A stretch of DNA of 64,000 nucleotides, taken from NCBI RefSeq assembly GCF_030388245.1, contig NZ_CP098364.1, forward strand, positions 98,910 to 162,909. The letters are read 5' to 3'. Source of the DNA: Paracoccus sp. TOH. Lineage in GTDB: Bacteria; Pseudomonadota; Alphaproteobacteria; Rhodobacterales; Rhodobacteraceae. Positions within the stretch are counted from its first letter, which is position 1. Every line of letters begins with the position of its first letter. The position numbers were made by a program, and so were the translations under genes. Below, piece by piece: positions 1 through 64,000 of this stretch. The notes beneath the pieces were generated by a model that worked only from the letters and a program-made list of their open reading frames with translations, ran no database searches and had not been told where the DNA came from.

Positions 1-574
1 GCCCGTTGCGCAGGGCGCGCATCACCGGCTCGTCGGCGAAGGTGCCGGTCAGGGCGTAATCGACATTGTGCCGCGCCGTGGGCGTCAGGCCGCGATAGCC
101 GGCATCGAAAAGCTCTTTGTAGCCCTGTGCGAACAGGTAGAATTCCAGCTCGGTCGCCATCATCGGCTCATGGCCCAGGGCGCGGGCGCGCTCGATCTGG
201 CGGCGCAGCACGCTGCGCGGGGCATGGGGGACAAGCTCATGCGTGTGGTGGTCGTAAAGATCGACCATGCAGAAGGCGGTGCCCGGCGCCCAGGGCAGCC
301 GGCGCAGCGTGGTCAGGTCGGGCTTCATCACGTAATCGCCATAGCCGGCCGCCCAGCCCGTCGCCTGATAGCCGGGCACGGTCACCATCTCGATATCCGT
401 GGCCAGAAGGTAATTGCAGCAATGCGTCTCGTCGGGGTTGTCCAGGAAATGCGCGGCGTGGAAGCGCTTGCCCATCAGGCGGCCCTGCATGTCGACAAGG
501 GCGACCATGACGGTGTCGATCTCGCCGGCATCCACGGCGGCTGGCAGGGCCTCGAAACTCAGGTTGGCGGGCAT
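1..574 (-). CDS. Glutamine synthetase family protein (partial, N-terminal part)
   Basis: The gene runs off the left edge, so only about 191 N-terminal residues are visible, starting MPANLSFEALP. The beta-grasp-type segment VALVDMQGRLMGKRF and the later MATELEFYLF are typical of class I glutamine synthetases. They fit the catabolic gamma-glutamyl-amine ligase branch (PuuA-like) better than biosynthetic GlnA, because of the GRLMGKR motif and the single-substrate operon context. It is the last visible gene of a leftward operon behind an N-formylglutamate-amidohydrolase-like enzyme and a TRAP importer, so it probably ligates glutamate to an imported amine or carboxylate. The C-terminal catalytic residues lie outside the window. 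The family call is firm; the substrate is inferred. Confidence 0.85.
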   Translation of the reverse strand, partial: MPANLSFEALPAAVDAGEIDTVMVALVDMQGRLMGKRFHAAHFLDNPDETHCCNYLLATDIEMVTVPGYQATGWAAGYGDYVMKPDLTTLRRLPWAPGTAFCMVDLYDHHTHELVPHAPRSVLRRQIERARALGHEPMMATELEFYLFAQGYKELFDAGYRGLTPTARHNVDYALTGTFADEPVMRALRNG

Positions 575-633
575 CGCGGACTCCGGATGAAAGGGGACGC
601 GCCGGGACTGGCGCGCCCCGGGGGCGCGGCGGA

Positions 634-1671
634 TCAGGAATAGCGATAGGGCGGGCCGGCCTTTTCCATCGCCTCGTTATATTCCTTGATCTTGGCGACG
701 ACCTTGGCCTTGACCTCGGATTCGGCGGCGATCTCGTCCCAGAATTCCTTGGCGGCGGTCTCGACGGTCGCCCATTCCTCGGCCGGGATGGTGGTCAGCT
801 TCATCTTGTCGCCGGTGACGCGCAGCTTGGCTTCGCCCGACCAATACCAGTGCTGGCGATAGTAATGCGACTGGTCGAAGACCGCCTTCATCAATTCCTT
901 CAGGTGCTCGGGCACCTCGTCCCAGCGTTTCTGGTTGGCGAAGAAATGCCCGATCCAGGCGCCCGAGATGCTGTTGGTCAGGAAATGCCCGGTCGCCCCG
1001 GCCCAACCGACGGTGTAATCCTCGGTGATGCCCGACCAGGCGACCCCGTCCAGCTCGCCGGTCTGCAGGGCGACCTCGATATCCTCCCAGGGCAGGGTGA
1101 CGGGGACGACGCCGAATTTCGCCAGGAACCGGCCGGCCGTGGGGAAGGTGAAGACGCGCTTGCCCTTCAGATCCGCAAGGCTGTTGATCGGTTGCTTGGT
1201 GGCGAAGTTGCAGGGATCCCAGGACCCGGCCGAGATGTGCTGGATGCCCTGCTTGGCGTATTCCTCCTTCCAGATCTCATCCAGGCCGTAGTGGTTGAAC
1301 AGCGCCGGCACATCCAGCGAATAGCGCAGCGCGAAGGGGAAATAGCCGCCGAAGACGGTGACCTCGGTCGGGCTGGCCATGCTGTCGTCGTCGGATTGCA
1401 CCGCGTCGATGGTGCCGTTCTGCATGGCGCGGAACAGTTCCGCCGTGGGCACCAGCTGGTCGGCGAAGAACAGCTCGATCTCCATCTGGCCGTTGGCGAT
1501 CTTGTTGAAGGCCTCGACGGCGGGCTTGCAGACATGCTCGCCAAGGGCGGCGCCGGCATAGGTCTGCATGCGCCATTTCAGCGCCGCGCCCTGGGCGATG
1601 GCCGGCGCGGCCAGCGCCGAGGCGCCGGCGGCAAGGGCGCCCTGGGTCAGGAACTTGCGTCTGGTGGTCAT
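634..1671 (-). CDS. dctP: TRAP transporter solute-binding protein (DctP family)
   Basis: This is a periplasmic binding protein of a tripartite ATP-independent transporter. The N-terminus MTTRRKFLTQG is a twin-arginine-type signal, with probable cleavage after PAIAQG. The body has the DctP pattern (LKWRMQTYAGAA, SLADLKGKRVFTFP, ALQTGELDGVAWSG). The start at 1671 is preferred over the upstream in-frame ATG at 1677, because the ribosome site GGGAG sits 7 nt before 1671 but almost touches 1677. Length (345 aa) is normal for the family. It follows dctM closely. The sequence resembles the DctP subgroup used for mannitol, 2-oxo acids or other bulky organic acids, but the ligand cannot be read from it. 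Confidence 0.9.
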   Translation of the reverse strand: MTTRRKFLTQGALAAGASALAAPAIAQGAALKWRMQTYAGAALGEHVCKPAVEAFNKIANGQMEIELFFADQLVPTAELFRAMQNGTIDAVQSDDDSMASPTEVTVFGGYFPFALRYSLDVPALFNHYGLDEIWKEEYAKQGIQHISAGSWDPCNFATKQPINSLADLKGKRVFTFPTAGRFLAKFGVVPVTLPWEDIEVALQTGELDGVAWSGITEDYTVGWAGATGHFLTNSISGAWIGHFFANQKRWDEVPEHLKELMKAVFDQSHYYRQHWYWSGEAKLRVTGDKMKLTTIPAEEWATVETAAKEFWDEIAAESEVKAKVVAKIKEYNEAMEKAGPPYRYS

Positions 1672-1689
1672 CTTCATTCTCCCTGTTGG

Positions 1690-3015
1690 TTATTGTCCAT
1701 AGATCGAATGCGGCAGCCACATGGCGATCTGGGGAAAGGCGATCACCAGCGACAGCGTCAGAATCATGATCAGCACGAAAGGCAGGGCCGAGCGGTAGAT
1801 CAGGCCCAGCGTGAAATCCCGCGGCGCCATGGCGCGCATCAGGAACAGGTTGTAGCCGAAGGGCGGCGTCAGATAGGCGATCTGGCAGGTGATCGTGTAA
1901 AGGATGCCGTACCAGACCAGATCGAAGCCCAGGCTGCGGGCCAGCCCGACATAGATCGGCGCCACGATGACCAGCATCGCGGTGTCGTCCAGGAACATGC
2001 CCATGAGGATGAAGCTGGCCTGCATCATCAGCAGCACCTGCAGGGGCGTCAGATGCAGCTGGCCCAGAAACAGATCCTCGATGGCGCGGCCGGCGCCCAG
2101 CCCGTCGAAAACCGCGCCGAAGCTCAGCGCCGCCATGATGATCAGCATGAACATGCAGGTGATGGCCAGGGTCTGGCGGGTCGCCACCTCGAACACCTGC
2201 CGGGTGAAGCGCCCCTTGACCACCGCCGCCGCGACCGAGGCCAAGGCCCCGATCACGCTGCTTTCCGTCAGCGAGGTCCAGCCCCGGACGAAGGGGATCA
2301 TCATCGCCGCGAAGATCACCAGCGGCAGGATGCCCGCCCGCAGCAGCCGCAGCCGCTCGGCCCAGGTGATCCGGGCGCGCTCCTCGGCCGGCATGGGCGG
2401 GGCCAGCGCCGGGTTCAGCCAGGTGCGGATCAGGATATAGGCGATGAACAGCGCCGCCATCAGCAGGCCCGGCCCGATCCCGGCCAGCCAAAGCTGGCTG
2501 ACCGGCTGGCGCGCGATCAGCGAATACAGCACCAGCACCACCGAGGGCGGGATCAGGATGCCCAGGCTGGACCCGGCCTGGATCACCCCCGAGATCATCC
2601 GCTTGTCATAGCGGTGCTTGACCAGTTCCGGCAGCGCGATGGTGGCGCCGATGGCCATGCCGGCGACCGACAGCCCGTTCATCGCCGAGATCAGCACCAT
2701 CAGCAGCACCGTGCCGATCGCCAGCCCGCCCGGCATCGGCCCGAACCAGACATGGAACATGCGGTAGAGATCCTCGGCCAGCCGGGATTCCGACATGACA
2801 TAGCCCATGAAGACGAACATCGGCAGGGTCAGCAGCGCGTTCCACTTCATCAGCTTCATCACCGATGAAAAGCCCATGTCGGTGCCGCCCGGACCCCACA
2901 GCGCCAGCGCCGCCACCACGGCGACGAAGCCGATGGCGCCGAAGACCCGCTGCCCGGTGATCATCATCAGCAGCATGGTCGAGAACATCAGGGCCGCGAT
3001 CCATTCGTAGCTCAT
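1690..3015 (-). CDS. dctM: TRAP transporter large permease (DctM family)
   Basis: This is the large membrane subunit of the TRAP system, which uses a sodium gradient to import the ligand delivered by DctP. The protein (441 aa) starts MSYEWIAALMF and is almost entirely hydrophobic helices. It has family motifs such as SVAGMAIGATIALPEL, GSSLGILIPPSVVLVLY and MGMFLDDTAMLVIVAPI. The ATG overlaps the dctQ stop by 4 bp, so the two are translationally coupled. A longer open frame exists upstream in the same phase, but it lies across dctQ and is not coding. The C-terminus ends at SIYGQ, 18 bp before dctP. Confidence 0.92.
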   Translation of the reverse strand: MSYEWIAALMFSTMLLMMITGQRVFGAIGFVAVVAALALWGPGGTDMGFSSVMKLMKWNALLTLPMFVFMGYVMSESRLAEDLYRMFHVWFGPMPGGLAIGTVLLMVLISAMNGLSVAGMAIGATIALPELVKHRYDKRMISGVIQAGSSLGILIPPSVVLVLYSLIARQPVSQLWLAGIGPGLLMAALFIAYILIRTWLNPALAPPMPAEERARITWAERLRLLRAGILPLVIFAAMMIPFVRGWTSLTESSVIGALASVAAAVVKGRFTRQVFEVATRQTLAITCMFMLIIMAALSFGAVFDGLGAGRAIEDLFLGQLHLTPLQVLLMMQASFILMGMFLDDTAMLVIVAPIYVGLARSLGFDLVWYGILYTITCQIAYLTPPFGYNLFLMRAMAPRDFTLGLIYRSALPFVLIMILTLSLVIAFPQIAMWLPHSIYGQ

Positions 3016-3548
3016 CGGTCGGCCTCTCCGGCGAAGGGCCGCGCGATCTCGACCCCGCGCAGGATGGCGATGTCGCGGATCAGATGCGCCAGCGCCTGCA
3101 GGATCATCAGCAGGAAGGCCAGGGTGATGATCACCTTGATCGGCCACAGCACCGGGCGCCAGGCGCTTGGCGCGCGTTCCCCGATCTGGAAGCTGTAGAG
3201 GGTGGAATCCACCGCGCCCCACAGCATCACCCCCAGATAGAACAGCAGGCAGAACACGGTGAAGATGTCCCAGCCCGCCTGCTGGCGGATCGGCAGCCGC
3301 GCATAGATCAGGTCCATGCGCACATTCGCGCCAAGCTGGATCGAATAGGGCGCCCCCAGAAGGTAATAGGCGACCAGGGTGAACTGCGCCATTTCCAGCG
3401 TCCAGAGCGAGGGCACCTTCAGCACCTTCGTGACCGAGGACCACAGCAGGATGCCCATGATGACGAACAGCAGATACATGCTGGCCCGGCCGATGCGGTA
3501 GTTCAGCGCCTCGACCCGGCGGACATAGGCGATGGTCCAGTTCGGCAT
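3012..3548 (-). CDS. dctQ: TRAP transporter small permease (DctQ family)
   Basis: This is the four-helix small membrane subunit (178 aa) that pairs with DctM. It starts MPNWTIAYVRRVEALNYRIGRASMYLLFV, with hydrophobic segments at about 22-42, 60-80, 98-118 and 138-160, and has the QLGANVRMDLIYARLP loop usual in DctQ. The ATG shares its first base with the TGA of the upstream amidohydrolase gene (TGATG), and its end overlaps dctM by 4 bp. It is therefore an internal cistron of the operon. A GTG codon one triplet earlier is possible but unnecessary. Confidence 0.9.
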   Translation of the reverse strand: MPNWTIAYVRRVEALNYRIGRASMYLLFVIMGILLWSSVTKVLKVPSLWTLEMAQFTLVAYYLLGAPYSIQLGANVRMDLIYARLPIRQQAGWDIFTVFCLLFYLGVMLWGAVDSTLYSFQIGERAPSAWRPVLWPIKVIITLAFLLMILQALAHLIRDIAILRGVEIARPFAGEADR

Positions 3549-4288
3549 CACAGGGCCTCCCTCAGGGCGTCGCGGATCGTCGGCGCCAGCCGGTCGGCCA
3601 TCGCCTGCTGCGCCCGCGGCGTCGCGATCAGGTCGTTGCGGATCTCCAGCATGGCATGGGCCAGGCCCAGCGGCGTCGCATGCAGCGCCAGGGTATGGGC
3701 CACGCCGTCGGCGGCGCTGTAGGGATCGTTCAGCCGGGTGACCAGCCCGGTCCTGCGCGCCAGGATCGCCCGCGCCAGCCGGTCGTCGGCATCGTGGATG
3801 ATGCCGAACTCGACCTCGCGCCGGACGCCGAAATAAAGCGGGCTGAAGCTGTGGACGGTGATGAGCGCCGTCGGCCTGCCCCTGGCCAGCCGGCGCGACA
3901 GCAGCGCGAACAGCGCCGCGTGGAACGGGATGTAATGCGTCTCGGTCCGGGCCAGCCGCTGCGCGACCGGCAGGTCGCAGTTGCCGGGGATGTCATGCAG
4001 CTCGCTGCGCGCCGCCATGGCGCCGGCGGCATCGGGGGGCCGGTTCAGGTCATAGATCAGCCGCGACGCCGTGGCGTGGATCAGCGTGGCGTCCAGCAGC
4101 GCCGACAGCCCCTTTGCCACCCCCAGCGCGCCGGGATCCCAGGCGATATGGGCCAGGCATTGTTCGGCGCTCAGCCCCAGCGCCCCGGGCATCGTCCCCA
4201 GGTCGTTCGAGGCGTGTTCGCAGACGATGACCGCTGCGCCGCCGCCTTCCGCGTTCTCGATCTGGAAGAAAGATGCTGAACCAGACAT
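3548..4288 (-). CDS. N-formylglutamate amidohydrolase family protein
   Basis: A 246-aa soluble enzyme of the N-formylglutamate amidohydrolase family (HutG/FGase), zinc-dependent hydrolases that release glutamate from N-formyl-glutamate or related N-acyl amino acids. Family features are VIVCEHASNDLG near the N-terminus, DLNRPPDA, and LITVHSFSPLYFG. The start at 4288 is chosen because GGGAGTGAGCGT precedes it; the open frame continues 51 bp upstream without a ribosome site. It is first in a leftward operon with a TRAP importer and a glutamine-synthetase-like ligase. No other histidine-degradation genes (hutH, hutU, hutI) are present, so a substrate other than formylglutamate is likely. Confidence 0.85.
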   Translation of the reverse strand: MSGSASFFQIENAEGGGAAVIVCEHASNDLGTMPGALGLSAEQCLAHIAWDPGALGVAKGLSALLDATLIHATASRLIYDLNRPPDAAGAMAARSELHDIPGNCDLPVAQRLARTETHYIPFHAALFALLSRRLARGRPTALITVHSFSPLYFGVRREVEFGIIHDADDRLARAILARRTGLVTRLNDPYSAADGVAHTLALHATPLGLAHAMLEIRNDLIATPRAQQAMADRLAPTIRDALREAL

Positions 4289-4334
4289 ACGCTCACTCCC
4301 GTCGCGATCAGGTTGGAACGGCAAGGCCAAGTCT

Positions 4335-4380
4335 GTCAATTATTTTTCAGGATATGTTTTTGCTGTTAAGATCGTTACGA
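4335..4380. promoter_or_regulatory. AT-rich divergent promoter region
   Basis: The 119-bp gap between the amidohydrolase operon and the RpiR gene has one AT-rich patch in an otherwise GC-rich stretch, including TTATTTTTCAGGATATG. Its position suits overlapping divergent promoters and an RpiR operator. No clear dyad was found, so the binding site itself is not identified. Confidence 0.35.
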
Positions 4381-4407
4381 ACGCGGCGTCACCGAAAGGA
4401 AGGGCCG

Positions 4408-5292
4408 ATGTCACAGGAACCGGAAGCCGCGGGCACCATCGAGGACCGCCTGACGCAGCGATTTGACGCCCTGACCCCGGCCGAGCGCCTGCTGGCCGGT
4501 CACCTGATGCGGAATTTCCCGGTGGCGGGGCTGGCCTCGATGACGCATCTGGCCAAGGAGGCCGGGGTCTCCACCCCCACGGTGCTGCGCCTGGTGCAGA
4601 AGCTGGGCTTCCGCGGCTATCCCGATTTTCAGACCCAGCTGCGCGGCGAGCTGGAGGCGCGGCTGGAATCGCCGCTGTCCAAACATGCCCGCTGGGCCGG
4701 CGGCGTGCCCCAGACCCATATCCTGAACCGGTTCGCCGATGCGGTGCTGGACAATCTGACAAGGACGCTTGGCCGCATCGACCATGCCGATTTCGACGCC
4801 TGCGCGGCAATGCTGGCCGATCCGCAGCGCCGGGTGCTGGTGACCGGCGGGCGGATCACCCAGGCGCTGGCGGATTACCTGGTGACGCAGCTGGGCATCG
4901 TGCGGCCCGGGGTGGTTGCGCTGCCCAGCCAGTCCCGGGCCTGGCCCTCGGCGCTGCTCGAGCTGCGGCCCGGCGACGTGCTGGTGGCGTTCGACATCCG
5001 CCGCTATGAAAGCACGACGCTGCAACTGGCCGAGATGGCCGCCGAACAGGGCGCCGAGGTGGTGCTGATCACCGATCCCTGGATCAGCCCGATTTCCGCC
5101 CATGCCCGGTTCCGCTTCGCCGCGCAGATCGAGGTGCCCTCGGCCTGGGACAGCACCACGGCGCTGCTGGTGCTGATCGAAACCCTGCTGGCGGCGGTGC
5201 AGGAACTGAACTGGCCGCAGGCGCAAGAGCGCATGACGCGGCTTGAGGCGCTGTATGAACGCGCCAGCCTGTTCCGGCGCGGAAAGGGGTGA
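4408..5292 (+). CDS. MurR/RpiR family transcriptional regulator
   Basis: This 294-aa protein has an N-terminal RpiR-type helix-turn-helix (FPVAGLASMTHLAKEAGVSTPTVLRLVQKLG, residues about 31-60). It has a C-terminal SIS sugar-isomerase-like domain with RVLVTGGRITQALADYLVTQLG and PGDVLVAFDIRRYESTTLQLAEMA. SIS domains in this family sense phosphosugars or other small anionic ligands. AAAGGAAGG lies just before the chosen ATG; the upstream in-frame extension runs across the promoter and lacks a ribosome site. It is divergent from the amidohydrolase/TRAP/glutamine-synthetase operon and is the obvious candidate regulator for it. Confidence 0.9.
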   Translation: MSQEPEAAGTIEDRLTQRFDALTPAERLLAGHLMRNFPVAGLASMTHLAKEAGVSTPTVLRLVQKLGFRGYPDFQTQLRGELEARLESPLSKHARWAGGVPQTHILNRFADAVLDNLTRTLGRIDHADFDACAAMLADPQRRVLVTGGRITQALADYLVTQLGIVRPGVVALPSQSRAWPSALLELRPGDVLVAFDIRRYESTTLQLAEMAAEQGAEVVLITDPWISPISAHARFRFAAQIEVPSAWDSTTALLVLIETLLAAVQELNWPQAQERMTRLEALYERASLFRRGKG

Positions 5293-5367
5293 AGCGCCGC
5301 GCCCGGCCGGCGCAGCCGGGATCGGCCAGCCGCGCCGGGCGTTGCCGCTGCCGGCTTTGCCTGCGGC

Positions 5368-6318
5368 CTAGGCCAGGTGGCAGGCGACCGCCTGTCCGGG
5401 GCCAAGCTGGCGCAGGGCCGGCATCCGCTGGCGGCAATCCTCGACCGCGATCGGGCAGCGCGAGGCGAAGCGGCAGCCTTTCGGCAGGTTGACCGGGCTG
5501 GGCGGGTCGCCCTGCAGCCGCGCGCCGCCGCCGCGCCGCCGATGTTCGGGCGCCAGCGAAGGCGCCGCGGCGATCAGCGCCTGGGTATAGGGATGGCGCG
5601 GCGCGGCGAAGATCTGCGCCGCCGGCGCCTTTTCCACGATCTGCCCCAGATACATCACCGCGATCTCGTCGCAGATGTGGCGCACGACGCCCAGGTCGTG
5701 GCTGATGAACAGATAGGTCAGCCCGGTCTCGCGCTGCAGGCGGCGGATCAGGTTCAGGACCTGCGCCTGCACCGCCACGTCCAGCGCCGAGACCGGCTCG
5801 TCGAAGACGATCAGGTCGGGCTTGGTCGCCAAGGCCCGCGCCAAGCCGATGCGCTGCCGCTGCCCGCCGGAAAACTGGTGCGGGTAAAGCGACTTCAGCT
5901 CGGGGCGCAAGCCGACCTGGGTCAGCAATTCCTCGACCCGCGCGTCGCGGCCCCCGGGCTCGCCCAGGCCCAGCAGGTCCATGGGCTGGCGGATGATCCG
6001 CCCCACCCGTTCACGCGGGTTCAGCGACGAGAACGGGTCCTGGAACACCATCTGGAAGCGCGGCCGGGCGCGGCGCAGCTCCTCGCCCTCGATGCGGCTG
6101 ATGGGCGTGCCGTCCAGGTCGATCGTGCCGCCGGTGATCGGGGCAAGGCGCATCACCGCCAGCGCCGTGGTGGTCTTGCCCGAACCGGATTCGCCGACGA
6201 TGCCCAGCGTCTGGCCGCGCTGGATGCCGAAATCGACGCCATCGACCGCATGGACGGTGCCGCCGTTCGCGGTGGGGAAATGCACCTTGAGGTCGCGGAC
6301 GGAAAGAAGCTGGGTCAT
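5368..6318 (-). CDS. Oligopeptide/dipeptide ABC transporter ATP-binding protein (DppF/OppF type)
   Basis: A cytoplasmic ATPase of a peptide/nickel-type importer (316 aa). It shows Walker [10 protein letters not shown]-loop [15 protein letters not shown], signature [15 protein letters not shown], Walker [13 protein letters not shown] and H-loop ISHDLGVV. The C-terminal peptide-transporter extension has its Cys-containing motif ([15 protein letters not shown]). The start overlaps the stop of the partner ATPase by 4 bp, and it is the last gene of the leftward five-gene operon. Substrate is undefined: the family takes di- and oligopeptides, nickel chelates, opines and glycosides. Confidence 0.93.
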
Positions 6319-7307
6319 GCCGGGACCTCGCGGGGTTCAAGCTGGATGCAGGCGGCCGAATGCGCGCCGGACAGGGCGACGTGGCGGGGCTGGGCGGCGC
6401 GGCAGGCCTCGACGGCCAGCGGGCAGCGCGGCGCGAAGGCGCAACCGCGGCCCAAATCGGTCAGCGCCGGCACGATGCCGGGGATTTCCGGCAGATCGGC
6501 ATCCGGGTCGGCATCGACGCGCGGGATGCTGGCCAGCAGGCCGCGGGTATAGGGATGGCCGGGATTGTCCAGCACCGCATCGGCCGGGCCGCGTTCGATG
6601 ATGCGGCCGGCATACATGACCGCCACCTTGTCGGCCATTTCCGCCACCGCGCCCATGTCATGGGTGATCAGGATGATGGCGGTGCCGGTCTTTTGCCGCA
6701 ACTCGTCCAGCAGGCCGAAGATCTGCGCCTGCACGGTCACGTCCAGCGCCGTCGTCGGCTCGTCCGCGATCAACAGCTTCGGCTCGCAGGACAGCGCCAT
6801 GGCGATCATCACCCGCTGGCGCATCCCGCCGGAAAGCTGGTGCGGATAGGCGCGGGCGCGCAGTTCCGTCTCGGGGATGCCGACGGCGCGCAGCATGTCG
6901 ACGGCGCGGGCGAAGGCGGCCTTCGGGCTGACCTTCTGGTGCAGGCGCACCGCCTCGGCGATCTGCTCGCCGCAGGTAAAGACCGGGTTCAGCGAGGTCA
7001 TCGGCTCTTGGAAGATCATGGCGATGTCGCCGCCGCGGATTTTGCGCATCTCGGATTGGCGCAGCTTGGTCAGGTCGCGGCCCTGGAACAGGATGCTGCC
7101 GCCGACCACCTTGCCCGGGGGCGAGGGGATCAGGCCCAGCACCGACAGCGCCGTCATGCTTTTGCCGCAGCCTGATTCGCCGACGATGGCCAGAAGCTCG
7201 CCCGGGGCGACGCTGAAGGACACGTCGTCCAGCACATGGGCCACGCCGCGCCGGGTCGTGAAATCGACCTTGAGGTTGCGGATGTCCAGAACGGGTTCGG
7301 TCACCAT
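6315..7307 (-). CDS. Oligopeptide/dipeptide ABC transporter ATP-binding protein (DppD/OppD type)
   Basis: The second ATPase of the importer (330 aa) has Walker [24 protein letters not shown], signature [15 protein letters not shown], Walker [13 protein letters not shown] and [10 protein letters not shown]. The C-terminal [14 protein letters not shown] segment is diagnostic of the peptide family. It starts 3 bp after the stop of the permease at 7311 and overlaps the next ATPase gene by 4 bp. Confidence 0.93.
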
Positions 7308-7310
7308 GGC

Positions 7311-8189
7311 TCAGCGCTCCCTCATCCGGGGGTTGAAGGCGTCGTTCAGCCCGTCGCCGACCAGGCTGACGCCCAGCACGGTCAGGAAGATCATCGCCCC
7401 GGGCAGCGTCACCACCCACCAGGCATCCAGCAGGTATTCCCGGCCCGAGCCGATCATCAGCCCCCAGGACATGACGTTCGGGTCCGACAGGCCCAGGAAG
7501 CTGAGCCCGGCCTCGAACAGGATGGCCATGCCGATGGTCAGCGTGGCCGAGACGATCAGCGGCGGCAGGGCATTGGGCAGGATGACGCGCCAGATGATGT
7601 TGCCGTCGCCGGCGCCGATGGCGCGCATGGCGCTGACATATTCCAGCGTGCGGATGCGGCGGAACTCGGACCGGGTCAGGCGCGCGGTCTGCGGCCAGCT
7701 GACGATGCCGATGGCCAGCGCCACGTTGACCAGCGTCGGCTGGAACAGCGTCACCACGACCATGGCGAACAGCAGCGGCGGCAGCACCTGGAAGAATTCG
7801 GTGACGCGCATCAGCATGTCGTCGACGATGCCGCCGTAGAAGCCGGCATAGGCGCCGATCACCACCCCGATCAGCATGGTGATCAGCGCTGCGGCGAAGC
7901 CCACGGCCAGCGTGGCGCTGCCGCCCGCGATCAGCCCGGCCAGGATGTCGCGGCCCAGGTTGTCGGTGCCCAGCGGAATGGTCGCCTCCTCGCCCGGCGG
8001 CGTCAGCGGCGCCCAGACGATCTCGAACGGATCGACCGGGTAGAGATGGGGTCCGGCGAAGGTCATTGCCATGACCAGGATCAGCAGCGCCAGGCCCAGC
8101 ATGGCCGAGGGGCTGCGGCGGAAGATGTCCCAGGCTTCGGCCATGGGACCGCGGGCGGCTGGAACCGTGGTTCTGGCGGGCGCGGTCAT
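7311..8189 (-). CDS. Peptide ABC transporter permease (DppC type)
   Basis: The inner-membrane permease (292 aa) has the DppC architecture: a cytoplasmic N-terminus, a first helix [15 protein letters not shown], a periplasmic loop with [19 protein letters not shown], and the EAA-like cytoplasmic loop [28 protein letters not shown] that docks on the ATPases. It lies 3 bp after the DppB-type gene stop and 3 bp before the DppD-type gene. Confidence 0.92.
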
Positions 8190-8192
8190 GTC

Positions 8193-9164
8193 TCAGCGTC
8201 CTCCGGCAAGGCGCGGGTCCAGCAGGCGCGACACGAAGTCGGTCAGCAGGTTCGCGATGATGACGATCAGGGTGGAGAAGAACAGGATGCCCAGCACGGT
8301 CGGATAGTCGCGCGCCAGGATCGACTGGAAGGCCAGCGTGCCAAGGCCCGGCCAGCTGAACACCGTCTCGACCAGCACCGCGCCCGAGATGATGGCGCCG
8401 AACTGCATGCCCGCGACGGTCACCACCGGCAAGAGCGCGTTGCGGAAGGCGTGGCGGCCGAAAACCTGCCGCTCGCTGACGCCCTTGGCGCGGGCGGTGC
8501 GGATGTAGTCGGCGCCCAGCACCTCGAGCATCGAGGCGCGGGTCAGCCGGCTGTATTGCGCCAGATAGACCAGCCCCAGCGTCAGCGCCGGCAGCACCAG
8601 ATGGTGGGCGATGTCCAGGATCCGGCTCAGGAAGCCGCCCTGTTTCACCACGTCGATCATGCCGGCGATGGGGAACAACGGGATGGTAGCGCCGAACAGG
8701 ATCACCAGCATCAGCCCGGTCCAGAACACCGGCGCCGAATAGCCGACCAGCGACAGCACCGTGACCACCGCCGAGGCGATGCCGCGCGGATTGCGCGAGG
8801 CGAGCATCCCCAGCCGCGTGCCGACGACCAGCGCGAAACCCAACGCGGTCGCCACCAGCAGCATGGTCGGCCCCAGCCGCGACAGGATCAGATCGACCAC
8901 CGGGCGGTTGTAGAAATAGGACATGCCCAGGTCGCCCTGCAGCGCGCGGCCCAGATACAGCCCCAGCTGGGTCAGCAGCGGCTTGTCGAGGCCGTATTGC
9001 TGGCGGATCGCGGCCATGACCTCGGCGCTGGCGCCGCCCATCTCGCCGGCGATGACCTCGGCCGGGTCGCCGGGGGCAAGCTGGATCAGCAGGAAGTTCA
9101 GGACAAGGACAGCGAGGATCAGGGCAGCCGCATAAAGCAGCTGCCGCAGGATACGTCGAAACAT
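8193..9164 (-). CDS. Peptide ABC transporter permease (DppB type)
   Basis: This 323-aa permease begins MFRRILRQLLYAAALILAVLVL, the usual DppB amphipathic start and first helix. It contains LAPGDPAEVIAG, GLDKPLLTQLGLYLGRALQGDLGMS and the coupling loop DYIRTARAKGVSERQVFGRHAFRNALLP. It follows the binding-protein gene by 18 bp and forms the membrane channel with the DppC-type protein. Confidence 0.92.
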   Translation of the reverse strand: MFRRILRQLLYAAALILAVLVLNFLLIQLAPGDPAEVIAGEMGGASAEVMAAIRQQYGLDKPLLTQLGLYLGRALQGDLGMSYFYNRPVVDLILSRLGPTMLLVATALGFALVVGTRLGMLASRNPRGIASAVVTVLSLVGYSAPVFWTGLMLVILFGATIPLFPIAGMIDVVKQGGFLSRILDIAHHLVLPALTLGLVYLAQYSRLTRASMLEVLGADYIRTARAKGVSERQVFGRHAFRNALLPVVTVAGMQFGAIISGAVLVETVFSWPGLGTLAFQSILARDYPTVLGILFFSTLIVIIANLLTDFVSRLLDPRLAGGR

Positions 9165-9182
9165 CGGGATTGCCTCCGCCGG

Positions 9183-10775
9183 TTACTGCTTCAGCCAGAC
9201 CTCATCCATCGGCCCCATCGTGCCCCAGATCGAGACGGGCGGGTTCTGCACGGCCTGCGAATAGACCGTGTGATAGGGCACTTCGTTGATGAAATGGATC
9301 GGGATGTCGGTGGTGATCTGCTTGAAGGCCTGGGCGTAAAGCTGCTGGCGCTTGGCCAGGTCCGGCTCGACCCCGGCGGCGTTCATCAGCTTGTCCACCT
9401 CTTCGTTGCAATATTGCTGGGTGTTGGACCAGATGATCCCCTGACGGATGTTCGAGCACAGATAGGTCCGGTTCACCCCGATCACCGGGTCGCCCCAGTT
9501 GAAGACCTGGTCCATGGTCATGTCGAAGTCATAGGACGACACGCGCTGCGACCAGGTCGGGAAGTCGGGCGCGGAACGCACGGTGACCGCGATCCCGACC
9601 TTGGCCAGCGCCGCCTTGACATATTCGGCGACGGCGCGCTGCTGTTCCTCGATGTCGGGCATGTAGTCGATGCGCAGTTCCAGCTTTTTCCCGCCCTCGC
9701 CATAGCCCGCCTCGGCCAGCAGCGCCTTGGACTTGTCAAGATCGAAGTCGTAGCGCTCGACATCCTCGGTATAGAAGGGGCTGCCCTGCACCACCGGCTC
9801 GATCGCGGGCTTGGACAGGCCGGAATGCAGCGCCTTGGTGACGAAATCGCGGTCGATGGCATAGGCGATGGCCTGGCGGACCCGCAGGTCCGACAGCGCC
9901 GGATGCTTGGTGTTGAAGGCCAGCCAGTTCAGCGGGCCGATGCCGGCATAGCCCTTGTCGGTCACGGTCAGGTTGCCGGATTTCTCCAGCCGCCGGATCA
10001 GGCGGGTGCCGTCGAGCAGCGGGAACATCTGCGCCTCGCCCGATTCCAGCGCCAGCACGCCCGAATTGGCGTCCTGGTACTGCCGGATCACGATGCGGTC
10101 CAGATAGGGCTTTCCTTCCAGGAAGAAGCCGTCATAGCGTTCCAGGATGATGTGCTGGCCCAGTTCGAAGGCGGTCACCTTGAACGGGCCCGAGCCGATG
10201 GGCAGGTTGTTCTTGGGGTTCGACTTGATGTCCTGGCCGTCGTCGAAGACGTGCTTGGGCAGGATCGGCGTCAACGAGGCGGACAGCACCAGCAGGATCG
10301 CCGGATGCGGCTGCGTCATGCGGATGACCACGGTCTGCGGATCGGGCGCCTCGAAGGCCTCGACCGGCGCGAGCATGCTGGAGAACGGGTGGTTGTCCTT
10401 GACCACGCCCAGCGACCAGATCACGTCCTCGGCGGTGATGGGCGAGCCGTCGTGGAAGGTCGCGCCCTGGCGCAGCTTCAGGGTCAGCACCTTGCTGTCG
10501 TCGCTGAACGCCCAGCTTTCGGCCAGGTAGGGCTGCGGGGTGAAATCCTCGCCATAGCGCAGCAGCGTGGCGAAGATCTGCGCCGCCGGCACGGCGGTCG
10601 CGACCCCCGACTGCACGGCCGAGTTCAGGTGGCGCGGCTTGTGCACGGACGCCAGCACCAGTGTCCCGCCCTTTTGCGCCTCTTGGGCGGAAAGCGCGGG
10701 AGCGGTGGCCAAGGCGGTCAGCGCGACTGCACCGGCCAGCAGGAAACGACGCGAGAAGGCGGGGGGAAGGGTCAT
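9183..10775 (-). CDS. Peptide-type ABC transporter substrate-binding protein (SBP family 5)
   Basis: The periplasmic receptor (530 aa) has a signal SRRFLLAGAVALTALATAPALSAQ, possibly Tat-dependent. The mature part is family 5 (DppA/OppA/NikA): PYLAESWAFSDDSKVLTLKLRQGATFHDGSPITAEDVIWSL is the hallmark stretch. Length is standard. It is the first transport gene downstream of a co-directional LysR regulator and leads the four membrane and ATPase genes. The ligand is not predictable from sequence; the neighbouring amidohydrolase suggests an amide or N-acylated compound. Confidence 0.92.
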   Translation of the reverse strand: MTLPPAFSRRFLLAGAVALTALATAPALSAQEAQKGGTLVLASVHKPRHLNSAVQSGVATAVPAAQIFATLLRYGEDFTPQPYLAESWAFSDDSKVLTLKLRQGATFHDGSPITAEDVIWSLGVVKDNHPFSSMLAPVEAFEAPDPQTVVIRMTQPHPAILLVLSASLTPILPKHVFDDGQDIKSNPKNNLPIGSGPFKVTAFELGQHIILERYDGFFLEGKPYLDRIVIRQYQDANSGVLALESGEAQMFPLLDGTRLIRRLEKSGNLTVTDKGYAGIGPLNWLAFNTKHPALSDLRVRQAIAYAIDRDFVTKALHSGLSKPAIEPVVQGSPFYTEDVERYDFDLDKSKALLAEAGYGEGGKKLELRIDYMPDIEEQQRAVAEYVKAALAKVGIAVTVRSAPDFPTWSQRVSSYDFDMTMDQVFNWGDPVIGVNRTYLCSNIRQGIIWSNTQQYCNEEVDKLMNAAGVEPDLAKRQQLYAQAFKQITTDIPIHFINEVPYHTVYSQAVQNPPVSIWGTMGPMDEVWLKQ

Positions 10776-10882
10776 CTGGTTCTCCGTGTTGGATGCGCGA
10801 CAAATTCTGGGCGTTGACGCTGCGTCCTAGAGATCGGGCATGGGGGGGCTTTTCGGCAAATGCATTTTTGCGCCAGAATTCC

Positions 10883-11827
10883 TCAGAAATCCTGTGGAAG
10901 ATAGGGCCGCACGAAGGCGCGGTCGAATTCGCCGCGCATCGCCTGCATCTCGCAGGTGGCGATGATCGCTTCGCAAACCGGGGTCAGCTTCACGTCGCGC
11001 CGGGTCAGCACCCCGGCGCGCGGCGCGTCGTGCTCGCCGGCCAGCGGCAGTCGCACCAGATCGCCGCGGGCATAGGTCTGCTTGCTCATCGGGCGGATGT
11101 TGAAGATGCCATAGCACATGCCGGCGGCGATCAGCGCCCGCATCATGTCGGTCGAGCGCGCCGAATAGACCACGTTCGGCTTGAGCCCGCGCGTCGCGAA
11201 CAGGTCCATCAGGTAGCGCCGCGACAGTTCCAGATCCAGCACCACCAGCGGCTCGGGCGCCAGCTGTTCCAGCGTGACGAAGCGGCCGCTGGCCAGCGGA
11301 TGCGTCGCCGGCAGCGCGGCATGGGGATGGCCGACGAAAAGCGGAAGGAAGCGATAGACCAGCTCATTGATCAGCCCGTAGCAGAAGGCGAAATCGGCAT
11401 CGCCCGTATCGACGGCGCGGACCACCTCCTCCCAGTTGCCCTCCATCACCTCGATCATCAGGTTCGGATAGCGCTCGCGCACCTCGCACAGGATCGTGGG
11501 CAGCAGGATCGGCGCCAGCGGCGTGAAGCAGGCGATGCGGGCGGTGCCGTCGATGCGCTGCTCAAGATCGGCGATCTTGCCGTCGAAGCGCGCCTGCGCC
11601 GCCAGCAGCAGCCGGATCTCGTCGATGATCTTGCGCCCGAAGCTGGTGGCCGCGATGCCGCGCGACGGCACGCGGGCAAAAAGCGGCTGGCCCAACTGCG
11701 CCTCGATATGGTCGATGGCCGCGGCGATGGACGAGGGCGAGACCGCCAACCCCTCGGCCGCGGCGGTGATCGACTGGTGGCGCTCGGCCGCCTCGATATA
11801 GCGCAGGTGCTTCAGGGTGTAATGCAT
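10883..11827 (-). CDS. LysR family transcriptional regulator
   Basis: A 314-aa regulator with an N-terminal winged helix-turn-helix (YTLKHLRYIEAAERHQSITAAAEGLAVSPSSIAAAIDHIEAQLGQPLFARV) and a C-terminal ligand-binding domain. The start MHYTLKHL at 11827 has GAGGGACGG upstream and matches the normal LysR length; the open frame extends 48 bp further without a ribosome site. It is transcribed towards the peptide-ABC operon, with a 107-bp gap before the binding protein gene, and divergently from the amidohydrolase gene. It could control both. Both intergenic gaps contain the octamer ATGCATTT. Confidence 0.9.
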   Translation of the reverse strand: MHYTLKHLRYIEAAERHQSITAAAEGLAVSPSSIAAAIDHIEAQLGQPLFARVPSRGIAATSFGRKIIDEIRLLLAAQARFDGKIADLEQRIDGTARIACFTPLAPILLPTILCEVRERYPNLMIEVMEGNWEEVVRAVDTGDADFAFCYGLINELVYRFLPLFVGHPHAALPATHPLASGRFVTLEQLAPEPLVVLDLELSRRYLMDLFATRGLKPNVVYSARSTDMMRALIAAGMCYGIFNIRPMSKQTYARGDLVRLPLAGEHDAPRAGVLTRRDVKLTPVCEAIIATCEMQAMRGEFDRAFVRPYLPQDF

Positions 11828-11932
11828 CCGTCCCTCAGGAAAATAGCGGAAATCCCGCGCAACTATGCATTTCACGCAGGATGTTTGTCACAGCTAATCT
11901 GCCCGCGACGCCGCATCCGACGGAGAAATTGC

Positions 11933-13567
11933 ATGATCCCGACCGTTTTTTCAGCACGCCGCATCATCACCATGGACCCGTCGCGGCCCGAGGCGACGCA
12001 TGTGATGGTGTCCCACGATGGGCGCATCCTTGCCGTCGGCGGCCCCGAGGAGATGCAGGGCCGGGGCGATCTGCACCATGACGACCGTTTCGCGGGCAAA
12101 GTGCTGATGCCCGGCTTCGTCGAGGGCCACGCCCATATGATGGAGGGTTCGGTCTGGCGCTTCACCTATCTGGGCCATTACGACCGCGTAGCCCCGGACG
12201 GCCGGCTGTGGCAGGGTGTCACCAGCACCCATGCGCTGGTCGAGCGCCTGCGCGACCGCGCCGCGGAACTGGGCGACGGGCCTGTCGTCGGCTGGGGTTT
12301 CGATCCGCTGTTCGTGCCGGGCGACCGGCTGTCGCGGCTGGATCTCGACCGGGTCTCGACCACCCGGCCGGTGGTGGTGCTGCATTCCAACATGCACCTG
12401 CTGACCGCCAACAGCGTGGCGCTGGACCTGGCCGGCTATGACGAGCACACCGACGTCCCCGGCGTCATCCACACCGAGGACGGCGGGCTGCATGGCGAGC
12501 TGCACGAGATGGGCGCCATGTTCCCGGTCACGCGCCGGGTCGGGGCCAGCTTCCGCGCCATGGGCGGCGACCCCGAGGCGATCTGGAACTTCGCGCGCTC
12601 GGCCTGCCGGGCGGGGGTGACGACCTCGACCGACCTGCTGAACGAGCTGGGCGACGAGGTGCTGGCCGACCTGTTCGCCACCACGGCCGAGGCCGGCTAT
12701 CCGCTGCGGCTGGTGCCGATGCTCTCGGCCATGGCGCTGCCGCCCGAGGCGGTGGGCGCGCGCGCCAAGGAGCTGCGGGCGCAGTCCACCGACCGGGTGC
12801 GGCTGGGCGGGGTGAAGATCGTCACCGACGGCTCGATCCAGGGCTTCACCGCGCAGCTAAGCGCGCCGGGCTATCATCGCGGCATCGACAACGGCATCTG
12901 GAACATCGCCCCCGAGGCGCTGAACCTGCTGGTGGACGACCTGAACCGGCAGGGCATCCAGATGCATATCCATGTCAACGGCGACGGCGCCAGCCTTGCC
13001 GCCATCGAGGCGCTGGAAGCGGCGCTTGCCGGGCATTTCCGCCCCGACCATCGCCATGTCCTGCAACATTGCCAGATGGCCGACCGGGCGCAACTGCGCC
13101 GCATCGCCGCGCTGCAATGCTGCGTGAACCTGTTCGCCAACCATCTGTATTACTTCGGCGACAAGCATTACGAGGTCACCATCGGCCCCGAGCGCGCCTG
13201 CCGCATGAACCCCTGCGCCAGCGCGCTGGAGATGGGCATTCCGCTGGCCATCCACTCCGACGCGCCGATCACGCCGCTGGCGCCGCTGGTCACCGCCTGG
13301 TGCGCGGTCAATCGCCGGACCGACAGCGGCCGGCAGCTGGGCACCTCGGAACGCATCCCGCTGGACGCGGCGCTTTACGCCATCACCCTGGGCGCGGCCC
13401 ATACGCTGAAGCTCGACGCCGAGCTGGGCTCGGTCGAGGTCGGCAAGCGCGCGGATTTCGCCGTGCTCGAGGACGATCCGCACGCCCTTGGCCCCGAGCG
13501 GCTGCGCGAGGTCCGGGTCTGGGGCACCGTCTTCGGCGGCACCCCGGTCGCGGCCGGATCGTTCTGA
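11933..13567 (+). CDS. YtcJ-like amidohydrolase (amidohydrolase family 3)
   Basis: A cytoplasmic metal-dependent amidohydrolase of 544 aa. The metal ligands are readable: HAH at residues 66-68 in GFVEGHAHMMEG, the conserved lysine in KIVTDGSIQG, histidines in HIHVNGDG and HVLQHCQMAD, and the aspartate in IHSDAPITPL. YtcJ-like enzymes hydrolyse amide or ester bonds, often in N-substituted formamides or N-acyl amino acids. It is divergent from a LysR gene and a peptide-type ABC importer, and 2 bp upstream of a CobW-type GTPase. The likely role is hydrolysis of the imported amide, but the substrate is unknown. Confidence 0.88.
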   Translation: MIPTVFSARRIITMDPSRPEATHVMVSHDGRILAVGGPEEMQGRGDLHHDDRFAGKVLMPGFVEGHAHMMEGSVWRFTYLGHYDRVAPDGRLWQGVTSTHALVERLRDRAAELGDGPVVGWGFDPLFVPGDRLSRLDLDRVSTTRPVVVLHSNMHLLTANSVALDLAGYDEHTDVPGVIHTEDGGLHGELHEMGAMFPVTRRVGASFRAMGGDPEAIWNFARSACRAGVTTSTDLLNELGDEVLADLFATTAEAGYPLRLVPMLSAMALPPEAVGARAKELRAQSTDRVRLGGVKIVTDGSIQGFTAQLSAPGYHRGIDNGIWNIAPEALNLLVDDLNRQGIQMHIHVNGDGASLAAIEALEAALAGHFRPDHRHVLQHCQMADRAQLRRIAALQCCVNLFANHLYYFGDKHYEVTIGPERACRMNPCASALEMGIPLAIHSDAPITPLAPLVTAWCAVNRRTDSGRQLGTSERIPLDAALYAITLGAAHTLKLDAELGSVEVGKRADFAVLEDDPHALGPERLREVRVWGTVFGGTPVAAGSF

Positions 13568-13569
13568 CC

Positions 13570-14490
13570 ATGGCCGCGCCGCTGCCGGTCAACCTGCTTT
13601 GCGGCTATCTGGGCGCGGGCAAGACCACGCTGCTGAACCGGCTGCTGGACCGGCAGGGCGAGCGCATCCTGGTCATGGTCAACGATTTCGGCGACATCGC
13701 GGTCGATGCGGCGCTGATCGCCGGCCGCTCGGCCGACACGATCCAGCTCAGCAACGGCTGCATCTGCTGCTCGATGGGCGGCGGGCTGTTCGACGCCTTC
13801 GAGCGGGCGCTGAGCCTGCGCGACCGGGTGGACCGGCTGGTCATCGAGGCCAGCGGCGTCGCCGAGCCGCGGCGGCTGGCCAGCTTCGCCCTGGCCGAGC
13901 CCGAGCTGGACTGCCGGGCGGTGGTGGCGGTGGTCGATCCGCAAAGCCTGGCCGAGCGGCTGGCCGACCCCCGGATCGGCAGGGTGGCGGAAAGCCAGAT
14001 CCGCGGCGCCGATGCGGTCTTCCTGTCGCGCGCCGATATCGCCGGCCGCCCGGCCTTGCGCCACGCCGCCAGGCTGGTGGCGCGGCTCAACCCGCTGGCC
14101 AGCCCGCATCTGGCGCCGGACGACGGCTTTCTTGCGGCACTGGCGGCGCGCCATGACCGCCGCAGCCTGGCCGCTTCTGCCGGCCTTGCCGCGGATCGCG
14201 ACCATGGCCGCCTGTTCGCCAGCCGCACCATCGCATGTGCCCCGCCGGCTCGCGGCCAGCTTGCCACGATCATCGACCGGCACCGCCGCGCCGTCCACCG
14301 GCTCAAGGGCTATGTGCTGCTGCCCGGCTCGGACGGCCCGCACCTGCTGCAACTGGCCGGGGGGGCGCTGACGCTGGAACCGGCCGATCTGCCCGAGGGC
14401 ATGGTCATGAACCGGCTGGTCGCCATCGCGCCGGATGCCGAGGCGCTGGCGCAACTGGCCGCCGACCTGGAACAGCTCTCGGCCCTGTAG
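13570..14490 (+). CDS. CobW/COG0523 family GTP-binding metallochaperone
   Basis: This 306-aa G3E GTPase has Walker A GYLGAGKTTLLNRLL (residues 12-26), the metal-binding CxCC motif at 64-67 (SNGCICCSMGG), Walker B-like LVIEASGVAEP, and a C-terminal CobW_C domain (VHRLKGYVLLPGSDGPHLLQ). COG0523 proteins load or traffic zinc, cobalt or iron. Its ATG is 2 bp after the stop of the amidohydrolase gene, so co-translation is nearly certain. That suggests it serves the metal site of that enzyme. No cobalamin genes are nearby, so a cobalt-chelatase role is unlikely. The [SG]NG-CxCC form is normal for the family. Confidence 0.88.
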   Translation: MAAPLPVNLLCGYLGAGKTTLLNRLLDRQGERILVMVNDFGDIAVDAALIAGRSADTIQLSNGCICCSMGGGLFDAFERALSLRDRVDRLVIEASGVAEPRRLASFALAEPELDCRAVVAVVDPQSLAERLADPRIGRVAESQIRGADAVFLSRADIAGRPALRHAARLVARLNPLASPHLAPDDGFLAALAARHDRRSLAASAGLAADRDHGRLFASRTIACAPPARGQLATIIDRHRRAVHRLKGYVLLPGSDGPHLLQLAGGALTLEPADLPEGMVMNRLVAIAPDAEALAQLAADLEQLSAL

Positions 14491-14530
14491 CGCCGCGGTT
14501 CCCGGGCCGCGTCACCGGCCCAGACGCCCG

Positions 14531-14926
14531 TCAGCCGGCATAATCCGCATCCGAGACCTGTTCCATCCAGGTGACCGCCGATCCGTCGATGGTTTCCTGG
14601 ATGGCGATATGGCTCATCGCGGTGTCGGGCGCGGCGCCGTGCCAGTGCTTTTCGCCGGCGGGGAACCAGACCACGTCGCCCTGGCGGATCTCCTCGACCG
14701 GGCCGGCTTCGCGCTGGACGCGGCCGCGGCCGAAGGTGACGATCAGGGTCTGGCCGGCGGGATGGGTGTGCCAGGCCGTGCGCGCGCCCGGCTCGAAGGT
14801 GACATGGGCGCCGACGGCACGGCCGGGCGCCTCGGCCGCGAACAGCGGGTCGATGCGGACGCGGCCGGTGAACCAGTCGGCCGGCCCGGCGGTCGAGGGC
14901 GTCTGCCCTGCGCGGGTGATCTTCAT
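14531..14926 (-). CDS. Cupin domain-containing protein
   Basis: A 131-aa single-domain cupin. Motif 1 is [22 protein letters not shown] and motif 2 is [19 protein letters not shown], giving a His/His/Gln/His metal site. Proteins of this type (often annotated as quercetin-dioxygenase-like or carboxymuconolactone-associated cupins) commonly sit beside oxidoreductases. Here it follows a zinc alcohol dehydrogenase by 12 bp on the same strand, so they probably form a two-gene stress or aldehyde-metabolism unit. The substrate is unknown. Confidence 0.85.
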
Positions 14927-14938
14927 CTGCGGCTTCCT

Positions 14939-15988
14939 TCAGTTGCCCATGGTGGCGATGTCCATGACGAAGCGGTATTTCACATCGCCCTTCAGCATCC
15001 GTTCATAGGCGGGTTCGATCTGATCGGCGCGAATCATCTCGATATCGGCCACGATGCCGTGCTCGGCGCAGAAATCCAGCATTTCCTGGGTCTCGGGGAT
15101 GCCGCCGATCATCGAGCCGGCCAGGCTGCGGCGGCGCATGATCAGGTTGAACACGTTGGGCGAAGGATGCGGCGTCGCCGGCGCCCCGACCAGCGCCATG
15201 GTGCCGTCGCGCTTCAGCAGCGCCAGGAAGGCATCGAGGTCATGCGGCGCGGCCACGGTGTTCAGGATGAAGTCGAAACTTTTGCCATGCGCCGCCATCT
15301 CGTCGGGGTTGCGCGAGACCACCACCTCATCGGCACCAAGCGCCAGAGCATCGGCGCGCTTGCTTTCCGAGGTGGTGAAGGCCACGACATGTGCCCCCAT
15401 GGCATGGGCGAGCTTCACCCCCATATGCCCAAGGCCGCCGATGCCCACGACGCCGACCTTCTTGCCCGGCCCGACGCCCCAATGGCGCAGCGGCGAATAT
15501 GTGGTGATCCCGGCGCAGAGCAGCGGCGCCACGGCGGCAAGCTGATCCTCGGGATGGGTGATCTTCAGGACATAGCGCTCGTGCACCACGACCGCTTGGG
15601 AATAGCCGCCCAGCGTGTGGCCGGGCGCGTCGGCGGTCGGGCCGTTATAGGTGCCGACCATGCCGTCGCAGTAGTTTTCCAGCCCCTCGTCGCAATCGGC
15701 GCAACGCCGGCAGCTGTCCACGATGCAGCCGACGCCGACCAGATCGCCGGGCTTGTGGCTGCGGACATGTTCGCCGACGGCGGCGACGCGGCCGACGATC
15801 TCGTGCCCCGGCACGCAGGGATAATGCGTGCCGGCCCATTCGCTGCGCACCTGGTGCAGGTCGGAATGGCAGATGCCGCAATACAGGATCTCGATCCGCA
15901 CGTCATGCGGGCCGGGCCTGCGGCGGGTGATCTCCATGCGCGACAACGGCTGATCGGCGGCGGGGGCGCCATAGGCGAGAACGGTCAT
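14939..15988 (-). CDS. Zinc-dependent NAD(P)H alcohol dehydrogenase (YahK/cinnamyl-alcohol-dehydrogenase type)
   Basis: A cytoplasmic 349-aa medium-chain dehydrogenase/reductase. Catalytic zinc ligands are the Cys in YCGICHSD and His in PGHEIVG, with a further Cys near LLCAGIT. The structural zinc site is the Cys-rich CRRCADCDEGLENYC. The nucleotide fold is VGVVGIGGLGHMG. These features match YahK/YjgB broad aldehyde reductases, usually NADPH-dependent. ATG 15988 is chosen for AAGGAG 7 nt upstream; an in-frame ATG at 16009 has no such site. It heads a small unit with the cupin. Confidence 0.92.
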   Translation of the reverse strand: MTVLAYGAPAADQPLSRMEITRRRPGPHDVRIEILYCGICHSDLHQVRSEWAGTHYPCVPGHEIVGRVAAVGEHVRSHKPGDLVGVGCIVDSCRRCADCDEGLENYCDGMVGTYNGPTADAPGHTLGGYSQAVVVHERYVLKITHPEDQLAAVAPLLCAGITTYSPLRHWGVGPGKKVGVVGIGGLGHMGVKLAHAMGAHVVAFTTSESKRADALALGADEVVVSRNPDEMAAHGKSFDFILNTVAAPHDLDAFLALLKRDGTMALVGAPATPHPSPNVFNLIMRRRSLAGSMIGGIPETQEMLDFCAEHGIVADIEMIRADQIEPAYERMLKGDVKYRFVMDIATMGN

Positions 15989-16032
15989 GTCATGCTCCTT
16001 TGTCTGCATTCATTTGCTGGCGGGTCCGCGCG

Positions 16033-16393
16033 TCATGCAAGGCTTTCGACGCGCAGCAGCAGGGGCGCGGCGCCGCCATCCAGCCGGCCCAGCCCGCGCG
16101 GCCGGCGACAGGGGGCGTAATAGCACAGATCGCCCGGCGCCACATTCCCGAAGCGGATGCTGCCTGCCCCGGTCAGCTTGCGCGGCAGGTGGGCGATCTT
16201 CTGGTTGGTGGAACAATCCTTGCTGGTCAGGCCCAACGGCAGGATTGCCCTCCGGCGTCGCGGTGAAGTCCTGATCGGCGCAGGTCGGGCGGATCGGCAT
16301 CGCGGCTCCTGCGCGGGCGTTGGCGGGACGGGCGAGGCTGGCGGCTGCAGCCAGCAGGAAACGCCGGGACAGGCCGGCGGGTTCATCGGACAT
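16033..16393 (-). pseudogene. Decayed cyclophilin-like fold protein gene
   Basis: The frame starting MSDEPAGLSRRFLLAAAASLA at 16393 encodes a Tat-like signal and then DFTATPEGN. The next part of the same protein, LPLGLTSKDCSTNQKIAHLPRKL followed by GDLCYYAP and RGLGRLDGG, is in another frame. Together they follow the pattern of bacterial cyclophilin-like fold proteins (usual form ...PLTLTLEDY..KIADLPRKL...GDIAYYAPWGNLALFYRD). About ten residues are missing at the frame change near 16255, and the WGNLALF segment after YYAP is also missing. Two independent losses indicate a dead gene, not a sequencing slip. Family recognition is from the pattern alone. Confidence 0.55.
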
Positions 16394-16731
16394 CCGCGGA
16401 TTCTCCATCATGGCACGCCTCGCCCAGCCCAGGCGGCAAGATGCCGAAGACCGCCGCCTGGGCGAGAGCGTGGAACAGGACATGATCGCCGGGCGCATCG
16501 GTCCCGACTGGCGGCTGGTGGCAGCGGGCTTGCCCGGTTTAGCCCTCTGCGCTTGCGCAGCGGTTCCCTCGGTCCCTCCGAAGGTGCGCCGGGAACGCCT
16601 CACGTCGATCGGATTGAGTGCATCCGGCGCCTCGGCCGGGTTTCGGCTGAAACCCGCCGATGCCGGATCCGGAGTCGGCCATTGGCTGCCGGCGTGCTAC
16701 CCTTGCCCCGATCAGTCAGATGGGGGGAGAG
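16394..16731. other. Intergenic region with no supported gene
   Basis: Open frames here are uninterrupted only because of high GC content. Their translations are low-complexity Arg/Ala/Pro strings with no recognisable family. The region may hold decayed remains upstream of the cyclophilin-like pseudogene. A run of Gs (TGGGGGGAGAG) just before 16732 acts as the ribosome site of the next small ORF. Confidence 0.4.
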
Positions 16732-16890
16732 ATGGGACAAAAATTCGTACCCGAGCTTCACGATCCGAATTACCGGACGACTGAGGGACAGAAGGACGAG
16801 GCGCTGACGGAGGATGAAGCCAAGCGCCTGTTCGATGCGATGATCGCCAGGCTGGATGCCGAGCAGCGGGGCGTCCGGCGCCCTGACTGA
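16732..16890 (+). CDS. Small hypothetical protein (52 aa)
   Basis: This short ORF encodes MGQKFVPELHDPNYRT followed by an acidic, helical tail (TEDEAKRLFDAMIARLDAEQRG). A purine-rich ribosome site GGGGGGAGAG lies immediately before the ATG, and an in-frame ATG 12 nt earlier is an alternative start. The composition (balanced charges, EALTEDEAKRLFDAMI helix) looks more protein-like than the surrounding GC-driven frames. No family is recognised. It stands alone between a pseudogene and the Ku/LigD module. Confidence 0.45.
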   Translation: MGQKFVPELHDPNYRTTEGQKDEALTEDEAKRLFDAMIARLDAEQRGVRRPD

Positions 16891-17367
16891 GCGACGCCGC
16901 CGGAAGGCGCGGTGTTTCCCGCTGTTCTGCGGGGTGGTTCGGGCTGGCCTGCCGATCCGGCTGGTTCGCCCCCGCGCCGCCTATGCTGCCCGGCCAGGGA
17001 CAATCGGGCAGGCTGTGCCATCAACCTGCCCGATCCAGTCGGGGCCACCACGAACCAATTACCACCACGAAACCGGCTACCCACCACCGACATCCGCAGT
17101 CTGCCCTTGCCGGAGCGTTGCGGGAAGCTGACCATTGGGACATGTCCCGCGGAGTTCCGGCCCCCGGATGCCGCTTCGCCGCCCTGCAGGCGGCCCGGAA
17201 TTTCGGAAGCCCGGCCTGAAGGCGATCAGGGCGATCGGGGCGGAAGCCGGGCAGATCGGCACCGGCTGGAACGCCAAGCGGCCGGGCGTGGCGCCGGTCC
17301 CCCGCGGAACCCCGGCCGAAGCGCGGCGTTGACGACCATCGCCGTTTTGCGTGAAGGAACCCGCGCC
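16891..17367. other. Intergenic region upstream of the first Ku gene
   Basis: A stretch of 477 bp where no frame has convincing coding character; the translations are Arg/Pro/Gly-rich shadows. The last 40 bp before the Ku ATG contain TTGACG at 17329-17334, a plausible -35 box, but no good -10 hexamer at the right distance. Nothing else was recognised. Confidence 0.4.
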
Positions 17368-18198
17368 ATGGCCCCAAGGGCGATCTGGAAAGGCCTGCTG
17401 ACCATCGCGGAAGTCAGCTGCCCGGTGACGCTGCATGCCGCGGCCTCGACCTCGGAGCGGATTGCCTTTCATACCCTGAACCGCGCCACCGGCCATCGCG
17501 TGCGGCGGCAGTTCATCGACGCCGACACCGGCAAGCCCGTGGACAGGGACGACCAGGTCAAGGGTTACGAGCTGGCCGAGGGCGATTACGTGATGCTCGA
17601 CCCCGAGGAGATCGCCGCCGCGGTGCCGGAAAGCGACAAGGCGCTGGCGGTCGCGCAGTTCATCGACTGCCAGGACATCGACGATGTCTATTTCGACCGC
17701 CCGTATTATCTGCGGCCGGCAAGCCCCACGGCCGAGGAAGCCTTCGCCCTGATCCGCGAAGGGATGCGCCGCAAGAAGGTGGCGGCCCTGGCCCGGGCGG
17801 TGCTGTTCCGGCGGGTGCGCACGGTGCTGATCCGCGCGCATGGCCCGGGCATGATCGCGACGACGCTGAATTTCGACTACGAGGTGCGCTCGGCGCGCGA
17901 GGCGTTCAGCGATATCCCCGCCACCAGGGTCAAGGGCGAGATGCTGGACCTGGCCAAGCATATCATCGCCACCAAGATGGGCACCTTCGACGTCACCGCC
18001 TTCGACGACCGCTACGAGGCGGCGCTGGCCGATCTGGTCAAGGCCAAGCTCGAAGGCCGCCGCATCGAGCCCGGGAAGCCGGCCCGGCGCGAGAATGTCG
18101 TGGATCTGATGCAGGCCTTGCGCCAAAGCGCCGGGCTGGGGGCGAAGAAGACCCCGGCCCGGAAGAAACCCGCGCCGCGGCAGCGCAAAAGCGGCTGA
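17368..18198 (+). CDS. ku: Ku family DNA end-binding protein (paralogue 1)
   Basis: Bacterial Ku homodimers thread onto double-strand DNA ends and recruit LigD for non-homologous end joining. This 276-aa copy has the Ku core: APRAIWKGLLTIAEVSCPVTLH at the start, IAFHTLNRATGHRVRRQFIDADTGKPVDRDDQVKGYEL, and FDRPYYLRPA. The C-terminus is a basic Lys/Arg/Pro tail (KKTPARKKPAPRQRKSG), the extension that in other bacterial Ku proteins modulates DNA binding and LigD interaction. AAGGA precedes the ATG at 9 nt. A second Ku gene follows after 174 bp, and LigD converges. Confidence 0.93.
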   Translation: MAPRAIWKGLLTIAEVSCPVTLHAAASTSERIAFHTLNRATGHRVRRQFIDADTGKPVDRDDQVKGYELAEGDYVMLDPEEIAAAVPESDKALAVAQFIDCQDIDDVYFDRPYYLRPASPTAEEAFALIREGMRRKKVAALARAVLFRRVRTVLIRAHGPGMIATTLNFDYEVRSAREAFSDIPATRVKGEMLDLAKHIIATKMGTFDVTAFDDRYEAALADLVKAKLEGRRIEPGKPARRENVVDLMQALRQSAGLGAKKTPARKKPAPRQRKSG

Positions 18199-18238
18199 CA
18201 CCCGGCCCGGGCGACCCGCGCCCGATCCGGGCCGGGTG
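18199..18238 (+). terminator. GC-rich hairpin after the first Ku gene
   Basis: Immediately after the Ku TGA is a perfect 12-bp inverted repeat, CACCCGGCCCGG at 18199-18210 and its complement at 18227-18238, with a 16-nt loop. There is no T-run downstream, so it may be a weak or Rho-assisted terminator or an mRNA-stabilising hairpin. It separates the two Ku cistrons. Confidence 0.5.
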
Positions 18239-18372
18239 CTGGCGGGGAACATTGCCCGGCGGCCAGCGGTTGGGTTGCATCGGGGTCCGGCAGGGAAGGA
18301 AACGAGCATGGCCGATGCAGGCGGCAGGCGATCCGGGGCAGGGCCTCTGCCCCCGGCCGGGGGGCGGATCTG

Positions 18373-19179
18373 ATGGCGCCGCGGCCATTCTGGAAGGGCT
18401 ATCTGAAACTGTCGCTGGTCACTTGCCCGGTGTCGATGATGCCGGCCACCGGCGAGGGCGAGAAGGTCCGGTTCCACACCCTGAACGCGCAAACCGGCAA
18501 CCGCGTCGTCAGCCGCTATGTCGATGCCGAAACCGGCAAGCCGGTGGCCGAGGAGGACGAGGCCAAGGGCTATCCCACCGGCGAGGCGGATCACGTCATC
18601 CTGGAGGAGGACGAGATCGATTCGGTGACGCTGGAAAGCACCCGCACCATCGACATCGACATGTTCGTGCCGGCGGATTCGATCGGCTGGACCTGGTATG
18701 ACAAGCCGCATTACCTGACGCCCGACGACCCGATCGGCGAGGAAGCCTATTGCGTGATCCGCGACGCCATGCGTTCGACCGGCACCGTGGGCATCTCGCG
18801 CCTGGTGCTCTATCGCCGGGAACGGGCGGTGATGCTGGAACCGCGCGACCGGGGCATCGTGCTCTGGACCCTGCGCTATGGCGACGAGGTGCGGGCCGAG
18901 GCGGATTACTTCGACGATATCGGTCAGGAAAAGGTCGATGCCAAGCTGCTGAAACTGGTCACCCGGCTGATCGAGGAACGCAGCGCCCCCTGGGATCCGG
19001 CCATGGTCGCCGATCCGGTGCAGGACAAGCTGCTGGAGATCATCGCCGCCAAGACCAAGGGCCGCAAACGGGCCGCGAAGCCCCGGGCCGAGAAGCCCGC
19101 CGCGCCCGGCAATGTCGTCAACATCATGGACGCGCTGAAAAACAGCATCGCCGCCGAAAGCAAGGGCCGGCGGCGCTAG
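18373..19179 (+). CDS. ku: Ku family DNA end-binding protein (paralogue 2)
   Basis: A second Ku (268 aa) with the canonical core: APRPFWKGYLKLSLVTCPVSM, VRFHTLNAQTGNRVVSRYVDAETGKPVAEEDEAKGY, YDKPHYLTPDD, and a basic tail (AKTKGRKRAAKPRAEKP and SKGRRR). It is clearly diverged from the first copy, for example in the central ILEEDEIDSVTLESTRTIDIDMFV stretch, so this is an old duplication or separate acquisition. Alphaproteobacteria with several Ku copies can form heterodimers or use them under different conditions; which applies here is unknown. Its TAG and the LigD TAG on the other strand share the tetranucleotide CTAG. Confidence 0.93.
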   Translation: MAPRPFWKGYLKLSLVTCPVSMMPATGEGEKVRFHTLNAQTGNRVVSRYVDAETGKPVAEEDEAKGYPTGEADHVILEEDEIDSVTLESTRTIDIDMFVPADSIGWTWYDKPHYLTPDDPIGEEAYCVIRDAMRSTGTVGISRLVLYRRERAVMLEPRDRGIVLWTLRYGDEVRAEADYFDDIGQEKVDAKLLKLVTRLIEERSAPWDPAMVADPVQDKLLEIIAAKTKGRKRAAKPRAEKPAAPGNVVNIMDALKNSIAAESKGRRR

Positions 19180-21728
19180 CCGGCCTTGCCGCGCCGGGCG
19201 CCCGGCGCCTCCAGCGGGACGGCGGCGGCGCGAAAGCCGTCCCAGGGATCGGCCGCCAGCGTGGCAAGCCGGGTCGGCATGTTCCGGATGGTGAACCAGG
19301 CCGGGCCGATGCCACCGTCCAGTTCGTCCCAGCGCAGCGGCGCCGAGACGGCGGCGCCGGGCCGGGCGCGGGTGGAATAGGCGGCAACCGCGGTGGCGCC
19401 GCGCTGGTTGCGCAGATAGTCGATCAGGATCCGGCCGCGCCGCTTGGCCTTGCTGATGGTCGAGACATAGCGGTCGGGGTCGTCGGCCGCCATGGCATCG
19501 GCCATCGCCTTGGCGAAGGCCTTGACCGCCGGCCATTCCGCCCGCGGCTGCAGCGGCGCCACGACATGCAGCCCCTTGCCGCCCGAGGTCTTGACGAAGC
19601 CGGCCAGCCCGTGATCCTGCAGCCGCTGGCGCAGCTCGCGGGCGGCCGCCACCACCGCCGGCCATTCCACCGCCTCGCCCGGGTCGAGGTCCATGGTGAT
19701 CAGGTCCGGCCGTTCCCAGTCTGCGATGGTCGAGCCCCAGGGGTGGATCTCCAGCGCCGCGGATTGCACCAGCCCCATCAGCCCGTCCAGATCCTCGATG
19801 GCGATCAGCGGCTCGCCCTTGGGATCCCTGGGATCCTGCACCTGGACGATATGCCGGCCAAGGCCCTTCCAGGCGTGTTTCTGGAAGAACCGCTCGCCGG
19901 CGATGCCGTTCGGGCAGCGCAGCAGCGCCAGCGGCCGGCCGGTGATCCAGGGCGCGATCTGGCGCCAGACCTCGGCATAGTAATCGGCGAGCCCCTCTTT
20001 GGTGACGCCGTCCTCGGGCCAGTAAAGCCGGTCGGGATGGGTCAGCCGCACCCGGCGGCGCTGCGGGGCAGGGGGCTTGGCGGCGGGTCTGGCGGTTTCG
20101 CGCACGATCTCGGTCGCCGGCTTGTCCTCGCGCAGGCCGCGGAACGCGGCGTGGCGCAGATGGCCGTCGGCCGTCCAGGCCCGGAACTCGACCTCGGCCA
20201 CCAGCTCGGGGCGGACGAAGCGGGCCTGCCGCGCCTCCTCCGCCGTCAGGCGGGCGGCGAAGGGGCTTTCGGGGATGCGCAGCCGTTCCAGCCGGCGGAA
20301 CAGATCCTCGGCCACGGCGCCGGAAAACCCGGTGCCGACCCGGCCGACATGCTGCAATGCGCCGTCCTCGTAGACGCCCATGATCAGCGAGCCGATGGCC
20401 TTGCGCGACACCGACGAGGGCACATAGCCGCCGATGACGAATTCCTGCCGGGCCGAGCATTTCGACTTGACCCAGGCCTTGCCGCGCCCGGTGCGATAGG
20501 GGCTGTCGGCCAGTTTCGAGACGATCCCCTCGAGGCTCAGCCGGCAGGCATGGCGCAGGACCAGGGCGCCGCTTTCCCGGAAATGATCGCTGAGGCGCAG
20601 GATGCCGTCGCCGCGGCCGAGAAGCTGCGCCAGCAGCGCCTTGCGCTCGACCAGCGGAACGGCGCGCAGGTCGTAGCCGTCCAGATACATCAGGTCGAAG
20701 GCGTAGAAGGCGAAGCGGTCGTCGCGGCCGGCGCTGAGATCGGCCTGAAGCGCCGAGAAATCCGAGGCGCCGGCCGCGGTTTCGACCACCATCTCGCCAT
20801 CCAGGATGGCCGACCCGGCCGGCAGGCCGCGCAGCGCCGCCGGCACCGCCTTGCCGAAGCGCGCGGTCCAGTCCAGCCCGCTGCGGGTCAGCAGCTTGAC
20901 CCGGCCCGCCTCGAGCCGGGCCTGCAGACGGTAGCCGTCGAACTTGATCTCGTGCAGCCAGCGCGCGCCAGTCGGTGCGGCCGAAACCAGCGTGGCCAGC
21001 ATCGGCTCGACAAAGCCCGGCATCGCCGCCTTGCGGGCGCCCTTGACCTGTGCCGGCTCGGGCGGGTCGGGGCTTGGGCGGGGATCGGGCGGCGATGCGG
21101 CCGGTTTCGTCGCACCGCCCGCCGATCTGCGGATCCGGCCGGTCTTCGACGACCATCCCGGCGCCTCGCCCGCGACATCGGCGATCAGCCGGCCGGTCTT
21201 GACCGATTCCGGCCGCTCGGCGAGGATGTCGGGCGCGTCCTCGCCGCGGGCGAAATCGTCCTCGCCCTTGATGAGCAGCCAGTTCTCGCTCTTGTCGCGC
21301 GGTTTGCCGCGCATCCGGACCAGATGCCAGCGCCCGCCCAGCTTTTCGCCGTGCAGCGTGAATTCCAGGTGGCCCTTGGCATATGCCTGATGCGCATCGC
21401 CCTCGGGGGTCCAGGTGCCGCGGTCCCACAGGATGACGGTGCCGCCGCCATATTCGCCCTTGGGGATGGTGCCCTCGAAATCGCCATAGTCCAGCGGGTG
21501 GTCCTCGACATGCACGGCCAGGCGCTTTTCGCCGGGCACCAGGCTGGGGCCCCGGGCGACGGCCCAGCTTTTCAGCACCCCGTCCAGTTCCAGGCGGAAA
21601 TCGTAATGCAACCGGGTCGCGGCATGTTTCTGGATGACGAAGGCATGGCCGCCTTTGCGCCGCCGGCCGCCGCGCGGCTCGGGCGTGGCCGAGAAATCGC
21701 GTTTCCTGCGATAGGCCTCTAGCGCCAT
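19176..21728 (-). CDS. ligD: Multifunctional ATP-dependent DNA ligase D (phosphoesterase-ligase-polymerase)
   Basis: The end-joining ligase has 850 aa in the order phosphoesterase, ligase, polymerase. The 3'-phosphoesterase part (about residues 25-160) has HYDFRLEL (H41, D43, R45) and HVEDHPLDYGDFEG. The nucleotidyltransferase part (about 235-540) has the adenylated lysine at K262 in EIKFDGYR, LDGEMVV, SLEGIVSK and WVKSKC. The primase-polymerase part (about 560-830) has RLTHPDRLYWPEDGVTK, the metal site ITMDLDPGE and KTSGGKGLHVVAPL. A Pro-rich linker (210-228) joins the first two. All catalytic motifs appear intact. It converges on the second Ku gene with a 4-bp overlap. Confidence 0.95.
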   Translation of the reverse strand: MALEAYRRKRDFSATPEPRGGRRRKGGHAFVIQKHAATRLHYDFRLELDGVLKSWAVARGPSLVPGEKRLAVHVEDHPLDYGDFEGTIPKGEYGGGTVILWDRGTWTPEGDAHQAYAKGHLEFTLHGEKLGGRWHLVRMRGKPRDKSENWLLIKGEDDFARGEDAPDILAERPESVKTGRLIADVAGEAPGWSSKTGRIRRSAGGATKPAASPPDPRPSPDPPEPAQVKGARKAAMPGFVEPMLATLVSAAPTGARWLHEIKFDGYRLQARLEAGRVKLLTRSGLDWTARFGKAVPAALRGLPAGSAILDGEMVVETAAGASDFSALQADLSAGRDDRFAFYAFDLMYLDGYDLRAVPLVERKALLAQLLGRGDGILRLSDHFRESGALVLRHACRLSLEGIVSKLADSPYRTGRGKAWVKSKCSARQEFVIGGYVPSSVSRKAIGSLIMGVYEDGALQHVGRVGTGFSGAVAEDLFRRLERLRIPESPFAARLTAEEARQARFVRPELVAEVEFRAWTADGHLRHAAFRGLREDKPATEIVRETARPAAKPPAPQRRRVRLTHPDRLYWPEDGVTKEGLADYYAEVWRQIAPWITGRPLALLRCPNGIAGERFFQKHAWKGLGRHIVQVQDPRDPKGEPLIAIEDLDGLMGLVQSAALEIHPWGSTIADWERPDLITMDLDPGEAVEWPAVVAAARELRQRLQDHGLAGFVKTSGGKGLHVVAPLQPRAEWPAVKAFAKAMADAMAADDPDRYVSTISKAKRRGRILIDYLRNQRGATAVAAYSTRARPGAAVSAPLRWDELDGGIGPAWFTIRNMPTRLATLAADPWDGFRAAAVPLEAPGARRGKAG

Positions 21729-22074
21729 GGCCGGGCCGCGGGATCATGGTGGTCGCCGGCAATACCGGCAGGGTGCCGTTTTCTGCTCTGGAGCCTTGCC
21801 AGCGGTAATGTCATGTCCGGTCCTCTCCTGGTCTCCGGATGCATGGGTGAAACCGACCGTGCGGGGATTTGTTCCCCTTGGGCAGATGGCGTTCATGAAG
21901 GCGACATAATCCGGATTATTGGTCCATTCCCCGGATGCGGGCGGGTTCTGGTCTGAACCGCGACACGCCATGCTCTCCAGGCGGTTGCCATTCGAGAGCC
22001 CCCGCATGCCGGAGGATTTTTCCGCCTCGGCCGCGGCGGCGGACGGCTGGCACCGGGCGGCGCTTTTCCGAAGC
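21729..22074. other. Intergenic region between ligD and the metal ATPase
   Basis: A stretch of 346 bp with no convincing gene. The long plus-strand frame that enters the ATPase has shadow-type translation before 22075. The visible structure is the palindrome at 21906-21919 and a few less GC-rich patches around it. Promoters for ligD (leftward) and the ATPase (rightward) must lie here. Confidence 0.5.
21906..21919. promoter_or_regulatory. Perfect 14-bp palindrome, candidate operator
   Basis: ATAATCCGGATTAT is a perfect palindrome in an otherwise GC-rich intergenic region. It lies about 155 bp upstream of the P1B-4 ATPase and 180 bp upstream of ligD. Length and symmetry suit a dimeric regulator, but no cognate regulator gene is adjacent and the factor is unknown. 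Confidence 0.45.
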
Positions 22075-24066
22075 ATGACCCCTGCCCCGCATTCAGGCTG
22101 TTGTCAGCAATCTGGCCTAAGGCTGCATGCAGCCGCGGCCGGTCTGCGGCACAGCCAGGATGGGGAATTGACCGCCACGTTTTCTTCCGACCGCATGATG
22201 GCGGTCCTGTCGGCCCTGACCATGGCCGGGCTCGGCCTTGCGGCGATCGCGGCATTCGTCCTTCCCGGCCCCTGGGGAGCCGCCGGGCTGGGCCTGGCCT
22301 TTCTGGCCGGCGGCCTGCCCGCCGCGATGCGGGCGCTGATGCTGCTGGGCCGCGAACATGCGCTTGACGTCGACCTGCTGATGGTGATCGCGGCCCTGGC
22401 CGCGGCGGCCGTGGGCGCGGCGCTGGAGGGGGCGGTCCTGCTGACGCTGTTCAGCCTGTCCACGACGCTGGAGCGCCGCGCCATGACCAAGGCCCGCCAC
22501 GCGGTCGAAGCGCTGATGCTGCTCCGTCCCGACAGCGCCCTGCTGCAGGGCGCCGATGGCGCGGTGATCGAGGTCCGGGCCGCGGATCTTCGCCCCGGCG
22601 ATGTCGTGGTCCTGCGCCCGGGCGCGCGGGTGCCGGCGGACGGCATCGTGCTGGACGGCGAGGGGGCGCTGGACGAGGCGACGATCACCGGGGAATCCAT
22701 GCCGGTCCGCAAGGGCCCCGGCGGCAAGGTGTTCGAGGCGACGGTGAACCTGAATGCGGTGCTGCGCGTCACCGTGTCGCGCCCGGTGGCGGAAAGCACC
22801 GTCGCCCGCATGATCGCGCTGGTGACGCGGGCGCAGGCCGCCCGCGCCCCGTCCCAGCGCTTCAGCGCATGGTTCGGCCGCCGCTATACCGTGCTGGTGC
22901 TGGCGGGCGCCGTGCTGGCCTTTGCCGTCTTCCTGGGGCTGGGCCGGACTGCCGAGGACGCGCTGTACCGCGCCGCCACGCTGCTGGTCGCGGCCAGCCC
23001 CTGCGCCATCGTCATCTCGGTGCCGGCGGCGATCCTGTCGGCGCTGGCGGCGGCGGCGCGGGGCGGCGTGCTGTTCAAGGGCGGCAGCGCGCTTGAGAGC
23101 CTGGCCGAGGTCGAGACCTTCGCCTTCGACAAGACCGGCACCCTGACCACCGGCCGGGCCGAGGTCACCGGCCTTGCCTCGGTCATTCCCGAGGGCGCGC
23201 TTCTTGCCCTGCTTGCCGGGCTGGAGGACCAGTCCGAGCATCCGCTGGCCGAGGCGATCCGCCGCCGCGCCGCCGCCGAGGGCATCGCCGCCCGGCCCAT
23301 GCGGGATGTCGTGAACGCGCCCAGCGAAGGCATCAGCGGCCGGGAAGCCGGCAGCGGCCGGCGGTTCTGGGCCGGCAATGCCCGGATGGCCGAGCGCATG
23401 GGCGCGCGCATCGCGGATGCGGGGGTGCGGACCCTGGCGAAGACCGCCGAGACCGTGGTCTATGCCGGAGAGGGCGACAGCCTGCTGGGCGCCGTCACCG
23501 TGGCGGACCGGCCGCGCGCCACATCGGCCCGGGCCCTGACCGCGCTGCGCGGCGCCGGGGTCGGGCGGCTGGTGATGATGACCGGCGACCGCCGCGCGGT
23601 GGGATTGCGCATCGGCGCCGAGCTGGGCTTCGCGCCGCAGGATATCCATGCCGACCTGCTGCCCGAGGACAAGGTGGCGCTGGTCGGAACCCTGGCCGCC
23701 GGCGGGCGCGTCGCCTTCGTCGGCGACGGGGTGAACGATGCCGCCGCCCTGGCGCGGTCGGATGTCGGCATCGCCATGGGCGTCGCCGGCAGCGAGGTGG
23801 CGCTGCAGGCCGCCGATGTCGCGCTGCTGTCCGAGGATCTGGCCCGCCTTGCCGCCGCGCATCGCCTGGCCCGCCGCACCCGGGGGGTGATCCGGCAGAA
23901 CCTGGGTTTCGCGATGGCGGCCATGGCGGTCATGGTGCTGTCCGGGCTGTTCCTGTCGCTGCCGCTGCCGCTGGCGGTGCTGGGGCACGAGGGCGGGACA
24001 TTGCTGGTGGTGCTGAACGGCCTGCGGCTGCTGGCCGATCCGATCCGGGGCGGCAAGGCACCGTGA
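22075..24066 (+). CDS. P1B-4-type heavy-metal-transporting P-type ATPase (CoaT/CtpD-like)
   Basis: An inner-membrane ATP-driven metal exporter of about 663 aa. Motifs in order are TGES, the membrane metal site SPC (AASPCAIVIS), the phosphorylation site DKTGTLT, SEHPLAEAI, the hinge GDGVNDAAALA, and HEGGT in the last helices. The SPC plus HEGGT pair defines group P1B-4, whose members export Co2+, Fe2+ or related divalent ions, rather than the CPC groups for Cu or Zn. No cytosolic CxxC metal-binding domain is seen. The start is uncertain: ATG 22075 has a poor ribosome site and gives MTPAPHSGCCQQSG; ATG 22195 is an alternative. It stands alone. Confidence 0.88.
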   Translation: MTPAPHSGCCQQSGLRLHAAAAGLRHSQDGELTATFSSDRMMAVLSALTMAGLGLAAIAAFVLPGPWGAAGLGLAFLAGGLPAAMRALMLLGREHALDVDLLMVIAALAAAAVGAALEGAVLLTLFSLSTTLERRAMTKARHAVEALMLLRPDSALLQGADGAVIEVRAADLRPGDVVVLRPGARVPADGIVLDGEGALDEATITGESMPVRKGPGGKVFEATVNLNAVLRVTVSRPVAESTVARMIALVTRAQAARAPSQRFSAWFGRRYTVLVLAGAVLAFAVFLGLGRTAEDALYRAATLLVAASPCAIVISVPAAILSALAAAARGGVLFKGGSALESLAEVETFAFDKTGTLTTGRAEVTGLASVIPEGALLALLAGLEDQSEHPLAEAIRRRAAAEGIAARPMRDVVNAPSEGISGREAGSGRRFWAGNARMAERMGARIADAGVRTLAKTAETVVYAGEGDSLLGAVTVADRPRATSARALTALRGAGVGRLVMMTGDRRAVGLRIGAELGFAPQDIHADLLPEDKVALVGTLAAGGRVAFVGDGVNDAAALARSDVGIAMGVAGSEVALQAADVALLSEDLARLAAAHRLARRTRGVIRQNLGFAMAAMAVMVLSGLFLSLPLPLAVLGHEGGTLLVVLNGLRLLADPIRGGKAP

Positions 24067-24093
24067 CGGTGCCGCGAGGACAGGCCGGCGCGG

Positions 24094-25416
24094 CTATGCC
24101 GGCGGCCAGAACACCGCGCGAAACCCGTCGGCCCGGCCGGGGATGGGCGAGATCAGTTCCAGCCGCCCCTTGGCCGCCCGCGCGATGCTTTCGGCGATGG
24201 CGAGGCCAAGGCCCGAGCCGGGGCGGTCGCTGCCGGCCCGCGCGAACCGCCGCACCAGATCGGCCAGCCGGTCCGGCGGGATCGGCGCCGCCGCGTTCGA
24301 GACCGTGAACCGGCCCGACGGCAGCAGCTCGACCCCGACCGGGGTGCCGGCGGGGGAATGGGTCAGCGCGTTCTCGATCAGGTTCCTGGCCAGGATCGCG
24401 AAGGCGTCGGGGTCGAGCGGCGACGGCGCCCGCTCGGGCAGGACCACCTGCAGCCGCGGCCCGGCGCCTTCGCGCCGGAAATCGTCCAGGGTCAGCGCCA
24501 GAACCGGAACCAGGTCGCTGGGCGTGTCGCGCAGCACGCCGGCCCCCTCGGCCCGCGCCAGTTGCAGCAGCTTTTCGGCCAGCCGCGCCAGCCGCTTCAG
24601 CTCGGCCTCCAGCGCCGCGGCGCGCGGCTGTTCCGGCCGCTGCGCCAGTTCGCGCACCAGCCGCTGCGCCTGGGCCAGCGCGGCGGCGATGGGGGTGCGA
24701 AGCTCATGCGCGGCCGATGAGGTGAAGGCCCGCTCCGCCTCCAGCGCCCGGGCCATGCGCGCCATCAGCCGGTTGACGGCGTCGGCCAGCGGCAGGAACT
24801 CGGCCTGCAATCCGCCGGTCGGCGCGGCGGAAAGCTCGTGTTCGTTGCGGTGGCGGATGGCATCCGACAGCCGGGTCATCGGCCGCAGCCGCGCCCGGGT
24901 CAGCCACAGCACCCAAAGCACGCTGAGCGGCAGCAGCGCCGCCGCCGGCAGGGCCAGCGCCTGCAGGCTGGCCAGCAGCGTCTCGCGGCGATGCGCCAGG
25001 GGTTCCGCCACCGCGATCCGGTAGGCGCCCGAGACCGCGTCCAGGCCGAAAAGCCGATAGCCGTGCCGGTTCCAGAACCCGGTATGCGGCGGACCCGAGA
25101 ACAGCCGGCGATGCGCCTCGTGGGAATAAAGCAGCACCCCGCCGTCGCGGTCATAGACGGCATAGGTCAGGTATTCGTCATGCGGCCCGATGGGCGAGAT
25201 GCGGCGGGCGGACTGATCCTCGTCGGTGTTGGTCAGCTCCACCACCGCGATGGAGAGGATGCGCTCGGCCGCCTCCTGCAGGGCGCTGTCCGAGACCTCG
25301 TTGAGCTGGCGTTGCAGGACGCCGCCGGCCAGCAGCAGCGCCAGCACCCACAGCACCGCCACGCCAAGCGCGATGCCCAGCGACAGGTCGCGCCGCAGGC
25401 TTTGCGGGCGGCTCAT
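24094..25416 (-). CDS. Two-component sensor histidine kinase
   Basis: The membrane sensor (440 aa) has helices at about 12-34 and 152-173 framing a periplasmic sensor domain. After these come a HAMP-like linker, a phospho-acceptor box SSAAHELRTPIAAALAQAQ (H237), an N-box LIENALTHSPAG and a G-box GSGLGLAIAESIA. It resembles the QseC/TctE/PmrB branch paired with OmpR regulators. The gene overlaps the response regulator by 4 bp. It lies divergent to a PepSY/flavinylation operon, so the likely input is a periplasmic redox, flavin or metal state. Confidence 0.92.
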   Translation of the reverse strand: MSRPQSLRRDLSLGIALGVAVLWVLALLLAGGVLQRQLNEVSDSALQEAAERILSIAVVELTNTDEDQSARRISPIGPHDEYLTYAVYDRDGGVLLYSHEAHRRLFSGPPHTGFWNRHGYRLFGLDAVSGAYRIAVAEPLAHRRETLLASLQALALPAAALLPLSVLWVLWLTRARLRPMTRLSDAIRHRNEHELSAAPTGGLQAEFLPLADAVNRLMARMARALEAERAFTSSAAHELRTPIAAALAQAQRLVRELAQRPEQPRAAALEAELKRLARLAEKLLQLARAEGAGVLRDTPSDLVPVLALTLDDFRREGAGPRLQVVLPERAPSPLDPDAFAILARNLIENALTHSPAGTPVGVELLPSGRFTVSNAAAPIPPDRLADLVRRFARAGSDRPGSGLGLAIAESIARAAKGRLELISPIPGRADGFRAVFWPPA

Positions 25417-26084
25417 GCGCCGCCTGCCGGATGGCCCAGGCGATAGCCCAGGCCGCGCAGGGTCTCGATGCAGTCCCGGCCCAGCTTCTTGCGCAGGCGG
25501 CTGACATAGACCTCGATGGTGTTGCTTTCGACCTCGCTGTCGAAATCATACAGGCGCTCCTCGAGCTGTCCCTTGGTCACGATCGAGCCGGGGCGCTGAA
25601 GCAGCGCCTCGAAGATCGCCCATTCCCGCTGCGACAGGTCGACCCGGCCGCCGGGGCCGTAGATCCCGCGCGAGGCCAGGTCGATCTCCAGCGGCCCCAG
25701 CCGGATCAGCGGGTTGGGATTGCCGGCATAGCGGCGCGCCACCGCGCCGATGCGGGCGGAAAGCTCGTCAAGGTCGAAGGGCTTGACCAGATAGTCGTCC
25801 GCCCCGGCGTTCAGCCCCTCGATCCGTTCGGTGATGCGGTCCCTGGCGGTCAGGATGATCACCGGCGTCACCATGCCGCGCGCGCGCAGGCCGCGCAGGA
25901 AATCCAGCCCGTTCCCGTCCGGCAGCATCAGGTCCAGCAGGATCAGGTCATAGGCCACGCTGTCCAGGCAGGCCCGGGCATCGGCGATCCGCGCCACCCG
26001 GTCGGCGCAATGCCCTTCGCCCAGGATCTGGTCATGCACGGCCCGACCCAGCCCCGGGTCGTCTTCCACCAGCAGAATGCGCAT
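25413..26084 (-). CDS. OmpR/PhoB family response regulator
   Basis: This 223-aa regulator has a receiver domain (MRILLVEDDPGLG, acceptor D51 in LILLDLMLPDG, K in YLVKPFDLDEL) and a C-terminal winged helix (LSQREWAIFEALLQRPGSIVTKGQLEERL, SNTIEVYVSRLRKKL). The start at 26084 is preferred because GGAGG lies 5 nt upstream; the in-frame ATG at 26096 has none. It is the first gene of the leftward pair with the kinase. The inverted repeat at 26121-26169, just upstream of its start, is its probable binding site. Confidence 0.93.
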   Translation of the reverse strand: MRILLVEDDPGLGRAVHDQILGEGHCADRVARIADARACLDSVAYDLILLDLMLPDGNGLDFLRGLRARGMVTPVIILTARDRITERIEGLNAGADDYLVKPFDLDELSARIGAVARRYAGNPNPLIRLGPLEIDLASRGIYGPGGRVDLSQREWAIFEALLQRPGSIVTKGQLEERLYDFDSEVESNTIEVYVSRLRKKLGRDCIETLRGLGYRLGHPAGGA

Positions 26085-26120
26085 ACCGGCCTCCATGAGT
26101 CCCGCCCATGATGCCGCAAA

Positions 26121-26169
26121 CTGACAGGGGGCTGAACGCGGCTTGTCGTCGCGTTCAGCCCCCTGTCAG
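26121..26169. promoter_or_regulatory. Perfect 20-bp inverted repeat operator between the two-component genes and the PepSY operon
   Basis: CTGACAGGGGGCTGAACGCG at 26121-26140 is repeated as its exact complement at 26150-26169, with a 9-nt spacer. Each arm itself holds a direct repeat of CTGA (CTGACA and CTGAAC) spaced 11 bp, the geometry typical for OmpR-family dimers. The structure therefore offers one tandem site facing each of the two divergent transcription units. That fits autoregulation plus activation of the PepSY operon. A transcript-level hairpin is the alternative reading. Confidence 0.75.
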
Positions 26170-26215
26170 CCGGCGCGGGCAGAACGGGGGCGGTTCAAGG
26201 CAGAAGGGAACCGCC

Positions 26216-26623
26216 ATGCGCAGAATGCTGATGCTGCTGATGCTGGGGACCGGCCTTGCCGCCGGGACCGCGGCGCTGGCCGATGACGATTGCGACCGCC
26301 CGATGCGGGACTGGCAACCGCGCGAGGCGGTGGCCCGGAAGGCCCGCGACATAGGCGTCACGGTGCGCCGCATCCGCACCGACGACGGCTGCTACAAGGT
26401 CTATGGCCGCGCCGCCGACGGCCGCGCCGTCGAGATCGAGATGGATCCGGTCACGCTGGAGATCCTCGAGACCGAATACCGCCACGACAAGGACCGCCGC
26501 CATCCCGACAGCGACGAGGACGACCGGCCGCGCGGCGAGGACGGCGGCGGGCCGGTCCCGGCCCCGCCCGCCGCTCAGCCGGCCAATCCGCTGATCGGGC
26601 CGGCGACCGGCCGCACCAACTGA
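26216..26623 (+). CDS. Periplasmic PepSY domain protein
   Basis: A secreted 135-aa protein: signal peptide MRRMLMLLMLGTGLAAGTAALA, then a PepSY-like domain (WQPREAVARKARDIGVTVRRIRTDDGCYKVYGRAADGRAVEIEMDPVTLEILE). It ends in an acidic, Pro-rich disordered tail. PepSY domains of this kind often sit beside two-component systems and may inhibit or tune sensors or proteases. Two cysteines in the mature part (DDCDRP and DDGCYK) could form a disulfide. The start is chosen for AGAAGGGAA upstream. It is first in a rightward operon. Confidence 0.8.
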   Translation: MRRMLMLLMLGTGLAAGTAALADDDCDRPMRDWQPREAVARKARDIGVTVRRIRTDDGCYKVYGRAADGRAVEIEMDPVTLEILETEYRHDKDRRHPDSDEDDRPRGEDGGGPVPAPPAAQPANPLIGPATGRTN

Positions 26624-26644
26624 CAGACAACCCGGAGAACCCCG

Positions 26645-27112
26645 ATGAACACCACCACGACCGCCCTGTGCCTGTCCCTGGCGATGCTGGCCGCGCCCGC
26701 GACGGCGCGCGAGGTGACGATCACCGCCGCGATGAAACCCTATGCCGGCGACGGCGCCTATCTGGCGCTTTACCTGACCGATGCGCAGGGGGCCTATCAG
26801 GGCACCCTGTGGGTGGCGGGGCCGAAGACGAAATACTGGAAGCATCTGTCCGACTGGTACCGCGCGACCGGCGGCGCCCCCGCCGGCATCGACGCGATCA
26901 CCGGCGCCAGCGTCGGTGCGGGCCGGACCCTGACGGTCAGCGTGGACCTGGCCGAGGCGCTGCTTGATGCCGGCTACCAGATCCGCCTGGACAGCGCGGT
27001 CGAGGAGGTCGCCGACCGCCCGGCCGAGGTGGTGGCGCCGCTGACCACCGCCGGCAAGGGCCAGCCCGTGGCCGGCAAGGGCTTCGTCCGATCCCTGCAA
27101 TATGATTTCTGA
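26645..27112 (+). CDS. DUF2271 periplasmic protein, candidate FMN-carrying protein
   Basis: A 155-aa exported protein with signal peptide ending LAAPATA and a DUF2271 body (LALYLTDAQGAYQGTLWVAGPKTKYWKHLSDWYRAT). Residues 83-89 read DAITGAS, which fits the covalent-flavinylation consensus Dxx[S/T]GA[S/T] recognised by ApbE; S89 would carry the FMN. An ApbE gene ends the same operon and a flavin reductase lies between, so a role as a periplasmic flavin electron carrier is a reasonable inference. GGAG precedes the ATG. The DUF call is firm from the pattern; flavinylation is inferred. Confidence 0.8.
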   Translation: MNTTTTALCLSLAMLAAPATAREVTITAAMKPYAGDGAYLALYLTDAQGAYQGTLWVAGPKTKYWKHLSDWYRATGGAPAGIDAITGASVGAGRTLTVSVDLAEALLDAGYQIRLDSAVEEVADRPAEVVAPLTTAGKGQPVAGKGFVRSLQYDF

Positions 27113-27120
27113 GCCCCGCG

Positions 27121-29286
27121 ATGATGCGCAGATTGCATTCGGTGGCCGGGCTGGTCTTCGGGCTGGTCCTGGCCCTGCTGGCGGGCACGGGCGCCATCCT
27201 GTCGCTCGACCCGGCGCTTGAACGGCTGGACGCGCGGCCCGGCGGCGGCACGGTCGCGGCGCTGGCGGCCGCGGTCGCCGCGAACCATCCCGATGTCGAG
27301 CGGCTGGAGCGGCGCGCCAACGGCGTCTTCGTCGCCAGTTTCGCGACGCCCGCGGGTTACGAGACCGTCAGCGTCGATCCCGCCACCGGCGCGGACCTGA
27401 AACCGTGGGCGGCCTCGGCGACGCTGCGCTGGATCCGCGGCCTGCACCGGTCGCTGCTGCTGGGCGATGCCGGCCGCGCCGTGGCGGGGCTGGGCGCCGG
27501 CGCCATGGCGGTGCTCGGCCTCAGCGGTCTGGCGCTGCTGGCGGCGATGCTCGGCGGCTGGCGGCGGCTGGGCCGGCGGGTCTGCGCCGGCGGCGCCGGC
27601 CGCTGGCATGCCCTGCTGGGACGCGCGGCGCTGGCCGGGCTGACGGTTTCGGCCCTGACCGGCATCTGGATGTCGCTGGCCAGCTTCGGGCTGATCCAGG
27701 ACGGCAGCGCCGCCGAGCCCGCCTTTCCCGAGGTGGCGGCGGGCGCGGCGCCGGCGCCGGTCGGGACGCTTGCGGCGCTGCGCCTGCTGCCGGTCGGGCA
27801 GCTGCGTCGCCTGACCTGGCCCGCCGCCGGCGATCCGGCCGATGTGTTCGGCCTGCAGACGGCCACCGGCGCCGGCTATGTGGACCAGGCCACCGGCGCG
27901 CTGCTGAACTGGCAGGACCACGCCGCGGCGGCGCGGCTGTGGGAATGGGCCTATGCGCTGCATACCGGGCAAGGCCTGTGGTGGCTGGGCCTGCTGCTGG
28001 GCGCCTCGGCGCTGGCGGTTCCGGTCCTGGCCGGCACCGGCGGCTGGATCTGGTGGAAACGGCGCGCGGCGCGCCCGCGCATCGCCGGGACGACGGCCAT
28101 GGCCCGGGCCGGCATCGTGATCCTTGTCGGTTCGCAGGACGGGGCGACCTGGGGTTTCGCCGCGACGCTGGCGCGGGCGCTGCTGGCCCAGGGCCAGCCC
28201 GTGCATCTGGGCGCGATGAACCGGGCCGGGCCCATGCCGGCGGCGCGGGCGCTGATCCTGCTGACCTCGACCCATGGCGACGGCGATCCTCCGGCCTCGG
28301 CGGCGCGGTTCCTGGACCGGCTGGACCGCATGACGCCGGTTCCGGTCGCGGTCCTGGGCTTCGGCGACCGCAGCTTTCCCGCCTTCTGCGGCTTTGCCGA
28401 GACGGTCTCGGCGCGGCTGGCCCGCGCCGGCTGGCCCGCGTTGCTGCCGCTGGCGCGGATCGACCGCCAGTCCAGCCGGGATTTCGCCCGCTGGGGCGAG
28501 GATCTGGGCCGCGCGCTGGACCTGCCGCTGGCGCTGCGGCACCGCAGCGCCACGCCAAGGTCCGTGCCGCTGCAACTGGCGGCGCGGCAGGATTTCGGCG
28601 CCGATATCGGCGCCCCCTCGGCCGTGCTGCGCTTTGCGGCCCCGGACGGCGCGGCCTTGCCCCGCTTTCGGGCCGGCGACCTTCTGGGCGTGATGGCGCC
28701 GGGGGCCGAGGCGCCGCGCTTCTATTCGCTGGCCTCGGGCCGCCGGGACGGCTTTGCCGAGATCGCCGTGCGGCGGATGCCGGGCGGGCTCTGCTCGGGC
28801 TACCTGCACGGGTTGCAGCCCGGCGACCGGGTGCAGGCCTTTGTCCGCGCCAATCCGGGCTTTCGCGCGGCTGGCGGCTCGGTGCCGGTGATCCTGGTCG
28901 CGGCCGGCTGCGGCGTCGGCCCGATGGTCGGCATCCTGCGCCACCTGCGGCCGGGGCGCCGGTCGGTGCTGTATTTCGGCATTCGCGACCCCGGTTCGGA
29001 TTTCCTCTACCGGCACGAGACCGACGCGATGCTGGCCGACGGCCGGCTGGGCCGGCGCGTCATGGCCTTTTCCCGCGGCGGCACGCCCAGGCATGTCCAG
29101 GACCGCCTGCGCGAGAATGCCGAGGAGCTGGCGCGCCAGATCCAGGCCGGCGGCCAGGTGCTGATCTGCGGCAGCACCGCGATGGCGCGCGGCGTGGCCG
29201 CCGCCTTTGCCGAAATCCTGCGGCCGCTCGACCTGACGGTCGCCGGGCTGCGGGCAGAGGGGAGGTATCTGGAAGATGTCTACTGA
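27121..29286 (+). CDS. PepSY-domain membrane flavoprotein reductase (PepSY-TM / flavodoxin / FNR fusion)
   Basis: This is a 721-aa fusion. The N-terminal third is a PepSY-associated membrane module, with helices near residues 8-30, 118-145, 160-185 and 285-312 and a GLHRSLLLGDAGR motif. It is followed by a flavodoxin-like domain from about residue 335 (ILVGSQDGATWGFAATLA, STHGDGDPP). The C-terminal part is a ferredoxin-reductase module: FYSLASG for FAD, AGCGVGPMVGILRHL and LICGSTAMARGV for NAD(P)H. It should move electrons from cytoplasmic NAD(P)H across the membrane to a periplasmic acceptor, probably the DUF2271 protein. It overlaps apbE by 11 bp. Confidence 0.88.
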   Translation: MMRRLHSVAGLVFGLVLALLAGTGAILSLDPALERLDARPGGGTVAALAAAVAANHPDVERLERRANGVFVASFATPAGYETVSVDPATGADLKPWAASATLRWIRGLHRSLLLGDAGRAVAGLGAGAMAVLGLSGLALLAAMLGGWRRLGRRVCAGGAGRWHALLGRAALAGLTVSALTGIWMSLASFGLIQDGSAAEPAFPEVAAGAAPAPVGTLAALRLLPVGQLRRLTWPAAGDPADVFGLQTATGAGYVDQATGALLNWQDHAAAARLWEWAYALHTGQGLWWLGLLLGASALAVPVLAGTGGWIWWKRRAARPRIAGTTAMARAGIVILVGSQDGATWGFAATLARALLAQGQPVHLGAMNRAGPMPAARALILLTSTHGDGDPPASAARFLDRLDRMTPVPVAVLGFGDRSFPAFCGFAETVSARLARAGWPALLPLARIDRQSSRDFARWGEDLGRALDLPLALRHRSATPRSVPLQLAARQDFGADIGAPSAVLRFAAPDGAALPRFRAGDLLGVMAPGAEAPRFYSLASGRRDGFAEIAVRRMPGGLCSGYLHGLQPGDRVQAFVRANPGFRAAGGSVPVILVAAGCGVGPMVGILRHLRPGRRSVLYFGIRDPGSDFLYRHETDAMLADGRLGRRVMAFSRGGTPRHVQDRLRENAEELARQIQAGGQVLICGSTAMARGVAAAFAEILRPLDLTVAGLRAEGRYLEDVY

Positions 29287-30217
29287 TACCGATCGGCTCG
29301 TCACCCTGCACGGGCCCACCATGGGCACGCGCTGGACGGCCCGCCTGGCGCAGGGGCGCATCCCGCCCGGGCTGGGCGCGGCGCTGCAGGACTGCGTCGA
29401 TGCCGTGGACCGCGAGATGAGCACCTGGCGCCCGGACAGCACCCTGATGCGGCTGAACGCCGCCGCGCCCGGCGCATGGGTCCGGACCGGCCCGGACCTG
29501 ATCGCCGTGCTGCAGGCCGCCGCCCGGATCACCGAGGCCTCCGGCGGCGCCTTCGACATCGGCGTGGGCGAGGCGGTCTTGGCCTGGGGCTTTGGCGCCG
29601 CGCAGGGCCACACCGACGCGGCCGCGATCCGCGCCGCCCTGCGCCAGCCGTTGCGCGCCGAGGTGGAATGCTGTCCTGCCCGCAACCGGGTGCGGCGGCT
29701 GAATGCCCGGCAGCTCGACCTGTCGGGCATTGCCAAGGGTCATGCCGTGGACCGGATGGCGCGGCTGCTGCGCGGCCGCGGCATTCCCGATTTCACCGTC
29801 GGGCTGGACGGCGAGATCCTGGCCGAGGGCCTGCGCCCGGACGGCCGGCCCTGGGCCATCGCGCTGGAAAGCCCCGATCCGGACCGCCGGGCCGCACATG
29901 GGCTGATCGAGCTTTCGGGCCGGGCGCTGGCCACCAGCGGCGATTATCGGCACCGGGTCCGGCTGGGCCTGGACTGGCTGTCCCACACCATCGACCCGCG
30001 GCGCGGGGCCCCGGTCCGCAACCGGCTGGCCAGCGTCACGGTTCTGGCGGCGGATTGCGCCCAGGCCGATGCCTGGGCAACCGGGCTGATGGTGCTGGGC
30101 GAACATGCCGGCCCCGCCCTTGCCCGGGCCCGCGGGATCGAGGCGATCTTCCTGGTCCGCGACGCAGACAGCCTCAGAGAGGTGACGACGCTTCAACCCG
30201 GCGATCTGACCGTCTGA
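29276..30217 (+). CDS. apbE: FAD:protein FMN transferase (ApbE)
   Basis: ApbE attaches FMN covalently to Ser/Thr in a short motif of extracytoplasmic redox proteins, using FAD and Mg2+. The 313-aa protein has the family pattern: GPTMGTRWTARL, MSTWRPDSTLMRLN, DLSGIAKGHAVDRM, ALATSGDYRH and HTIDPRRGAPV. No signal peptide or lipobox is visible, although ApbE usually acts outside the cytoplasm. Either it modifies its target before export or the true start has been missed. It overlaps the reductase gene by 11 bp and is the last gene of the operon. Confidence 0.92.
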   Translation: MSTDTDRLVTLHGPTMGTRWTARLAQGRIPPGLGAALQDCVDAVDREMSTWRPDSTLMRLNAAAPGAWVRTGPDLIAVLQAAARITEASGGAFDIGVGEAVLAWGFGAAQGHTDAAAIRAALRQPLRAEVECCPARNRVRRLNARQLDLSGIAKGHAVDRMARLLRGRGIPDFTVGLDGEILAEGLRPDGRPWAIALESPDPDRRAAHGLIELSGRALATSGDYRHRVRLGLDWLSHTIDPRRGAPVRNRLASVTVLAADCAQADAWATGLMVLGEHAGPALARARGIEAIFLVRDADSLREVTTLQPGDLTV

Positions 30218-30307
30218 GGGGCGAGCGCCGCGCCGCCGCGACAGCGAAAGCCATCCGAAACCGGGCGGGCGGCGGGACGATTCCGCGCGGGAAAGCCGCC
30301 GCCGCCT

Positions 30308-31267
30308 TCAGCAATAGCGCTCGACGAAGGCCATCTGGTGATCGCCATAGCGGTCGCCATGGGCGAAGCCCGGCGGCAGGATCCGGTCGATTTCCGCGAG
30401 ATCGGCGGCGTCGATCTTGGGAAGCTGCCAGTCGCGCAGGTGATCCGCCGACCGCGTGCCCGGGATCGGAATGATGTGGTCGCCCTGCGCCAGAACCCAT
30501 GCCAGCGCCGCGCCGGGCACCGTCCAGCCCCGCCGGGCGCAAAGATCCCGAAAGGGCGCGATGGCGGCAAGGTTTGCCGAGAAATTGGGCTCGACGAAGC
30601 GCGGATTGGTGTCGCGGAAGTCGATGCCGGCGCGGAAATCCCGTTTCAGCGGCGCGCGGCCGAACATCCCCCGGCCCAGGGGCGAAAAGGCGACGAAGGC
30701 GACGCCAAGCGCGCGGCAGGCCTGGATCAGCCCCAGCTGCGGCAGCCGCGTCCACAGCGAAAACTCGCTCTGGACCGCCGTGACCGGATGTTCGGCATGG
30801 GCGCGGCGCAGGGTCTGTGGCGCGACCTCGGACAGGCCATAGCCGCCGATCTTGCCCTCCTGCACCAGCTTCGCCATGGTTCCGGCCAGATCCTCGACCG
30901 GGATATCGGGCTGGCGGCGGTGGATGTAGTAAAGCTCCACATGCTCGCGCTTCAGCCGGCGCAGCGATTCCTCGAGGCATTGGCGGATATGGGGCTCATC
31001 GTTGCGCACCGCGCGCGGCGGGCCGTTGACGATGCCGCATTTCGTGGCCAGGTGCACGTCCCGGCGCCCCCAGCGGCCGATGATCTGTTCCGATACGCCC
31101 ATGCCGTAGATGTTGGCGGTGTCGAAATGGCCGATGCCGGCCTCGGCCGCCGCATCGAGGCAGGCCAGCGAGGTCGCCGCATCGGTTGCCCCGAACATGC
31201 CGCCGAAGCTCATCGCGCCGAAGCCGATGGCGCCGACCTTGCGGTCGCCAAGCCGTCTTTGCTGCAT
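30308..31267 (-). CDS. Aldo/keto reductase
   Basis: A 319-aa NADPH-dependent aldo/keto reductase. The catalytic tetrad is visible: Asp and Tyr in HFDTANIYGMG, Lys in HLATKCGI, His in LYYIHRRQP. The cofactor end has IPIPGTRSADHLRDW. It resembles the YajO/Tas/PhdYeH-type branch that reduces aldehydes and ketones. AGGAG precedes the ATG at 31267; the open frame extends far upstream only because of GC content. It converges on apbE and is followed upstream by a drug/metabolite transporter on the same strand with a 90-bp gap. Confidence 0.92.
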   Translation of the reverse strand: MQQRRLGDRKVGAIGFGAMSFGGMFGATDAATSLACLDAAAEAGIGHFDTANIYGMGVSEQIIGRWGRRDVHLATKCGIVNGPPRAVRNDEPHIRQCLEESLRRLKREHVELYYIHRRQPDIPVEDLAGTMAKLVQEGKIGGYGLSEVAPQTLRRAHAEHPVTAVQSEFSLWTRLPQLGLIQACRALGVAFVAFSPLGRGMFGRAPLKRDFRAGIDFRDTNPRFVEPNFSANLAAIAPFRDLCARRGWTVPGAALAWVLAQGDHIIPIPGTRSADHLRDWQLPKIDAADLAEIDRILPPGFAHGDRYGDHQMAFVERYC

Positions 31268-31356
31268 TCCCGTTCTCCTGTGCCGCGCCGCGGCAGGGAA
31301 GCGCGGCCGGTCCCGGCCGTCAACCCACCCCCTGCCCGATGCGGCGGTTTCGGCGG

Positions 31357-32274
31357 TCAGGTCTTTCTGGCCGCGCTGCGCCACATGATGAACAGCCCCG
31401 ACAGGACGATCATGGCCGAGCCAAGCAGCATCGACGGGGTCAGGCGTTCTCCGAACAGCAGGACGCCCAGGGCGACGCCGAAGATCAGCCGCACATAGCG
31501 GAAGGGCGTGACCGCCGACACCTCGCCCGTGCGCATCGCCTTCATCAGGCAGGCATAGGCGCAGACGCCGCACAGCACCGCGCCGGCCAGAAGCAGGCAG
31601 GCCCGACCGTCGGGACGGACGAAACCGGCGTCGGTCCAGACGGCGACCATCACCCCGGCCGCCGTCACCGCCAGAAAGCCGTAGAAACCCAGCACATGGG
31701 TGCCCAGGGCCGCCGGGGCCGCCCGGCTGGCCAGGTCGCGGCCGGCAAAGCCCAGCATCCCCGCCACCGCCAGCAGCGAAAGCATCGAGAAGCTGTCCGT
31801 GCCCGGCCGGATGATGACCAGCACGCCCGCCATGCCCAGCAGGATGGCGCTCCACCGCCGCCATCCGACCCGCTCGCCGAAGACGAGCGCGGCGGCGGCC
31901 ACCACCACCACCGGCGTCGCCTGCAGGATGACGGTCGCCGCCGAAAGCGGGATCAGCGCCAGCGCAAGGACATAGAACAGCCGGCCGCTGATCTCGAACA
32001 GCACCCGCAGGCGCATGGGAAAGGACAGCACCTCGGGCGTGAACAGGCTTTCGCCCGCCCACCGGGCCAGGCAGGCGAAGACCAGCGCGCCGCCCAGCCC
32101 GAAGCTCAGCAGGATCTGGGCGATGGGCAGGGTGGCGGACACGCCCTTGATCATCGCGTCCTCGAGCGTGAACCCCGCCATCGCCGCGACCATCCATGAC
32201 GCGCCCACCAGGTTTGCGGCATGGCGGGCGCGGGGGAACGGGGCTTCTTGCGACGAGGCAGAAATGCGTGTCAT
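31357..32274 (-). CDS. EamA/DMT family transporter
   Basis: An inner-membrane protein of 305 aa with ten predicted hydrophobic helices in two EamA repeats (for example LVGASWMVAAMAGFTLEDAMIKG and HVLGFYGFLAVTAAGVMVAVW). Each half ends in a LGxxLxFGERL-type motif (VFGERVGWRRWSAILLGMAGVLVII, LLFGERLTPSMLLGSAMIVLSG). Family members export amino acids, nucleotides or other metabolites. It lies upstream of, and on the same strand as, the aldo/keto reductase. The substrate is unknown. Confidence 0.9.
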   Translation of the reverse strand: MTRISASSQEAPFPRARHAANLVGASWMVAAMAGFTLEDAMIKGVSATLPIAQILLSFGLGGALVFACLARWAGESLFTPEVLSFPMRLRVLFEISGRLFYVLALALIPLSAATVILQATPVVVVAAAALVFGERVGWRRWSAILLGMAGVLVIIRPGTDSFSMLSLLAVAGMLGFAGRDLASRAAPAALGTHVLGFYGFLAVTAAGVMVAVWTDAGFVRPDGRACLLLAGAVLCGVCAYACLMKAMRTGEVSAVTPFRYVRLIFGVALGVLLFGERLTPSMLLGSAMIVLSGLFIMWRSAARKT

Positions 32275-32507
32275 GGCTGGGGCTTGTCCAACGGGATCGG
32301 GGAAAGTCTTTGCCCGGTTGCTATCAGCCCGCGCCCCCGGGCGCCACCCACCCCGGCCGGCCGGCCCGGCTTTGCCCGCAAGGCCGGACGGGCGGATGCG
32401 CGGATAGCGCCCGGGCGGCGCGGCCCGCCTCGGCGCCGATCCGGCAAACCTGTCGCCGCCGCGCCGGAACCGGGATATGCTTGCGGCACAAGACGGGGGA
32501 TAGTCCG

Positions 32508-32909
32508 ATGAACCGCATCACCCTTGCCATCACCTGCGCCGCCCTGTTCGGGCTTGCGTCCTGCGGCACCCCGGCCGAACGCTGCGAAACCCGCGTCTCG
32601 GCCGAGCAAAGGAACGTCGCGTGGCTTCTGCAGGAGGTCGAGACGAATATCGCCCGGGGCTATGCCTGGGAGGACACGGCGGCGAACGCCACCGGCTTCC
32701 GCTTCTGCGCCGGGGGCTTCCGGGGCGGTCATGGCCGCCTGGGCCTGGGCTATTCCAGTTGCTATGGCGGTCCCGACACAATGCGCAAAAGGGTGGCGAT
32801 CGACCCTGCCGCCGAGATGCGCAAGCGCGACGCCCTGCAAAAGCGCCTTGCGGCGCTGTCCTCGCAAGGCGCGGCGCAATGCGCGGCGCGCTACGGCGCG
32901 GCGGGCTAG
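32508..32909 (+). CDS. Small putative lipoprotein
   Basis: A 133-aa protein beginning MNRITLAITCAALFGLASCGTPAERCET. The lipobox LASC predicts lipidation at Cys19. The mature part is cysteine-bearing and rich in basic and aromatic residues (RFCAGGFRGGHGRLGLGYSSCYGG), with a helical C-terminus (AEMRKRDALQKRLAALSSQ). Similar unnamed lipoproteins occur in Rhodobacteraceae, but I recognise no function. It converges on the LysR gene at 32925 with a 15-bp gap. Confidence 0.75.
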   Translation: MNRITLAITCAALFGLASCGTPAERCETRVSAEQRNVAWLLQEVETNIARGYAWEDTAANATGFRFCAGGFRGGHGRLGLGYSSCYGGPDTMRKRVAIDPAAEMRKRDALQKRLAALSSQGAAQCAARYGAAG

Positions 32910-32924
32910 GCCGGGCGCCCGGCC

Positions 32925-33842
32925 CTAGGACGGCGGCTGGAACAGGTCGTCCACCTGCAGCAGGCCCTGCCGCACGGAATCGATCAGCGCCTGCGCAAGC
33001 TGCGAGGTCGGTTCCCATGACGAGGTATAAAGCCACATCATCATGCGCGGCGCCGGCTGGATCGGCACGAAGGCGATGCCGCCGCTGCCCCAGCTCATCC
33101 GGGCCATGGCGGGGACGATGGCAAAGCCGAACCCCTCGCTGACCAGCACGCAGGCGGTATCGGCCATCTGCACCTCGGCCCGCGATTCCACATGCACCCC
33201 GGCATGGCTCAGCGCCTCGACGATCACCCGGTGGGACTGGTCGTCGCGCCCCAGCACGATCATCGGCTCGCCCTCCAGCCGGGCCAGGTCGATGCTGGCC
33301 AGCCCCGCCAGCCGGTGGCTTGCCGGCAAGGCGCAGACCATCCTCATCTGGACGAAGGGCCGGCAATGGATGCCCGGCGCCTGCGAGGGCACCAGCGAGA
33401 TGCCGAAATCCGCCGCCCGCGCCAGCATGGATTGCGAGATATCGGGCGAGTTCTGGGTCAGGATCGTCATCCGCACCTCGGGCCGGCGGGCCAGGAAGGG
33501 CGCCAGAAGCTGCGGCAGAACCCGCATCCCCAGGGCCGGAAAGGCCGCCACCGAGATTTCGCCGCGTTCGGTATTGCGGATGGCGCGGGCCGCGTTCTCG
33601 ATCCGCTCGACGCCGGTCATGAACTTCTCGGTCTCGGAAAACAGCCGCCGCGCCTCGGGCGTCGGCAGCAGGCGGCCCTGTCCGCGGTTGAACAGGTTGA
33701 AGCCGCAGGACGATTCGAACTGCTGGATCAGCTTGCTGACCGCCGGCTGGCTGACGAACAGCATCTCGGCCGCCTTGGTGACCGAGCCGCCCTTCATCAC
33801 CGCATTGAAGGCCTCGATCTGCCGGATATTGGGGCGTGCCAT
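32925..33842 (-). CDS. LysR family transcriptional regulator of the amine/opine operon
   Basis: A 305-aa LysR protein: helix-turn-helix RPNIRQIEAFNAVMKGGSVTKAAEMLFVSQPAVSKLIQQFE at the N-terminus, then a substrate-binding domain (VAAFPALGMRVLPQLL, FVPIQPAPRMMMWLYTSS). It resembles the OccR/NocR opine-type branch. The start MARPNIRQ is chosen for normal LysR length. It is divergent from the transporter/oxidase operon beginning at 33950. The 107-bp gap contains CCAAAC twice, in ACCAAACGG and TCCAAACTA, possibly part of its binding site. Confidence 0.9.
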   Translation of the reverse strand: MARPNIRQIEAFNAVMKGGSVTKAAEMLFVSQPAVSKLIQQFESSCGFNLFNRGQGRLLPTPEARRLFSETEKFMTGVERIENAARAIRNTERGEISVAAFPALGMRVLPQLLAPFLARRPEVRMTILTQNSPDISQSMLARAADFGISLVPSQAPGIHCRPFVQMRMVCALPASHRLAGLASIDLARLEGEPMIVLGRDDQSHRVIVEALSHAGVHVESRAEVQMADTACVLVSEGFGFAIVPAMARMSWGSGGIAFVPIQPAPRMMMWLYTSSWEPTSQLAQALIDSVRQGLLQVDDLFQPPS

Positions 33843-33949
33843 GCAGACTCCATAACCAAACGGAATGACTCTCCAAACTAAACTCAATTGTCAGGCTTCT
33901 GAAAAGCGCCAATCCTTGAGCCAAGAAAAACACCAACAGGGATTGCCAG

Positions 33950-34987
33950 ATGAAACGCTCCAGTTACGCCCTTGCCTCGACGCTGCTTTGCGCCCTGCCG
34001 CTTGCCGGCCCGGCGCTGGCCCAGCAGAAGACGCTGACCGTCGGCGGCTATGGCGGCTCTTTCGAGACGCTGATGAAAGAGCTGCTGATCCCCGAATTCG
34101 AAAAGACCCATGACGTGAAGATCGCCTTCGTGCCCGGCAACTCGACCGAGAACCTGGCGCGGCTGCAGGCCCAGAAGGGCGCGCAGGAGCTGGACGTGGT
34201 GCTGCTGGACGATGGCCCGATGTACCAGACCGACGCGCTGGGATTCTGCGCGCCGCTGGCCGATACGCCGATCAAGAAGGATGTCTACGAACTGGCCCGC
34301 ATCGGCAAGAACGCCATCGGCCTTGGCTTCGTGGCAACGGGCTTCGCCTATAACAAGGCCTGGTTCGAGCGCGAGGGCTGGGAGCCGCCGAAAAGCTGGC
34401 AGGATCTCAAGGATCCGAAATACGACCAGATCCTGTCGATCCCGTCGATCTCCAACACCTACGGGTTGCACGCCCTGGTGATGCTGGCGCGCGGCGCGGG
34501 CGGCGGCGAAAAGGATATCGACCCCGGCTTCGCCGCCATGACCAAGGATGTGGCGCCGAACGTGCTGGTCTTCGAACCCTCGGCCGGCAAGATGTCGGAA
34601 CTGTTCCAGTCCGAGGAGATCGCGCTGTCGGTCTGGGGCTCGGGCCGCACCAAGTCGCTGGCGGATACCGGCTTCCCGGCCGGCTTCGCCTATCCCGAGG
34701 ACGGGGCGGTGGCCCTGCTGCTGGCCGCCTGCCCGGTGGTGGACAGCGACGTCCCCGACGAGGCGCAGGCCTTCATCGACTATCTGCTGGACCCCGAGGT
34801 GCAGGTGAAATTCGCCGATGCCATGGGCGCCGGCCCGGTCAACACCAAGTCGGTGCTGCCGGCGGAACTGGCCGAAAGCCTGCCCTATGGCGACAAGATC
34901 CAGTCGCTGGTGACGGTGGACTGGGACACGATCAACCAGAACCGCGACGACTGGACCCAGCGTTGGGCGCGCGAGGTCGAGCGCTGA
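33950..34987 (+). CDS. ABC transporter substrate-binding protein (polyamine/opine type, PotD-like)
   Basis: A periplasmic binding protein of 345 aa. The signal peptide ends LPLAGPALAQ; the mature protein starts QKTLTVGGYGGSFETLMKELLIPEFEKTHDVKI, the SBP family 8 pattern shared by putrescine/spermidine and opine receptors. GLGFVATGFAYNKAWF and NTYGLHALVML line the hinge regions. It is the first gene of a rightward operon behind a divergent LysR gene and supplies the importer encoded next. Confidence 0.9.
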   Translation: MKRSSYALASTLLCALPLAGPALAQQKTLTVGGYGGSFETLMKELLIPEFEKTHDVKIAFVPGNSTENLARLQAQKGAQELDVVLLDDGPMYQTDALGFCAPLADTPIKKDVYELARIGKNAIGLGFVATGFAYNKAWFEREGWEPPKSWQDLKDPKYDQILSIPSISNTYGLHALVMLARGAGGGEKDIDPGFAAMTKDVAPNVLVFEPSAGKMSELFQSEEIALSVWGSGRTKSLADTGFPAGFAYPEDGAVALLLAACPVVDSDVPDEAQAFIDYLLDPEVQVKFADAMGAGPVNTKSVLPAELAESLPYGDKIQSLVTVDWDTINQNRDDWTQRWAREVER

Positions 34988-35060
34988 CCGCCTGAACCGT
35001 CGCGCGGGGCCGGCAGCGGCCTCGCCCGTTTCCCGCACCCCAACGGCACGGAGAAATCGC

Positions 35061-36122
35061 ATGGCCTTTCTGGATCTGGTCAGCCTGACCAAGAACTACG
35101 GCACCTTCACCGCCGTCGATTCGCTCAGCTTCAGCGTCGAGCGCGGCAGTTTCGTGTCGCTGCTGGGCCCCTCGGGCTGCGGCAAGACCACCACCCTGCA
35201 GATGATCGCCGGCTTCGAGGACGTCAGCTCGGGGCGCATCCTGCTGAACGGCCGCGACCTGGCCGCGGTGCCGGCGCGGCAGCGCGGGCTGGGCATCGTC
35301 TTTCAGACCTATGCGCTGTTCATGCACATGACGGTGGCCGAGAATGTCGCCTTCGGGCTGGAAATGCGCAAGGTCGACCGGGCCGAGCGCAAGCGCCGCG
35401 TGGCCGAGGCGCTGGACCTGGTGCATCTGTCGCATCTGGCCGACCGCTATCCGCGCGCCATGTCCGGCGGCCAGCGCCAGCGCGTGGCGCTGGCCCGGGC
35501 GCTGGTGATCCAGCCGGAACTGCTGCTGCTGGACGAGCCGCTGTCGAACCTGGACGCCAAGCTGCGCGAGGAGATGCAGCTGGAACTGCGCCGCATCCAG
35601 CGCGAGGCCGGCGTCACCACGCTGCTGGTCACGCATGACCAGTCCGAGGCCATGGCGCTGAGCGATCAGGTCATCGTCATGGAACGCGGTCGGCTGCAAC
35701 AGGCCGCCGCCCCCTTCGACGCCTACGAGGCGCCGCAGACCTCGTTCGTCTCGGGCTTCCTGGGCAAAAGCAACAGCCTGCGCGGGCGCCTGTCCGGCAA
35801 GGGCCCCGAGGGCTCGGCGCTGGATCTGGGCGGGCTGCGCCTGCAGGGCCCCGCGGCCGATCTGCCGCCGGGCGAGGTGGAACTGGCGCTGCGCCCGGAA
35901 CGCATCGAACTGGTGGCCGAGGGCAAGGGGCTGGTCTCGGGCACGGTCTCGGAACAGGTGTTCCTGGGCGATCAGTGGCTGCTGAAGGTGGAAACGCCGC
36001 TGGGACCGCTGCTGATCCTGCGCCGCAATACCGGCCGCCCCGAGGCGGCGCCGGGCGAAACCGTGCACCTGTCCTGGCAGCGCGACCACCTGCGCATCCT
36101 GCCGGTCGAGGGCGCGACATGA
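35061..36122 (+). CDS. ABC transporter ATP-binding protein (PotA type)
   Basis: This 353-aa ATPase has Walker A GPSGCGKTTTLQ, FQTYALFMHMTVAENVAFGLEMRKV, signature MSGGQRQRVALARAL, Walker B LLLLDEPLSNLDAKLREEM and VTHDQSEAMALSDQV. The C-terminal TOBE domain (ELALRPERIELV, VSGTVSEQVFLGDQ) is as in PotA and other MOI-type importers. Its TGA overlaps the ATG of the first permease (ATGA). Confidence 0.93.
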   Translation: MAFLDLVSLTKNYGTFTAVDSLSFSVERGSFVSLLGPSGCGKTTTLQMIAGFEDVSSGRILLNGRDLAAVPARQRGLGIVFQTYALFMHMTVAENVAFGLEMRKVDRAERKRRVAEALDLVHLSHLADRYPRAMSGGQRQRVALARALVIQPELLLLDEPLSNLDAKLREEMQLELRRIQREAGVTTLLVTHDQSEAMALSDQVIVMERGRLQQAAAPFDAYEAPQTSFVSGFLGKSNSLRGRLSGKGPEGSALDLGGLRLQGPAADLPPGEVELALRPERIELVAEGKGLVSGTVSEQVFLGDQWLLKVETPLGPLLILRRNTGRPEAAPGETVHLSWQRDHLRILPVEGAT

Positions 36123-37021
36123 CCATGGCATCCACCGAAACCCTGCGCGAGACCGCCCGCCCCGCGCTGCCGCCCGCGGCGCGCAAATGGCTGCTGTCGG
36201 CGCCGATGCTGCTGCTTTTCGCGCTGATGCTGCTGGTGCCCTTGCTGATGACGCTGGTGCTCAGCTTCAACAGCTTCGACTTCTACAAGGGCATCGGCAG
36301 CGATCTGAGCCTGGCGAATTATGCCGAGGTGCTGGGCGACGGCTATTTCTACGAGATCTTCGGCCGCACCTTCGGCATCGCGCTGGCCACGACGCTGATC
36401 TGCGCCGCCATCGGCGTGCCGCTGGCCTGGTTCCTGAACCGGATGACGCCGTTCTGGCGCTCGGTCATGGTGCTGGTGGTGCTGGGCCCGCTGCTGATCT
36501 CGGTCGTGGTGCGCACGCTGGGCTGGGCGATCATCCTGGGCAACAAGGGCGTGCTGAACGGCGCGCTGATGGATCTTGGCCTGATCGAGCGGCCGATCCG
36601 GCTGATGTACAGCTCGGGCGGGATCGTGCTGGCGCTGGTCCATGTCATGCTGCCCTATATGGTGCTGGCGGTCTGGGCGGCGCTGCAGCGCGCCGATGCC
36701 TCGGCCGAGGCGGCGGCGGAATCGCTGGGCGCACGGCCCTGGACGGTGTTTCGCCGCGTGGTGCTGCCGCAGGCGATGCCGGGGGTGCTGTCGGGGTCGC
36801 TGATCGTCTTCGCGCTTTCCGCCTCGGCCTTCGCCACGCCGGCGATCATCGGCGGCCGCCGGGTCAAGGTCGCCGCCACCGCCGTGCATGACGAGTTCAT
36901 GAACACGCTGAACTGGCCCTTGGGCGCCGCCATCGCGATGATCCTGCTGGTGGCGATCATGGCGGTGATGCTGACCTGGACCCGGCTGGTCGAGGCCCGG
37001 GTCGGAAAGGAATACGCATGA
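36119..37021 (+). CDS. ABC transporter permease (PotB type)
   Basis: A membrane protein of 300 aa with six helices, first helix LLSAPMLLLFALMLLVPLLMTLVLS. The coupling loop ADASAEAAAESLGARPWTVFRRVVLPQAMPGVLSG has the EAA motif of the PotB family. A longer frame upstream lies inside the ATPase gene; the ATG at 36119 overlaps its stop. It pairs with the PotC-type subunit, whose ATG overlaps its end by 4 bp. Confidence 0.92.
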   Translation: MTMASTETLRETARPALPPAARKWLLSAPMLLLFALMLLVPLLMTLVLSFNSFDFYKGIGSDLSLANYAEVLGDGYFYEIFGRTFGIALATTLICAAIGVPLAWFLNRMTPFWRSVMVLVVLGPLLISVVVRTLGWAIILGNKGVLNGALMDLGLIERPIRLMYSSGGIVLALVHVMLPYMVLAVWAALQRADASAEAAAESLGARPWTVFRRVVLPQAMPGVLSGSLIVFALSASAFATPAIIGGRRVKVAATAVHDEFMNTLNWPLGAAIAMILLVAIMAVMLTWTRLVEARVGKEYA

Positions 37022-37818
37022 GACGCAACGGCATTTTCGCCAAGGCCTTCTGCGCGCTGTTCGCGCTGTTCATGCTGGCCCCGATCATCGTGGTGATCGG
37101 CGTGTCCTTCACGCCGACGGGCTACCTGGAATTTCCGCCCAGCGGCCTGTCGCTGCGCTGGTTCCGGGCCATCCTGGACAATCCCGACTTCATCACGGCG
37201 GCCTGGATCAGCCTGAAGCTGGCGCTGATCGCGGCGACGCTGGCCACGGTGCTGGCGGTGCCGGCGGCGCTGGCCATCGGCCGCGGCAGCTTCCGTGGCC
37301 GCGAGGCGCTGCAGGCGCTGTTCATGTCGCCGCTGATGGTGCCGACGGTGGTGCTGGGCATCGCCTTCCTGCGCTTCCTGACGCTGGTGGGCATCAGCGG
37401 CACCTTCACCGGCATGATGCTGTGCCATGTGGTGATCGTCACCCCCTTCATCCTGCGGCTGGTGCTGGCCTCGGTGGTGGGGCTGGACGCCGCGACCGAG
37501 CGGGCGGCCATCGCCATGGGCGCCTCCGACTGGACGGTGTTTCGCCGCATCACCCTGCCCAGCATCCTGCCGGGCATCGTCGGCGGCTGGGTGCTGGCCT
37601 TCATCACCAGCTTCGACGAGCTGACGGTGACGGTGTTCATCGCCAGCCCCTCGACCACGACGCTGCCGGTGCGGATGTTCTCGCATATCGCGCAGACCAC
37701 GGACCCGCTGGTCGCCTCGGTCTCGACGGTGGCGATCCTGTTCACGGTGGCCCTGATGCTGGCGGTGGACCGGCTTTACGGGCTCGACAAACTCCTGATC
37801 GGAGAAGGCAAGTCATGA
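37018..37818 (+). CDS. ABC transporter permease (PotC type)
   Basis: The second permease (266 aa) starts MRRNGIFAKAFCALFALFMLAPIIVVIGVSF, has six helices and the coupling loop LDAATERAAIAMGASDWTVFRRITLPSILPGIVGG, and has FDELTVTVFIASPSTTTLPVRMF, typical of PotC and YdcV. It is joined by 4-bp overlaps to the PotB-type gene and to the oxidase gene that follows. Uptake and oxidation of the substrate are therefore translated together. Confidence 0.92.
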   Translation: MRRNGIFAKAFCALFALFMLAPIIVVIGVSFTPTGYLEFPPSGLSLRWFRAILDNPDFITAAWISLKLALIAATLATVLAVPAALAIGRGSFRGREALQALFMSPLMVPTVVLGIAFLRFLTLVGISGTFTGMMLCHVVIVTPFILRLVLASVVGLDAATERAAIAMGASDWTVFRRITLPSILPGIVGGWVLAFITSFDELTVTVFIASPSTTTLPVRMFSHIAQTTDPLVASVSTVAILFTVALMLAVDRLYGLDKLLIGEGKS

Positions 37819-38942
37819 TTTCCAACGAACGCGCCGCCGACACGCTGGTGGTCGGTGGCGGATTGGTCGGCGCGGCGCTGGCCTACGGCCTCGCGCGCGA
37901 GGGCGAGCGGGTGACCGTTCTGGACGAGGGCGACGTGGCGCTGCGCGCCAGCCGGGGCAATTTCGGGCTGGTCTGGGTGCAGTCCAAGGGCGACGGCCTG
38001 CACGACTATGCACGCTGGACCCGGCATTCCGCCGATCTCTGGCCGGAATTCGCCGGGATGCTGCAGCAGGACAGCGGCATCTCGCCCGATTACGAAAAGC
38101 CCGGCGGCGTGCATTTCATGCTGTCGGAATCCGAGCTGGAGGCCAAGCGCGCCCAGATCGCCCGCATGCACAACGTGAACGGCGCCGCGGGCTACGGGGC
38201 CGAGATCATCGACCGCCGGCAGCTTGACGCCATGCTGCCGGGGCTGGGGCCGGACGTGATCGGCGCCAGCTGGTCGCCGCATGACGGCCATGCCAGCCCG
38301 CTGCGGCTGCTGCGCGGGCTGCACGCCGCCATCGCCGCGCGGGGCGGCCGCTATGTCGCCGATGCGCGCGCCGATCAGGTCGGGCGCGACGGCCAGGGCT
38401 TCTTTGCCCGCACCGCCAAGGGGACATACCGCGCCGGCAAGATCGTGCTGGCCGCCGGGCATGGCAATACCGCGCTGGCGCCGGCGCTGGGGATGACCAT
38501 CCCGCTGCGCGCGGAAAAGGGCCAGATCCTGGTGACCGAGCGCGCCGCGCCGCTGCTGCCGATGCCGACCCATGTGCTGCGCCAGACCGCCGAGGGCACG
38601 GTGATGATGGGCGACAGCCACGAGGATACCGGCTATTCCACCGACAGCGTCAGTGCGGTGATCCGCGACATCGCCCGCCACGCCGTGCGCTGCTTTCCCG
38701 CCATCGCCCGGCTGCGGGTGGTGCGCAGCTGGGGCGCGGTGCGGGTGCTCAGCCTGGACGGCTTTCCGGTCTATCAGGAATCCCCGGGCTTTCCCGGCGC
38801 CTTTTCCATCAACTGCCATTCCGGCGTCACGCTGGCCGGCGCCCATGCGCTGGCCCTGGCGCCGATGATCGCGCGCGGCCGGTTGGACGCGCAGGTCGAA
38901 CGCTTCACCGCAAGGAGATTTGGACATGCCACGGCGCATTGA
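37815..38942 (+). CDS. FAD-dependent amine/amino-acid oxidoreductase (DAO family), first copy
   Basis: A 375-aa DAO-family flavoprotein with the dinucleotide fold ADTLVVGGGLVGAALAYGLAREGERVTVLDEG. Further features are GNFGLVWVQSKG near the flavin, a substrate-facing middle with VLRQTAEGTVMMGDSHEDTGY, and the C-terminal FAD segment FSINCHSGVTLAGAHALALAP. Relatives include HcnC, opine oxidase B subunits and D-hydroxyproline dehydrogenase beta subunits. The ATG overlaps the permease stop, and the end overlaps the iron-sulfur subunit gene by 17 bp. A second, different DAO gene lies three cistrons downstream. Confidence 0.9.
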   Translation: MISNERAADTLVVGGGLVGAALAYGLAREGERVTVLDEGDVALRASRGNFGLVWVQSKGDGLHDYARWTRHSADLWPEFAGMLQQDSGISPDYEKPGGVHFMLSESELEAKRAQIARMHNVNGAAGYGAEIIDRRQLDAMLPGLGPDVIGASWSPHDGHASPLRLLRGLHAAIAARGGRYVADARADQVGRDGQGFFARTAKGTYRAGKIVLAAGHGNTALAPALGMTIPLRAEKGQILVTERAAPLLPMPTHVLRQTAEGTVMMGDSHEDTGYSTDSVSAVIRDIARHAVRCFPAIARLRVVRSWGAVRVLSLDGFPVYQESPGFPGAFSINCHSGVTLAGAHALALAPMIARGRLDAQVERFTARRFGHATAH

Positions 38943-39219
38943 CCCCGAAGGGGCGACGCTCAGCTTCACCTTCGAAGGCCGCCGGATCGAGGCGCGGGCC
39001 GGCGACAGCGTCGCCGCGGCCCTGACCGCGGCCGGCATCCGCGACCTGCGCGACAGCGCGGTCTCGGGCCAGCCGCGCGGCATCTTCTGCATGATGGGTG
39101 CCTGCTTCGACTGCCTGGTGGAAATCGACGGCCAGCCGAACCGGCAGGCCTGCATGATCCCCGTGACCGAAGGCTTGACCGTGCGCCGCCAGCGCGGCGC
39201 GGCAGAGGTGCATCCATGA
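38926..39219 (+). CDS. [2Fe-2S] small subunit of an Hcn/opine-oxidase-type dehydrogenase
   Basis: A 97-aa ferredoxin-like protein with the cluster ligands in CMMGACFDCLVEIDGQPNRQAC, as in HcnA and the gamma subunit of D-hydroxyproline dehydrogenase. AAGGAG stands 8 nt before the ATG at 38926; an earlier TTG is less likely. It overlaps the DAO gene by 17 bp and the next gene by 4 bp, and probably passes electrons from the flavin subunits to the quinone pool. Confidence 0.9.
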   Translation: MPRRIDPEGATLSFTFEGRRIEARAGDSVAAALTAAGIRDLRDSAVSGQPRGIFCMMGACFDCLVEIDGQPNRQACMIPVTEGLTVRRQRGAAEVHP

Positions 39220-40610
39220 CCGCGACCCCCTCCACCCCCTTCGCCGATCTTGTCGTCATCGGCGCCGGCCCCGCCGGCATGGCCGCCGCGACCGAGGCCG
39301 CCAAAGCCGGGCTTTCCGTCACCCTGCTGGACGAGGCCCCGGCCCCCGGCGGCCAGATCTATCGCGGCATCGAGACCGCCGGCCCGCGCCGCCTGCAGAT
39401 CCTCGGCCCCGACTATGCCGAGGGTCGCAGCCTTGCCGACAGTTTCCGCGCCTCGGGTGCAAGCTACCTGCCCGGGGCGCTGGTCTGGAACATCGGCACC
39501 GACCGGGTGGTCGATTATTCGCATCGGGGCGTCTCGCACCAGCTGCGCGCCGGCGCCATCATCGCCGCCACCGGCGCGCTGGAACGGCCCATGCCGATCC
39601 CCGGCTGGACCCTGCCCGGCGTCACCACGGTCGGCGCGCTGCAGATCCTGCTGAAGGGCTCGGGCGTGGTGGCGGAAGACGCGGTGCTGGCCGGCTCGGG
39701 CCCGCTGTTGTGGCTCTTGGCGGCGCAGATGGTCGATGCCGGCTGCCCGCCGCGCGCGGTGGTCGAGAACCTGCCGCGCGGGCGGATGCGGGCGGCGCTG
39801 CCGCATCTGCTGCGGGCGCTGCCGGCGCGCTCTTACCTGGCCAAGGGGCTGGCGCTGATGCGCAAGGTCAAGGCGGCGGGCGTGCCGATCCACCGCCATG
39901 CCACCGGCCTTGCCGTCGAGGGCGCGGACGCCGCCCGGGCGCTGGTCTTTGCCGCCGGCGGCCGCGCGCAGCGGATCGAGACGACCAGCATCGCGCTGCA
40001 TCAGGGCGTGGTGCCGAACCAGCAGATCACCCGGCTGATGCGCGCCGATCACCGCTGGGACGCCAGCCAGCACTGTTTCCGCCCGGTGCTGGACGCCAGC
40101 GGCCAGACCTCGGTCCCCGGGCTTTACGTCGCGGGCGACGGGGCGGGCATCGGCGGCGCCAAGGCCGCCGCCCTGCAGGGCCGGCTGGTGGCGCTGTCCA
40201 TCGCCGGCGGCGATCCCGCCCGCATGGCGCGGCTGCGGGCGGCGCTGGCGCGCGACGCCGCGGTCCGGCCGTTCCTGGAAACGCTCTACGCCCCCGCCCC
40301 CGAGGTGCTTGCCCCCGCCGACGACACCGTCATCTGCCGCTGCGAGGAGGTGACGGCCGGCACGATCCGCGCCACCGTCGATCTGGGCGCCCCCGGCCCC
40401 AACCAGGTGAAATCCATGCTGCGCGCCGGCATGGGCCCCTGCCAGGGCCGGGTCTGCGGTCTGGCCGTGGCCGGTATCATCGCCGCGCGCAAGGGCGAGG
40501 ATCCGCAGGTCACCGATTATTACCGCATCCGGCCGCCGCTGAAGCCGATCCCGCTGGCCGAACTGGCGCGCTTCGAGCCCGGCCCCGCCAGCGGGATGGC
40601 GGCGGAATGA
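39216..40610 (+). CDS. FAD/NAD(P)-binding subunit with C-terminal [2Fe-2S] domain (HcnB / opine oxidase A type)
   Basis: A 464-aa pyridine-nucleotide-disulfide-like flavoprotein. N-terminal fold is LVVIGAGPAGMAAATEAAKAG, then PAPGGQIYRGIE, a second fold VLAGSGPLLWLLAAQMV, and VPGLYVAGDGAGIGGAKAA. The C-terminus has a Bfd-like four-cysteine site (ICRCEEVTAGTI and GPCQGRVC). This arrangement is that of HcnB and OoxA/NoxA subunits. With the small [2Fe-2S] protein and a DAO subunit it should form a membrane-associated heteromeric dehydrogenase of an N-substituted amino acid or amine. Confidence 0.9.
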   Translation: MTATPSTPFADLVVIGAGPAGMAAATEAAKAGLSVTLLDEAPAPGGQIYRGIETAGPRRLQILGPDYAEGRSLADSFRASGASYLPGALVWNIGTDRVVDYSHRGVSHQLRAGAIIAATGALERPMPIPGWTLPGVTTVGALQILLKGSGVVAEDAVLAGSGPLLWLLAAQMVDAGCPPRAVVENLPRGRMRAALPHLLRALPARSYLAKGLALMRKVKAAGVPIHRHATGLAVEGADAARALVFAAGGRAQRIETTSIALHQGVVPNQQITRLMRADHRWDASQHCFRPVLDASGQTSVPGLYVAGDGAGIGGAKAAALQGRLVALSIAGGDPARMARLRAALARDAAVRPFLETLYAPAPEVLAPADDTVICRCEEVTAGTIRATVDLGAPGPNQVKSMLRAGMGPCQGRVCGLAVAGIIAARKGEDPQVTDYYRIRPPLKPIPLAELARFEPGPASGMAAE

Positions 40611-41737
40611 GCAGCGCGGCGCCGCATTCCGGCCGCTCGGCCGAGCTGCTGGTGATCGGCGGCGGCATCCATGGCTGCTCGGCGGCGCTGCATGCGGCGC
40701 GGCGCGGCATGTCGGTGATCGTGCTGGAAAAGGACAGCATCGGCCGCCATGCCTCGGGGGTGAACGCCGGCGGGGTGCGGCGGCTGGGCCGGCATTACGC
40801 CGAGGTGCCGATCTCGCAGCATTCCATGCAGATCTGGTATGGCATCGCCGATCTGCTGGACGACGATTGCGGTTTCCAGATCGCGCCGCAGATCAAGGTG
40901 GCGGAAACCGAGGCCGAGCTGGCCCGCCTTGCCGCCCGCGCCGCCGACCTGCGCGCCATGGGCTTTGACCATGAAGTCATGCTGGACCGCGCCGCGCTGC
41001 GCCGCCTGCTGCCCGCCGTCGCCGATCACGCCCTGGGCGGGCTGGCGGCGCTGCGCGACGGCTTCGCCCAGCCCTACAAGACCACCTTCGCCTTTCAGCG
41101 CAAGGCGGCCGCGTCGGGCGTGCGCTTCCACGAGGGCTGCCCCGCCACCGCCATCCGCCGCGACGCCGACTGGATCGTGACGACGCCCCAGGGCGATTTC
41201 CGCGCCCCGCACCTGCTGAACGCCGCCGGCGCCTGGGGCGGGCGGCTGGCGGGGATGCTGGGCGAGCCGGCGCCGGTCGAGGCCATCGCGCCGATGATGC
41301 TGGTCACCAACCGGCTGCCGCATTTCTGCGACGCCGTGGTGGGGGCGACCGGGCGGCTCCTGTCCTTCAAGCAGATGCCGAACGGCACCGTGGTCATCGG
41401 CGGCGGCAGGCGCGGCCGCGCCGATGCCGCCTCGAACCTGTCCGAGATCCTGTTTCCCGAACTGCGCCTGACCGCGCAGGTCGCCGCCGAACTGTTCCCG
41501 ATCATGCGCGACGCCCAGATCGTCCGCAGCTGGTCCGGGGTCGAGGCGCGCATGCCCGACGACATCCCGGTCATCGGCGCCTCGGCCCGCCACGAGGGGC
41601 TGTTCCACGCCTTCGGCTTTTCCGCGCACGGCTTCCAGATGGGCCCGGGCGTGGGCGAGATCATGGCCGGGCTGATCGCCACCGGCGGCACCAATGCGCC
41701 CCTGGCGCCCTTCTCGATCGCGCGCTTCGCCGCGTGA
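40607..41737 (+). CDS. FAD-dependent amine/amino-acid oxidoreductase (DAO family), second copy
   Basis: A 376-aa DAO flavoprotein: ELLVIGGGIHGCSAALHAARRGMSVIVLEKDSIGRHASGVNAGGVRRLGRHYAEVP, the typical HcnC/sarcosine-oxidase-beta start, and the C-terminal FHAFGFSAHGFQMGPGVGEIMAGLI. It is the more typical partner of the two iron-sulfur subunits because it follows them directly (ATGA overlap) and has the ASGVNAGGVR flavin motif of HcnC and OoxB. The first copy may act on a different substrate or an intermediate. Confidence 0.9.
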   Translation: MSSAAPHSGRSAELLVIGGGIHGCSAALHAARRGMSVIVLEKDSIGRHASGVNAGGVRRLGRHYAEVPISQHSMQIWYGIADLLDDDCGFQIAPQIKVAETEAELARLAARAADLRAMGFDHEVMLDRAALRRLLPAVADHALGGLAALRDGFAQPYKTTFAFQRKAAASGVRFHEGCPATAIRRDADWIVTTPQGDFRAPHLLNAAGAWGGRLAGMLGEPAPVEAIAPMMLVTNRLPHFCDAVVGATGRLLSFKQMPNGTVVIGGGRRGRADAASNLSEILFPELRLTAQVAAELFPIMRDAQIVRSWSGVEARMPDDIPVIGASARHEGLFHAFGFSAHGFQMGPGVGEIMAGLIATGGTNAPLAPFSIARFAA

Positions 41738-41766
41738 TCACAACCTTCCCAACGAAAGGAAACCCG

Positions 41767-42111
41767 ATGATCCAGCGCCATTTCCCGACCCGGATCAACC
41801 ACCGCATCGTCGAGGCCGGCGGCATCCTGCATTTCGGCGGGCTGATCGCCGACGACCTGACCCAGGACATGAAGGGCCAGACCGCGCAGATCTGCGCCAA
41901 GATCGACAAGCTGCTGGCCGAGATCGGCTCGGACAAGGAAAAGCTGGTCACGGCGATGCTCTACATCACCGATTTCGACCAGAAGGAGGGCATGAACGAG
42001 GCCTGGCTGGAATGGCTGCCCGCCCAGCATCTGCCGACCCGCGCCACCATCGGCGTGGCCGAACTGGGCAAGGACGTGCTGATCGAGATCGTCGTCTCGG
42101 CCGTGCGCTGA
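41767..42111 (+). CDS. RidA family protein (enamine/imine deaminase)
   Basis: A 114-aa RidA/YjgF/YER057c protein: RINHRIVEAGGILHFGGLIADD, LVTAMLYITDFDQKEGMNEAWLEWL and the catalytic-arginine region LPTRATIGVAELGKDVLIEI. RidA proteins hydrolyse reactive imines and enamines formed by amine oxidases. Placement directly after two DAO genes makes imine detoxification or hydrolysis its evident role. AAAGGAAA precedes the ATG. A strong hairpin follows the stop by 6 bp, ending the operon. Confidence 0.92.
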   Translation: MIQRHFPTRINHRIVEAGGILHFGGLIADDLTQDMKGQTAQICAKIDKLLAEIGSDKEKLVTAMLYITDFDQKEGMNEAWLEWLPAQHLPTRATIGVAELGKDVLIEIVVSAVR

Positions 42112-42117
42112 CCCCGC

Positions 42118-42144
42118 GGCTGGCCGGGCACGACCCGGCCAGCC
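42118..42144 (+). terminator. Intrinsic-type terminator hairpin of the amine/opine operon
   Basis: GGCTGGCCGGG at 42118-42128 pairs perfectly with 42134-42144 across a 5-nt loop. It lies 6 bp after the ridA stop. The T-run is missing, as is common in high-GC alphaproteobacteria. Confidence 0.65.
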
Positions 42145-42261
42145 CGCCGCGCGCGGCAGTCATAAAAAACCGCCGCTGTGCGCCAGGACACATCGCCGCG
42201 CCGGCGGCCGCGCTAGTCTGTTCCTTGCCAAGATGGCCATCGCTTTCGGCAAGGAGCTACC

Positions 42262-42672
42262 ATGACGGATATTCTGGATCGCGACAATCACCTGGTCCTG
42301 TCCCGCACCACGGATCTGGGCAAGGCCTATGAGGTCGGATACCCCAAGCAACAGGGCTATTCCGCCGCCTCGCTCGCCGATGAGCTGGCCCATGGTCCGA
42401 CCACCCCGCCGGGCTATCAGGCCCTGTTCTGGGAGCCGGGCGGCGCCGGCTATACCTCGCCCGGCGCCGAGAATATCGGCATCGTCAACGGCTATGTCAG
42501 CCATGACCGGGGCGTGATCTATTCCTATCGGATCAATTTCTACAACAGCAAGGGCTGGCATTTCAAATTCATCGACGAAAGCGGCGATGTCTATTCCATC
42601 ACCACGATCCGGAATGGCTGGCATTACATCGACTACAATTCCGACAAACCGATCATCTGCGGCGTTTCATGA
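42262..42672 (+). CDS. Hypothetical protein (136 aa)
   Basis: A soluble protein with no signal peptide, MTDILDRDNHLVLSRTTDLGKAYEV at its start. The C-terminal half is rich in aromatic and beta-forming residues (GVIYSYRINFYNSKGWHFKFIDESGDVYSITTIRNGWHYIDYNS), suggesting a small beta-sandwich. AAGGAGC lies just before the ATG. Codon use looks ordinary and the ORF is well formed, so I take it as a real gene. I recognise no family. It stands alone between two hairpins. Confidence 0.7.
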   Translation: MTDILDRDNHLVLSRTTDLGKAYEVGYPKQQGYSAASLADELAHGPTTPPGYQALFWEPGGAGYTSPGAENIGIVNGYVSHDRGVIYSYRINFYNSKGWHFKFIDESGDVYSITTIRNGWHYIDYNSDKPIICGVS

Positions 42673-42718
42673 CCAAGCACTTTTCAGGGTGTTGACGAGT
42701 GACGTTTTGACAAGTTCC

Positions 42719-42743
42719 GGGGGGCGGACCCGCGCCGCCCCCC
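42719..42743 (+). terminator. GC hairpin after the hypothetical gene
   Basis: GGGGGGCGG and its perfect complement CCGCCCCCC flank a 7-nt loop, 46 bp after the stop of the 136-aa hypothetical protein. It is a likely terminator for that gene. Confidence 0.55.
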
Positions 42744-42823
42744 GCCCACCGGAAAACCTGGTCGCCTCGGATTCCGAACAGCGAAGCCGGGGAGATGCGT
42801 CCATCATGACAGGAGAGGAAATC

Positions 42824-43021
42824 ATGTCGCATCTTCAAAGCCCCGATATGGTTGCATTCACCATCGGCAGGGTCGCGCTTTCCCTTGTGCAGGACCACGA
42901 AACCATCAGCGGCGACGCCATCGAAGTCGCCTTGCACCGGATCGCCAAGGGCCACATCACCGACCGCATCTCGAAAGAGATGGCGCAGGGCGCGCTGGCG
43001 GTGATCGCGGCCGCCGCATGA
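42824..43021 (+). CDS. Small hypothetical protein (65 aa)
   Basis: MSHLQSPDMVAFTIGRVALSLVQDHETISGDAIEVALHRIAKGHITDRISKEMAQGALAVI... forms a compact, mostly helical small protein. A strong ribosome site AGGAGAGGAAATC precedes the ATG; an in-frame ATG 18 nt earlier (MTGEEI) is less likely. It converges on the Crp gene with a 9-bp gap. No family is recognised. Confidence 0.65.
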   Translation: MSHLQSPDMVAFTIGRVALSLVQDHETISGDAIEVALHRIAKGHITDRISKEMAQGALAVIAAAA

Positions 43022-43030
43022 CTACGGGCG

Positions 43031-43714
43031 CTAAAGATCCTGATCCAGCAGGCCATCGGGGTCGGCGATGATGATCTCGCCGCGCCCGGCGCGCAGGATG
43101 CCGTCCTGCCGCATCGCCGACAGCGCCCGGCTGACCGCCTCGCGGTTGGCGCCGATCTGCGCGGCGATCTCGGCATGGGTGGGGAAATCCCGCAGCACCG
43201 CGCCGGGGCGCAGGCAGTCGGCCTGGACCGCGCGGCGCAGGACGAAGGCCTTGACGCGATCCGGCACCGACAGGGATGTCAGCTGGCACATCCGCTCGGT
43301 CAGGTCGCGCACCCGATGCGTCAGCCCGGCCAGAACCCGGTCGCGGAACAGGCCGCTGTCCCGGATCAGCTCGCGGAAGACGGCGGCCGGCATGATCGCC
43401 AGCTCTGCCGCCGTGCGCGCATAGACGCAGAGCGAGCGCGGCACCCCGTCCAGCGCGGTCAGCTCGCCGAAATAATTCCCCTCGGACATCGACGTGAAGA
43501 TGATCTCGCGCCCGTCCCGGGTCCAATAGACGGCCAGCAGCTGGCCGCGGGCCAGGAAATGCACGTCGGCCTGTTCCTCGTCGCGGTCGATGACGATGGC
43601 GCCGCTGGCGAAATGCTGCCAGCGCAACGACCGGGCCGCGCGCTGGCGAACGGCGTCCTCCAGCCCCGAAAGCAGCGGAAACTGCCCGATATCCCGCGCC
43701 GAATCCGGGGTCAT
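43031..43714 (-). CDS. Crp/Fnr family cAMP-type transcriptional regulator
   Basis: A 227-aa regulator. The cyclic-nucleotide domain has the phosphate-binding cassette YFGELTALDGVPRSLC (E84, R93, S94), the residues that bind cAMP in Crp. The N-terminus has no Fnr-type cysteine cluster. The DNA-binding helix is THAEIAAQIGANREAVSRALSAM. The ATG overlaps the stop of the cyclase gene (ATGA), so receptor and cyclase are translated together. This makes a self-contained cAMP signalling unit likely. Its DNA targets are unknown. Confidence 0.9.
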   Translation of the reverse strand: MTPDSARDIGQFPLLSGLEDAVRQRAARSLRWQHFASGAIVIDRDEEQADVHFLARGQLLAVYWTRDGREIIFTSMSEGNYFGELTALDGVPRSLCVYARTAAELAIMPAAVFRELIRDSGLFRDRVLAGLTHRVRDLTERMCQLTSLSVPDRVKAFVLRRAVQADCLRPGAVLRDFPTHAEIAAQIGANREAVSRALSAMRQDGILRAGRGEIIIADPDGLLDQDL

Positions 43715-46704
43715 TCCGGCATCCAGCCGATGCGCTCGCCCGCCCGTTCGGCATGGGCCAGCCACAGATGCGCCCGCATCGCGCGGGCCTGGCCCCATGC
43801 CTGCGCCAGGCCGGCGCGCGCCGCCTGCGGCTGGCCCTGCGCGGCCAGAAGCTGCGCCTCGGCGATCAGGGCCGGGGCCAGGAACTGCGCCTCTCCGGTC
43901 TGGGCCAGGCGGGCCTTCAGCCCCGGCAGATAGGCCTGGGCGCGGGCCGGCTCGCCGGCCTTGACCAGTTCCTCGATCACCATGGCCTCGAACAGCGACT
44001 GCCAGGCGATGAAATTCGTCCGCCGCCAGCCCTCGAGCCCGTCGATCATCGCCGCGATGCCCTCGGTGCGGGTCGCCGGCTGCCGGGTCAGCGCCCAGCC
44101 CTGCGCGAAGCCGGCCATGGCCAGGAATTCCGGGAAATGATGGGTGCGGGCCAGGGCTTCGGCCTGTTTCGCATGGGCGATGGTGGTTTCGGGATCGCCG
44201 CGGAACATCTCGGTCAGGAACATCGCCAGCAGGGAAAAGCCGCGGGCATGGGCGATGCCCAGGGCCCGGCCCAGTTCGAGCGCGCGGCTGGCGAAATCCT
44301 CGGCCGCCTCGAACTCCGCCGCGACCGAGGCGGTCAGCCCGGAATAGAACAGGCTGAACACCCCGAAATCCTTGAGATATTTGGAAAAGAGCGGCGCGTG
44401 CCTCTCGGGGCGGTAAAGCGCGATGGTGCGGGCCAGATGATGGCGCGCCCGCCCCAGATCGCCCTTGTGCCAGGCCACCAGACCGGCCAGCGTGTGCCCG
44501 GCCAGCTGCGCGCCCTCGCCTTCGTTGGGCAGGGCCAGCACCGTCCGGGCGGTGGTTTGCGCCGCGTCCAGCCGGCAGCAGGCCCAGTCGTGCAGGCCGG
44601 AATTGTAGTAAAGATGCGCGCGATCCTGGTTCAGGCCCAGCTCGCGCATCAGGTCCATGCTGCGCCGCTGGGCATCGCCGAAGGCGGCATTGCCCGGCCC
44701 GCCCAGGATCATCTGCAACGGCCCCTCGAGACTGTAGAGCGCCAGCTCCTGCTGGCGGCGCTCGTGGTTGTCGGTCAGGTGGGGCAGCAGGGCGAAGGCG
44801 CGGCCCAGATGGTCGCGCGCCTCTTGCAGGGCGCCGACGCGGACCGAGGCCAGCGTGGCATTGACCAGATAGCGCAGCGCCCGCGCGGGCTGGCCGCCAT
44901 TCTCGAAATGCAGGGCCAGGAAATGCGCCGGCACCTCGGGCCAGCGCGTCTCGATCACCGCGGCCAGATCGGCATGCAGCCGCCGGCGCAGATCGGTGCC
45001 GAGATTGCCGTAGATCGCCTCGCGCACCAGGTCATGCGCGAAGGCCATGCCCAGGATGCCGGCGCGTTCCGCGGCCAGCTTTTCCGCCACCAGCCGGTCG
45101 ACATGGCGGCGGATGCCGTCGCCGCTTTCGCCCAGAAGCGCGGCGATGATCGTCGGCTCGAAATGCGGGCCCATGACGGCGGCGGCCTGGGCGAAGCGGC
45201 GGGTGCGCTCGGGCAGCCGGCCCAGGCTTTCCTCGATCACGTCGAGCAGGTCCAGCGGCAGGTCGGGCGCGCCGAAATCGGCCTTCTCCTTGCGCAGCGC
45301 GTAATCGGCGAAGGCGGTGAGGTAAAGCGGCACGCCGCGCGCCTTGTCCTGCACCCATCGGACCATGTCGAGGTCGTCGGCGCGCGCGCTCAGCAGGTTG
45401 CGGATCAGGTCCTGGGACTGGGCGCGCGACAGCGGCTGCAGGCGCAGCGCCAGATCGGCCGCCAGCACCGGCTGGTCCTCGGGGCCCGCGGTGCGCTGGC
45501 TGAACAGCATCAGGACCGGCCGGTCCCGCAGCACCGCCTGGAAGCCGGCCAGGAATTCGACCGAGCTGGGGTCGAGCCAATGCGCATCCTCGACCACCAC
45601 GATCAGCGCCGGCGAGACGCCCTGCAGATCAAGGATGCGACTGGTCAACTGGTCGCAAAGCCAGCGCCGCAGCAGCACCGGATCGGCGCTGAGCTGGCGG
45701 TCGGCGTCGGAATGCGCGTCAAGCAGCACCAGCAGGTCGTCGATGGCCGTGCCCTGCAGGCCCCAGACCGCGCTGAACATCTGCCGCAGCTTCGCCTCGC
45801 GCCGGTGCTCGTCATCGTCCAGCACCACGCCGGCGACCCACAGCAGATGCGCCTTGATCGGGTGGAAGTCGCCGCCCCTTTCGTCGCGGCGGCCGTTCAG
45901 CACCAGCCGCTGACAGGCCTGTGCCAGCGGCGAATGGGCGAATTCCTCAAGCAGCCGGGTCTTGCCGAAGCCGGCCTCGCCCATGACGGCGACGGTCTGG
46001 CCCCGGCCCGCCATCGCCTCGGCCAGGGCCGATTCCAGCGCCGCGCTTTCGGCCACGCGGCCGACCAGACCCGGGCGGGCGGGGTTTGCGGCGCGTTCGC
46101 CGCGCAACTCGCCCGCCTCCCAGCAGCTGACCGCCTCGGCAAAGCCCTTGAGCGGCTGGTCCGGCAGGGCGCGGAACGCGAACAGCCCTTGCGCGCCGCG
46201 CCGGCTTTCGGCGCAGACCAGCACGCTGCCCGGCGGCGCGACCGCCTGCAGCCGGGCCGCAAGATTGATGCAATTGCCGACCGCGCGCACCCCGGCGGCG
46301 CTGGCCCCGTCGCTGAACAGCGCCAGCCCCGAGGCGATGCCGATGCGGACATTGGCGGGAAAGGCCGATCCGGGCCGCTGGATCGCCCCGGCGATGCGCA
46401 GCCCGGCCGCGATCGCCGCCGCCGCGCGCGCCATCTCCTCGTGGCCGCGATGGAACAGGCACATCACGCCGTCGCCCAGATATTGCACCACCTCGCCGCC
46501 AAACAGCCGGACATGCGCCGTGACCAGGTTGTGAAACGCCCGCAGCGCGGCGTTGTAGCGTTCCGGCCCCAGCGTGCCGATCAGCTCGGCCGAGCCGACA
46601 AGATCGACGAACATGGCCGAGACCGGGCGGTATTCCGACCAGTCGGCAGCTTCGTCACCCGCGGCGAAAGGCGCCGCGCCGGCCTGCTCCATGCTAATGG
46701 ACAT
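43711..46704 (-). CDS. Class III adenylate/guanylate cyclase fused to an AAA ATPase and TPR-like region
   Basis: A 997-aa soluble protein. The cyclase domain (about residues 25-200) has metal aspartates D34 (MFVDLVGSAE) and D78 (VVQYLGDGVMCLF) and the transition-state pair N147/R151 (NCINLAARLQ). At the position where many adenylyl cyclases have the base-selecting Lys there is Q74, so nucleotide choice is not certain. An AAA/STAND ATPase follows (Walker A GEAGFGKT at 242-249, LIVVVEDAHWLD), then a long helical TPR-like C-terminus. It overlaps the cytochrome c gene upstream and the Crp gene downstream. It probably integrates a signal through the STAND/TPR part. Confidence 0.88.
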   Translation of the reverse strand: MSISMEQAGAAPFAAGDEAADWSEYRPVSAMFVDLVGSAELIGTLGPERYNAALRAFHNLVTAHVRLFGGEVVQYLGDGVMCLFHRGHEEMARAAAAIAAGLRIAGAIQRPGSAFPANVRIGIASGLALFSDGASAAGVRAVGNCINLAARLQAVAPPGSVLVCAESRRGAQGLFAFRALPDQPLKGFAEAVSCWEAGELRGERAANPARPGLVGRVAESAALESALAEAMAGRGQTVAVMGEAGFGKTRLLEEFAHSPLAQACQRLVLNGRRDERGGDFHPIKAHLLWVAGVVLDDDEHRREAKLRQMFSAVWGLQGTAIDDLLVLLDAHSDADRQLSADPVLLRRWLCDQLTSRILDLQGVSPALIVVVEDAHWLDPSSVEFLAGFQAVLRDRPVLMLFSQRTAGPEDQPVLAADLALRLQPLSRAQSQDLIRNLLSARADDLDMVRWVQDKARGVPLYLTAFADYALRKEKADFGAPDLPLDLLDVIEESLGRLPERTRRFAQAAAVMGPHFEPTIIAALLGESGDGIRRHVDRLVAEKLAAERAGILGMAFAHDLVREAIYGNLGTDLRRRLHADLAAVIETRWPEVPAHFLALHFENGGQPARALRYLVNATLASVRVGALQEARDHLGRAFALLPHLTDNHERRQQELALYSLEGPLQMILGGPGNAAFGDAQRRSMDLMRELGLNQDRAHLYYNSGLHDWACCRLDAAQTTARTVLALPNEGEGAQLAGHTLAGLVAWHKGDLGRARHHLARTIALYRPERHAPLFSKYLKDFGVFSLFYSGLTASVAAEFEAAEDFASRALELGRALGIAHARGFSLLAMFLTEMFRGDPETTIAHAKQAEALARTHHFPEFLAMAGFAQGWALTRQPATRTEGIAAMIDGLEGWRRTNFIAWQSLFEAMVIEELVKAGEPARAQAYLPGLKARLAQTGEAQFLAPALIAEAQLLAAQGQPQAARAGLAQAWGQARAMRAHLWLAHAERAGERIGWMPE

Positions 46705-48070
46705 CGACGGTCTCTTGCTCCAGCCGCGCGTTTCCGGCGACCTCGTTATAGGCCGAAACCGCGAACATCAGCGCCATGTCGTAATCCAGCGCCACGATCC
46801 CGGCGCTTCTGGTCATCGGCTCGGATCCGGGCCGGTTCTGGAACCAGCGCATCCAGTCGGGCGAGCCGGGCTCGTACAGCAGGAAGGGCAGGTCGTCGCG
46901 GGGAAAGCTGCGATTGGGCGAGGGGTAGAGATTGGCCGCCCGCGGGAACTCGGCCGTGCCGTGGCAGCTCTGGCAGGACGAGGCGTTGACATGCTGGTCG
47001 TTCACATAGCGTTCGCCGCTGGGCAGGATGACGTTGTGCCGGCTCGAGACATCCATCGGCCCGGAAAGGCGCCCGCCCCAGCCGAAGGTCTCGCGGGTAA
47101 AGGCGGGGGCCGCCGGGTTGATCCAGCTTTGCCGGATCGCGGCCCGGCCGAAGCGGTCGGCCCTGGGTCCGGTGACCTCCGGGTCGTTGCCCCATTGCAG
47201 GCCCAGCGGCACGAAGCGTTCCCATGCCGAAAGGCCGGGCGCGTCCTTGTCATAGACGAAGACCGCGAACACCCAGCCGCTGCCCGGCGCGGCGGCGCTG
47301 TCCTTGACGCGGACGGCCATCTGCAGCGGGCGCACCGGCAGGACATGCGGGCGCAGGTTCGGCCCGCCCGCCAGCTGGTCCTCGGTCGTGGGGCGGAAGA
47401 CATGCCAGACCGAGGTGTTTTCCAGGACGGGCCAGTCCTCGGGCGTGTTGGTCACCGCCTCGACCTTGGTCACGACCGAGCCTTCGGGGAAGCTGACCGC
47501 CTTCAGGTTCGGGGCATAGAGATTGGCCCAGACCCGCCCCAGCATCGCGGCGGCCGGCGCATTGTAATAGATCACCGCATGGTTCTGCACCGGGCCTTGC
47601 GGCGCCTGGCCTTCGGGGAAGGTCACGGCCGGCATGATCTGTCCGGAATAGGTGTTCATCAGCGCCTCGCGCCCCGAGGTCGGGTCCGTCACCCCGCCCG
47701 CGACCGTTCCTTCGCCGCTCCAGACCATGTCGTACCAGCCGGCCTTGACCGGATCCCAGTCGTCGGGACTGTCCACCAGCGTCCCCAGCGTCAGGCCCAG
47801 ATAGGCCTTGAGGCGGCGGGCATATTCGGGCGCGGTCTCCTGCGACAGCGGGCCGGCGGTCTCGCGGAAGGGCCAGCCCTTCTGCTCGGGCTGCTCGGGA
47901 TAGTCCAGGTTCGCCAGCAGGAAGCGCCCCCGCCAGTTGTCCGACGGGTAAAGCCCGTTGTTCGACGCCAGCGGGTCCTGCGCCCATGCGGCCCCCGACA
48001 GGGCGATCCATGCCGCCGCGGCGACGAGGACAGGATAGTCTGCAAGCCTGCAGGAGAATGACTGGCGCAT
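46694..48070 (-). CDS. Periplasmic monoheme cytochrome c protein
   Basis: A 458-aa exported protein with signal peptide (ADYPVLVAAAAWIALSGAAWA). It has one heme-binding motif, CQSCH at residues 366-370, far from the N-terminus. The first 340 residues form a large Trp/Tyr-rich domain I do not recognise (NWRGRFLLANLDYPEQPEQ, WHVFRPTTEDQL, WERFVPLGLQWGNDPEV). GGGAG precedes ATG 48070, and the frame upstream is a shadow. Its end overlaps the cyclase gene by 11 bp. A periplasmic redox or substrate-oxidising role is inferred, with the heme as electron outlet. Confidence 0.82.
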   Translation of the reverse strand: MRQSFSCRLADYPVLVAAAAWIALSGAAWAQDPLASNNGLYPSDNWRGRFLLANLDYPEQPEQKGWPFRETAGPLSQETAPEYARRLKAYLGLTLGTLVDSPDDWDPVKAGWYDMVWSGEGTVAGGVTDPTSGREALMNTYSGQIMPAVTFPEGQAPQGPVQNHAVIYYNAPAAAMLGRVWANLYAPNLKAVSFPEGSVVTKVEAVTNTPEDWPVLENTSVWHVFRPTTEDQLAGGPNLRPHVLPVRPLQMAVRVKDSAAAPGSGWVFAVFVYDKDAPGLSAWERFVPLGLQWGNDPEVTGPRADRFGRAAIRQSWINPAAPAFTRETFGWGGRLSGPMDVSSRHNVILPSGERYVNDQHVNASSCQSCHGTAEFPRAANLYPSPNRSFPRDDLPFLLYEPGSPDWMRWFQNRPGSEPMTRSAGIVALDYDMALMFAVSAYNEVAGNARLEQETVDVH

Positions 48071-48394
48071 CAGAACGACTCCCGAGCAACGGCGGCGGGC
48101 GGTGAAACGCCCCGGATCGCCAGGCGCGCCCGGCCCTGGGACCGGTGGGTCCGTTCGGGATGACTGGCCCATGCGATTTGTTATTCTAGTAACTTACGCC
48201 GGCCGCGCCTGTAAACCTAGCCCATAGGGCTGTCGTCCGGCGATCGCGGCCGCGATGCGGTGCGCGCGGCCGCCGTGACCCCGCCGCCCCGGCACGAGGC
48301 GGCATGGCGCCCGCCCCCGACAGCCCCGATGCCGCCTTGCGCAAGACCTGATACGCTGAACCCTCGCATCCCGGACCCACGAAAGGAGCCCGAC
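48071..48394. other. Divergent promoter region of the cytochrome/cyclase operon and the pirin gene
   Basis: A gap of 324 bp with no gene. A short AT-rich patch at 48178-48196 (TTTGTTATTCTAGTAACTT) includes an imperfect GTTA...TAAC dyad and is the best promoter or operator candidate for the leftward operon. The part nearer the pirin gene is GC-rich with no clear elements except its ribosome site AAAGGAG. Confidence 0.4.
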
Positions 48395-49339
48395 ATGAGC
48401 TGGAACCCCACGCAGAACCCGGATTGCCCCGATCGCCAGGGCCTGGAATCCATCGAGACGCTGATCATTCCCCGCGCCCGCGACCTGGGCGGCTTCGAGG
48501 TGCGCCGCGCGCTTCCCGCGCCGCGCCGGCAGATGGTCGGGCCCTTCATCTTCTTCGACCAGATGGGCCCGGCCGAATTCCTGACCGGCGGCGGCATCGA
48601 CGTGCGCCCGCATCCGCATATCGGGCTGGCGACGGTGACCTATCTGTACCAGGGCGCGTTCCAGCACCGCGACAGCACCGGCGCCGACCAGATGGTCCAT
48701 CCCGGCGAGGTCAACTGGATGATCGCCGGCAAGGGCGTCACCCATTCCGAGCGCACCAGCGAGGCGATGCGCAAGCAGCCCGGCTCGCTTTTCGGCATCC
48801 AGACCTGGGTCGCGCTGCCCGAGCAGGCGGAAGACCGCGATGCCTCGTTCGAACATCACGGCAAGGAGGCGCTGCCCTTCCTGGAGGACGGGGGCAAGCA
48901 GGTGCGGCTGATCCTGGGCGCGGCCTGGGGCGCGCGCGCGCCGGTCAAGACCTTCACCGAGACCTTCTATGCCGATGTGGTCCTTGCGCCCGGCGCCAGC
49001 CTGCCGCTGCCCGACGACCACGAGGACCGCGGCGTCTATGTGGTCGAGGGCGGCATCCTGGTCGCCGGCGACCGCTTTCCGGCCGGCCGGATGATGGTGT
49101 TCCGCCCCGGCGACCGCATCAGCCTGAAGGCCGGCGAGGCCGGCGCCCGGCTGATGGTGCTGGGCGGCGAGACGATGAAGGGGCCACGCTACATTTCCTG
49201 GAATTTCGTCGCCTCGTCGCAGGAACGGATCGACGCCGCCAAGCAGGCATGGGCGCAGGGCGACTGGCAGCATGGCCGCTTCCAGCTGCCGCCGGGCGAC
49301 GACGGCGAGTTCATCCCCTTGCCCGACCAGCTGAGATGA
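48395..49339 (+). CDS. Pirin family protein
   Basis: A cytoplasmic bicupin of 314 aa. The N-terminal pirin domain has GPFIFFDQMGPAEFLTGGGIDVRPHPHIGLATVTYLYQGAFQHRDSTG, with the HPH and H...E iron ligands. Then come HPGEVNWMIAGKGVTHSERT and a C-terminal cupin ending in KGPRYISWNFVASSQERIDAAKQAW. Bacterial pirins have quercetinase or regulatory roles. AAAGGAG lies upstream of the ATG. The gene stands alone. Confidence 0.9.
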   Translation: MSWNPTQNPDCPDRQGLESIETLIIPRARDLGGFEVRRALPAPRRQMVGPFIFFDQMGPAEFLTGGGIDVRPHPHIGLATVTYLYQGAFQHRDSTGADQMVHPGEVNWMIAGKGVTHSERTSEAMRKQPGSLFGIQTWVALPEQAEDRDASFEHHGKEALPFLEDGGKQVRLILGAAWGARAPVKTFTETFYADVVLAPGASLPLPDDHEDRGVYVVEGGILVAGDRFPAGRMMVFRPGDRISLKAGEAGARLMVLGGETMKGPRYISWNFVASSQERIDAAKQAWAQGDWQHGRFQLPPGDDGEFIPLPDQLR

Positions 49340-49448
49340 GGGTTCCGGCGGCAGGCGGCATGGGGACAGGGATGCGGTCCCGCCGCCGGCACGGCAGGAT
49401 CGCCCCGATCCGGATGCCCCCCGCCGGCCGGCCGCCGGGGCCGACGGC

Positions 49449-50177
49449 TCAGGTCGCGGGGCCGTTGCGGTGCCCGGTCTCGCGCCCTGAACCGCCGGTT
49501 GCGGAAGCGCCGATCAGCTGATCCTTCAGGCTGACCGAGGAGACCGGCGGCAGGTCGAAATTCAGCCCCGCCTCCAGATGCCGCAGGTGTTCGTCGGTCA
49601 GGCGCAGCAGCAACGCCTCGTCCCGCGCCATCAGGGCATCGGCGATCCCGATATGGTCGTCGCAATTCGCGCAGGAATGCCCGGCGCTGGGATACATGCC
49701 CAGGATCAGGGTGCTGCGCATGGTCAGTTCGGCCAGGAATCGTTCCAGCACCCGATTGCCGGAAAGCCGCGCCAGATACATGTGGAACTGCTGCGACAGG
49801 CGCAGTTCGGTCGGCTTGTCCCGGCGGGCCCGCGCCTCGGCCTCGGCGGTGATATTGGCGCGCAGATAGGCGCCATCCTCGTCGCTGACCCGGGCGACGG
49901 CCTGCCGGGCGATGGTGCGCTCGATGGCGCGGCGGGCCTGGAAGACCTCGCGCGCCTCTTGCGCCGAAGGGGTGACGACGAAGGCGCCGCGATTGGGGCG
50001 CAGCTCGACCACCTGCTTGGCGGCCAGCGAGGCCAGCGCGCGGCGGACATTGGCGCGGTTGCAGTTGAACAGCTCGCTCAGCGCCTGTTCGCCCAGCTTC
50101 GCCCCAGCGGGCAGGCGCTGTTCGGAAATCGCGTTCAGGACCGCGTCGACGATCTGGCTTTCGGGCTGGGCGTCCAT
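49449..50177 (-). CDS. GntR family transcriptional regulator (FadR/FCD subfamily)
   Basis: A 242-aa regulator: winged helix with SQIVDAVLNAISEQRLPAGAKLGEQALSELFNCNRANVRRALASLAAKQVVELRPNRGAFVV, and an FCD all-helical ligand domain with metal-type residues (HMYLARLSGNRVLERF, HSCANCDDHIGIADALMARD). The start at 50177 gives normal length; the upstream frame runs into the operator region. It is divergent from the racemase/NCS1 permease operon and should respond to its substrate. Confidence 0.9.
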   Translation of the reverse strand: MDAQPESQIVDAVLNAISEQRLPAGAKLGEQALSELFNCNRANVRRALASLAAKQVVELRPNRGAFVVTPSAQEAREVFQARRAIERTIARQAVARVSDEDGAYLRANITAEAEARARRDKPTELRLSQQFHMYLARLSGNRVLERFLAELTMRSTLILGMYPSAGHSCANCDDHIGIADALMARDEALLLRLTDEHLRHLEAGLNFDLPPVSSVSLKDQLIGASATGGSGRETGHRNGPAT

Positions 50178-50271
50178 CGGTTCTGGTCTTCTTTCTGATC
50201 GACCTTCGGAAATTACCGGCAAATCCCGGGCCAGGCAACCACCCCACAGAATCGTTGACTTGATGACAATC

Positions 50272-50294
50272 ATTGTTAACAATCTTTGTTAACA
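50272..50294. promoter_or_regulatory. Tandem GTTAAC palindromes, candidate GntR operators
   Basis: ATTGTTAACAAT (50272-50283) is a perfect 12-bp palindrome. A second copy of its core, TGTTAACA (50287-50294), follows 13 bp centre to centre. They lie between the divergent GntR and racemase genes, and the second copy abuts the ribosome site GGAGG at 50300. Position would allow direct repression of the racemase operon. Confidence 0.65.
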
Positions 50295-50309
50295 TGAATG
50301 GAGGTAGTG

Positions 50310-51008
50310 GTGGAAATCCTGGTCGTCAACCCGAACTCGACCCAGACAATGACCGACAAGATCGTCGAGGCCGCGCGCGCGGCGGCCGGTCCCGGCACGG
50401 TGATCCAGGGCGCCACCGCCGCCGGATCGCCCGCCAGCATCGAGGGCCATTACGATGAGGCGATGTCGCTGCCCGGCCTGCTGGCCCGGGTCCGCGAGGC
50501 CGAGGCGCAGGGCATCGACGGCATCGTCGTCGCCTGTTTCGACGACCCGGGCATCGCCGCCTGCCGCGAACTGGCCAGCGGCCCGGTGCTGGGCATCTGC
50601 GAGGCGGCGGTGAAGGCGGCCAGCATGCTGGCGACCTCGTTCTCGGTCGTCACCACGCTGCCGCGCTCGGTCCCGGTGATCGAGCATCTGATCCACGGCT
50701 ACGGCCTGTCGCATCAATGCCGCCGCGTGCGCTCGGCGGCGATCCCGGTTCTGGCGCTGGAGGAGCCCGGCTCGAACGCGCGCATCAAGGTCCGCGACGA
50801 AATCCTGTGCGCCATCCGCGAGGACCGCTGCGAGGCCGTGGTTCTGGGCTGCGCCGGCATGGCCGATCTGACCGCCTGGCTCAGCGAGGAAACCGGCATT
50901 CCGGTGATCGACGGCGTCAGCGTCGCGACCCGCATGATCGAGGCGCTGGTGGGCGCAGGGCTGAAGACCAGCAAGATCAACGCCTACGCTTTCCCCAACC
51001 AGAAATAG
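50310..51008 (+). CDS. Hydantoin/Asp-Glu racemase family protein
   Basis: A cytoplasmic 232-aa enzyme of the aspartate/glutamate/hydantoin racemase superfamily. It begins MEILVVNPNSTQTMTDKIVEAA, the usual substrate-phosphate or carboxylate loop. Both catalytic cysteines are present: C76 in VVACFDDPG and C181 in VVLGCAGMADL. The GTG at 50310 is chosen because GGAGG lies 5 nt before it; the in-frame ATG at 50298 overlaps the ribosome site. The next gene is an NCS1 permease, so hydantoin, allantoin or a related ureide is the likely substrate. Confidence 0.9.
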   Translation: MEILVVNPNSTQTMTDKIVEAARAAAGPGTVIQGATAAGSPASIEGHYDEAMSLPGLLARVREAEAQGIDGIVVACFDDPGIAACRELASGPVLGICEAAVKAASMLATSFSVVTTLPRSVPVIEHLIHGYGLSHQCRRVRSAAIPVLALEEPGSNARIKVRDEILCAIREDRCEAVVLGCAGMADLTAWLSEETGIPVIDGVSVATRMIEALVGAGLKTSKINAYAFPNQK

Positions 51009-51033
51009 GGAAACGGAGACAAGGGAGGAGAAC

Positions 51034-52392
51034 ATGACAATGACAACCCAGGAGGCGGCGCCCGACAGCGCCGTGATCGAGCACAAGGCCGTGGGCGAGG
51101 AAAGCCTGGCCCCGCAGCAGGCCCGGATCATGGACCCCTGGTCCTATCTGTTCGCCTGGCTGGGCGGCTGCGTCTCGATCGGCACCTTCACCATCGGCTC
51201 GGGGCTGGTGGGAACGCTGAACCTGCTGCAGACCTTCGTGGCCATCGCCATCGGCTGCACGGTGATCGGCATCGCGCTGATGATCAACGGCCAGGCCGGG
51301 CACAAATACGGCATTCCCTTCATGGTGCAGGCGCGCTCCGCCTTCGGCTTCACCGGCACCCGGATCCCGGCGCTGGTGCGTTCGGTCCCGGCCATCGTCT
51401 GGTTCGGCTTCCAAAGCTGGATCGGCGCCGGGGCGCTGAACCTCGTTTCCGACACGCTGTTCGGCTATTCCAACATCTGGGTGTTCTTCATCGGCTTCCA
51501 GGCCCTGCAGATCGGCCTGTCGGTGCTGGGCTTCCACGGCATCAAATGGCTGGAGAACATCGGCTCGGTCTTCATCATCGGCTCGCTGATCTACATGTTC
51601 TTCAGCGTCATCAACAAATACGGCGACGAGATCAGCGCCAACCTGATCAATGTCGAGGGCACCTGGGGCGCGCCCTTCTGGGGCGGCACCATGCTGTTTT
51701 TGGGCATCTATTCGACGATGATGCTGAACGTCTCGGACTATTCGCGCGAATTGCGCAAGGATGTCGGGCCGGTGCGGCAGATCGCGATCTATGCCAACTC
51801 GATCCTGCCGGCGACGCTGTTCATGGGCCTGATCGGGCTGATGGTCTCGGGCGCGACGGGCGAGGTCGATCCGATCAAGGTGTTTTCCAGCGCCGTCGAC
51901 AACAAGCTGCTGCTGGTGGTGACGCTGCTGTTCATCGCCTTCGCGCAGGTCACCACGAACATCCTCAACAACGTCGTGCCGCCGGCCTATGCGCTGATGG
52001 ACGTGTTCAAGATCAACTTCAAGACCTCGGCGGTGATCGTCGGCCTGCTGGCCTTCGGCACCTTCCCCTGGGAACTGGTCAAGGACGAATCGGCAGCCGG
52101 GCTGAACCTGTTCATCCGCACCTATTCCGCCTTCCTGGGCCCGATCTTCGCCATCCTGGTGGTGGATTACTTCATCCTGCGCAAGCAAGAGCTGAACCTG
52201 GACAAGCTCTATGATCCCGAAGGGCCCTACAAGGGCGTGAACATGGCCGCCGTCATCGCCATGGCCGTCGGCGTAGTCTTTGCGCTGATCTTCTCGGGCA
52301 TCTCGTGGTATGCCAGCCTGCTGCCCGCCGGGATCCTCTATTACCTGCTGATGCAGCGCCTGCCCTCGGCGCAGCGCTTCCGGGAGAACTGA
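51034..52392 (+). CDS. NCS1 family purine/cytosine/allantoin/hydantoin permease
   Basis: A membrane transporter of 452 aa with twelve helices. NCS1 features include MDPWSYLFAWLGGCVSIGTFTIGSGL (helix 1), GQAGHKYGIPFMVQARSAFGFTGTRIPALVRSVPAIVWFGFQSWIGAGAL (helix 3 substrate region) and LNVSDYSRELRKDVG. This family includes the sodium-coupled benzylhydantoin carrier Mhp1 and allantoin permeases. It lies between two racemase-family genes, 25 bp after one and 3 bp before the other. Confidence 0.92.
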   Translation: MTMTTQEAAPDSAVIEHKAVGEESLAPQQARIMDPWSYLFAWLGGCVSIGTFTIGSGLVGTLNLLQTFVAIAIGCTVIGIALMINGQAGHKYGIPFMVQARSAFGFTGTRIPALVRSVPAIVWFGFQSWIGAGALNLVSDTLFGYSNIWVFFIGFQALQIGLSVLGFHGIKWLENIGSVFIIGSLIYMFFSVINKYGDEISANLINVEGTWGAPFWGGTMLFLGIYSTMMLNVSDYSRELRKDVGPVRQIAIYANSILPATLFMGLIGLMVSGATGEVDPIKVFSSAVDNKLLLVVTLLFIAFAQVTTNILNNVVPPAYALMDVFKINFKTSAVIVGLLAFGTFPWELVKDESAAGLNLFIRTYSAFLGPIFAILVVDYFILRKQELNLDKLYDPEGPYKGVNMAAVIAMAVGVVFALIFSGISWYASLLPAGILYYLLMQRLPSAQRFREN

Positions 52393-52395
52393 GCC

Positions 52396-53184
52396 ATGAC
52401 CATCACCATCACCGCCCGCGCCCGGCACTGGGCCATGGCCGCCGGTTGCAGCCTGGGGCTGCTGTCGGGCCCGGCCGCCGCCCAGGATACGGCCCAGGAT
52501 GTGGCCCAGAACCCCGGCCGGATCATCGTGCTGATCAACCCGAACTCGAACGAAGCGGCGACGCAATCCATGGCCGGGCTGGCCCAGGCCGCGATCGGGG
52601 ATGCCGCCAAGGTCGAGGGGCGCAGCAATGCCGGCGCCCCGGCGCTGCTGACCACGCCCGAGGACATGGCCAATGCGGTCCCCGGCGTGGTCGCCATCGG
52701 CACCGAGGCGGCCGCCGACCCGCGCGTCGCGGCGCTGATCGTCTCGGCCTTCAGCGATCCCGGCCTGCCGGAGCTGCGCGCCGCGGTGGAAATCCCGGTC
52801 TTCGGCATCGGCGAGGAGGTGTTTCACGAGGCCGCGCGCGACGGCCGGCCCTTTGGCATCGTGACGGTGACGCCGGACGAGAAACTGGTCGAATCCTTCC
52901 GCCAGAAGGCGGCCGCGCTTGGCTACGAGGCGCAATATCGCGGCGTCCGCGTGACGCCGGGCGATCCGACCGAACTGGTGCAGGATCCCGCCCGGCTGGA
53001 CGCCGCGCTGGCCGAGGCGGTCGGGCAATCGACCGGCAAGGACGGCGCCGAGGCGGTGATCATGGGCGGCGGCCCGCTTTCGGCCTCGGCCGTCCGGTTG
53101 CAGCCGCAATTCGACCAGCCGTTGGTGGTCGCGGTCACCGCCGCCGCCCGCGCCGCCGCGAAGCAGGTCGCAAGGGCCGACTGA
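52396..53184 (+). CDS. Exported Asp/Glu/hydantoin racemase homologue lacking both catalytic cysteines
   Basis: A 262-aa protein with a clear signal peptide (HWAMAAGCSLGLLSGPAAAQ) followed by the racemase fold (GRIIVLINPNSNEAATQSMAGLAQAA). Against the cytoplasmic paralogue, VVACFDDPG becomes LIVSAFSDPG (A118 for Cys) and VVLGCAGM becomes VIMGGGPL (G225 for Cys). The two residues that abstract and donate protons are both gone. The fold is otherwise complete, so this is not a decayed gene. A periplasmic ligand-binding or delivery role beside the NCS1 permease is inferred. Family membership is firm; function is not. Confidence 0.85.
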   Translation: MTITITARARHWAMAAGCSLGLLSGPAAAQDTAQDVAQNPGRIIVLINPNSNEAATQSMAGLAQAAIGDAAKVEGRSNAGAPALLTTPEDMANAVPGVVAIGTEAAADPRVAALIVSAFSDPGLPELRAAVEIPVFGIGEEVFHEAARDGRPFGIVTVTPDEKLVESFRQKAAALGYEAQYRGVRVTPGDPTELVQDPARLDAALAEAVGQSTGKDGAEAVIMGGGPLSASAVRLQPQFDQPLVVAVTAAARAAAKQVARAD

Positions 53185-53195
53185 CCCGGACAGGC

Positions 53196-53225
53196 CCGCC
53201 CCGCATCGGGACCGATGCGGGGCGG
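53196..53225. terminator. Bidirectional terminator-type palindrome
   Basis: CCGCCCCGCATCGG, then GA, then its complement form a nearly continuous 30-nt palindrome between the convergent racemase operon and the vapC gene. Stem strength and location support termination in both directions. Confidence 0.65.
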
Positions 53226-53266
53226 CGCCGTGCCGGCTGTTGCCGCGCAGGGATGCCGGCGCCGGA

Positions 53267-53671
53267 TCAGCCTTCCGGCGGCGGCGCGACCATGCCGGCC
53301 TGCGCCACGGCCTTGCGGTCGAAACTGAAGGTGGCGCTGCACCCGGCATCCCGGGCCGCAAGCACGATCATGTGGTCCGAAAAGCCCGCGCCGCCCTGCC
53401 GATAGCGCTCGACCGCAAGCCCGACCCGGTCCGCGGCCTCGACGACGATCTCGGGCGCGGCCAGCAGCCCGTCCAGCGCCGCGGCAATGTCCTGCCGGGG
53501 CAGGTCATAGGCCCGTTCCAGAACCCAGACGATCTCGACCAGCACCTCGCGGCACAGATAGCCGGGGCTGTCCGCCGTCAGGCGGGCGAACAGGGCGCTG
53601 GCCTGCGGGAACTGCGCCGGGTCGTCCTGCGTCAGGAAGCGCAGGACGACATTGGTATCCAGCGCGATCAC
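53267..53671 (-). CDS. vapC: PIN-domain toxin (VapC family ribonuclease)
   Basis: A 134-aa PIN protein with acidic active-site residues at D5 (MIALDTNVVLRFL), E in CREVLVEIVW, and D in GFSDHMIVLAA, plus ATFSFDRKAV. VapC toxins cleave RNA, often initiator tRNA. Its start overlaps the end of the AbrB-type antitoxin gene by 4 bp, the usual toxin-antitoxin coupling. Confidence 0.9.
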   Translation of the reverse strand: MIALDTNVVLRFLTQDDPAQFPQASALFARLTADSPGYLCREVLVEIVWVLERAYDLPRQDIAAALDGLLAAPEIVVEAADRVGLAVERYRQGGAGFSDHMIVLAARDAGCSATFSFDRKAVAQAGMVAPPPEG

Positions 53672-53907
53672 CGGTCTTGCGCGCCAGCGGCGATGGCTTG
53701 CTCCATCTCCTCCAGCGATACCGGGCGCTGGCCCTCGCGGCGCAGCATCCCGGCCAGCTGGGCGACCGGGCGGGTCCGCATCAGCCGCACCTGCCCATCG
53801 TCCAGGATCACGTAGCGCAACCGGTCCCCCGGCCCCAGCGCCAGCGCCTGCCGGACGGATTTCGGCAAGGTGGTCTGGCCCTTGATGGTGACCGTCGATT
53901 CGGACAT
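53668..53907 (-). CDS. vapB: AbrB/MazE-type antitoxin (VapB)
   Basis: A 79-aa swapped-hairpin DNA-binding protein: MSESTVTIKGQTTLPKSVRQALALGPGDRLRYVILDDGQVRLM is the SpoVT/AbrB domain. The C-terminal tail (GQRPVSLEEMEQAIAAGA) should bind the toxin. The start at 53907 gives normal length and has a purine-rich site upstream. It leads the leftward vapBC pair. Confidence 0.9.
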   Translation of the reverse strand: MSESTVTIKGQTTLPKSVRQALALGPGDRLRYVILDDGQVRLMRTRPVAQLAGMLRREGQRPVSLEEMEQAIAAGAQDR

Positions 53908-53980
53908 CTCGCCCCCCAATGCGTTTTTGCGTTTCGCATTACCATATGGGCATTCGCATGGGTTTGGCAAGCGGCGCCGG

Positions 53981-55513
53981 CTAAAGCACCGCGCCGATGC
54001 GCCAGGGCACGAATTCCGCGTCGCCATAGCCGAAGATCTCGGATTTGCTGCGCGCGCCCGAGGCGGTGTCGAGGATCTGGCCATAGATCTCCTCGCCCAT
54101 CTCCTGCAGCGAGACCGCGCCTTCGGCGACCTTGCCGCAGTCGATGTCCATGTCGCCGCGCATCGCCCGCCACAGCGCCGTGTTCGAGGCGAGCTTCAGC
54201 GACGGCACCGGATGGGCGCCGAAGCAGGAGCCGCGCCCGGTGGTGAAGGCGATGACATTGGCGCCCGCCGCCACCTGCCCGGTGGCCGCGACCGGATCAT
54301 AGCCGGGGCTGTCCATGTAGACCAGGCCGGGGCCGCGGATCGGCTCGGCATAGCCATGCACGGCCGACAGCGGCGCCAGCCCGGCCTTAGCCACCGCGCC
54401 CAGCGATTTCTCCAGGATGGTGGTGATGCCGCCGCGCTTGTTGCCGGGGCTGGGATTGTTGTCCAGGCTGGCGCCGTTGGCGCGGGTGTAGTCTTCCCAC
54501 CAGCGGATCATCGTCCGCAGCCGCTGGCCGTCCGCGGCGCTGGCGCGGGCGATCAGCAGATGCTCGGCGCCATAGATCTCGGGCGTTTCCGACAGGATCG
54601 AGGTGCCGCCCGCCGCGACCAGCAGATCCGAGGCGACGCCAAGCGCCGGATTGGCGGTGATGCCGGAAAACCCGTCCGAGCCGCCGCATTGCATCCCCAG
54701 CGTCAGCCCGGAAACCGGCAGGGTCCGGCGGCGGTCGGCATCGGCGCGGGCGGCGATGGGGGCAAGCCGCTCCAGCGCGCGGCGCACCGCCTCGGCCGAG
54801 CCGCCCACCTCCTGGATGTTGAAGCTGGCATGCCGCTGGCGCGTCTCGTCGTCGCGCCGGTAGAGGGTCAGCTGGTTGACCTCGCATCCCAGGCCGACCA
54901 GCAGCACGCCGCCGAAATTCGGATGGTCGCGATAGCCCCTGAGCACGCGCACCAGCAGGGCGAAGCCCTCGCCCGCCGTGGCGATGCCGCAGCCCTGGTC
55001 GTGGACGATGGGCACGAAGCCGTCCAGGTTGGGGAATTGCGGCAGAAGCCGGGCATTCGCCGCGCGCGCGATGGCGTTGCAGACGGTGGACGAGCAGTTG
55101 ACCGAGGCGATGATGCCGATGAAGTTGCGCGTCCCGACCCGGCCGTCGCGGCGCGAAAACCCCTGGAAGCTGCGCCTGTCGGGGGGCGCGGGCAGCCGTC
55201 CGGCCTGGCCGGCGGCGGCCCCCCGGCCCGGCACGCCCATCCCGGCGTTCTGGACATGCACATGCCGGCCGGGCGCGATGGCGGCGGTGGCCTCGCCCAT
55301 GACCTGGCCGTATTTGATGATCGGATCGCCCGGCGCGTGCGGGCGCAGCGCGAACTTGTGCCCGGCGGGAACCGGTTCGGCAAGCCGGACGCCCAGTTGG
55401 GTTTCGCCCGGCTCCAGCGCCCGCAGGGCGATGCCGACGCTGTCGCCGGGGGAAAGCAGCAGGGCGGCGGGACGGTCGGCCATGGCAGGGTCAGGCATCA
55501 AACGGTCAGGCAT
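53981..55513 (-). CDS. uxaA: Altronate dehydratase family protein (UxaA type)
   Basis: Altronate dehydratases convert D-altronate to 2-keto-3-deoxygluconate in galacturonate breakdown, with an iron centre. The 510-aa protein has the N-terminal SAF domain (SVGIALRALEPGETQLGVRLAEPVPAGHKFALR, GQVMGEATAAIAPGRHVHVQNAG) and a catalytic part starting GFSRRDGRVGTRNFIGIIASVNCSSTVCN. It has HDQGCGI, GMQCGGSDGFSGITANPALG and FTTGRGSCFG. The ATG overlaps the stop of the oxidoreductase gene upstream by 8 bp. It is the last gene of the leftward uronate operon. Confidence 0.92.
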   Translation of the reverse strand: MPDRLMPDPAMADRPAALLLSPGDSVGIALRALEPGETQLGVRLAEPVPAGHKFALRPHAPGDPIIKYGQVMGEATAAIAPGRHVHVQNAGMGVPGRGAAAGQAGRLPAPPDRRSFQGFSRRDGRVGTRNFIGIIASVNCSSTVCNAIARAANARLLPQFPNLDGFVPIVHDQGCGIATAGEGFALLVRVLRGYRDHPNFGGVLLVGLGCEVNQLTLYRRDDETRQRHASFNIQEVGGSAEAVRRALERLAPIAARADADRRRTLPVSGLTLGMQCGGSDGFSGITANPALGVASDLLVAAGGTSILSETPEIYGAEHLLIARASAADGQRLRTMIRWWEDYTRANGASLDNNPSPGNKRGGITTILEKSLGAVAKAGLAPLSAVHGYAEPIRGPGLVYMDSPGYDPVAATGQVAAGANVIAFTTGRGSCFGAHPVPSLKLASNTALWRAMRGDMDIDCGKVAEGAVSLQEMGEEIYGQILDTASGARSKSEIFGYGDAEFVPWRIGAVL

Positions 55514-56933
55514 GGACAAGGCCCTCGGCCGCGGCCCGCGCCCCCCGCCGGATCAGCACCGCCAGCGCCTTGGTCAGCGCGGCGGCAAAGCCGGCATCGT
55601 CGCGCAGGGCGGGCGGAAACACCTCGGCCAGGGCCAGGAAGCCGCGCACTGTCGCGGCCGGATCGCCGGTCCACAGCGCCGCCAGGCGCGGGGCAAGCGG
55701 GTCGCGGACCTCGATCGGCAACCCCTGCTCGTCCCGGCCCGAGACGTAGCGCATCCAGGCCGCGACGGCCAGGGTCAGGCCCGGCACCGCCCGTCCGGCC
55801 GCACGGGATTCGGCGATGGTGCCCAGGATGCGCTGCGGCAGCTTCTGGCTGCCGTCCATGGCGATCTGCCAGGTCCGGTGCCGGATCGCCGGATTGGCAT
55901 AGCGGGCGGCCAGGGCATCGGCATAGGCCGCCAGATCCTCGCCCGGGGGCGGGGTCAGCGCCGGGATGATCTCGTCGCGCCACAGCCGGCGCGCGAAACC
56001 GGCAAGGACCGGATCGGCCATGCTATCCGCGATCGTCTGGTGCCCCGCCAGATAGCCCAGATAGGCCAGGCTGGAATGGGTGCCGTTCAGCATCCGCAGC
56101 TTCATGTGCTCATGGGGCGTCACGTCGGCGACCAGCTGCGCGCCTGCCGTCTCGAAGGCCGGGCGCGGGCCGCGGAACCGGTCCTCGATCACCCATTGCC
56201 GGAAGGGTTCGTGCATCACCGGCGCCGCGTCGCGATAGCCGGCGGCGGCCTCCAGCCGGTCCAGGTCGGCGGGCATGGTCGCGGGCACGATGCGATCCAC
56301 CATGGTCGAGGGGAAGGCCGCTTCGGCGGCGATCCAGCCCGCCAGCGCGGGGTCGATCAGCCCGGCCAGGTCCAGCACCACGCCGCGCAGGACGCGGCCG
56401 TTTTCCGGCAGGTTGTCGCAGCTGAGCACCGTGAAGGGCGGCAGTCCCGCCGCCCGGCGCAGGGCCAGGGCGCGGACCAGGAAGCCCGGCGCGGATTGTG
56501 GCAGCGGGTTCGCCAGGTCATGCAGGATGCGGGGATGGTCGCGGTTCAGCCGGCCGGTGGCGGGTTCGTGGCAATAGCCCTTTTCCGTCACCGTCAGGCT
56601 GACGATATGCGTGCCCGGCGCGGCCATGGCGTCCAGCACCGCCTGCGGATCCTCGGGCGCGACCAGCACGTCGCGCAGCACCGTCACCACCTGCGGCCTT
56701 TCCCCCTCGGGCGCCAGTTCCAGCGCGGTATAGGCCCAGCCCTGCGGGCGCAGCCGGTCGCGGGTGTCCGGCGATTGCAGCGAAACGCCGATGACGCCCC
56801 AGCCGCCCGCCTCGGCCACATAGATCGCGCCATGGGCGCGAAAGAACGCCCCCAGACCCAGATGGACGATGCCCGCCGGCGCCGCGGTCGGGGCGCGATA
56901 CAGCCTATCGGGCAAGCCAGCCTCCATCGACAT
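55506..56933 (-). CDS. uxuB: Mannitol dehydrogenase family oxidoreductase (fructuronate/tagaturonate reductase type)
   Basis: A 475-aa long-chain polyol dehydrogenase: GIVHLGLGAFFRAHGAIYV (NAD fold), SLTVTEKGYCHEPATGRLN, VLSCDNLPENG and KLRMLNGTHSSLAYLGYLAG with the catalytic lysine. The family includes UxuB (fructuronate reductase, to mannonate) and UxaB (tagaturonate reductase, to altronate). Sequence motifs look more UxuB-like, but the adjacent altronate dehydratase argues for a tagaturonate role, so the symbol is tentative. It overlaps both neighbours. Confidence 0.85.
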   Translation of the reverse strand: MSMEAGLPDRLYRAPTAAPAGIVHLGLGAFFRAHGAIYVAEAGGWGVIGVSLQSPDTRDRLRPQGWAYTALELAPEGERPQVVTVLRDVLVAPEDPQAVLDAMAAPGTHIVSLTVTEKGYCHEPATGRLNRDHPRILHDLANPLPQSAPGFLVRALALRRAAGLPPFTVLSCDNLPENGRVLRGVVLDLAGLIDPALAGWIAAEAAFPSTMVDRIVPATMPADLDRLEAAAGYRDAAPVMHEPFRQWVIEDRFRGPRPAFETAGAQLVADVTPHEHMKLRMLNGTHSSLAYLGYLAGHQTIADSMADPVLAGFARRLWRDEIIPALTPPPGEDLAAYADALAARYANPAIRHRTWQIAMDGSQKLPQRILGTIAESRAAGRAVPGLTLAVAAWMRYVSGRDEQGLPIEVRDPLAPRLAALWTGDPAATVRGFLALAEVFPPALRDDAGFAAALTKALAVLIRRGARAAAEGLVHA

Positions 56934-57630
56934 TCAGCACCGCGCCGTTGACATAGTCCGAGGCCGGCGCGGCCAGGAACACCGCGGTCTGGCCGATATC
57001 CTCGGGCCGGCCCCAGCGCCCGGCCGGAATGCGCCCGAGGATCGCGGCCGAGCGGTCGGGATCGTCGCGCAGCGCCCGGGTGTTGTCGGTCTCGATATAG
57101 CCCGGGGCGATGGCGTTGACGTTCAGCCCCCGCGCCGCCCATTCGTTCGCCATCAGCCTGGTCAGACCGGCCACGCCATGCTTGCTGGCGGTATAGGACG
57201 GCACCCGGATGCCGCCCTGAAAGGACAGCAGCGAGGCGATGTTGACGATCTTGCCCCGCCCGCGCGGCAGGGCGGCGCGGGCGAAGGCCTGGCAGGTGAA
57301 GAACAGCGCCTTCAGGTTCACGTCGATCACCGCGTCCCAGTCGGCCTCGGTGAAATCCACCGCATCGGCGCGGCGGATGATGCCGGCATTGTTCACCAGG
57401 ATGTCGATGCGCCCGGATGCAAAGACATCGCGCGCCGCCATCGGGTCGCTGAAATCCAGCCGCATCTGCCGCCCGCCCCCCATCAGCGCCAGCGTCTCGT
57501 CGCAGTCGCGGCGGCCGGCGGCGATGACCTCGGCCCCGGCCCGGGCCATGGCGACGGCGATGGCCTGCCCGATGCCGGTATTGGCGCCCGTCACCAGCGC
57601 CACCTGGCCTTGCAGCGAAAACGGGTTCAC
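56905..57630 (-). CDS. kduD: 2-Dehydro-3-deoxy-D-gluconate 5-dehydrogenase-type SDR (KduD)
   Basis: A 241-aa short-chain dehydrogenase: NAD site TGANTGIGQAIAVAMARAG, NNAGIIRRADAVDFTEADWDAVIDVNLKALFFTCQA, serine in NIASLLSFQGG and the catalytic YTASKHG. The IIRRADAVDF and LSFQGGIRVPSYTASKHGVAGLTR stretches are characteristic of KduD, which reduces 2,5-diketo-3-deoxygluconate to 2-keto-3-deoxygluconate. It overlaps kduI by 4 bp and uxuB by 29 bp. Confidence 0.92.
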   Translation of the reverse strand: MNPFSLQGQVALVTGANTGIGQAIAVAMARAGAEVIAAGRRDCDETLALMGGGRQMRLDFSDPMAARDVFASGRIDILVNNAGIIRRADAVDFTEADWDAVIDVNLKALFFTCQAFARAALPRGRGKIVNIASLLSFQGGIRVPSYTASKHGVAGLTRLMANEWAARGLNVNAIAPGYIETDNTRALRDDPDRSAAILGRIPAGRWGRPEDIGQTAVFLAAPASDYVNGAVLNVDGGWLAR

Positions 57631-58451
57631 CGCAGCGCCTCCGGCTGGACGAAATCCATGTCGGTATAATCGACGTTGTCGCCGGCCATCGCCCAGATGA
57701 AGCCATAGCCGCCGATGCCGGCGCCGGAATGGATCGACCAGGGCGGCGAGATCACCGCCTGTTCATTGGCGACGAAGATGTGCCGCGTCTCCTGCGGCTC
57801 GCCCATCAGGTGCAGCACCCGGGCCTGCGGCGCCATGCCGTGATAAAGATAGGCCTCCATCCGCCGGTCGTGGACATGGGCGGGCATGGTGTTCCAGACC
57901 GAGCCGTCCTCGAGCGTGGTATAGCCCAGCACCAGCTGGCAGCTTTCCATCACCAGCGGGTGGATGAACTGCCGGATGGTGCGCTTGTTCGAGGTCTCGA
58001 CCGCCCCGGTGGTCATCTGTTTCGCGTCGGCCACCGGGACAAGGCGGCTGGGCAGGGCGCGATGCGCCGGGCAGGAGGCGATGTAGAACCGCCCCGCTCC
58101 GCCGAAGGTCACCGGACCCGAGCCCATGCCCAGATAGAGCACGTCGCCCTGCCCCATCCGCCAGGTTTCGCCCGCGGCCGCGACATGGCCCGGCCCGCCG
58201 ATATTGACGATGCCCATCTCGCGCCGGTCCAGGAAGGTCGCGGTCCGGGTCTCGGCCACCTGGTCCAGCACCAGCTCGGCGCCGCCGGGCACCGCGCCGC
58301 CGACCACGAAGCGGTCGTAATGCGTATAGACCAGCCGGATCCGGCCGTCCCGAAACAGGCCTTCCGCCAGGAAATGCCGGCGCAGGGTTTCGGTGTCCAT
58401 GGTCTTCGCATGGTCCGGGTGGACCGCCTGGCGGGTTTCGACATGGGTCAC
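57627..58451 (-). CDS. kduI: 5-Dehydro-4-deoxy-D-glucuronate isomerase (KduI)
   Basis: A 274-aa cupin-type isomerase of pectin/uronate breakdown. It has the KduI pattern: DTETLRRHFLAEGLFRDGRIRLVYTHYDRFVVGGAVP, FLDRREMGIVNIGGPGHV, NTMPAHVHDRRMEAYLYHGM (zinc ligands), and WSIHSGAGIGGYGFIWAMAGDN. The start is GTG at 58451, with AAAGGA upstream; length then matches E. coli KduI (about 278 aa). It lies 11 bp after kdgF. Confidence 0.92.
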   Translation of the reverse strand: MTHVETRQAVHPDHAKTMDTETLRRHFLAEGLFRDGRIRLVYTHYDRFVVGGAVPGGAELVLDQVAETRTATFLDRREMGIVNIGGPGHVAAAGETWRMGQGDVLYLGMGSGPVTFGGAGRFYIASCPAHRALPSRLVPVADAKQMTTGAVETSNKRTIRQFIHPLVMESCQLVLGYTTLEDGSVWNTMPAHVHDRRMEAYLYHGMAPQARVLHLMGEPQETRHIFVANEQAVISPPWSIHSGAGIGGYGFIWAMAGDNVDYTDMDFVQPEALR

Positions 58452-58462
58452 GATATGTCCTT

Positions 58463-58744
58463 TCACAGAAAATCGTCGCGGCGGGGGGTGAAGCTGTCGA
58501 TCAGCTCGCCGGCTTCCAGGCAGGTGCAGCCATGCACCGCGCCCGAGGGGATGACGAAGGCGTCGCCCGGCCCGACCTCGAACGCGCGGCCGTCCAGGGT
58601 GAAGCGATAGCGCCCCGACCGGACATAGGTCGATTGCACATGCGGGTGGCGGTGCGGCGTGCCCCGGTCGCCCGCCGCGAAGGCGAAGCGGACCACCATC
58701 AGCTCGGGCGCATGGGCCAGCACGGTGCGGACCGGATCGCCCAT
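58463..58744 (-). CDS. kdgF: KdgF-type cupin (unsaturated uronate linearisation)
   Basis: A 93-aa single cupin: TPHRHPHVQSTYVRSGRYRFTLDGRAFEVGPGDAFVIPSGAVHGCTCLEAGELIDSFTPRRDDFL. The HRHPH.Q motif and the S/FxPxRDDFL C-terminus match KdgF, which speeds ring opening of unsaturated galacturonate or mannuronate before KduI acts. The ATG overlaps the stop of the truncated dctM (ATGA). It is the first intact gene of the uronate operon now that the transporter is broken. Confidence 0.88.
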   Translation of the reverse strand: MGDPVRTVLAHAPELMVVRFAFAAGDRGTPHRHPHVQSTYVRSGRYRFTLDGRAFEVGPGDAFVIPSGAVHGCTCLEAGELIDSFTPRRDDFL

Positions 58745-59057
58745 CACTGCCCCCGGAACAGCGCCGGCAGCCACAGCGACAGCGCCGGCACATAGGTCAC
58801 CAGCAACAGCACCGCCAGCCCGGCGGCGTAGAAGGGCCAGACGCTGCGCATCGCCTCCCAGATCGAGATGCGGGCCACGGCGGCGGCGACGAACTGCACC
58901 GGCCCCAGCGGCGGCGTGTTCAGCCCGATGCCCAGGTTCAGGATCATGATGACGCCGAAATGCACCGGATCGACGCCGAAGGCGCTGACCACCGGCAGGA
59001 AGATCGGCGTGGTGATGATGATCAGCGGGCTCATGTCCATGAAGGTGCCCAGCAATC
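58744..59057 (-). pseudogene. Truncated TRAP large permease (dctM) C-terminal fragment
   Basis: About 104 residues remain of a DctM protein: LGTFMDMSPLIIITTPIFLPVVSAFGVDPVHFGVIMILNLGIGLNTPPLGPVQF to the C-terminus, where a full DctM has about 430. The homology stops abruptly at the codons TTG CTG near 59057, and an in-frame TGA and transposase debris follow. The missing part and presumably dctQ and dctP have been lost. The stop still overlaps kdgF (ATGA), so the fragment was once the upstream cistron of the uronate operon. Confidence 0.85.
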
Positions 59058-59430
59058 AGATGGTGAGGAAGATGGCCGGTGAGAGCCTGCTCATCAAGCG
59101 TATCGTCCGCTCGACAGGCCTCAGCCGCAAGCTGGTTCGCCAGATCCTCCGAGGGGAACGTGAAGATGTATTCCGCATCCGCGAGAGCAGCCTGACACCC
59201 TGGCTGCCACGGTTGGAACAGGAATGGAACGGCGCCGAACTTTGGCGCCGTCTGAGGGCCGATGGTTTCCGCGGCAGTCTTCGGGTCGTCGGAGAATGGG
59301 CGACACGCCAGCGCCGCGCCGAGCAGGCCGTGCCAAACGGGACGGGCAAATCACCGCCGGCCCGTAGGATTGCGCGGCTCCCGACCAAGGGACGGGATCA
59401 TCTGTCCAGGGCCGACGCGGTTCAGGTCGC
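59057..59430 (+). mobile_element. ISL3-type transposase fragment
   Basis: The plus strand encodes a coherent piece of a helix-turn-helix transposase: SLLIKRIVRSTGLSRKLVRQILRGE, then WLPRLEQEWNGAELWRRLRADGFRGSLRVVGEWATRQRR and PPARRIARL...LSRADAVQV. The order and motifs fit the C-terminal half of ISL3-family transposases. The N-terminal and final parts are absent and no terminal repeats are recognised. It begins exactly where the dctM homology ends. Confidence 0.6.
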
Positions 59431-59522
59431 GAACCAGTGGGCATTCAGGTATTCGGTCTTAGGTAGCGAACGCACCAAATTGCCGACTGGAACAGGGGCG
59501 TGACGTTTGTTCCAATGTCGGC

Positions 59523-59870
59523 ATGTCCGAACTTTTGGTGATCCAGACGTTGACGCAGAAGCGCGCCGAGATGCTCGGCCGGATCAAGGCCTGTGAAGCG
59601 CAGATCGCCCAGGCCAAACACGACCTGGCGCATGTGAACGCGGCGATCGAACTGTTCGCCGCTCCAGAGCGGCAGCGGGCGCGTTACATGGTCAGCCATG
59701 GCTTCTTCAAAAAGGGCGAGATCGCCGACATCTGCGTCCGCCATCTCGCGCGAGCCCGCCGAGCGCGTCATGGCCGAACGGGATCTCGAGATCTCGGATA
59801 CCGCCCTGAGGAATTCGGTGGTGTTCAAGGTGGTCCAAGCGTTGCGCCAGAATCGCCGCCATCACCTTGC
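59523..59870 (+). pseudogene. Frameshifted hypothetical gene
   Basis: From ATG 59523 one frame gives MSELLVIQTLTQKRAEMLGRIKACEAQIAQAKHDLAHVNAAIELFAAPERQRARYMVSHGFFKKGEIADICVRH, a coiled-coil start followed by a winged-helix-like segment. The natural continuation, SREPAERVMAERDLEISDTALRNSVVFKVVQALRQNRR, is in the next frame, so a single-base shift lies near 59745. The 3' end runs into IS5 sequence at about 59850. Small proteins of this type often accompany IS elements. No function is known. Confidence 0.6.
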
Positions 59871-60235
59871 GCGACATCTCCGTCGTCAGCAGCCGGTCGC
59901 GGTTCTTGGTGAAGACCGTCGGCACCCAGACCGGGTCATCGATTCCCAAGCCGACGAACCAGCGGAAAAGCAGATTATATTGCATCTGCTCCATCAGTTG
60001 CCGCTCGGAGCGGACCGAGAACAGGATCTGGATCAGGCTGGCCCGGATCAGTCTCTCCGGGGCGATAGAGGGGCGGCCAAAAAATCGGTGTAGAGCGCCT
60101 CAAACTCGGCGTCCAAGCTGGCAAGCGCGCCGTTCACCACCTGCCGGATCTTGCGCGGTGGATGCCGTGCGGGATATGTGCCTCCAAGTCGACATAGCTG
60201 AACAGCGACCCGCTCGCCTTGTCCGTCCCGCGCAT
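59850..60235 (-). mobile_element. IS5-family transposase remnant with frameshifts
   Basis: Reading leftward from ATG 60235: MRGTDKASGSLFSYVDLEAHIP, then after a frame change ARHPPRKIRQVVNGALASLDAEFEALYTDF, then after another change APERLIRASLIQILFSVRSERQ and LMEQMQYNLLFRWFVGLGIDDPVWVPTVFTKNRDRLLTTEMSRKVMAAIL. This is the N-terminal half of a common IS5 transposase. At least two single-base shifts and the loss of the C-terminal half show it is inactive. Confidence 0.8.
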
Positions 60236-60623
60236 CATCACCCCCGCCGTTGCCGCGCAAAGGGTGAAACATGTTCCGCAAACCAGGGTCGAGGGTCGAC
60301 TTCTTCTACAGCCTGCTAACAGCGTCGATTCGCTGTGGGACGCTTGCTACGGCGGGAGCTCTGCAACGACGCCGGTTGCTCTGGGCGTTGCTGTCCCCCC
60401 CGTCCACCGTCATGGAAAATTTACCTCGGTCATTATGTAATATATTGATATATCTAAATAAATATTGTTGGCAGTCCGGAAGTGGGCATTTGCCCAATGA
60501 GCGGATAGTTGCTCATGCCGCGAATGCCTTGGATAAAATCTTGCCACGTCGTGATTTTGCATCAATCGTTAAGCTTACAGGGAGACGTGAAATATTTTCA
60601 GTTTCGCGAGGGGGAGGCGAGCA
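60236..60623. other. Junction region between IS debris and the type III secretion locus
   Basis: GC content drops sharply inside this 388-bp stretch. From about 60412 to 60475 it is very AT-rich (TTATGTAATATATTGATATA, then CTAAATAAATATTG), a good candidate for the promoter of the following genes. A frame from ATG 60412 (MENLPRSLCNILIYLNK...) to 60669 is open, but it has no ribosome site and overlaps the next gene, so it is not called. The first 170 bp look like IS5 flank. Confidence 0.45.
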
Positions 60624-60863
60624 TTGTCGGATAGAGCGCTTGAGTTGGACGAGCTTGAAAGACTTCTGAATCACGATCCGGCTGGCGTTGAGCTGAAGCG
60701 ATTACTGGAAAAGTTATCGGCTGCAAGGAGCATTGTGATCCGCGAGATGGATCGTGGGGTAAGTCCTGAAGTTTACGCCCAGCTTACCCTTCTTGCTCAG
60801 GCATATAATTCAGGAATTGATGCCCTGCCGAAACTTTGGGCGAATATTAACCACTCAGAGTGA
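60624..60863 (+). CDS. Small helical protein at the type III secretion locus, possible chaperone
   Basis: A 79-aa acidic, all-helical protein (SDRALELDELERLLNHDPAGVELKRLLEKLSAARSIVIREMDRGVSPEVYAQLTLLAQAYNSGIDALPKLW). The start is TTG at 60624, supported by GGGGAGG 6 nt upstream. Size, helicity and position just before a tiny secreted-like protein and sctD recall needle-protein co-chaperones of the YscE/SsaE/EscG kind. That comparison is by character, not by recognised motif. Confidence 0.6.
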   Translation: MSDRALELDELERLLNHDPAGVELKRLLEKLSAARSIVIREMDRGVSPEVYAQLTLLAQAYNSGIDALPKLWANINHSE

Positions 60864-60875
60864 ACGGAGACTAAA

Positions 60876-61022
60876 ATGGCTACTCCCATTACCGGAGATT
60901 TCAATGCGGGCATGCAGGACGTGATCAACCAGCAGCGTGCGATTACGCTGGAAGCTGCGAAAACCAATGTGGAAATTGCAAAACAAACTACATTGAAAGA
61001 CGCCTACGGCAAGATCCGCTAA
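60876..61022 (+). CDS. 48-aa helical protein of the type III secretion locus, possible needle or inner-rod component
   Basis: ATG 60876, with GGAGACTAAA upstream, encodes MATPITGDFNAGMQDVINQQ and a helical remainder ending DAYGKIR, 48 aa in all. The protein has no Cys or Trp, has an amphipathic helix, and ends in a short hydrophobic-basic tail as needle and rod subunits do. It is, however, shorter than typical SctF (about 70-90 aa). It is 12 bp after the 79-aa gene and 64 bp before sctD. The role is inferred only from place and shape. Confidence 0.5.
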   Translation: MATPITGDFNAGMQDVINQQRAITLEAAKTNVEIAKQTTLKDAYGKIR

Positions 61023-61086
61023 TTATATTATGTGAGACGGGATTTCGTTTCGTCTCACATTTTTCTCTTGAATTCCGGAGCTCGCC

Positions 61087-62046
61087 ATGGGGGAACAGGC
61101 AGGGCGCCGTTCCTCTGCGGACAGTTTCGTGCTGAGCGTCCTCGCCGGACCGAACGCAGGGGCATCCGTTTCGCTGGAAGCGGGGCGCTACACGATCGGC
61201 AGCGAGGACGGCAACGACATTGTCCTGGCCGGATTGGGTGATCGGATCATCAATCTGACGTTGAAGGGTACGGCGATTATCGCCAATCCGGTCGTCGACG
61301 GCATAGGGCTGGTGGGCGAAGGAGCGAACGGCGTCGCGCCGCTGACCGTGAAGGGCGCGCCGTACCAGATCAAGCTGCCCGCGCGGCTTTGCCTTGGCTC
61401 TGATGTGATGGTGCAGCTTTCGGGCGGCGTGCAACGGCCCTCCACGGATCGGCGTATGCTTGTCGGCGTTGGCCTGGCGGCCTTGTTCATCGGCTGCTGG
61501 TTGGGCGCAGCACTGTTTACGCAATCGCCGACGCCTGTACTTGCCGGCCTCAGCAGCTCGGCGGCCGCCGATGTGTCGGACCGGGTAGCGCCGACGGAAC
61601 CGGCAGAGCCTGCGGTCGCATCGCGGATCAACAGCTCGCCGCAGCTCGAGTGTTTTAGCGATTGCGTCCTGGCAGCCGAAACCGAGCTGAAGGCCCGGCT
61701 TGCGGCGGCGGGCCTCACCAATCTGACACTCAGCCATGATGGCGGGGTTCTTCGTCTTGGCGGGACGGTGCTGCCCGAGCAGGTGAACGACTGGCGTCAG
61801 ATCCGCACCAAGTTCGAGGCAGAGTTCGGGCAAAGCCTGCCGATTGTCACGGCGATCGAATCCGAGACGGCGCCGATGCTGGCCGTGTCTTCGGTCTGGT
61901 TGGGCGAGAATGCCGAGGTTCGCACCAAGACCGGCAATGTCTATCGGGTCGGTGACCGGACACGCGATGGCTGGGTCGTGCGAAAGATCGACCGCGGCAG
62001 CGTCGAGTTCGAGCGTGACGGCCAGCTTGTCGCGGTACGTTTTTAG
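61087..62046 (+). CDS. sctD: Type III secretion inner-membrane ring protein (SctD family)
   Basis: A 319-aa membrane protein. The cytoplasmic N-terminus is FHA-like (FVLSVLAGPNAGASVSLEAGRYTIGSEDGNDIVLAG). One membrane helix lies at about residues 123-142 (MLVGVGLAALFIGCWLGAAL). The periplasmic part has a ring-building segment (AETELKARLAAAGLTNLTLSHDGGVLRLGGTV) and a C-terminal SctD-like tail (GNVYRVGDRTRDGWVVRKIDRGSVEFERDGQLVAVRF). This topology is that of SctD/YscD/PrgH-type outer inner-membrane ring proteins. It is followed by two small genes and sctV. Confidence 0.75.
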   Translation: MGEQAGRRSSADSFVLSVLAGPNAGASVSLEAGRYTIGSEDGNDIVLAGLGDRIINLTLKGTAIIANPVVDGIGLVGEGANGVAPLTVKGAPYQIKLPARLCLGSDVMVQLSGGVQRPSTDRRMLVGVGLAALFIGCWLGAALFTQSPTPVLAGLSSSAAADVSDRVAPTEPAEPAVASRINSSPQLECFSDCVLAAETELKARLAAAGLTNLTLSHDGGVLRLGGTVLPEQVNDWRQIRTKFEAEFGQSLPIVTAIESETAPMLAVSSVWLGENAEVRTKTGNVYRVGDRTRDGWVVRKIDRGSVEFERDGQLVAVRF

Positions 62047-62057
62047 GGGAATGCAGA

Positions 62058-62417
62058 ATGGCTGACTCGATCCATCCTTCTTCCCGTCTTATCTCCAGCA
62101 CGCCGGCGACGCATGAGTTGCCGCGCCTGGGCCGGATCGGGCGTCCGCATCAGCCCGCGCCGATCGGGGATGCCGACGATATCAGTTCGCGCCCCCGCCC
62201 GCGCGGTGAACGGGTCGGGTTCCAGTCGATCCTCGAGACCGGGCTCGGCAATGTCAGCCTGCCATCAGCGCCCGACCTGATCACCGCGCTGGAAACGGCC
62301 CGCAGCTATGCCGACCGCGCCGACAAGGCGGTTCCGGGGCTTGGGCGTCTGGTCGATGCCGTGCTTGAGGACGAGTGCCGCAAGCTGTCGTGTTACATGG
62401 ACATGCAAACAACATGA
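62058..62417 (+). CDS. Type III secretion locus hypothetical protein (119 aa)
   Basis: The N-terminal 55 residues (SIHPSSRLISSTPATHELPRLGRIGRPHQPAPIGDADD) look disordered and rich in Ser, Pro and His, as in secreted T3SS components. The C-terminal part is helical (APDLITALETARSYADRADKAVPGLGRLVDAVLEDECRKLSCYMDM). An inner-rod or early-substrate role is possible, but no family motif is seen. It is 11 bp after sctD and overlaps the TPR gene by 4 bp. Confidence 0.6.
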   Translation: MADSIHPSSRLISSTPATHELPRLGRIGRPHQPAPIGDADDISSRPRPRGERVGFQSILETGLGNVSLPSAPDLITALETARSYADRADKAVPGLGRLVDAVLEDECRKLSCYMDMQTT

Positions 62418-62941
62418 ATGCTCCGCTTTCGATCATCACGAATTCGATCAGGCTGCCGGACCGGGCTGTGGGCGATGAGCCGACGGATGAGCAGCTTGAG
62501 GATATCTATGGCGAACTTGGCAACTGGGATGAGGCCGAGGCTCTGCCCGACAATCTGATCGCTGCCGACGCGCGCAAGCACGGACACATCCTGTCGTCGC
62601 TGGCGCTGCTTTATCTGCGCCACGGCAATCCGTCGAGAGCAATGGTTCTGGCGCTGGCGGCGCTATCGATGGGTGATGTGCGGCCCTCCGCGCTGCTGAC
62701 CCTGGCGGAATCGCTGCTGCGGGCTGGGGATCCGGAACAGGCGATGTCGGTGCTGACCCGGTTCGACGAAACGGATCCGGGCCTGATAGATCCGGCGGCG
62801 ACCGATATCCAGCACGCCGCGCGCCAGTATATCCGCGCCAAGGCGCTGCATCGGCAGGGCGATGCCATCGGAGCCCGGGATGCGCTTGCGCTGGCCCGCG
62901 ATCTGCGGGTCGCAGCCGAGACCCGAAAAGGGAGCGGCTGA
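62414..62941 (+). CDS. TPR-type protein of the type III secretion locus, possible chaperone
   Basis: A 175-aa protein with tetratricopeptide-like helices: [60 protein letters not shown] and [33 protein letters not shown] proteins in such loci are chaperones for needle or translocator proteins (SctG/SctY or LcrH-like). Start ATG 62414 overlaps the previous stop; its own TGA shares one base with the sctV ATG (TGATG). Confidence 0.72.
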
Positions 62942-64000
62942 TGGCGGAGGGCGGGTTCAGACGACGGCTCAACGCGATTGCGGCGCGGCAGGATCTGGTT
63001 CTGGTGATCTTGCTGATCCTGATCGTCTTCATGATCATCGTGCCGTTGCCGACCTGGTTGATCGATCTGTCGATTGGCTTCAATCTGGCGATCTCGGTCC
63101 TGATCATGATCGTGGCGGTCTATCTAAAATCGCCGACGACGCTGTCCACGCTGCCCTCGATCCTGCTGTTCAGCACATTGTTCCGGCTTGCCATCAGCAT
63201 CTCGACCACACGGCTGATTCTGCTACAGGCCGATGCCGGCCAGATCGTCCAATCCTTCGGGAACTTCGTCATCGGCGGCTCGCTTCTGGTCGGCATGGTG
63301 GTGTTTCTGATCATCACCATCGTCCTGTTCATCGTCATCACCAAGGGCTCTGAACGCGTGGCCGAGGTCTCGGCGCGCTTCTCGCTTGATGCGCTTCCGG
63401 GCAAGCAGATGGCGATCGACAGCGATATGCGTGCGGGCGAGATCGATCTGGCCGAGGCGCGCCGCCGCCGCGAGACGCTGCAGACCGAAAGCGAATTTTA
63501 CGGCGCGATGGACGGCGCGATGAAGTTCGTCAAGGGCGATGCGGTGGCCGGGCTGATCATTATCGCGGTCAACATTCTTGGCGGGCTTGGCGTCGGTGTC
63601 GGGCAAATGGGAATGCCCTTTGGCGAGGCGCTGCACCGCTATTCGGTGCTGACCATCGGCGATGGCATGGTCAGTCAGATCCCGGCGCTGATCATGGCGA
63701 TCAGTTCGGGCATCGTGATCACCCGGATCGCGAACGAGCGCTCGGTGGATCTGGCGCATGACATTACCGAACAGGTATCGGCCAATCCGCGGGCCTTGCA
63801 GGTGGCGGCAGTGGTGCTGCTTGGCTTTGCACTGATCCCCGGCTTTCCCACTCCTGTCTTTCTGACGCTGGCGCTGGTCTTCGGGACGGCGGGCTTCCTG
63901 ATCGCGCGGCGCAAGCAGGCCGAAGAGATCGAGGAAAGCCAGCGTCCGACGACCGATGGCAAGCAGGATCTGTTGATGGCGCCGATGGCACCGGTGCGGC
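62941..64000 (+). CDS. sctV: Type III secretion export gate protein SctV (partial, N-terminal part)
   Basis: The nonameric export gate of type III secretion, cut by the right edge after about 353 residues. Seven to eight helices are visible, with the FHIPEP signature: [123 protein letters not shown] is in the SctV/YscV form rather than flagellar FlhA. The cytoplasmic domain lies outside the window. No flagellar gene is nearby. Confidence 0.9.

Follow-up and report, generated by a model that had tools for sequence, protein, structure and literature searches.

The Asp/Glu racemase superfamily has been described through its pair of catalytic cysteines. In the excerpts cited here, isomerisation by NozR was undetectable in the C75A, C179A and double mutants (PMC10156859), and OpaE C90S/C199S retained at most 0.3% (PMC12661438). 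The latter excerpt also gives Asn12, Thr118 and Thr119 of the allantoin racemase KpAllR as residues that hydrogen-bond the substrate. We analysed a gene whose product has the racemase fold and neither of these cysteines; it lies in a stretch of 64,000 nucleotides from Paracoccus sp. TOH (NZ_CP098364.1, positions 98,910 to 162,909), called the window below. The protein belongs to a whole clade that has lost both cysteines and kept the pocket (Ala and Gly at the two positions, A/G), one branch of which apparently resides outside the cytoplasm and is tied to importers.

Fold, predicted export and active site

As an earlier note on this DNA had stated, the gene is encoded together with a two-Cys racemase and an NCS1 permease, all three on the forward strand:

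49449..50282, minus strand: divergent GntR/FCD regulator (PF00392, PF07729); its true start may lie within the open reading frame
50260..50295, no strand assigned: three operator-like decamers with a 13-bp period, TTGATGACAA (50260), TTGTTAACAA (50273) and TTGTTAACAT (50286), found by sequence search
50298..51008, plus strand: two-Cys racemase (C80/C185) without signal peptide, by profile and alignment most like allantoin racemase
51034..52392, plus strand: NCS1-family permease, NCS1-A (PF02133, 208 bits; matched by the NCBIfam NCS1 and allantoin permease models at scores under their cut-offs)
52396..53184, plus strand: predicted exported, Cys-free (A/G) protein of the Asp/Glu-racemase fold, 262 residues, ATG start
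52396..52482, plus strand: predicted Sec signal peptide, residues 1–29 (AAA before Q30), called by eye, hydropathy and kept architecture
52747..52749, plus strand: codon of Ala118, aligned with catalytic Cys79 of KpAllR
53068..53070, plus strand: codon of Gly225 within the GGGPL signature, aligned with catalytic Cys184 of KpAllR

In a Pfam profile search, the exported protein matches PF01177 over residues 44–254 with 138.5 bits (cut-off 31), and its AlphaFold2 model has the full fold over residues 43–261, with residues 1–40 at low confidence. A score above gathering and the two-domain racemase fold make it a member of the Asp/Glu/hydantoin racemase superfamily by descent, and the complete fold that the earlier note had assigned to it is borne out.

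The N-terminus, MTITITARARHWAMAAGCSLGLLSGPAAA ahead of Q30, is of the Sec type as judged by eye and hydropathy; signal peptides were called from hydropathy rather than by a trained predictor, and every export call in this study is a prediction. A hydrophobic stretch ahead of the fold (an 11-mer with a mean hydropathy of at least 1.66) is kept in 32 of the 36 aligned rows with at least 50% identity, which we refer to as the close clade; the sequence of the stretch is itself little conserved. Two rows from P. cavernae (L061 and L064) fall outside this count because their frames are broken, L049 (Halomonas sp. PR-M31) has no signal peptide though its cassette is complete, and in L052 the stretch, as we read it, sits in a frame that offers no standard start codon. 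Among those of the other 27 A/G rows that have scorable upstream sequence, the highest 11-mer hydropathy is 1.29, and several begin right at the fold (MILLANPN and similar). In L048 and L054, an operator-like site stands 45 bp upstream of the ATG from which the signal peptide would be translated, which supports this ATG as the start. With signal-like starts in 32 of 36 rows and the ATG placement in these two loci, a wrongly annotated start, which the earlier note had named as a possible flaw in its signal-peptide claim, is unlikely and we reject it; chance or an annotation artefact is rejected on the strength of the 36 rows. The row from Tsukamurella (L090) carries a lipobox-like VAGC. Gram-positive bacteria hold exported binding proteins by means of a lipobox.

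Ala118 and Gly225 also align with C80 and C185 of the neighbouring racemase, confirming that both catalytic cysteines are replaced and that the neighbour keeps its own. The numbering C76/C181 given earlier for the neighbour does not hold for the ATG at 50298; it would fit a start four codons later. C18, the single cysteine of the exported protein, belongs to the signal peptide; the mature part has none, which rejects alternative cysteines at the active site. The protein therefore lacks both the dyad of the two-Cys racemases and the single cysteine that arylmalonate decarboxylase has at the second position, where G225 stands.

Among 95 distinct rows of the family, 63 are A/G, 30 are C/C, one is C/G and one is A/K; the A/K row comes from an overlapping frame and is merely 16% identical. 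The C/G row (L047:2514-3173, minus strand), with Cys first and Gly second, is perhaps an intermediate and sits on a very long tree branch. All 36 close-clade rows, the window's own included, are A/G; the remaining 27 A/G rows are less than 50% identical and the two-Cys rows at most 33%. Residues N48, N50, A118, D121, P122, T159, L164, L205, G224–L228, P242 and A250 are invariant in 60 A/G rows (L061, L064 and L087_2190 left out), and 66 positions are invariant across 34 rows from several genera. The A/G group has the signature GGGPL, as against GC-[AG]-GM in the two-Cys group. Its fold region is free of cysteine in 33 of the 36 close-clade rows, whereas the other A/G rows average 2.3 cysteines there and the two-Cys rows 5.5. 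The three KpAllR contacts Asn12, Thr118 and Thr119 map to N50, T157 and V158 in the alignment, so two of them are retained; Met17 of KpAllR is replaced (A55). As far as these alignments reach, cysteine loss in the A/G clade is fixed and the pocket is retained. Since the cysteine pair is essential in the relatives NozR and OpaE, ordinary racemase chemistry would not be expected of the exported protein.

In a maximum-likelihood tree of 90 rows (midpoint root; L087_2190, L061 and L064, and with the latter two all P. cavernae rows, left out), the close clade occupies one side of a branch (100/100) and is nested in the A/G side (100/99). Read with caution, since it rests on midpoint rooting and the tool warned of long branches joining the A/G and two-Cys sides, this order suggests that the cysteines were lost first and that export arose once and later. 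The dN/dS ratio of the fold region of the exported protein is 0.20–0.27 against four relatives, compared with 0.08–0.09 for the two-Cys racemase and 0.15–0.18 for NCS1 against three. The gene is thus maintained, under weaker constraint than either neighbour.

Distribution, importers and operator-like sites

Homologues with a signal-like start beside NCS1 genes, which the earlier note had proposed to look for, occur in several genera. On genome contigs we found 31 loci with the exported gene, in Paracoccus, Halomonas, Psychrobacter, Zobellella, Oceanimonas, Marinobacterium, Granulosicoccus and an Oceanospirillaceae MAG. The order racemase, NCS1-A, exported gene occurs in 23 of them. Paracoccus denitrificans carries the cassette too (L035). 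One further locus has NCS1-A alone (L046, at a contig edge), one has the racemase with a Liv-type ABC importer replacing NCS1 (L062), and six have neither nearby, all six genomes encoding NCS1-A elsewhere (70–87% identity). Racemases, NCS1 genes (with the frames that overlap them) and GntR apart, every gene family is confined to at most 6 of the 31 loci. P. cavernae has two cassette copies about 250 kb apart on one contig, both with broken frames, which may be assembly errors.

In a genus sample of 125 Paracoccus genomes, the exported gene (identity of at least 50%) is present in 13, a count that includes one genome with broken frames (G023) and omits one with fragments only (G122), and NCS1-A (E <= 1e-150) in 38. 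Both occur in 11 of the 13 genomes, G091 and G118 being without NCS1-A, and the Fisher p value for co-occurrence is 3e-5 with relatedness ignored. NCS1-A is found in 27 of the 112 genomes without the exported gene, among them G122. Twelve of these 27 were read: in all 12 the two-Cys racemase precedes NCS1-A, in 11 the operator-like TTGTTAACAA stands before the racemase, and in one locus (L149) a second NCS1-like gene follows NCS1-A. An obligate partnership with NCS1-A is therefore rejected in one direction, the permease occurring without the exported gene in 27 of 38 genomes; because permease–racemase pairs occur without it, the exported protein is an optional third component. In L083 (G091) and L062 (P. 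versutus), a Liv-type ABC importer with a Peripla_BP_6 binding protein is present and NCS1 is not; the importer precedes the two-Cys racemase and the exported protein (L062:444-6678, L083:1395-7687), with operator-like repeats upstream.

At 50% identity or more, and leaving aside the window's own genome, the clade is absent from the samples of the family (294 genomes, E <= 1e-45), the class (384, E <= 1e-20) and the phylum (397, E <= 1e-25); other hits in the class and phylum samples are 34–47% identical. Its absence from the 294 family genomes and the existence of gammaproteobacterial copies point to horizontal spread of the exported gene.

The three decamers in the window lie upstream of 50298 and overlap a promoter-like match at 50255–50283, a position from which we infer that the GntR protein binds the palindrome. 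Allowing up to one mismatch, TTGTTAACAA is seen twice in the window, against an expectation of 0.07. The window's own genome has just this one cluster of sites, which for that reason gave no help on the substrate there. Related sites precede the cassette at further loci, including several of Paracoccus and Psychrobacter, with TTGTGTACAA instead in the three Halomonas loci examined. In two Paracoccus genomes (G051 and G078; 3.9 and 4.1 Mb), the exported gene lies about 243 kb away from the racemase–NCS1-A pair, and the exact palindrome WTTGTTAACAAT occurs in only three places in each: upstream of the pair, in the gap that separates it from the GntR gene; upstream of the exported gene at its unlinked position; and upstream of an NCS1 gene of a distant kind, NCS1-B. 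We note these places (L048, L054, G051:C22:402040 and G078:C22:225529) as a three-site regulon of the presumed GntR operator that includes a second NCS1 permease. The G051 NCS1-B scores 254.9 bits with the allantoin permease model (cut-off 620) and 256.3 bits with the NCS1 model, and genes of this kind lie downstream of the exported gene in 8 of the 31 loci. The exact palindrome occurs in one place each in G026, G074 and G000 and nowhere in G065, and a reversed-palindrome control gave none in any of the six genomes. No operator-like site was seen upstream of the unlinked exported gene of Psychrobacter L040 and L041. Judged by these sites, the exported protein is apparently switched on together with importers, and linkage, co-occurrence and the shared operator-like sites where the genes are unlinked together connect it to NCS1 uptake.

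As for the compound, allantoin or a similar ureide is our best guess. The neighbouring racemase is identical to KpAllR at 107 of 215 positions (50%). Urate hydroxylase PuuD, allantoinase PuuE and OHCU decarboxylase are among the gene families of the Halomonas loci, each present in six loci and identified from one representative. The window's own genome has a PuuE–OHCU decarboxylase fusion on a different contig, and the allantoinase AllB profile found nothing above cut-off in that genome.

Other genes surround the cassette, all on the minus strand. Directly behind it are a PIN-domain protein and a PrlF/MazE-type antitoxin gene with a 4-bp overlap, a toxin–antitoxin pair (53267-54084). A sugar-acid cluster (53981-59055: galactarate/altronate dehydratase type, mannitol-dehydrogenase type, SDR, KduI and cupin) includes a TRAP DctM gene that has only its last 103 residues (58744-59055) and looks truncated. 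On the other side lie a 492-residue protein with a signal-like N-terminal region, a CQSCH haem-type motif and no Pfam or NCBIfam match (46694-48172), and a guanylate/adenylate cyclase and AAA domain protein adjoining a Crp-type regulator (43031-46704).

We also sought the substrate through A/G relatives without a signal peptide (L066–L080). An Opp-type ABC importer is nearby in 13 of 15 such Paracoccus loci; the other two (L073 and L080) encode an amidohydrolase, proteins that resemble PuuE but score under its cut-off, and a BtpA-family neighbour. Six of 173 plasmid records with a match were read: three have an Opp-type importer (L091, L093 and L094), three a compact RpiR–MFS–A/G set (L092, L095 and L096), and L091 also encodes ureidoglycolate lyase. 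Importers dominate in these neighbourhoods and the enzymes vary, so that no single substrate follows. Where product names are given among the 30 plasmid records listed of the 173, they read 'aspartate/glutamate racemase family protein' or 'hydantoin racemase', and are probably misleading on activity. The Cys-free clade is importer-linked as a whole, whatever the importer type, which argues that its common function may be recognition or conversion of an imported compound; this is our main reason for rating a Cys-independent enzyme nearly level with a binding protein.

A possible uptake accessory or periplasmic enzyme

A Cys-free racemase-fold protein with a predicted export signal does exist; it is conserved and unusual. 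Tentatively, and with somewhat less than even confidence, we favour a periplasmic accessory protein that assists the uptake of ureides (allantoin- or hydantoin-like) and is built on an allantoin-racemase scaffold. This view draws on the cysteine loss, the conserved pocket and the signal-like start, and on the racemase–NCS1 pair, to which the gene is linked, with which it co-occurs and whose operator-like sites it shares. The protein would bind a ureide in its interlobe cleft through the retained NPN and T157 contacts and, having no cysteine acid/base pair, would not racemise it. It might raise the effective concentration of the ligand for the NCS1 carrier or hand the ligand over, with the Liv-type ABC importer as recipient in some strains. 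After entry, the two-Cys racemase would interconvert the enantiomers for a PuuE-type allantoinase.

Several observations speak against such an accessory. NCS1-A does without the exported gene in most Paracoccus genomes that have it, and NCS1 carriers are not known to depend on binding proteins. The Liv-type loci already encode a binding protein of their own, L049 has a complete cassette and no signal peptide, Met17 and Thr119 of KpAllR are replaced, and dN/dS exceeds that of both neighbours. The unlinked Psychrobacter genes have no operator-like site and G065 has no exact palindrome. Finally, A118, G225 and GGGPL are also found in relatives that have no signal peptide, suggesting that the common function of the clade is not periplasmic delivery. 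The 'periplasmic ligand-binding or delivery protein' of the earlier note is thus a good hypothesis with one strong rival: predicted export, a Cys-free fold, occurrence in several genera and the NCS1 association sustain it, whereas its strict binding-protein part is weakened by the permeases that occur without the exported gene, by the Liv importer's own binding protein and by the signal-less relatives, which are not periplasmic binding proteins.

The rival is a periplasmic enzyme of Cys-independent chemistry (hydrolysis, elimination or ring rearrangement of a ureide-like compound), the exported branch acting before uptake; we regard it as a serious contender, though short of probable. The signal-less relatives share the invariant pocket, including GGGPL and T159, and stand beside importers as a catabolic enzyme would, at the Opp-type loci and in the compact RpiR sets, while the two remaining Paracoccus loci have amidohydrolase and PuuE-like genes. 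A replacement acid/base pair is not evident, however, the Cys-dyad mutants in the cited excerpts are dead, and constraint is weaker than on the adjoining racemase.

A periplasmic sensor or regulator, a pseudo-enzyme that would bind the ureide and pass a signal on to the carrier or a membrane partner, would suit an optional accessory that has operator-like sites in common with carriers; it is improbable, as no further gene family accompanies more than 6 of the 31 loci and, of the 12 genomes read in which the exported gene is missing, 11 have operator-like sites before the racemase–NCS1 pair. Still less probable is a degenerating, functionless paralogue. The broken P. cavernae frames, the fragments in G122 and the raised dN/dS would fit it, but the 66 invariant positions across genera, a dN/dS that is still 0.20–0.27 and the operator-like site of its own at the unlinked gene in L048 and L054 largely contradict a pseudogene, which we reject. 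An ordinary racemase with a wrong start or other cysteines, for which a GTG at V36 is a conceivable start of a cytosolic form, is negligible given the Cys-free mature part, the signal-like starts and the position of the ATG in L048 and L054.

The loss of the cysteines, the export signal and the shared inheritance and apparent regulation with importers suggest that the protein probably captures or prepares a nitrogen compound outside the inner membrane in place of racemisation. On balance we are doubtful, while regarding it as possible, that it is a new periplasmic ureide receptor for NCS1 carriers, exchangeable to a Liv-type ABC importer, or else a Cys-free periplasmic catalytic branch. If the former is true, an enzyme fold has been stripped of its catalytic pair, exported and made to serve carriers thought to work without binding proteins; a Cys-free catalytic branch of the superfamily in the periplasm would be equally new. 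The clade offers a natural way to ask how the racemase fold functions once its acid/base pair is gone, and whether NCS1 carriers are able to work with an exported helper.

Comparison with known systems

We found no title on an exported Cys-free racemase-fold protein among the best-matching open-access literature. The nearest characterised proteins are the allantoin racemases HpxA/KpAllR (3QVJ; 3QVK with Ser at both positions) and P. fluorescens AllR (5LFD, 5LG5). These have GCGGM, whereas the exported protein, identical to KpAllR at 50 of 215 positions, has GGGPL, a predicted signal peptide and neither cysteine; the 5LFD chain, native or engineered, reads Gly first and Cys second in the alignment. 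Arylmalonate decarboxylase (2VLB, 3DTV, 3IXM) has one cysteine, in contrast to a protein with none at either position. We take its residues to be Gly74 and a single Cys188, in agreement with the titles of 3IXL and 3IXM. NozR and OpaE, in the excerpts cited, keep and need the dyad that the exported protein lacks (PMC10156859, PMC12661438).

In the purine pathway, the transthyretin-like 5-hydroxyisourate hydrolase likewise has cytosolic and exported clades, and according to the cited excerpt both have the same activity (PMC3528726); this is a precedent for a periplasmic ureide enzyme. Unlike our protein, the periplasmic transthyretin-like protein belongs to an unrelated family and is described there as catalytically active and encoded outside purine operons.

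Like ABC and TRAP solute-binding proteins, the protein is predicted to be exported, is two-lobed and alpha/beta, and is encoded beside a transporter; unlike them, it is paired with a secondary carrier, which many genomes encode in its absence. A Pfam-A search of the protein gave PF01177 only, with no solute-binding protein family, none of the 50 VIA-align structure matches listed is a solute-binding protein, and Foldseek returned some at E ~1e-4 but with TM ~0.3. Since it has neither the cysteine dyad nor a solute-binding protein profile, the protein should not be classed with the racemase enzymes or with any known family of binding proteins.
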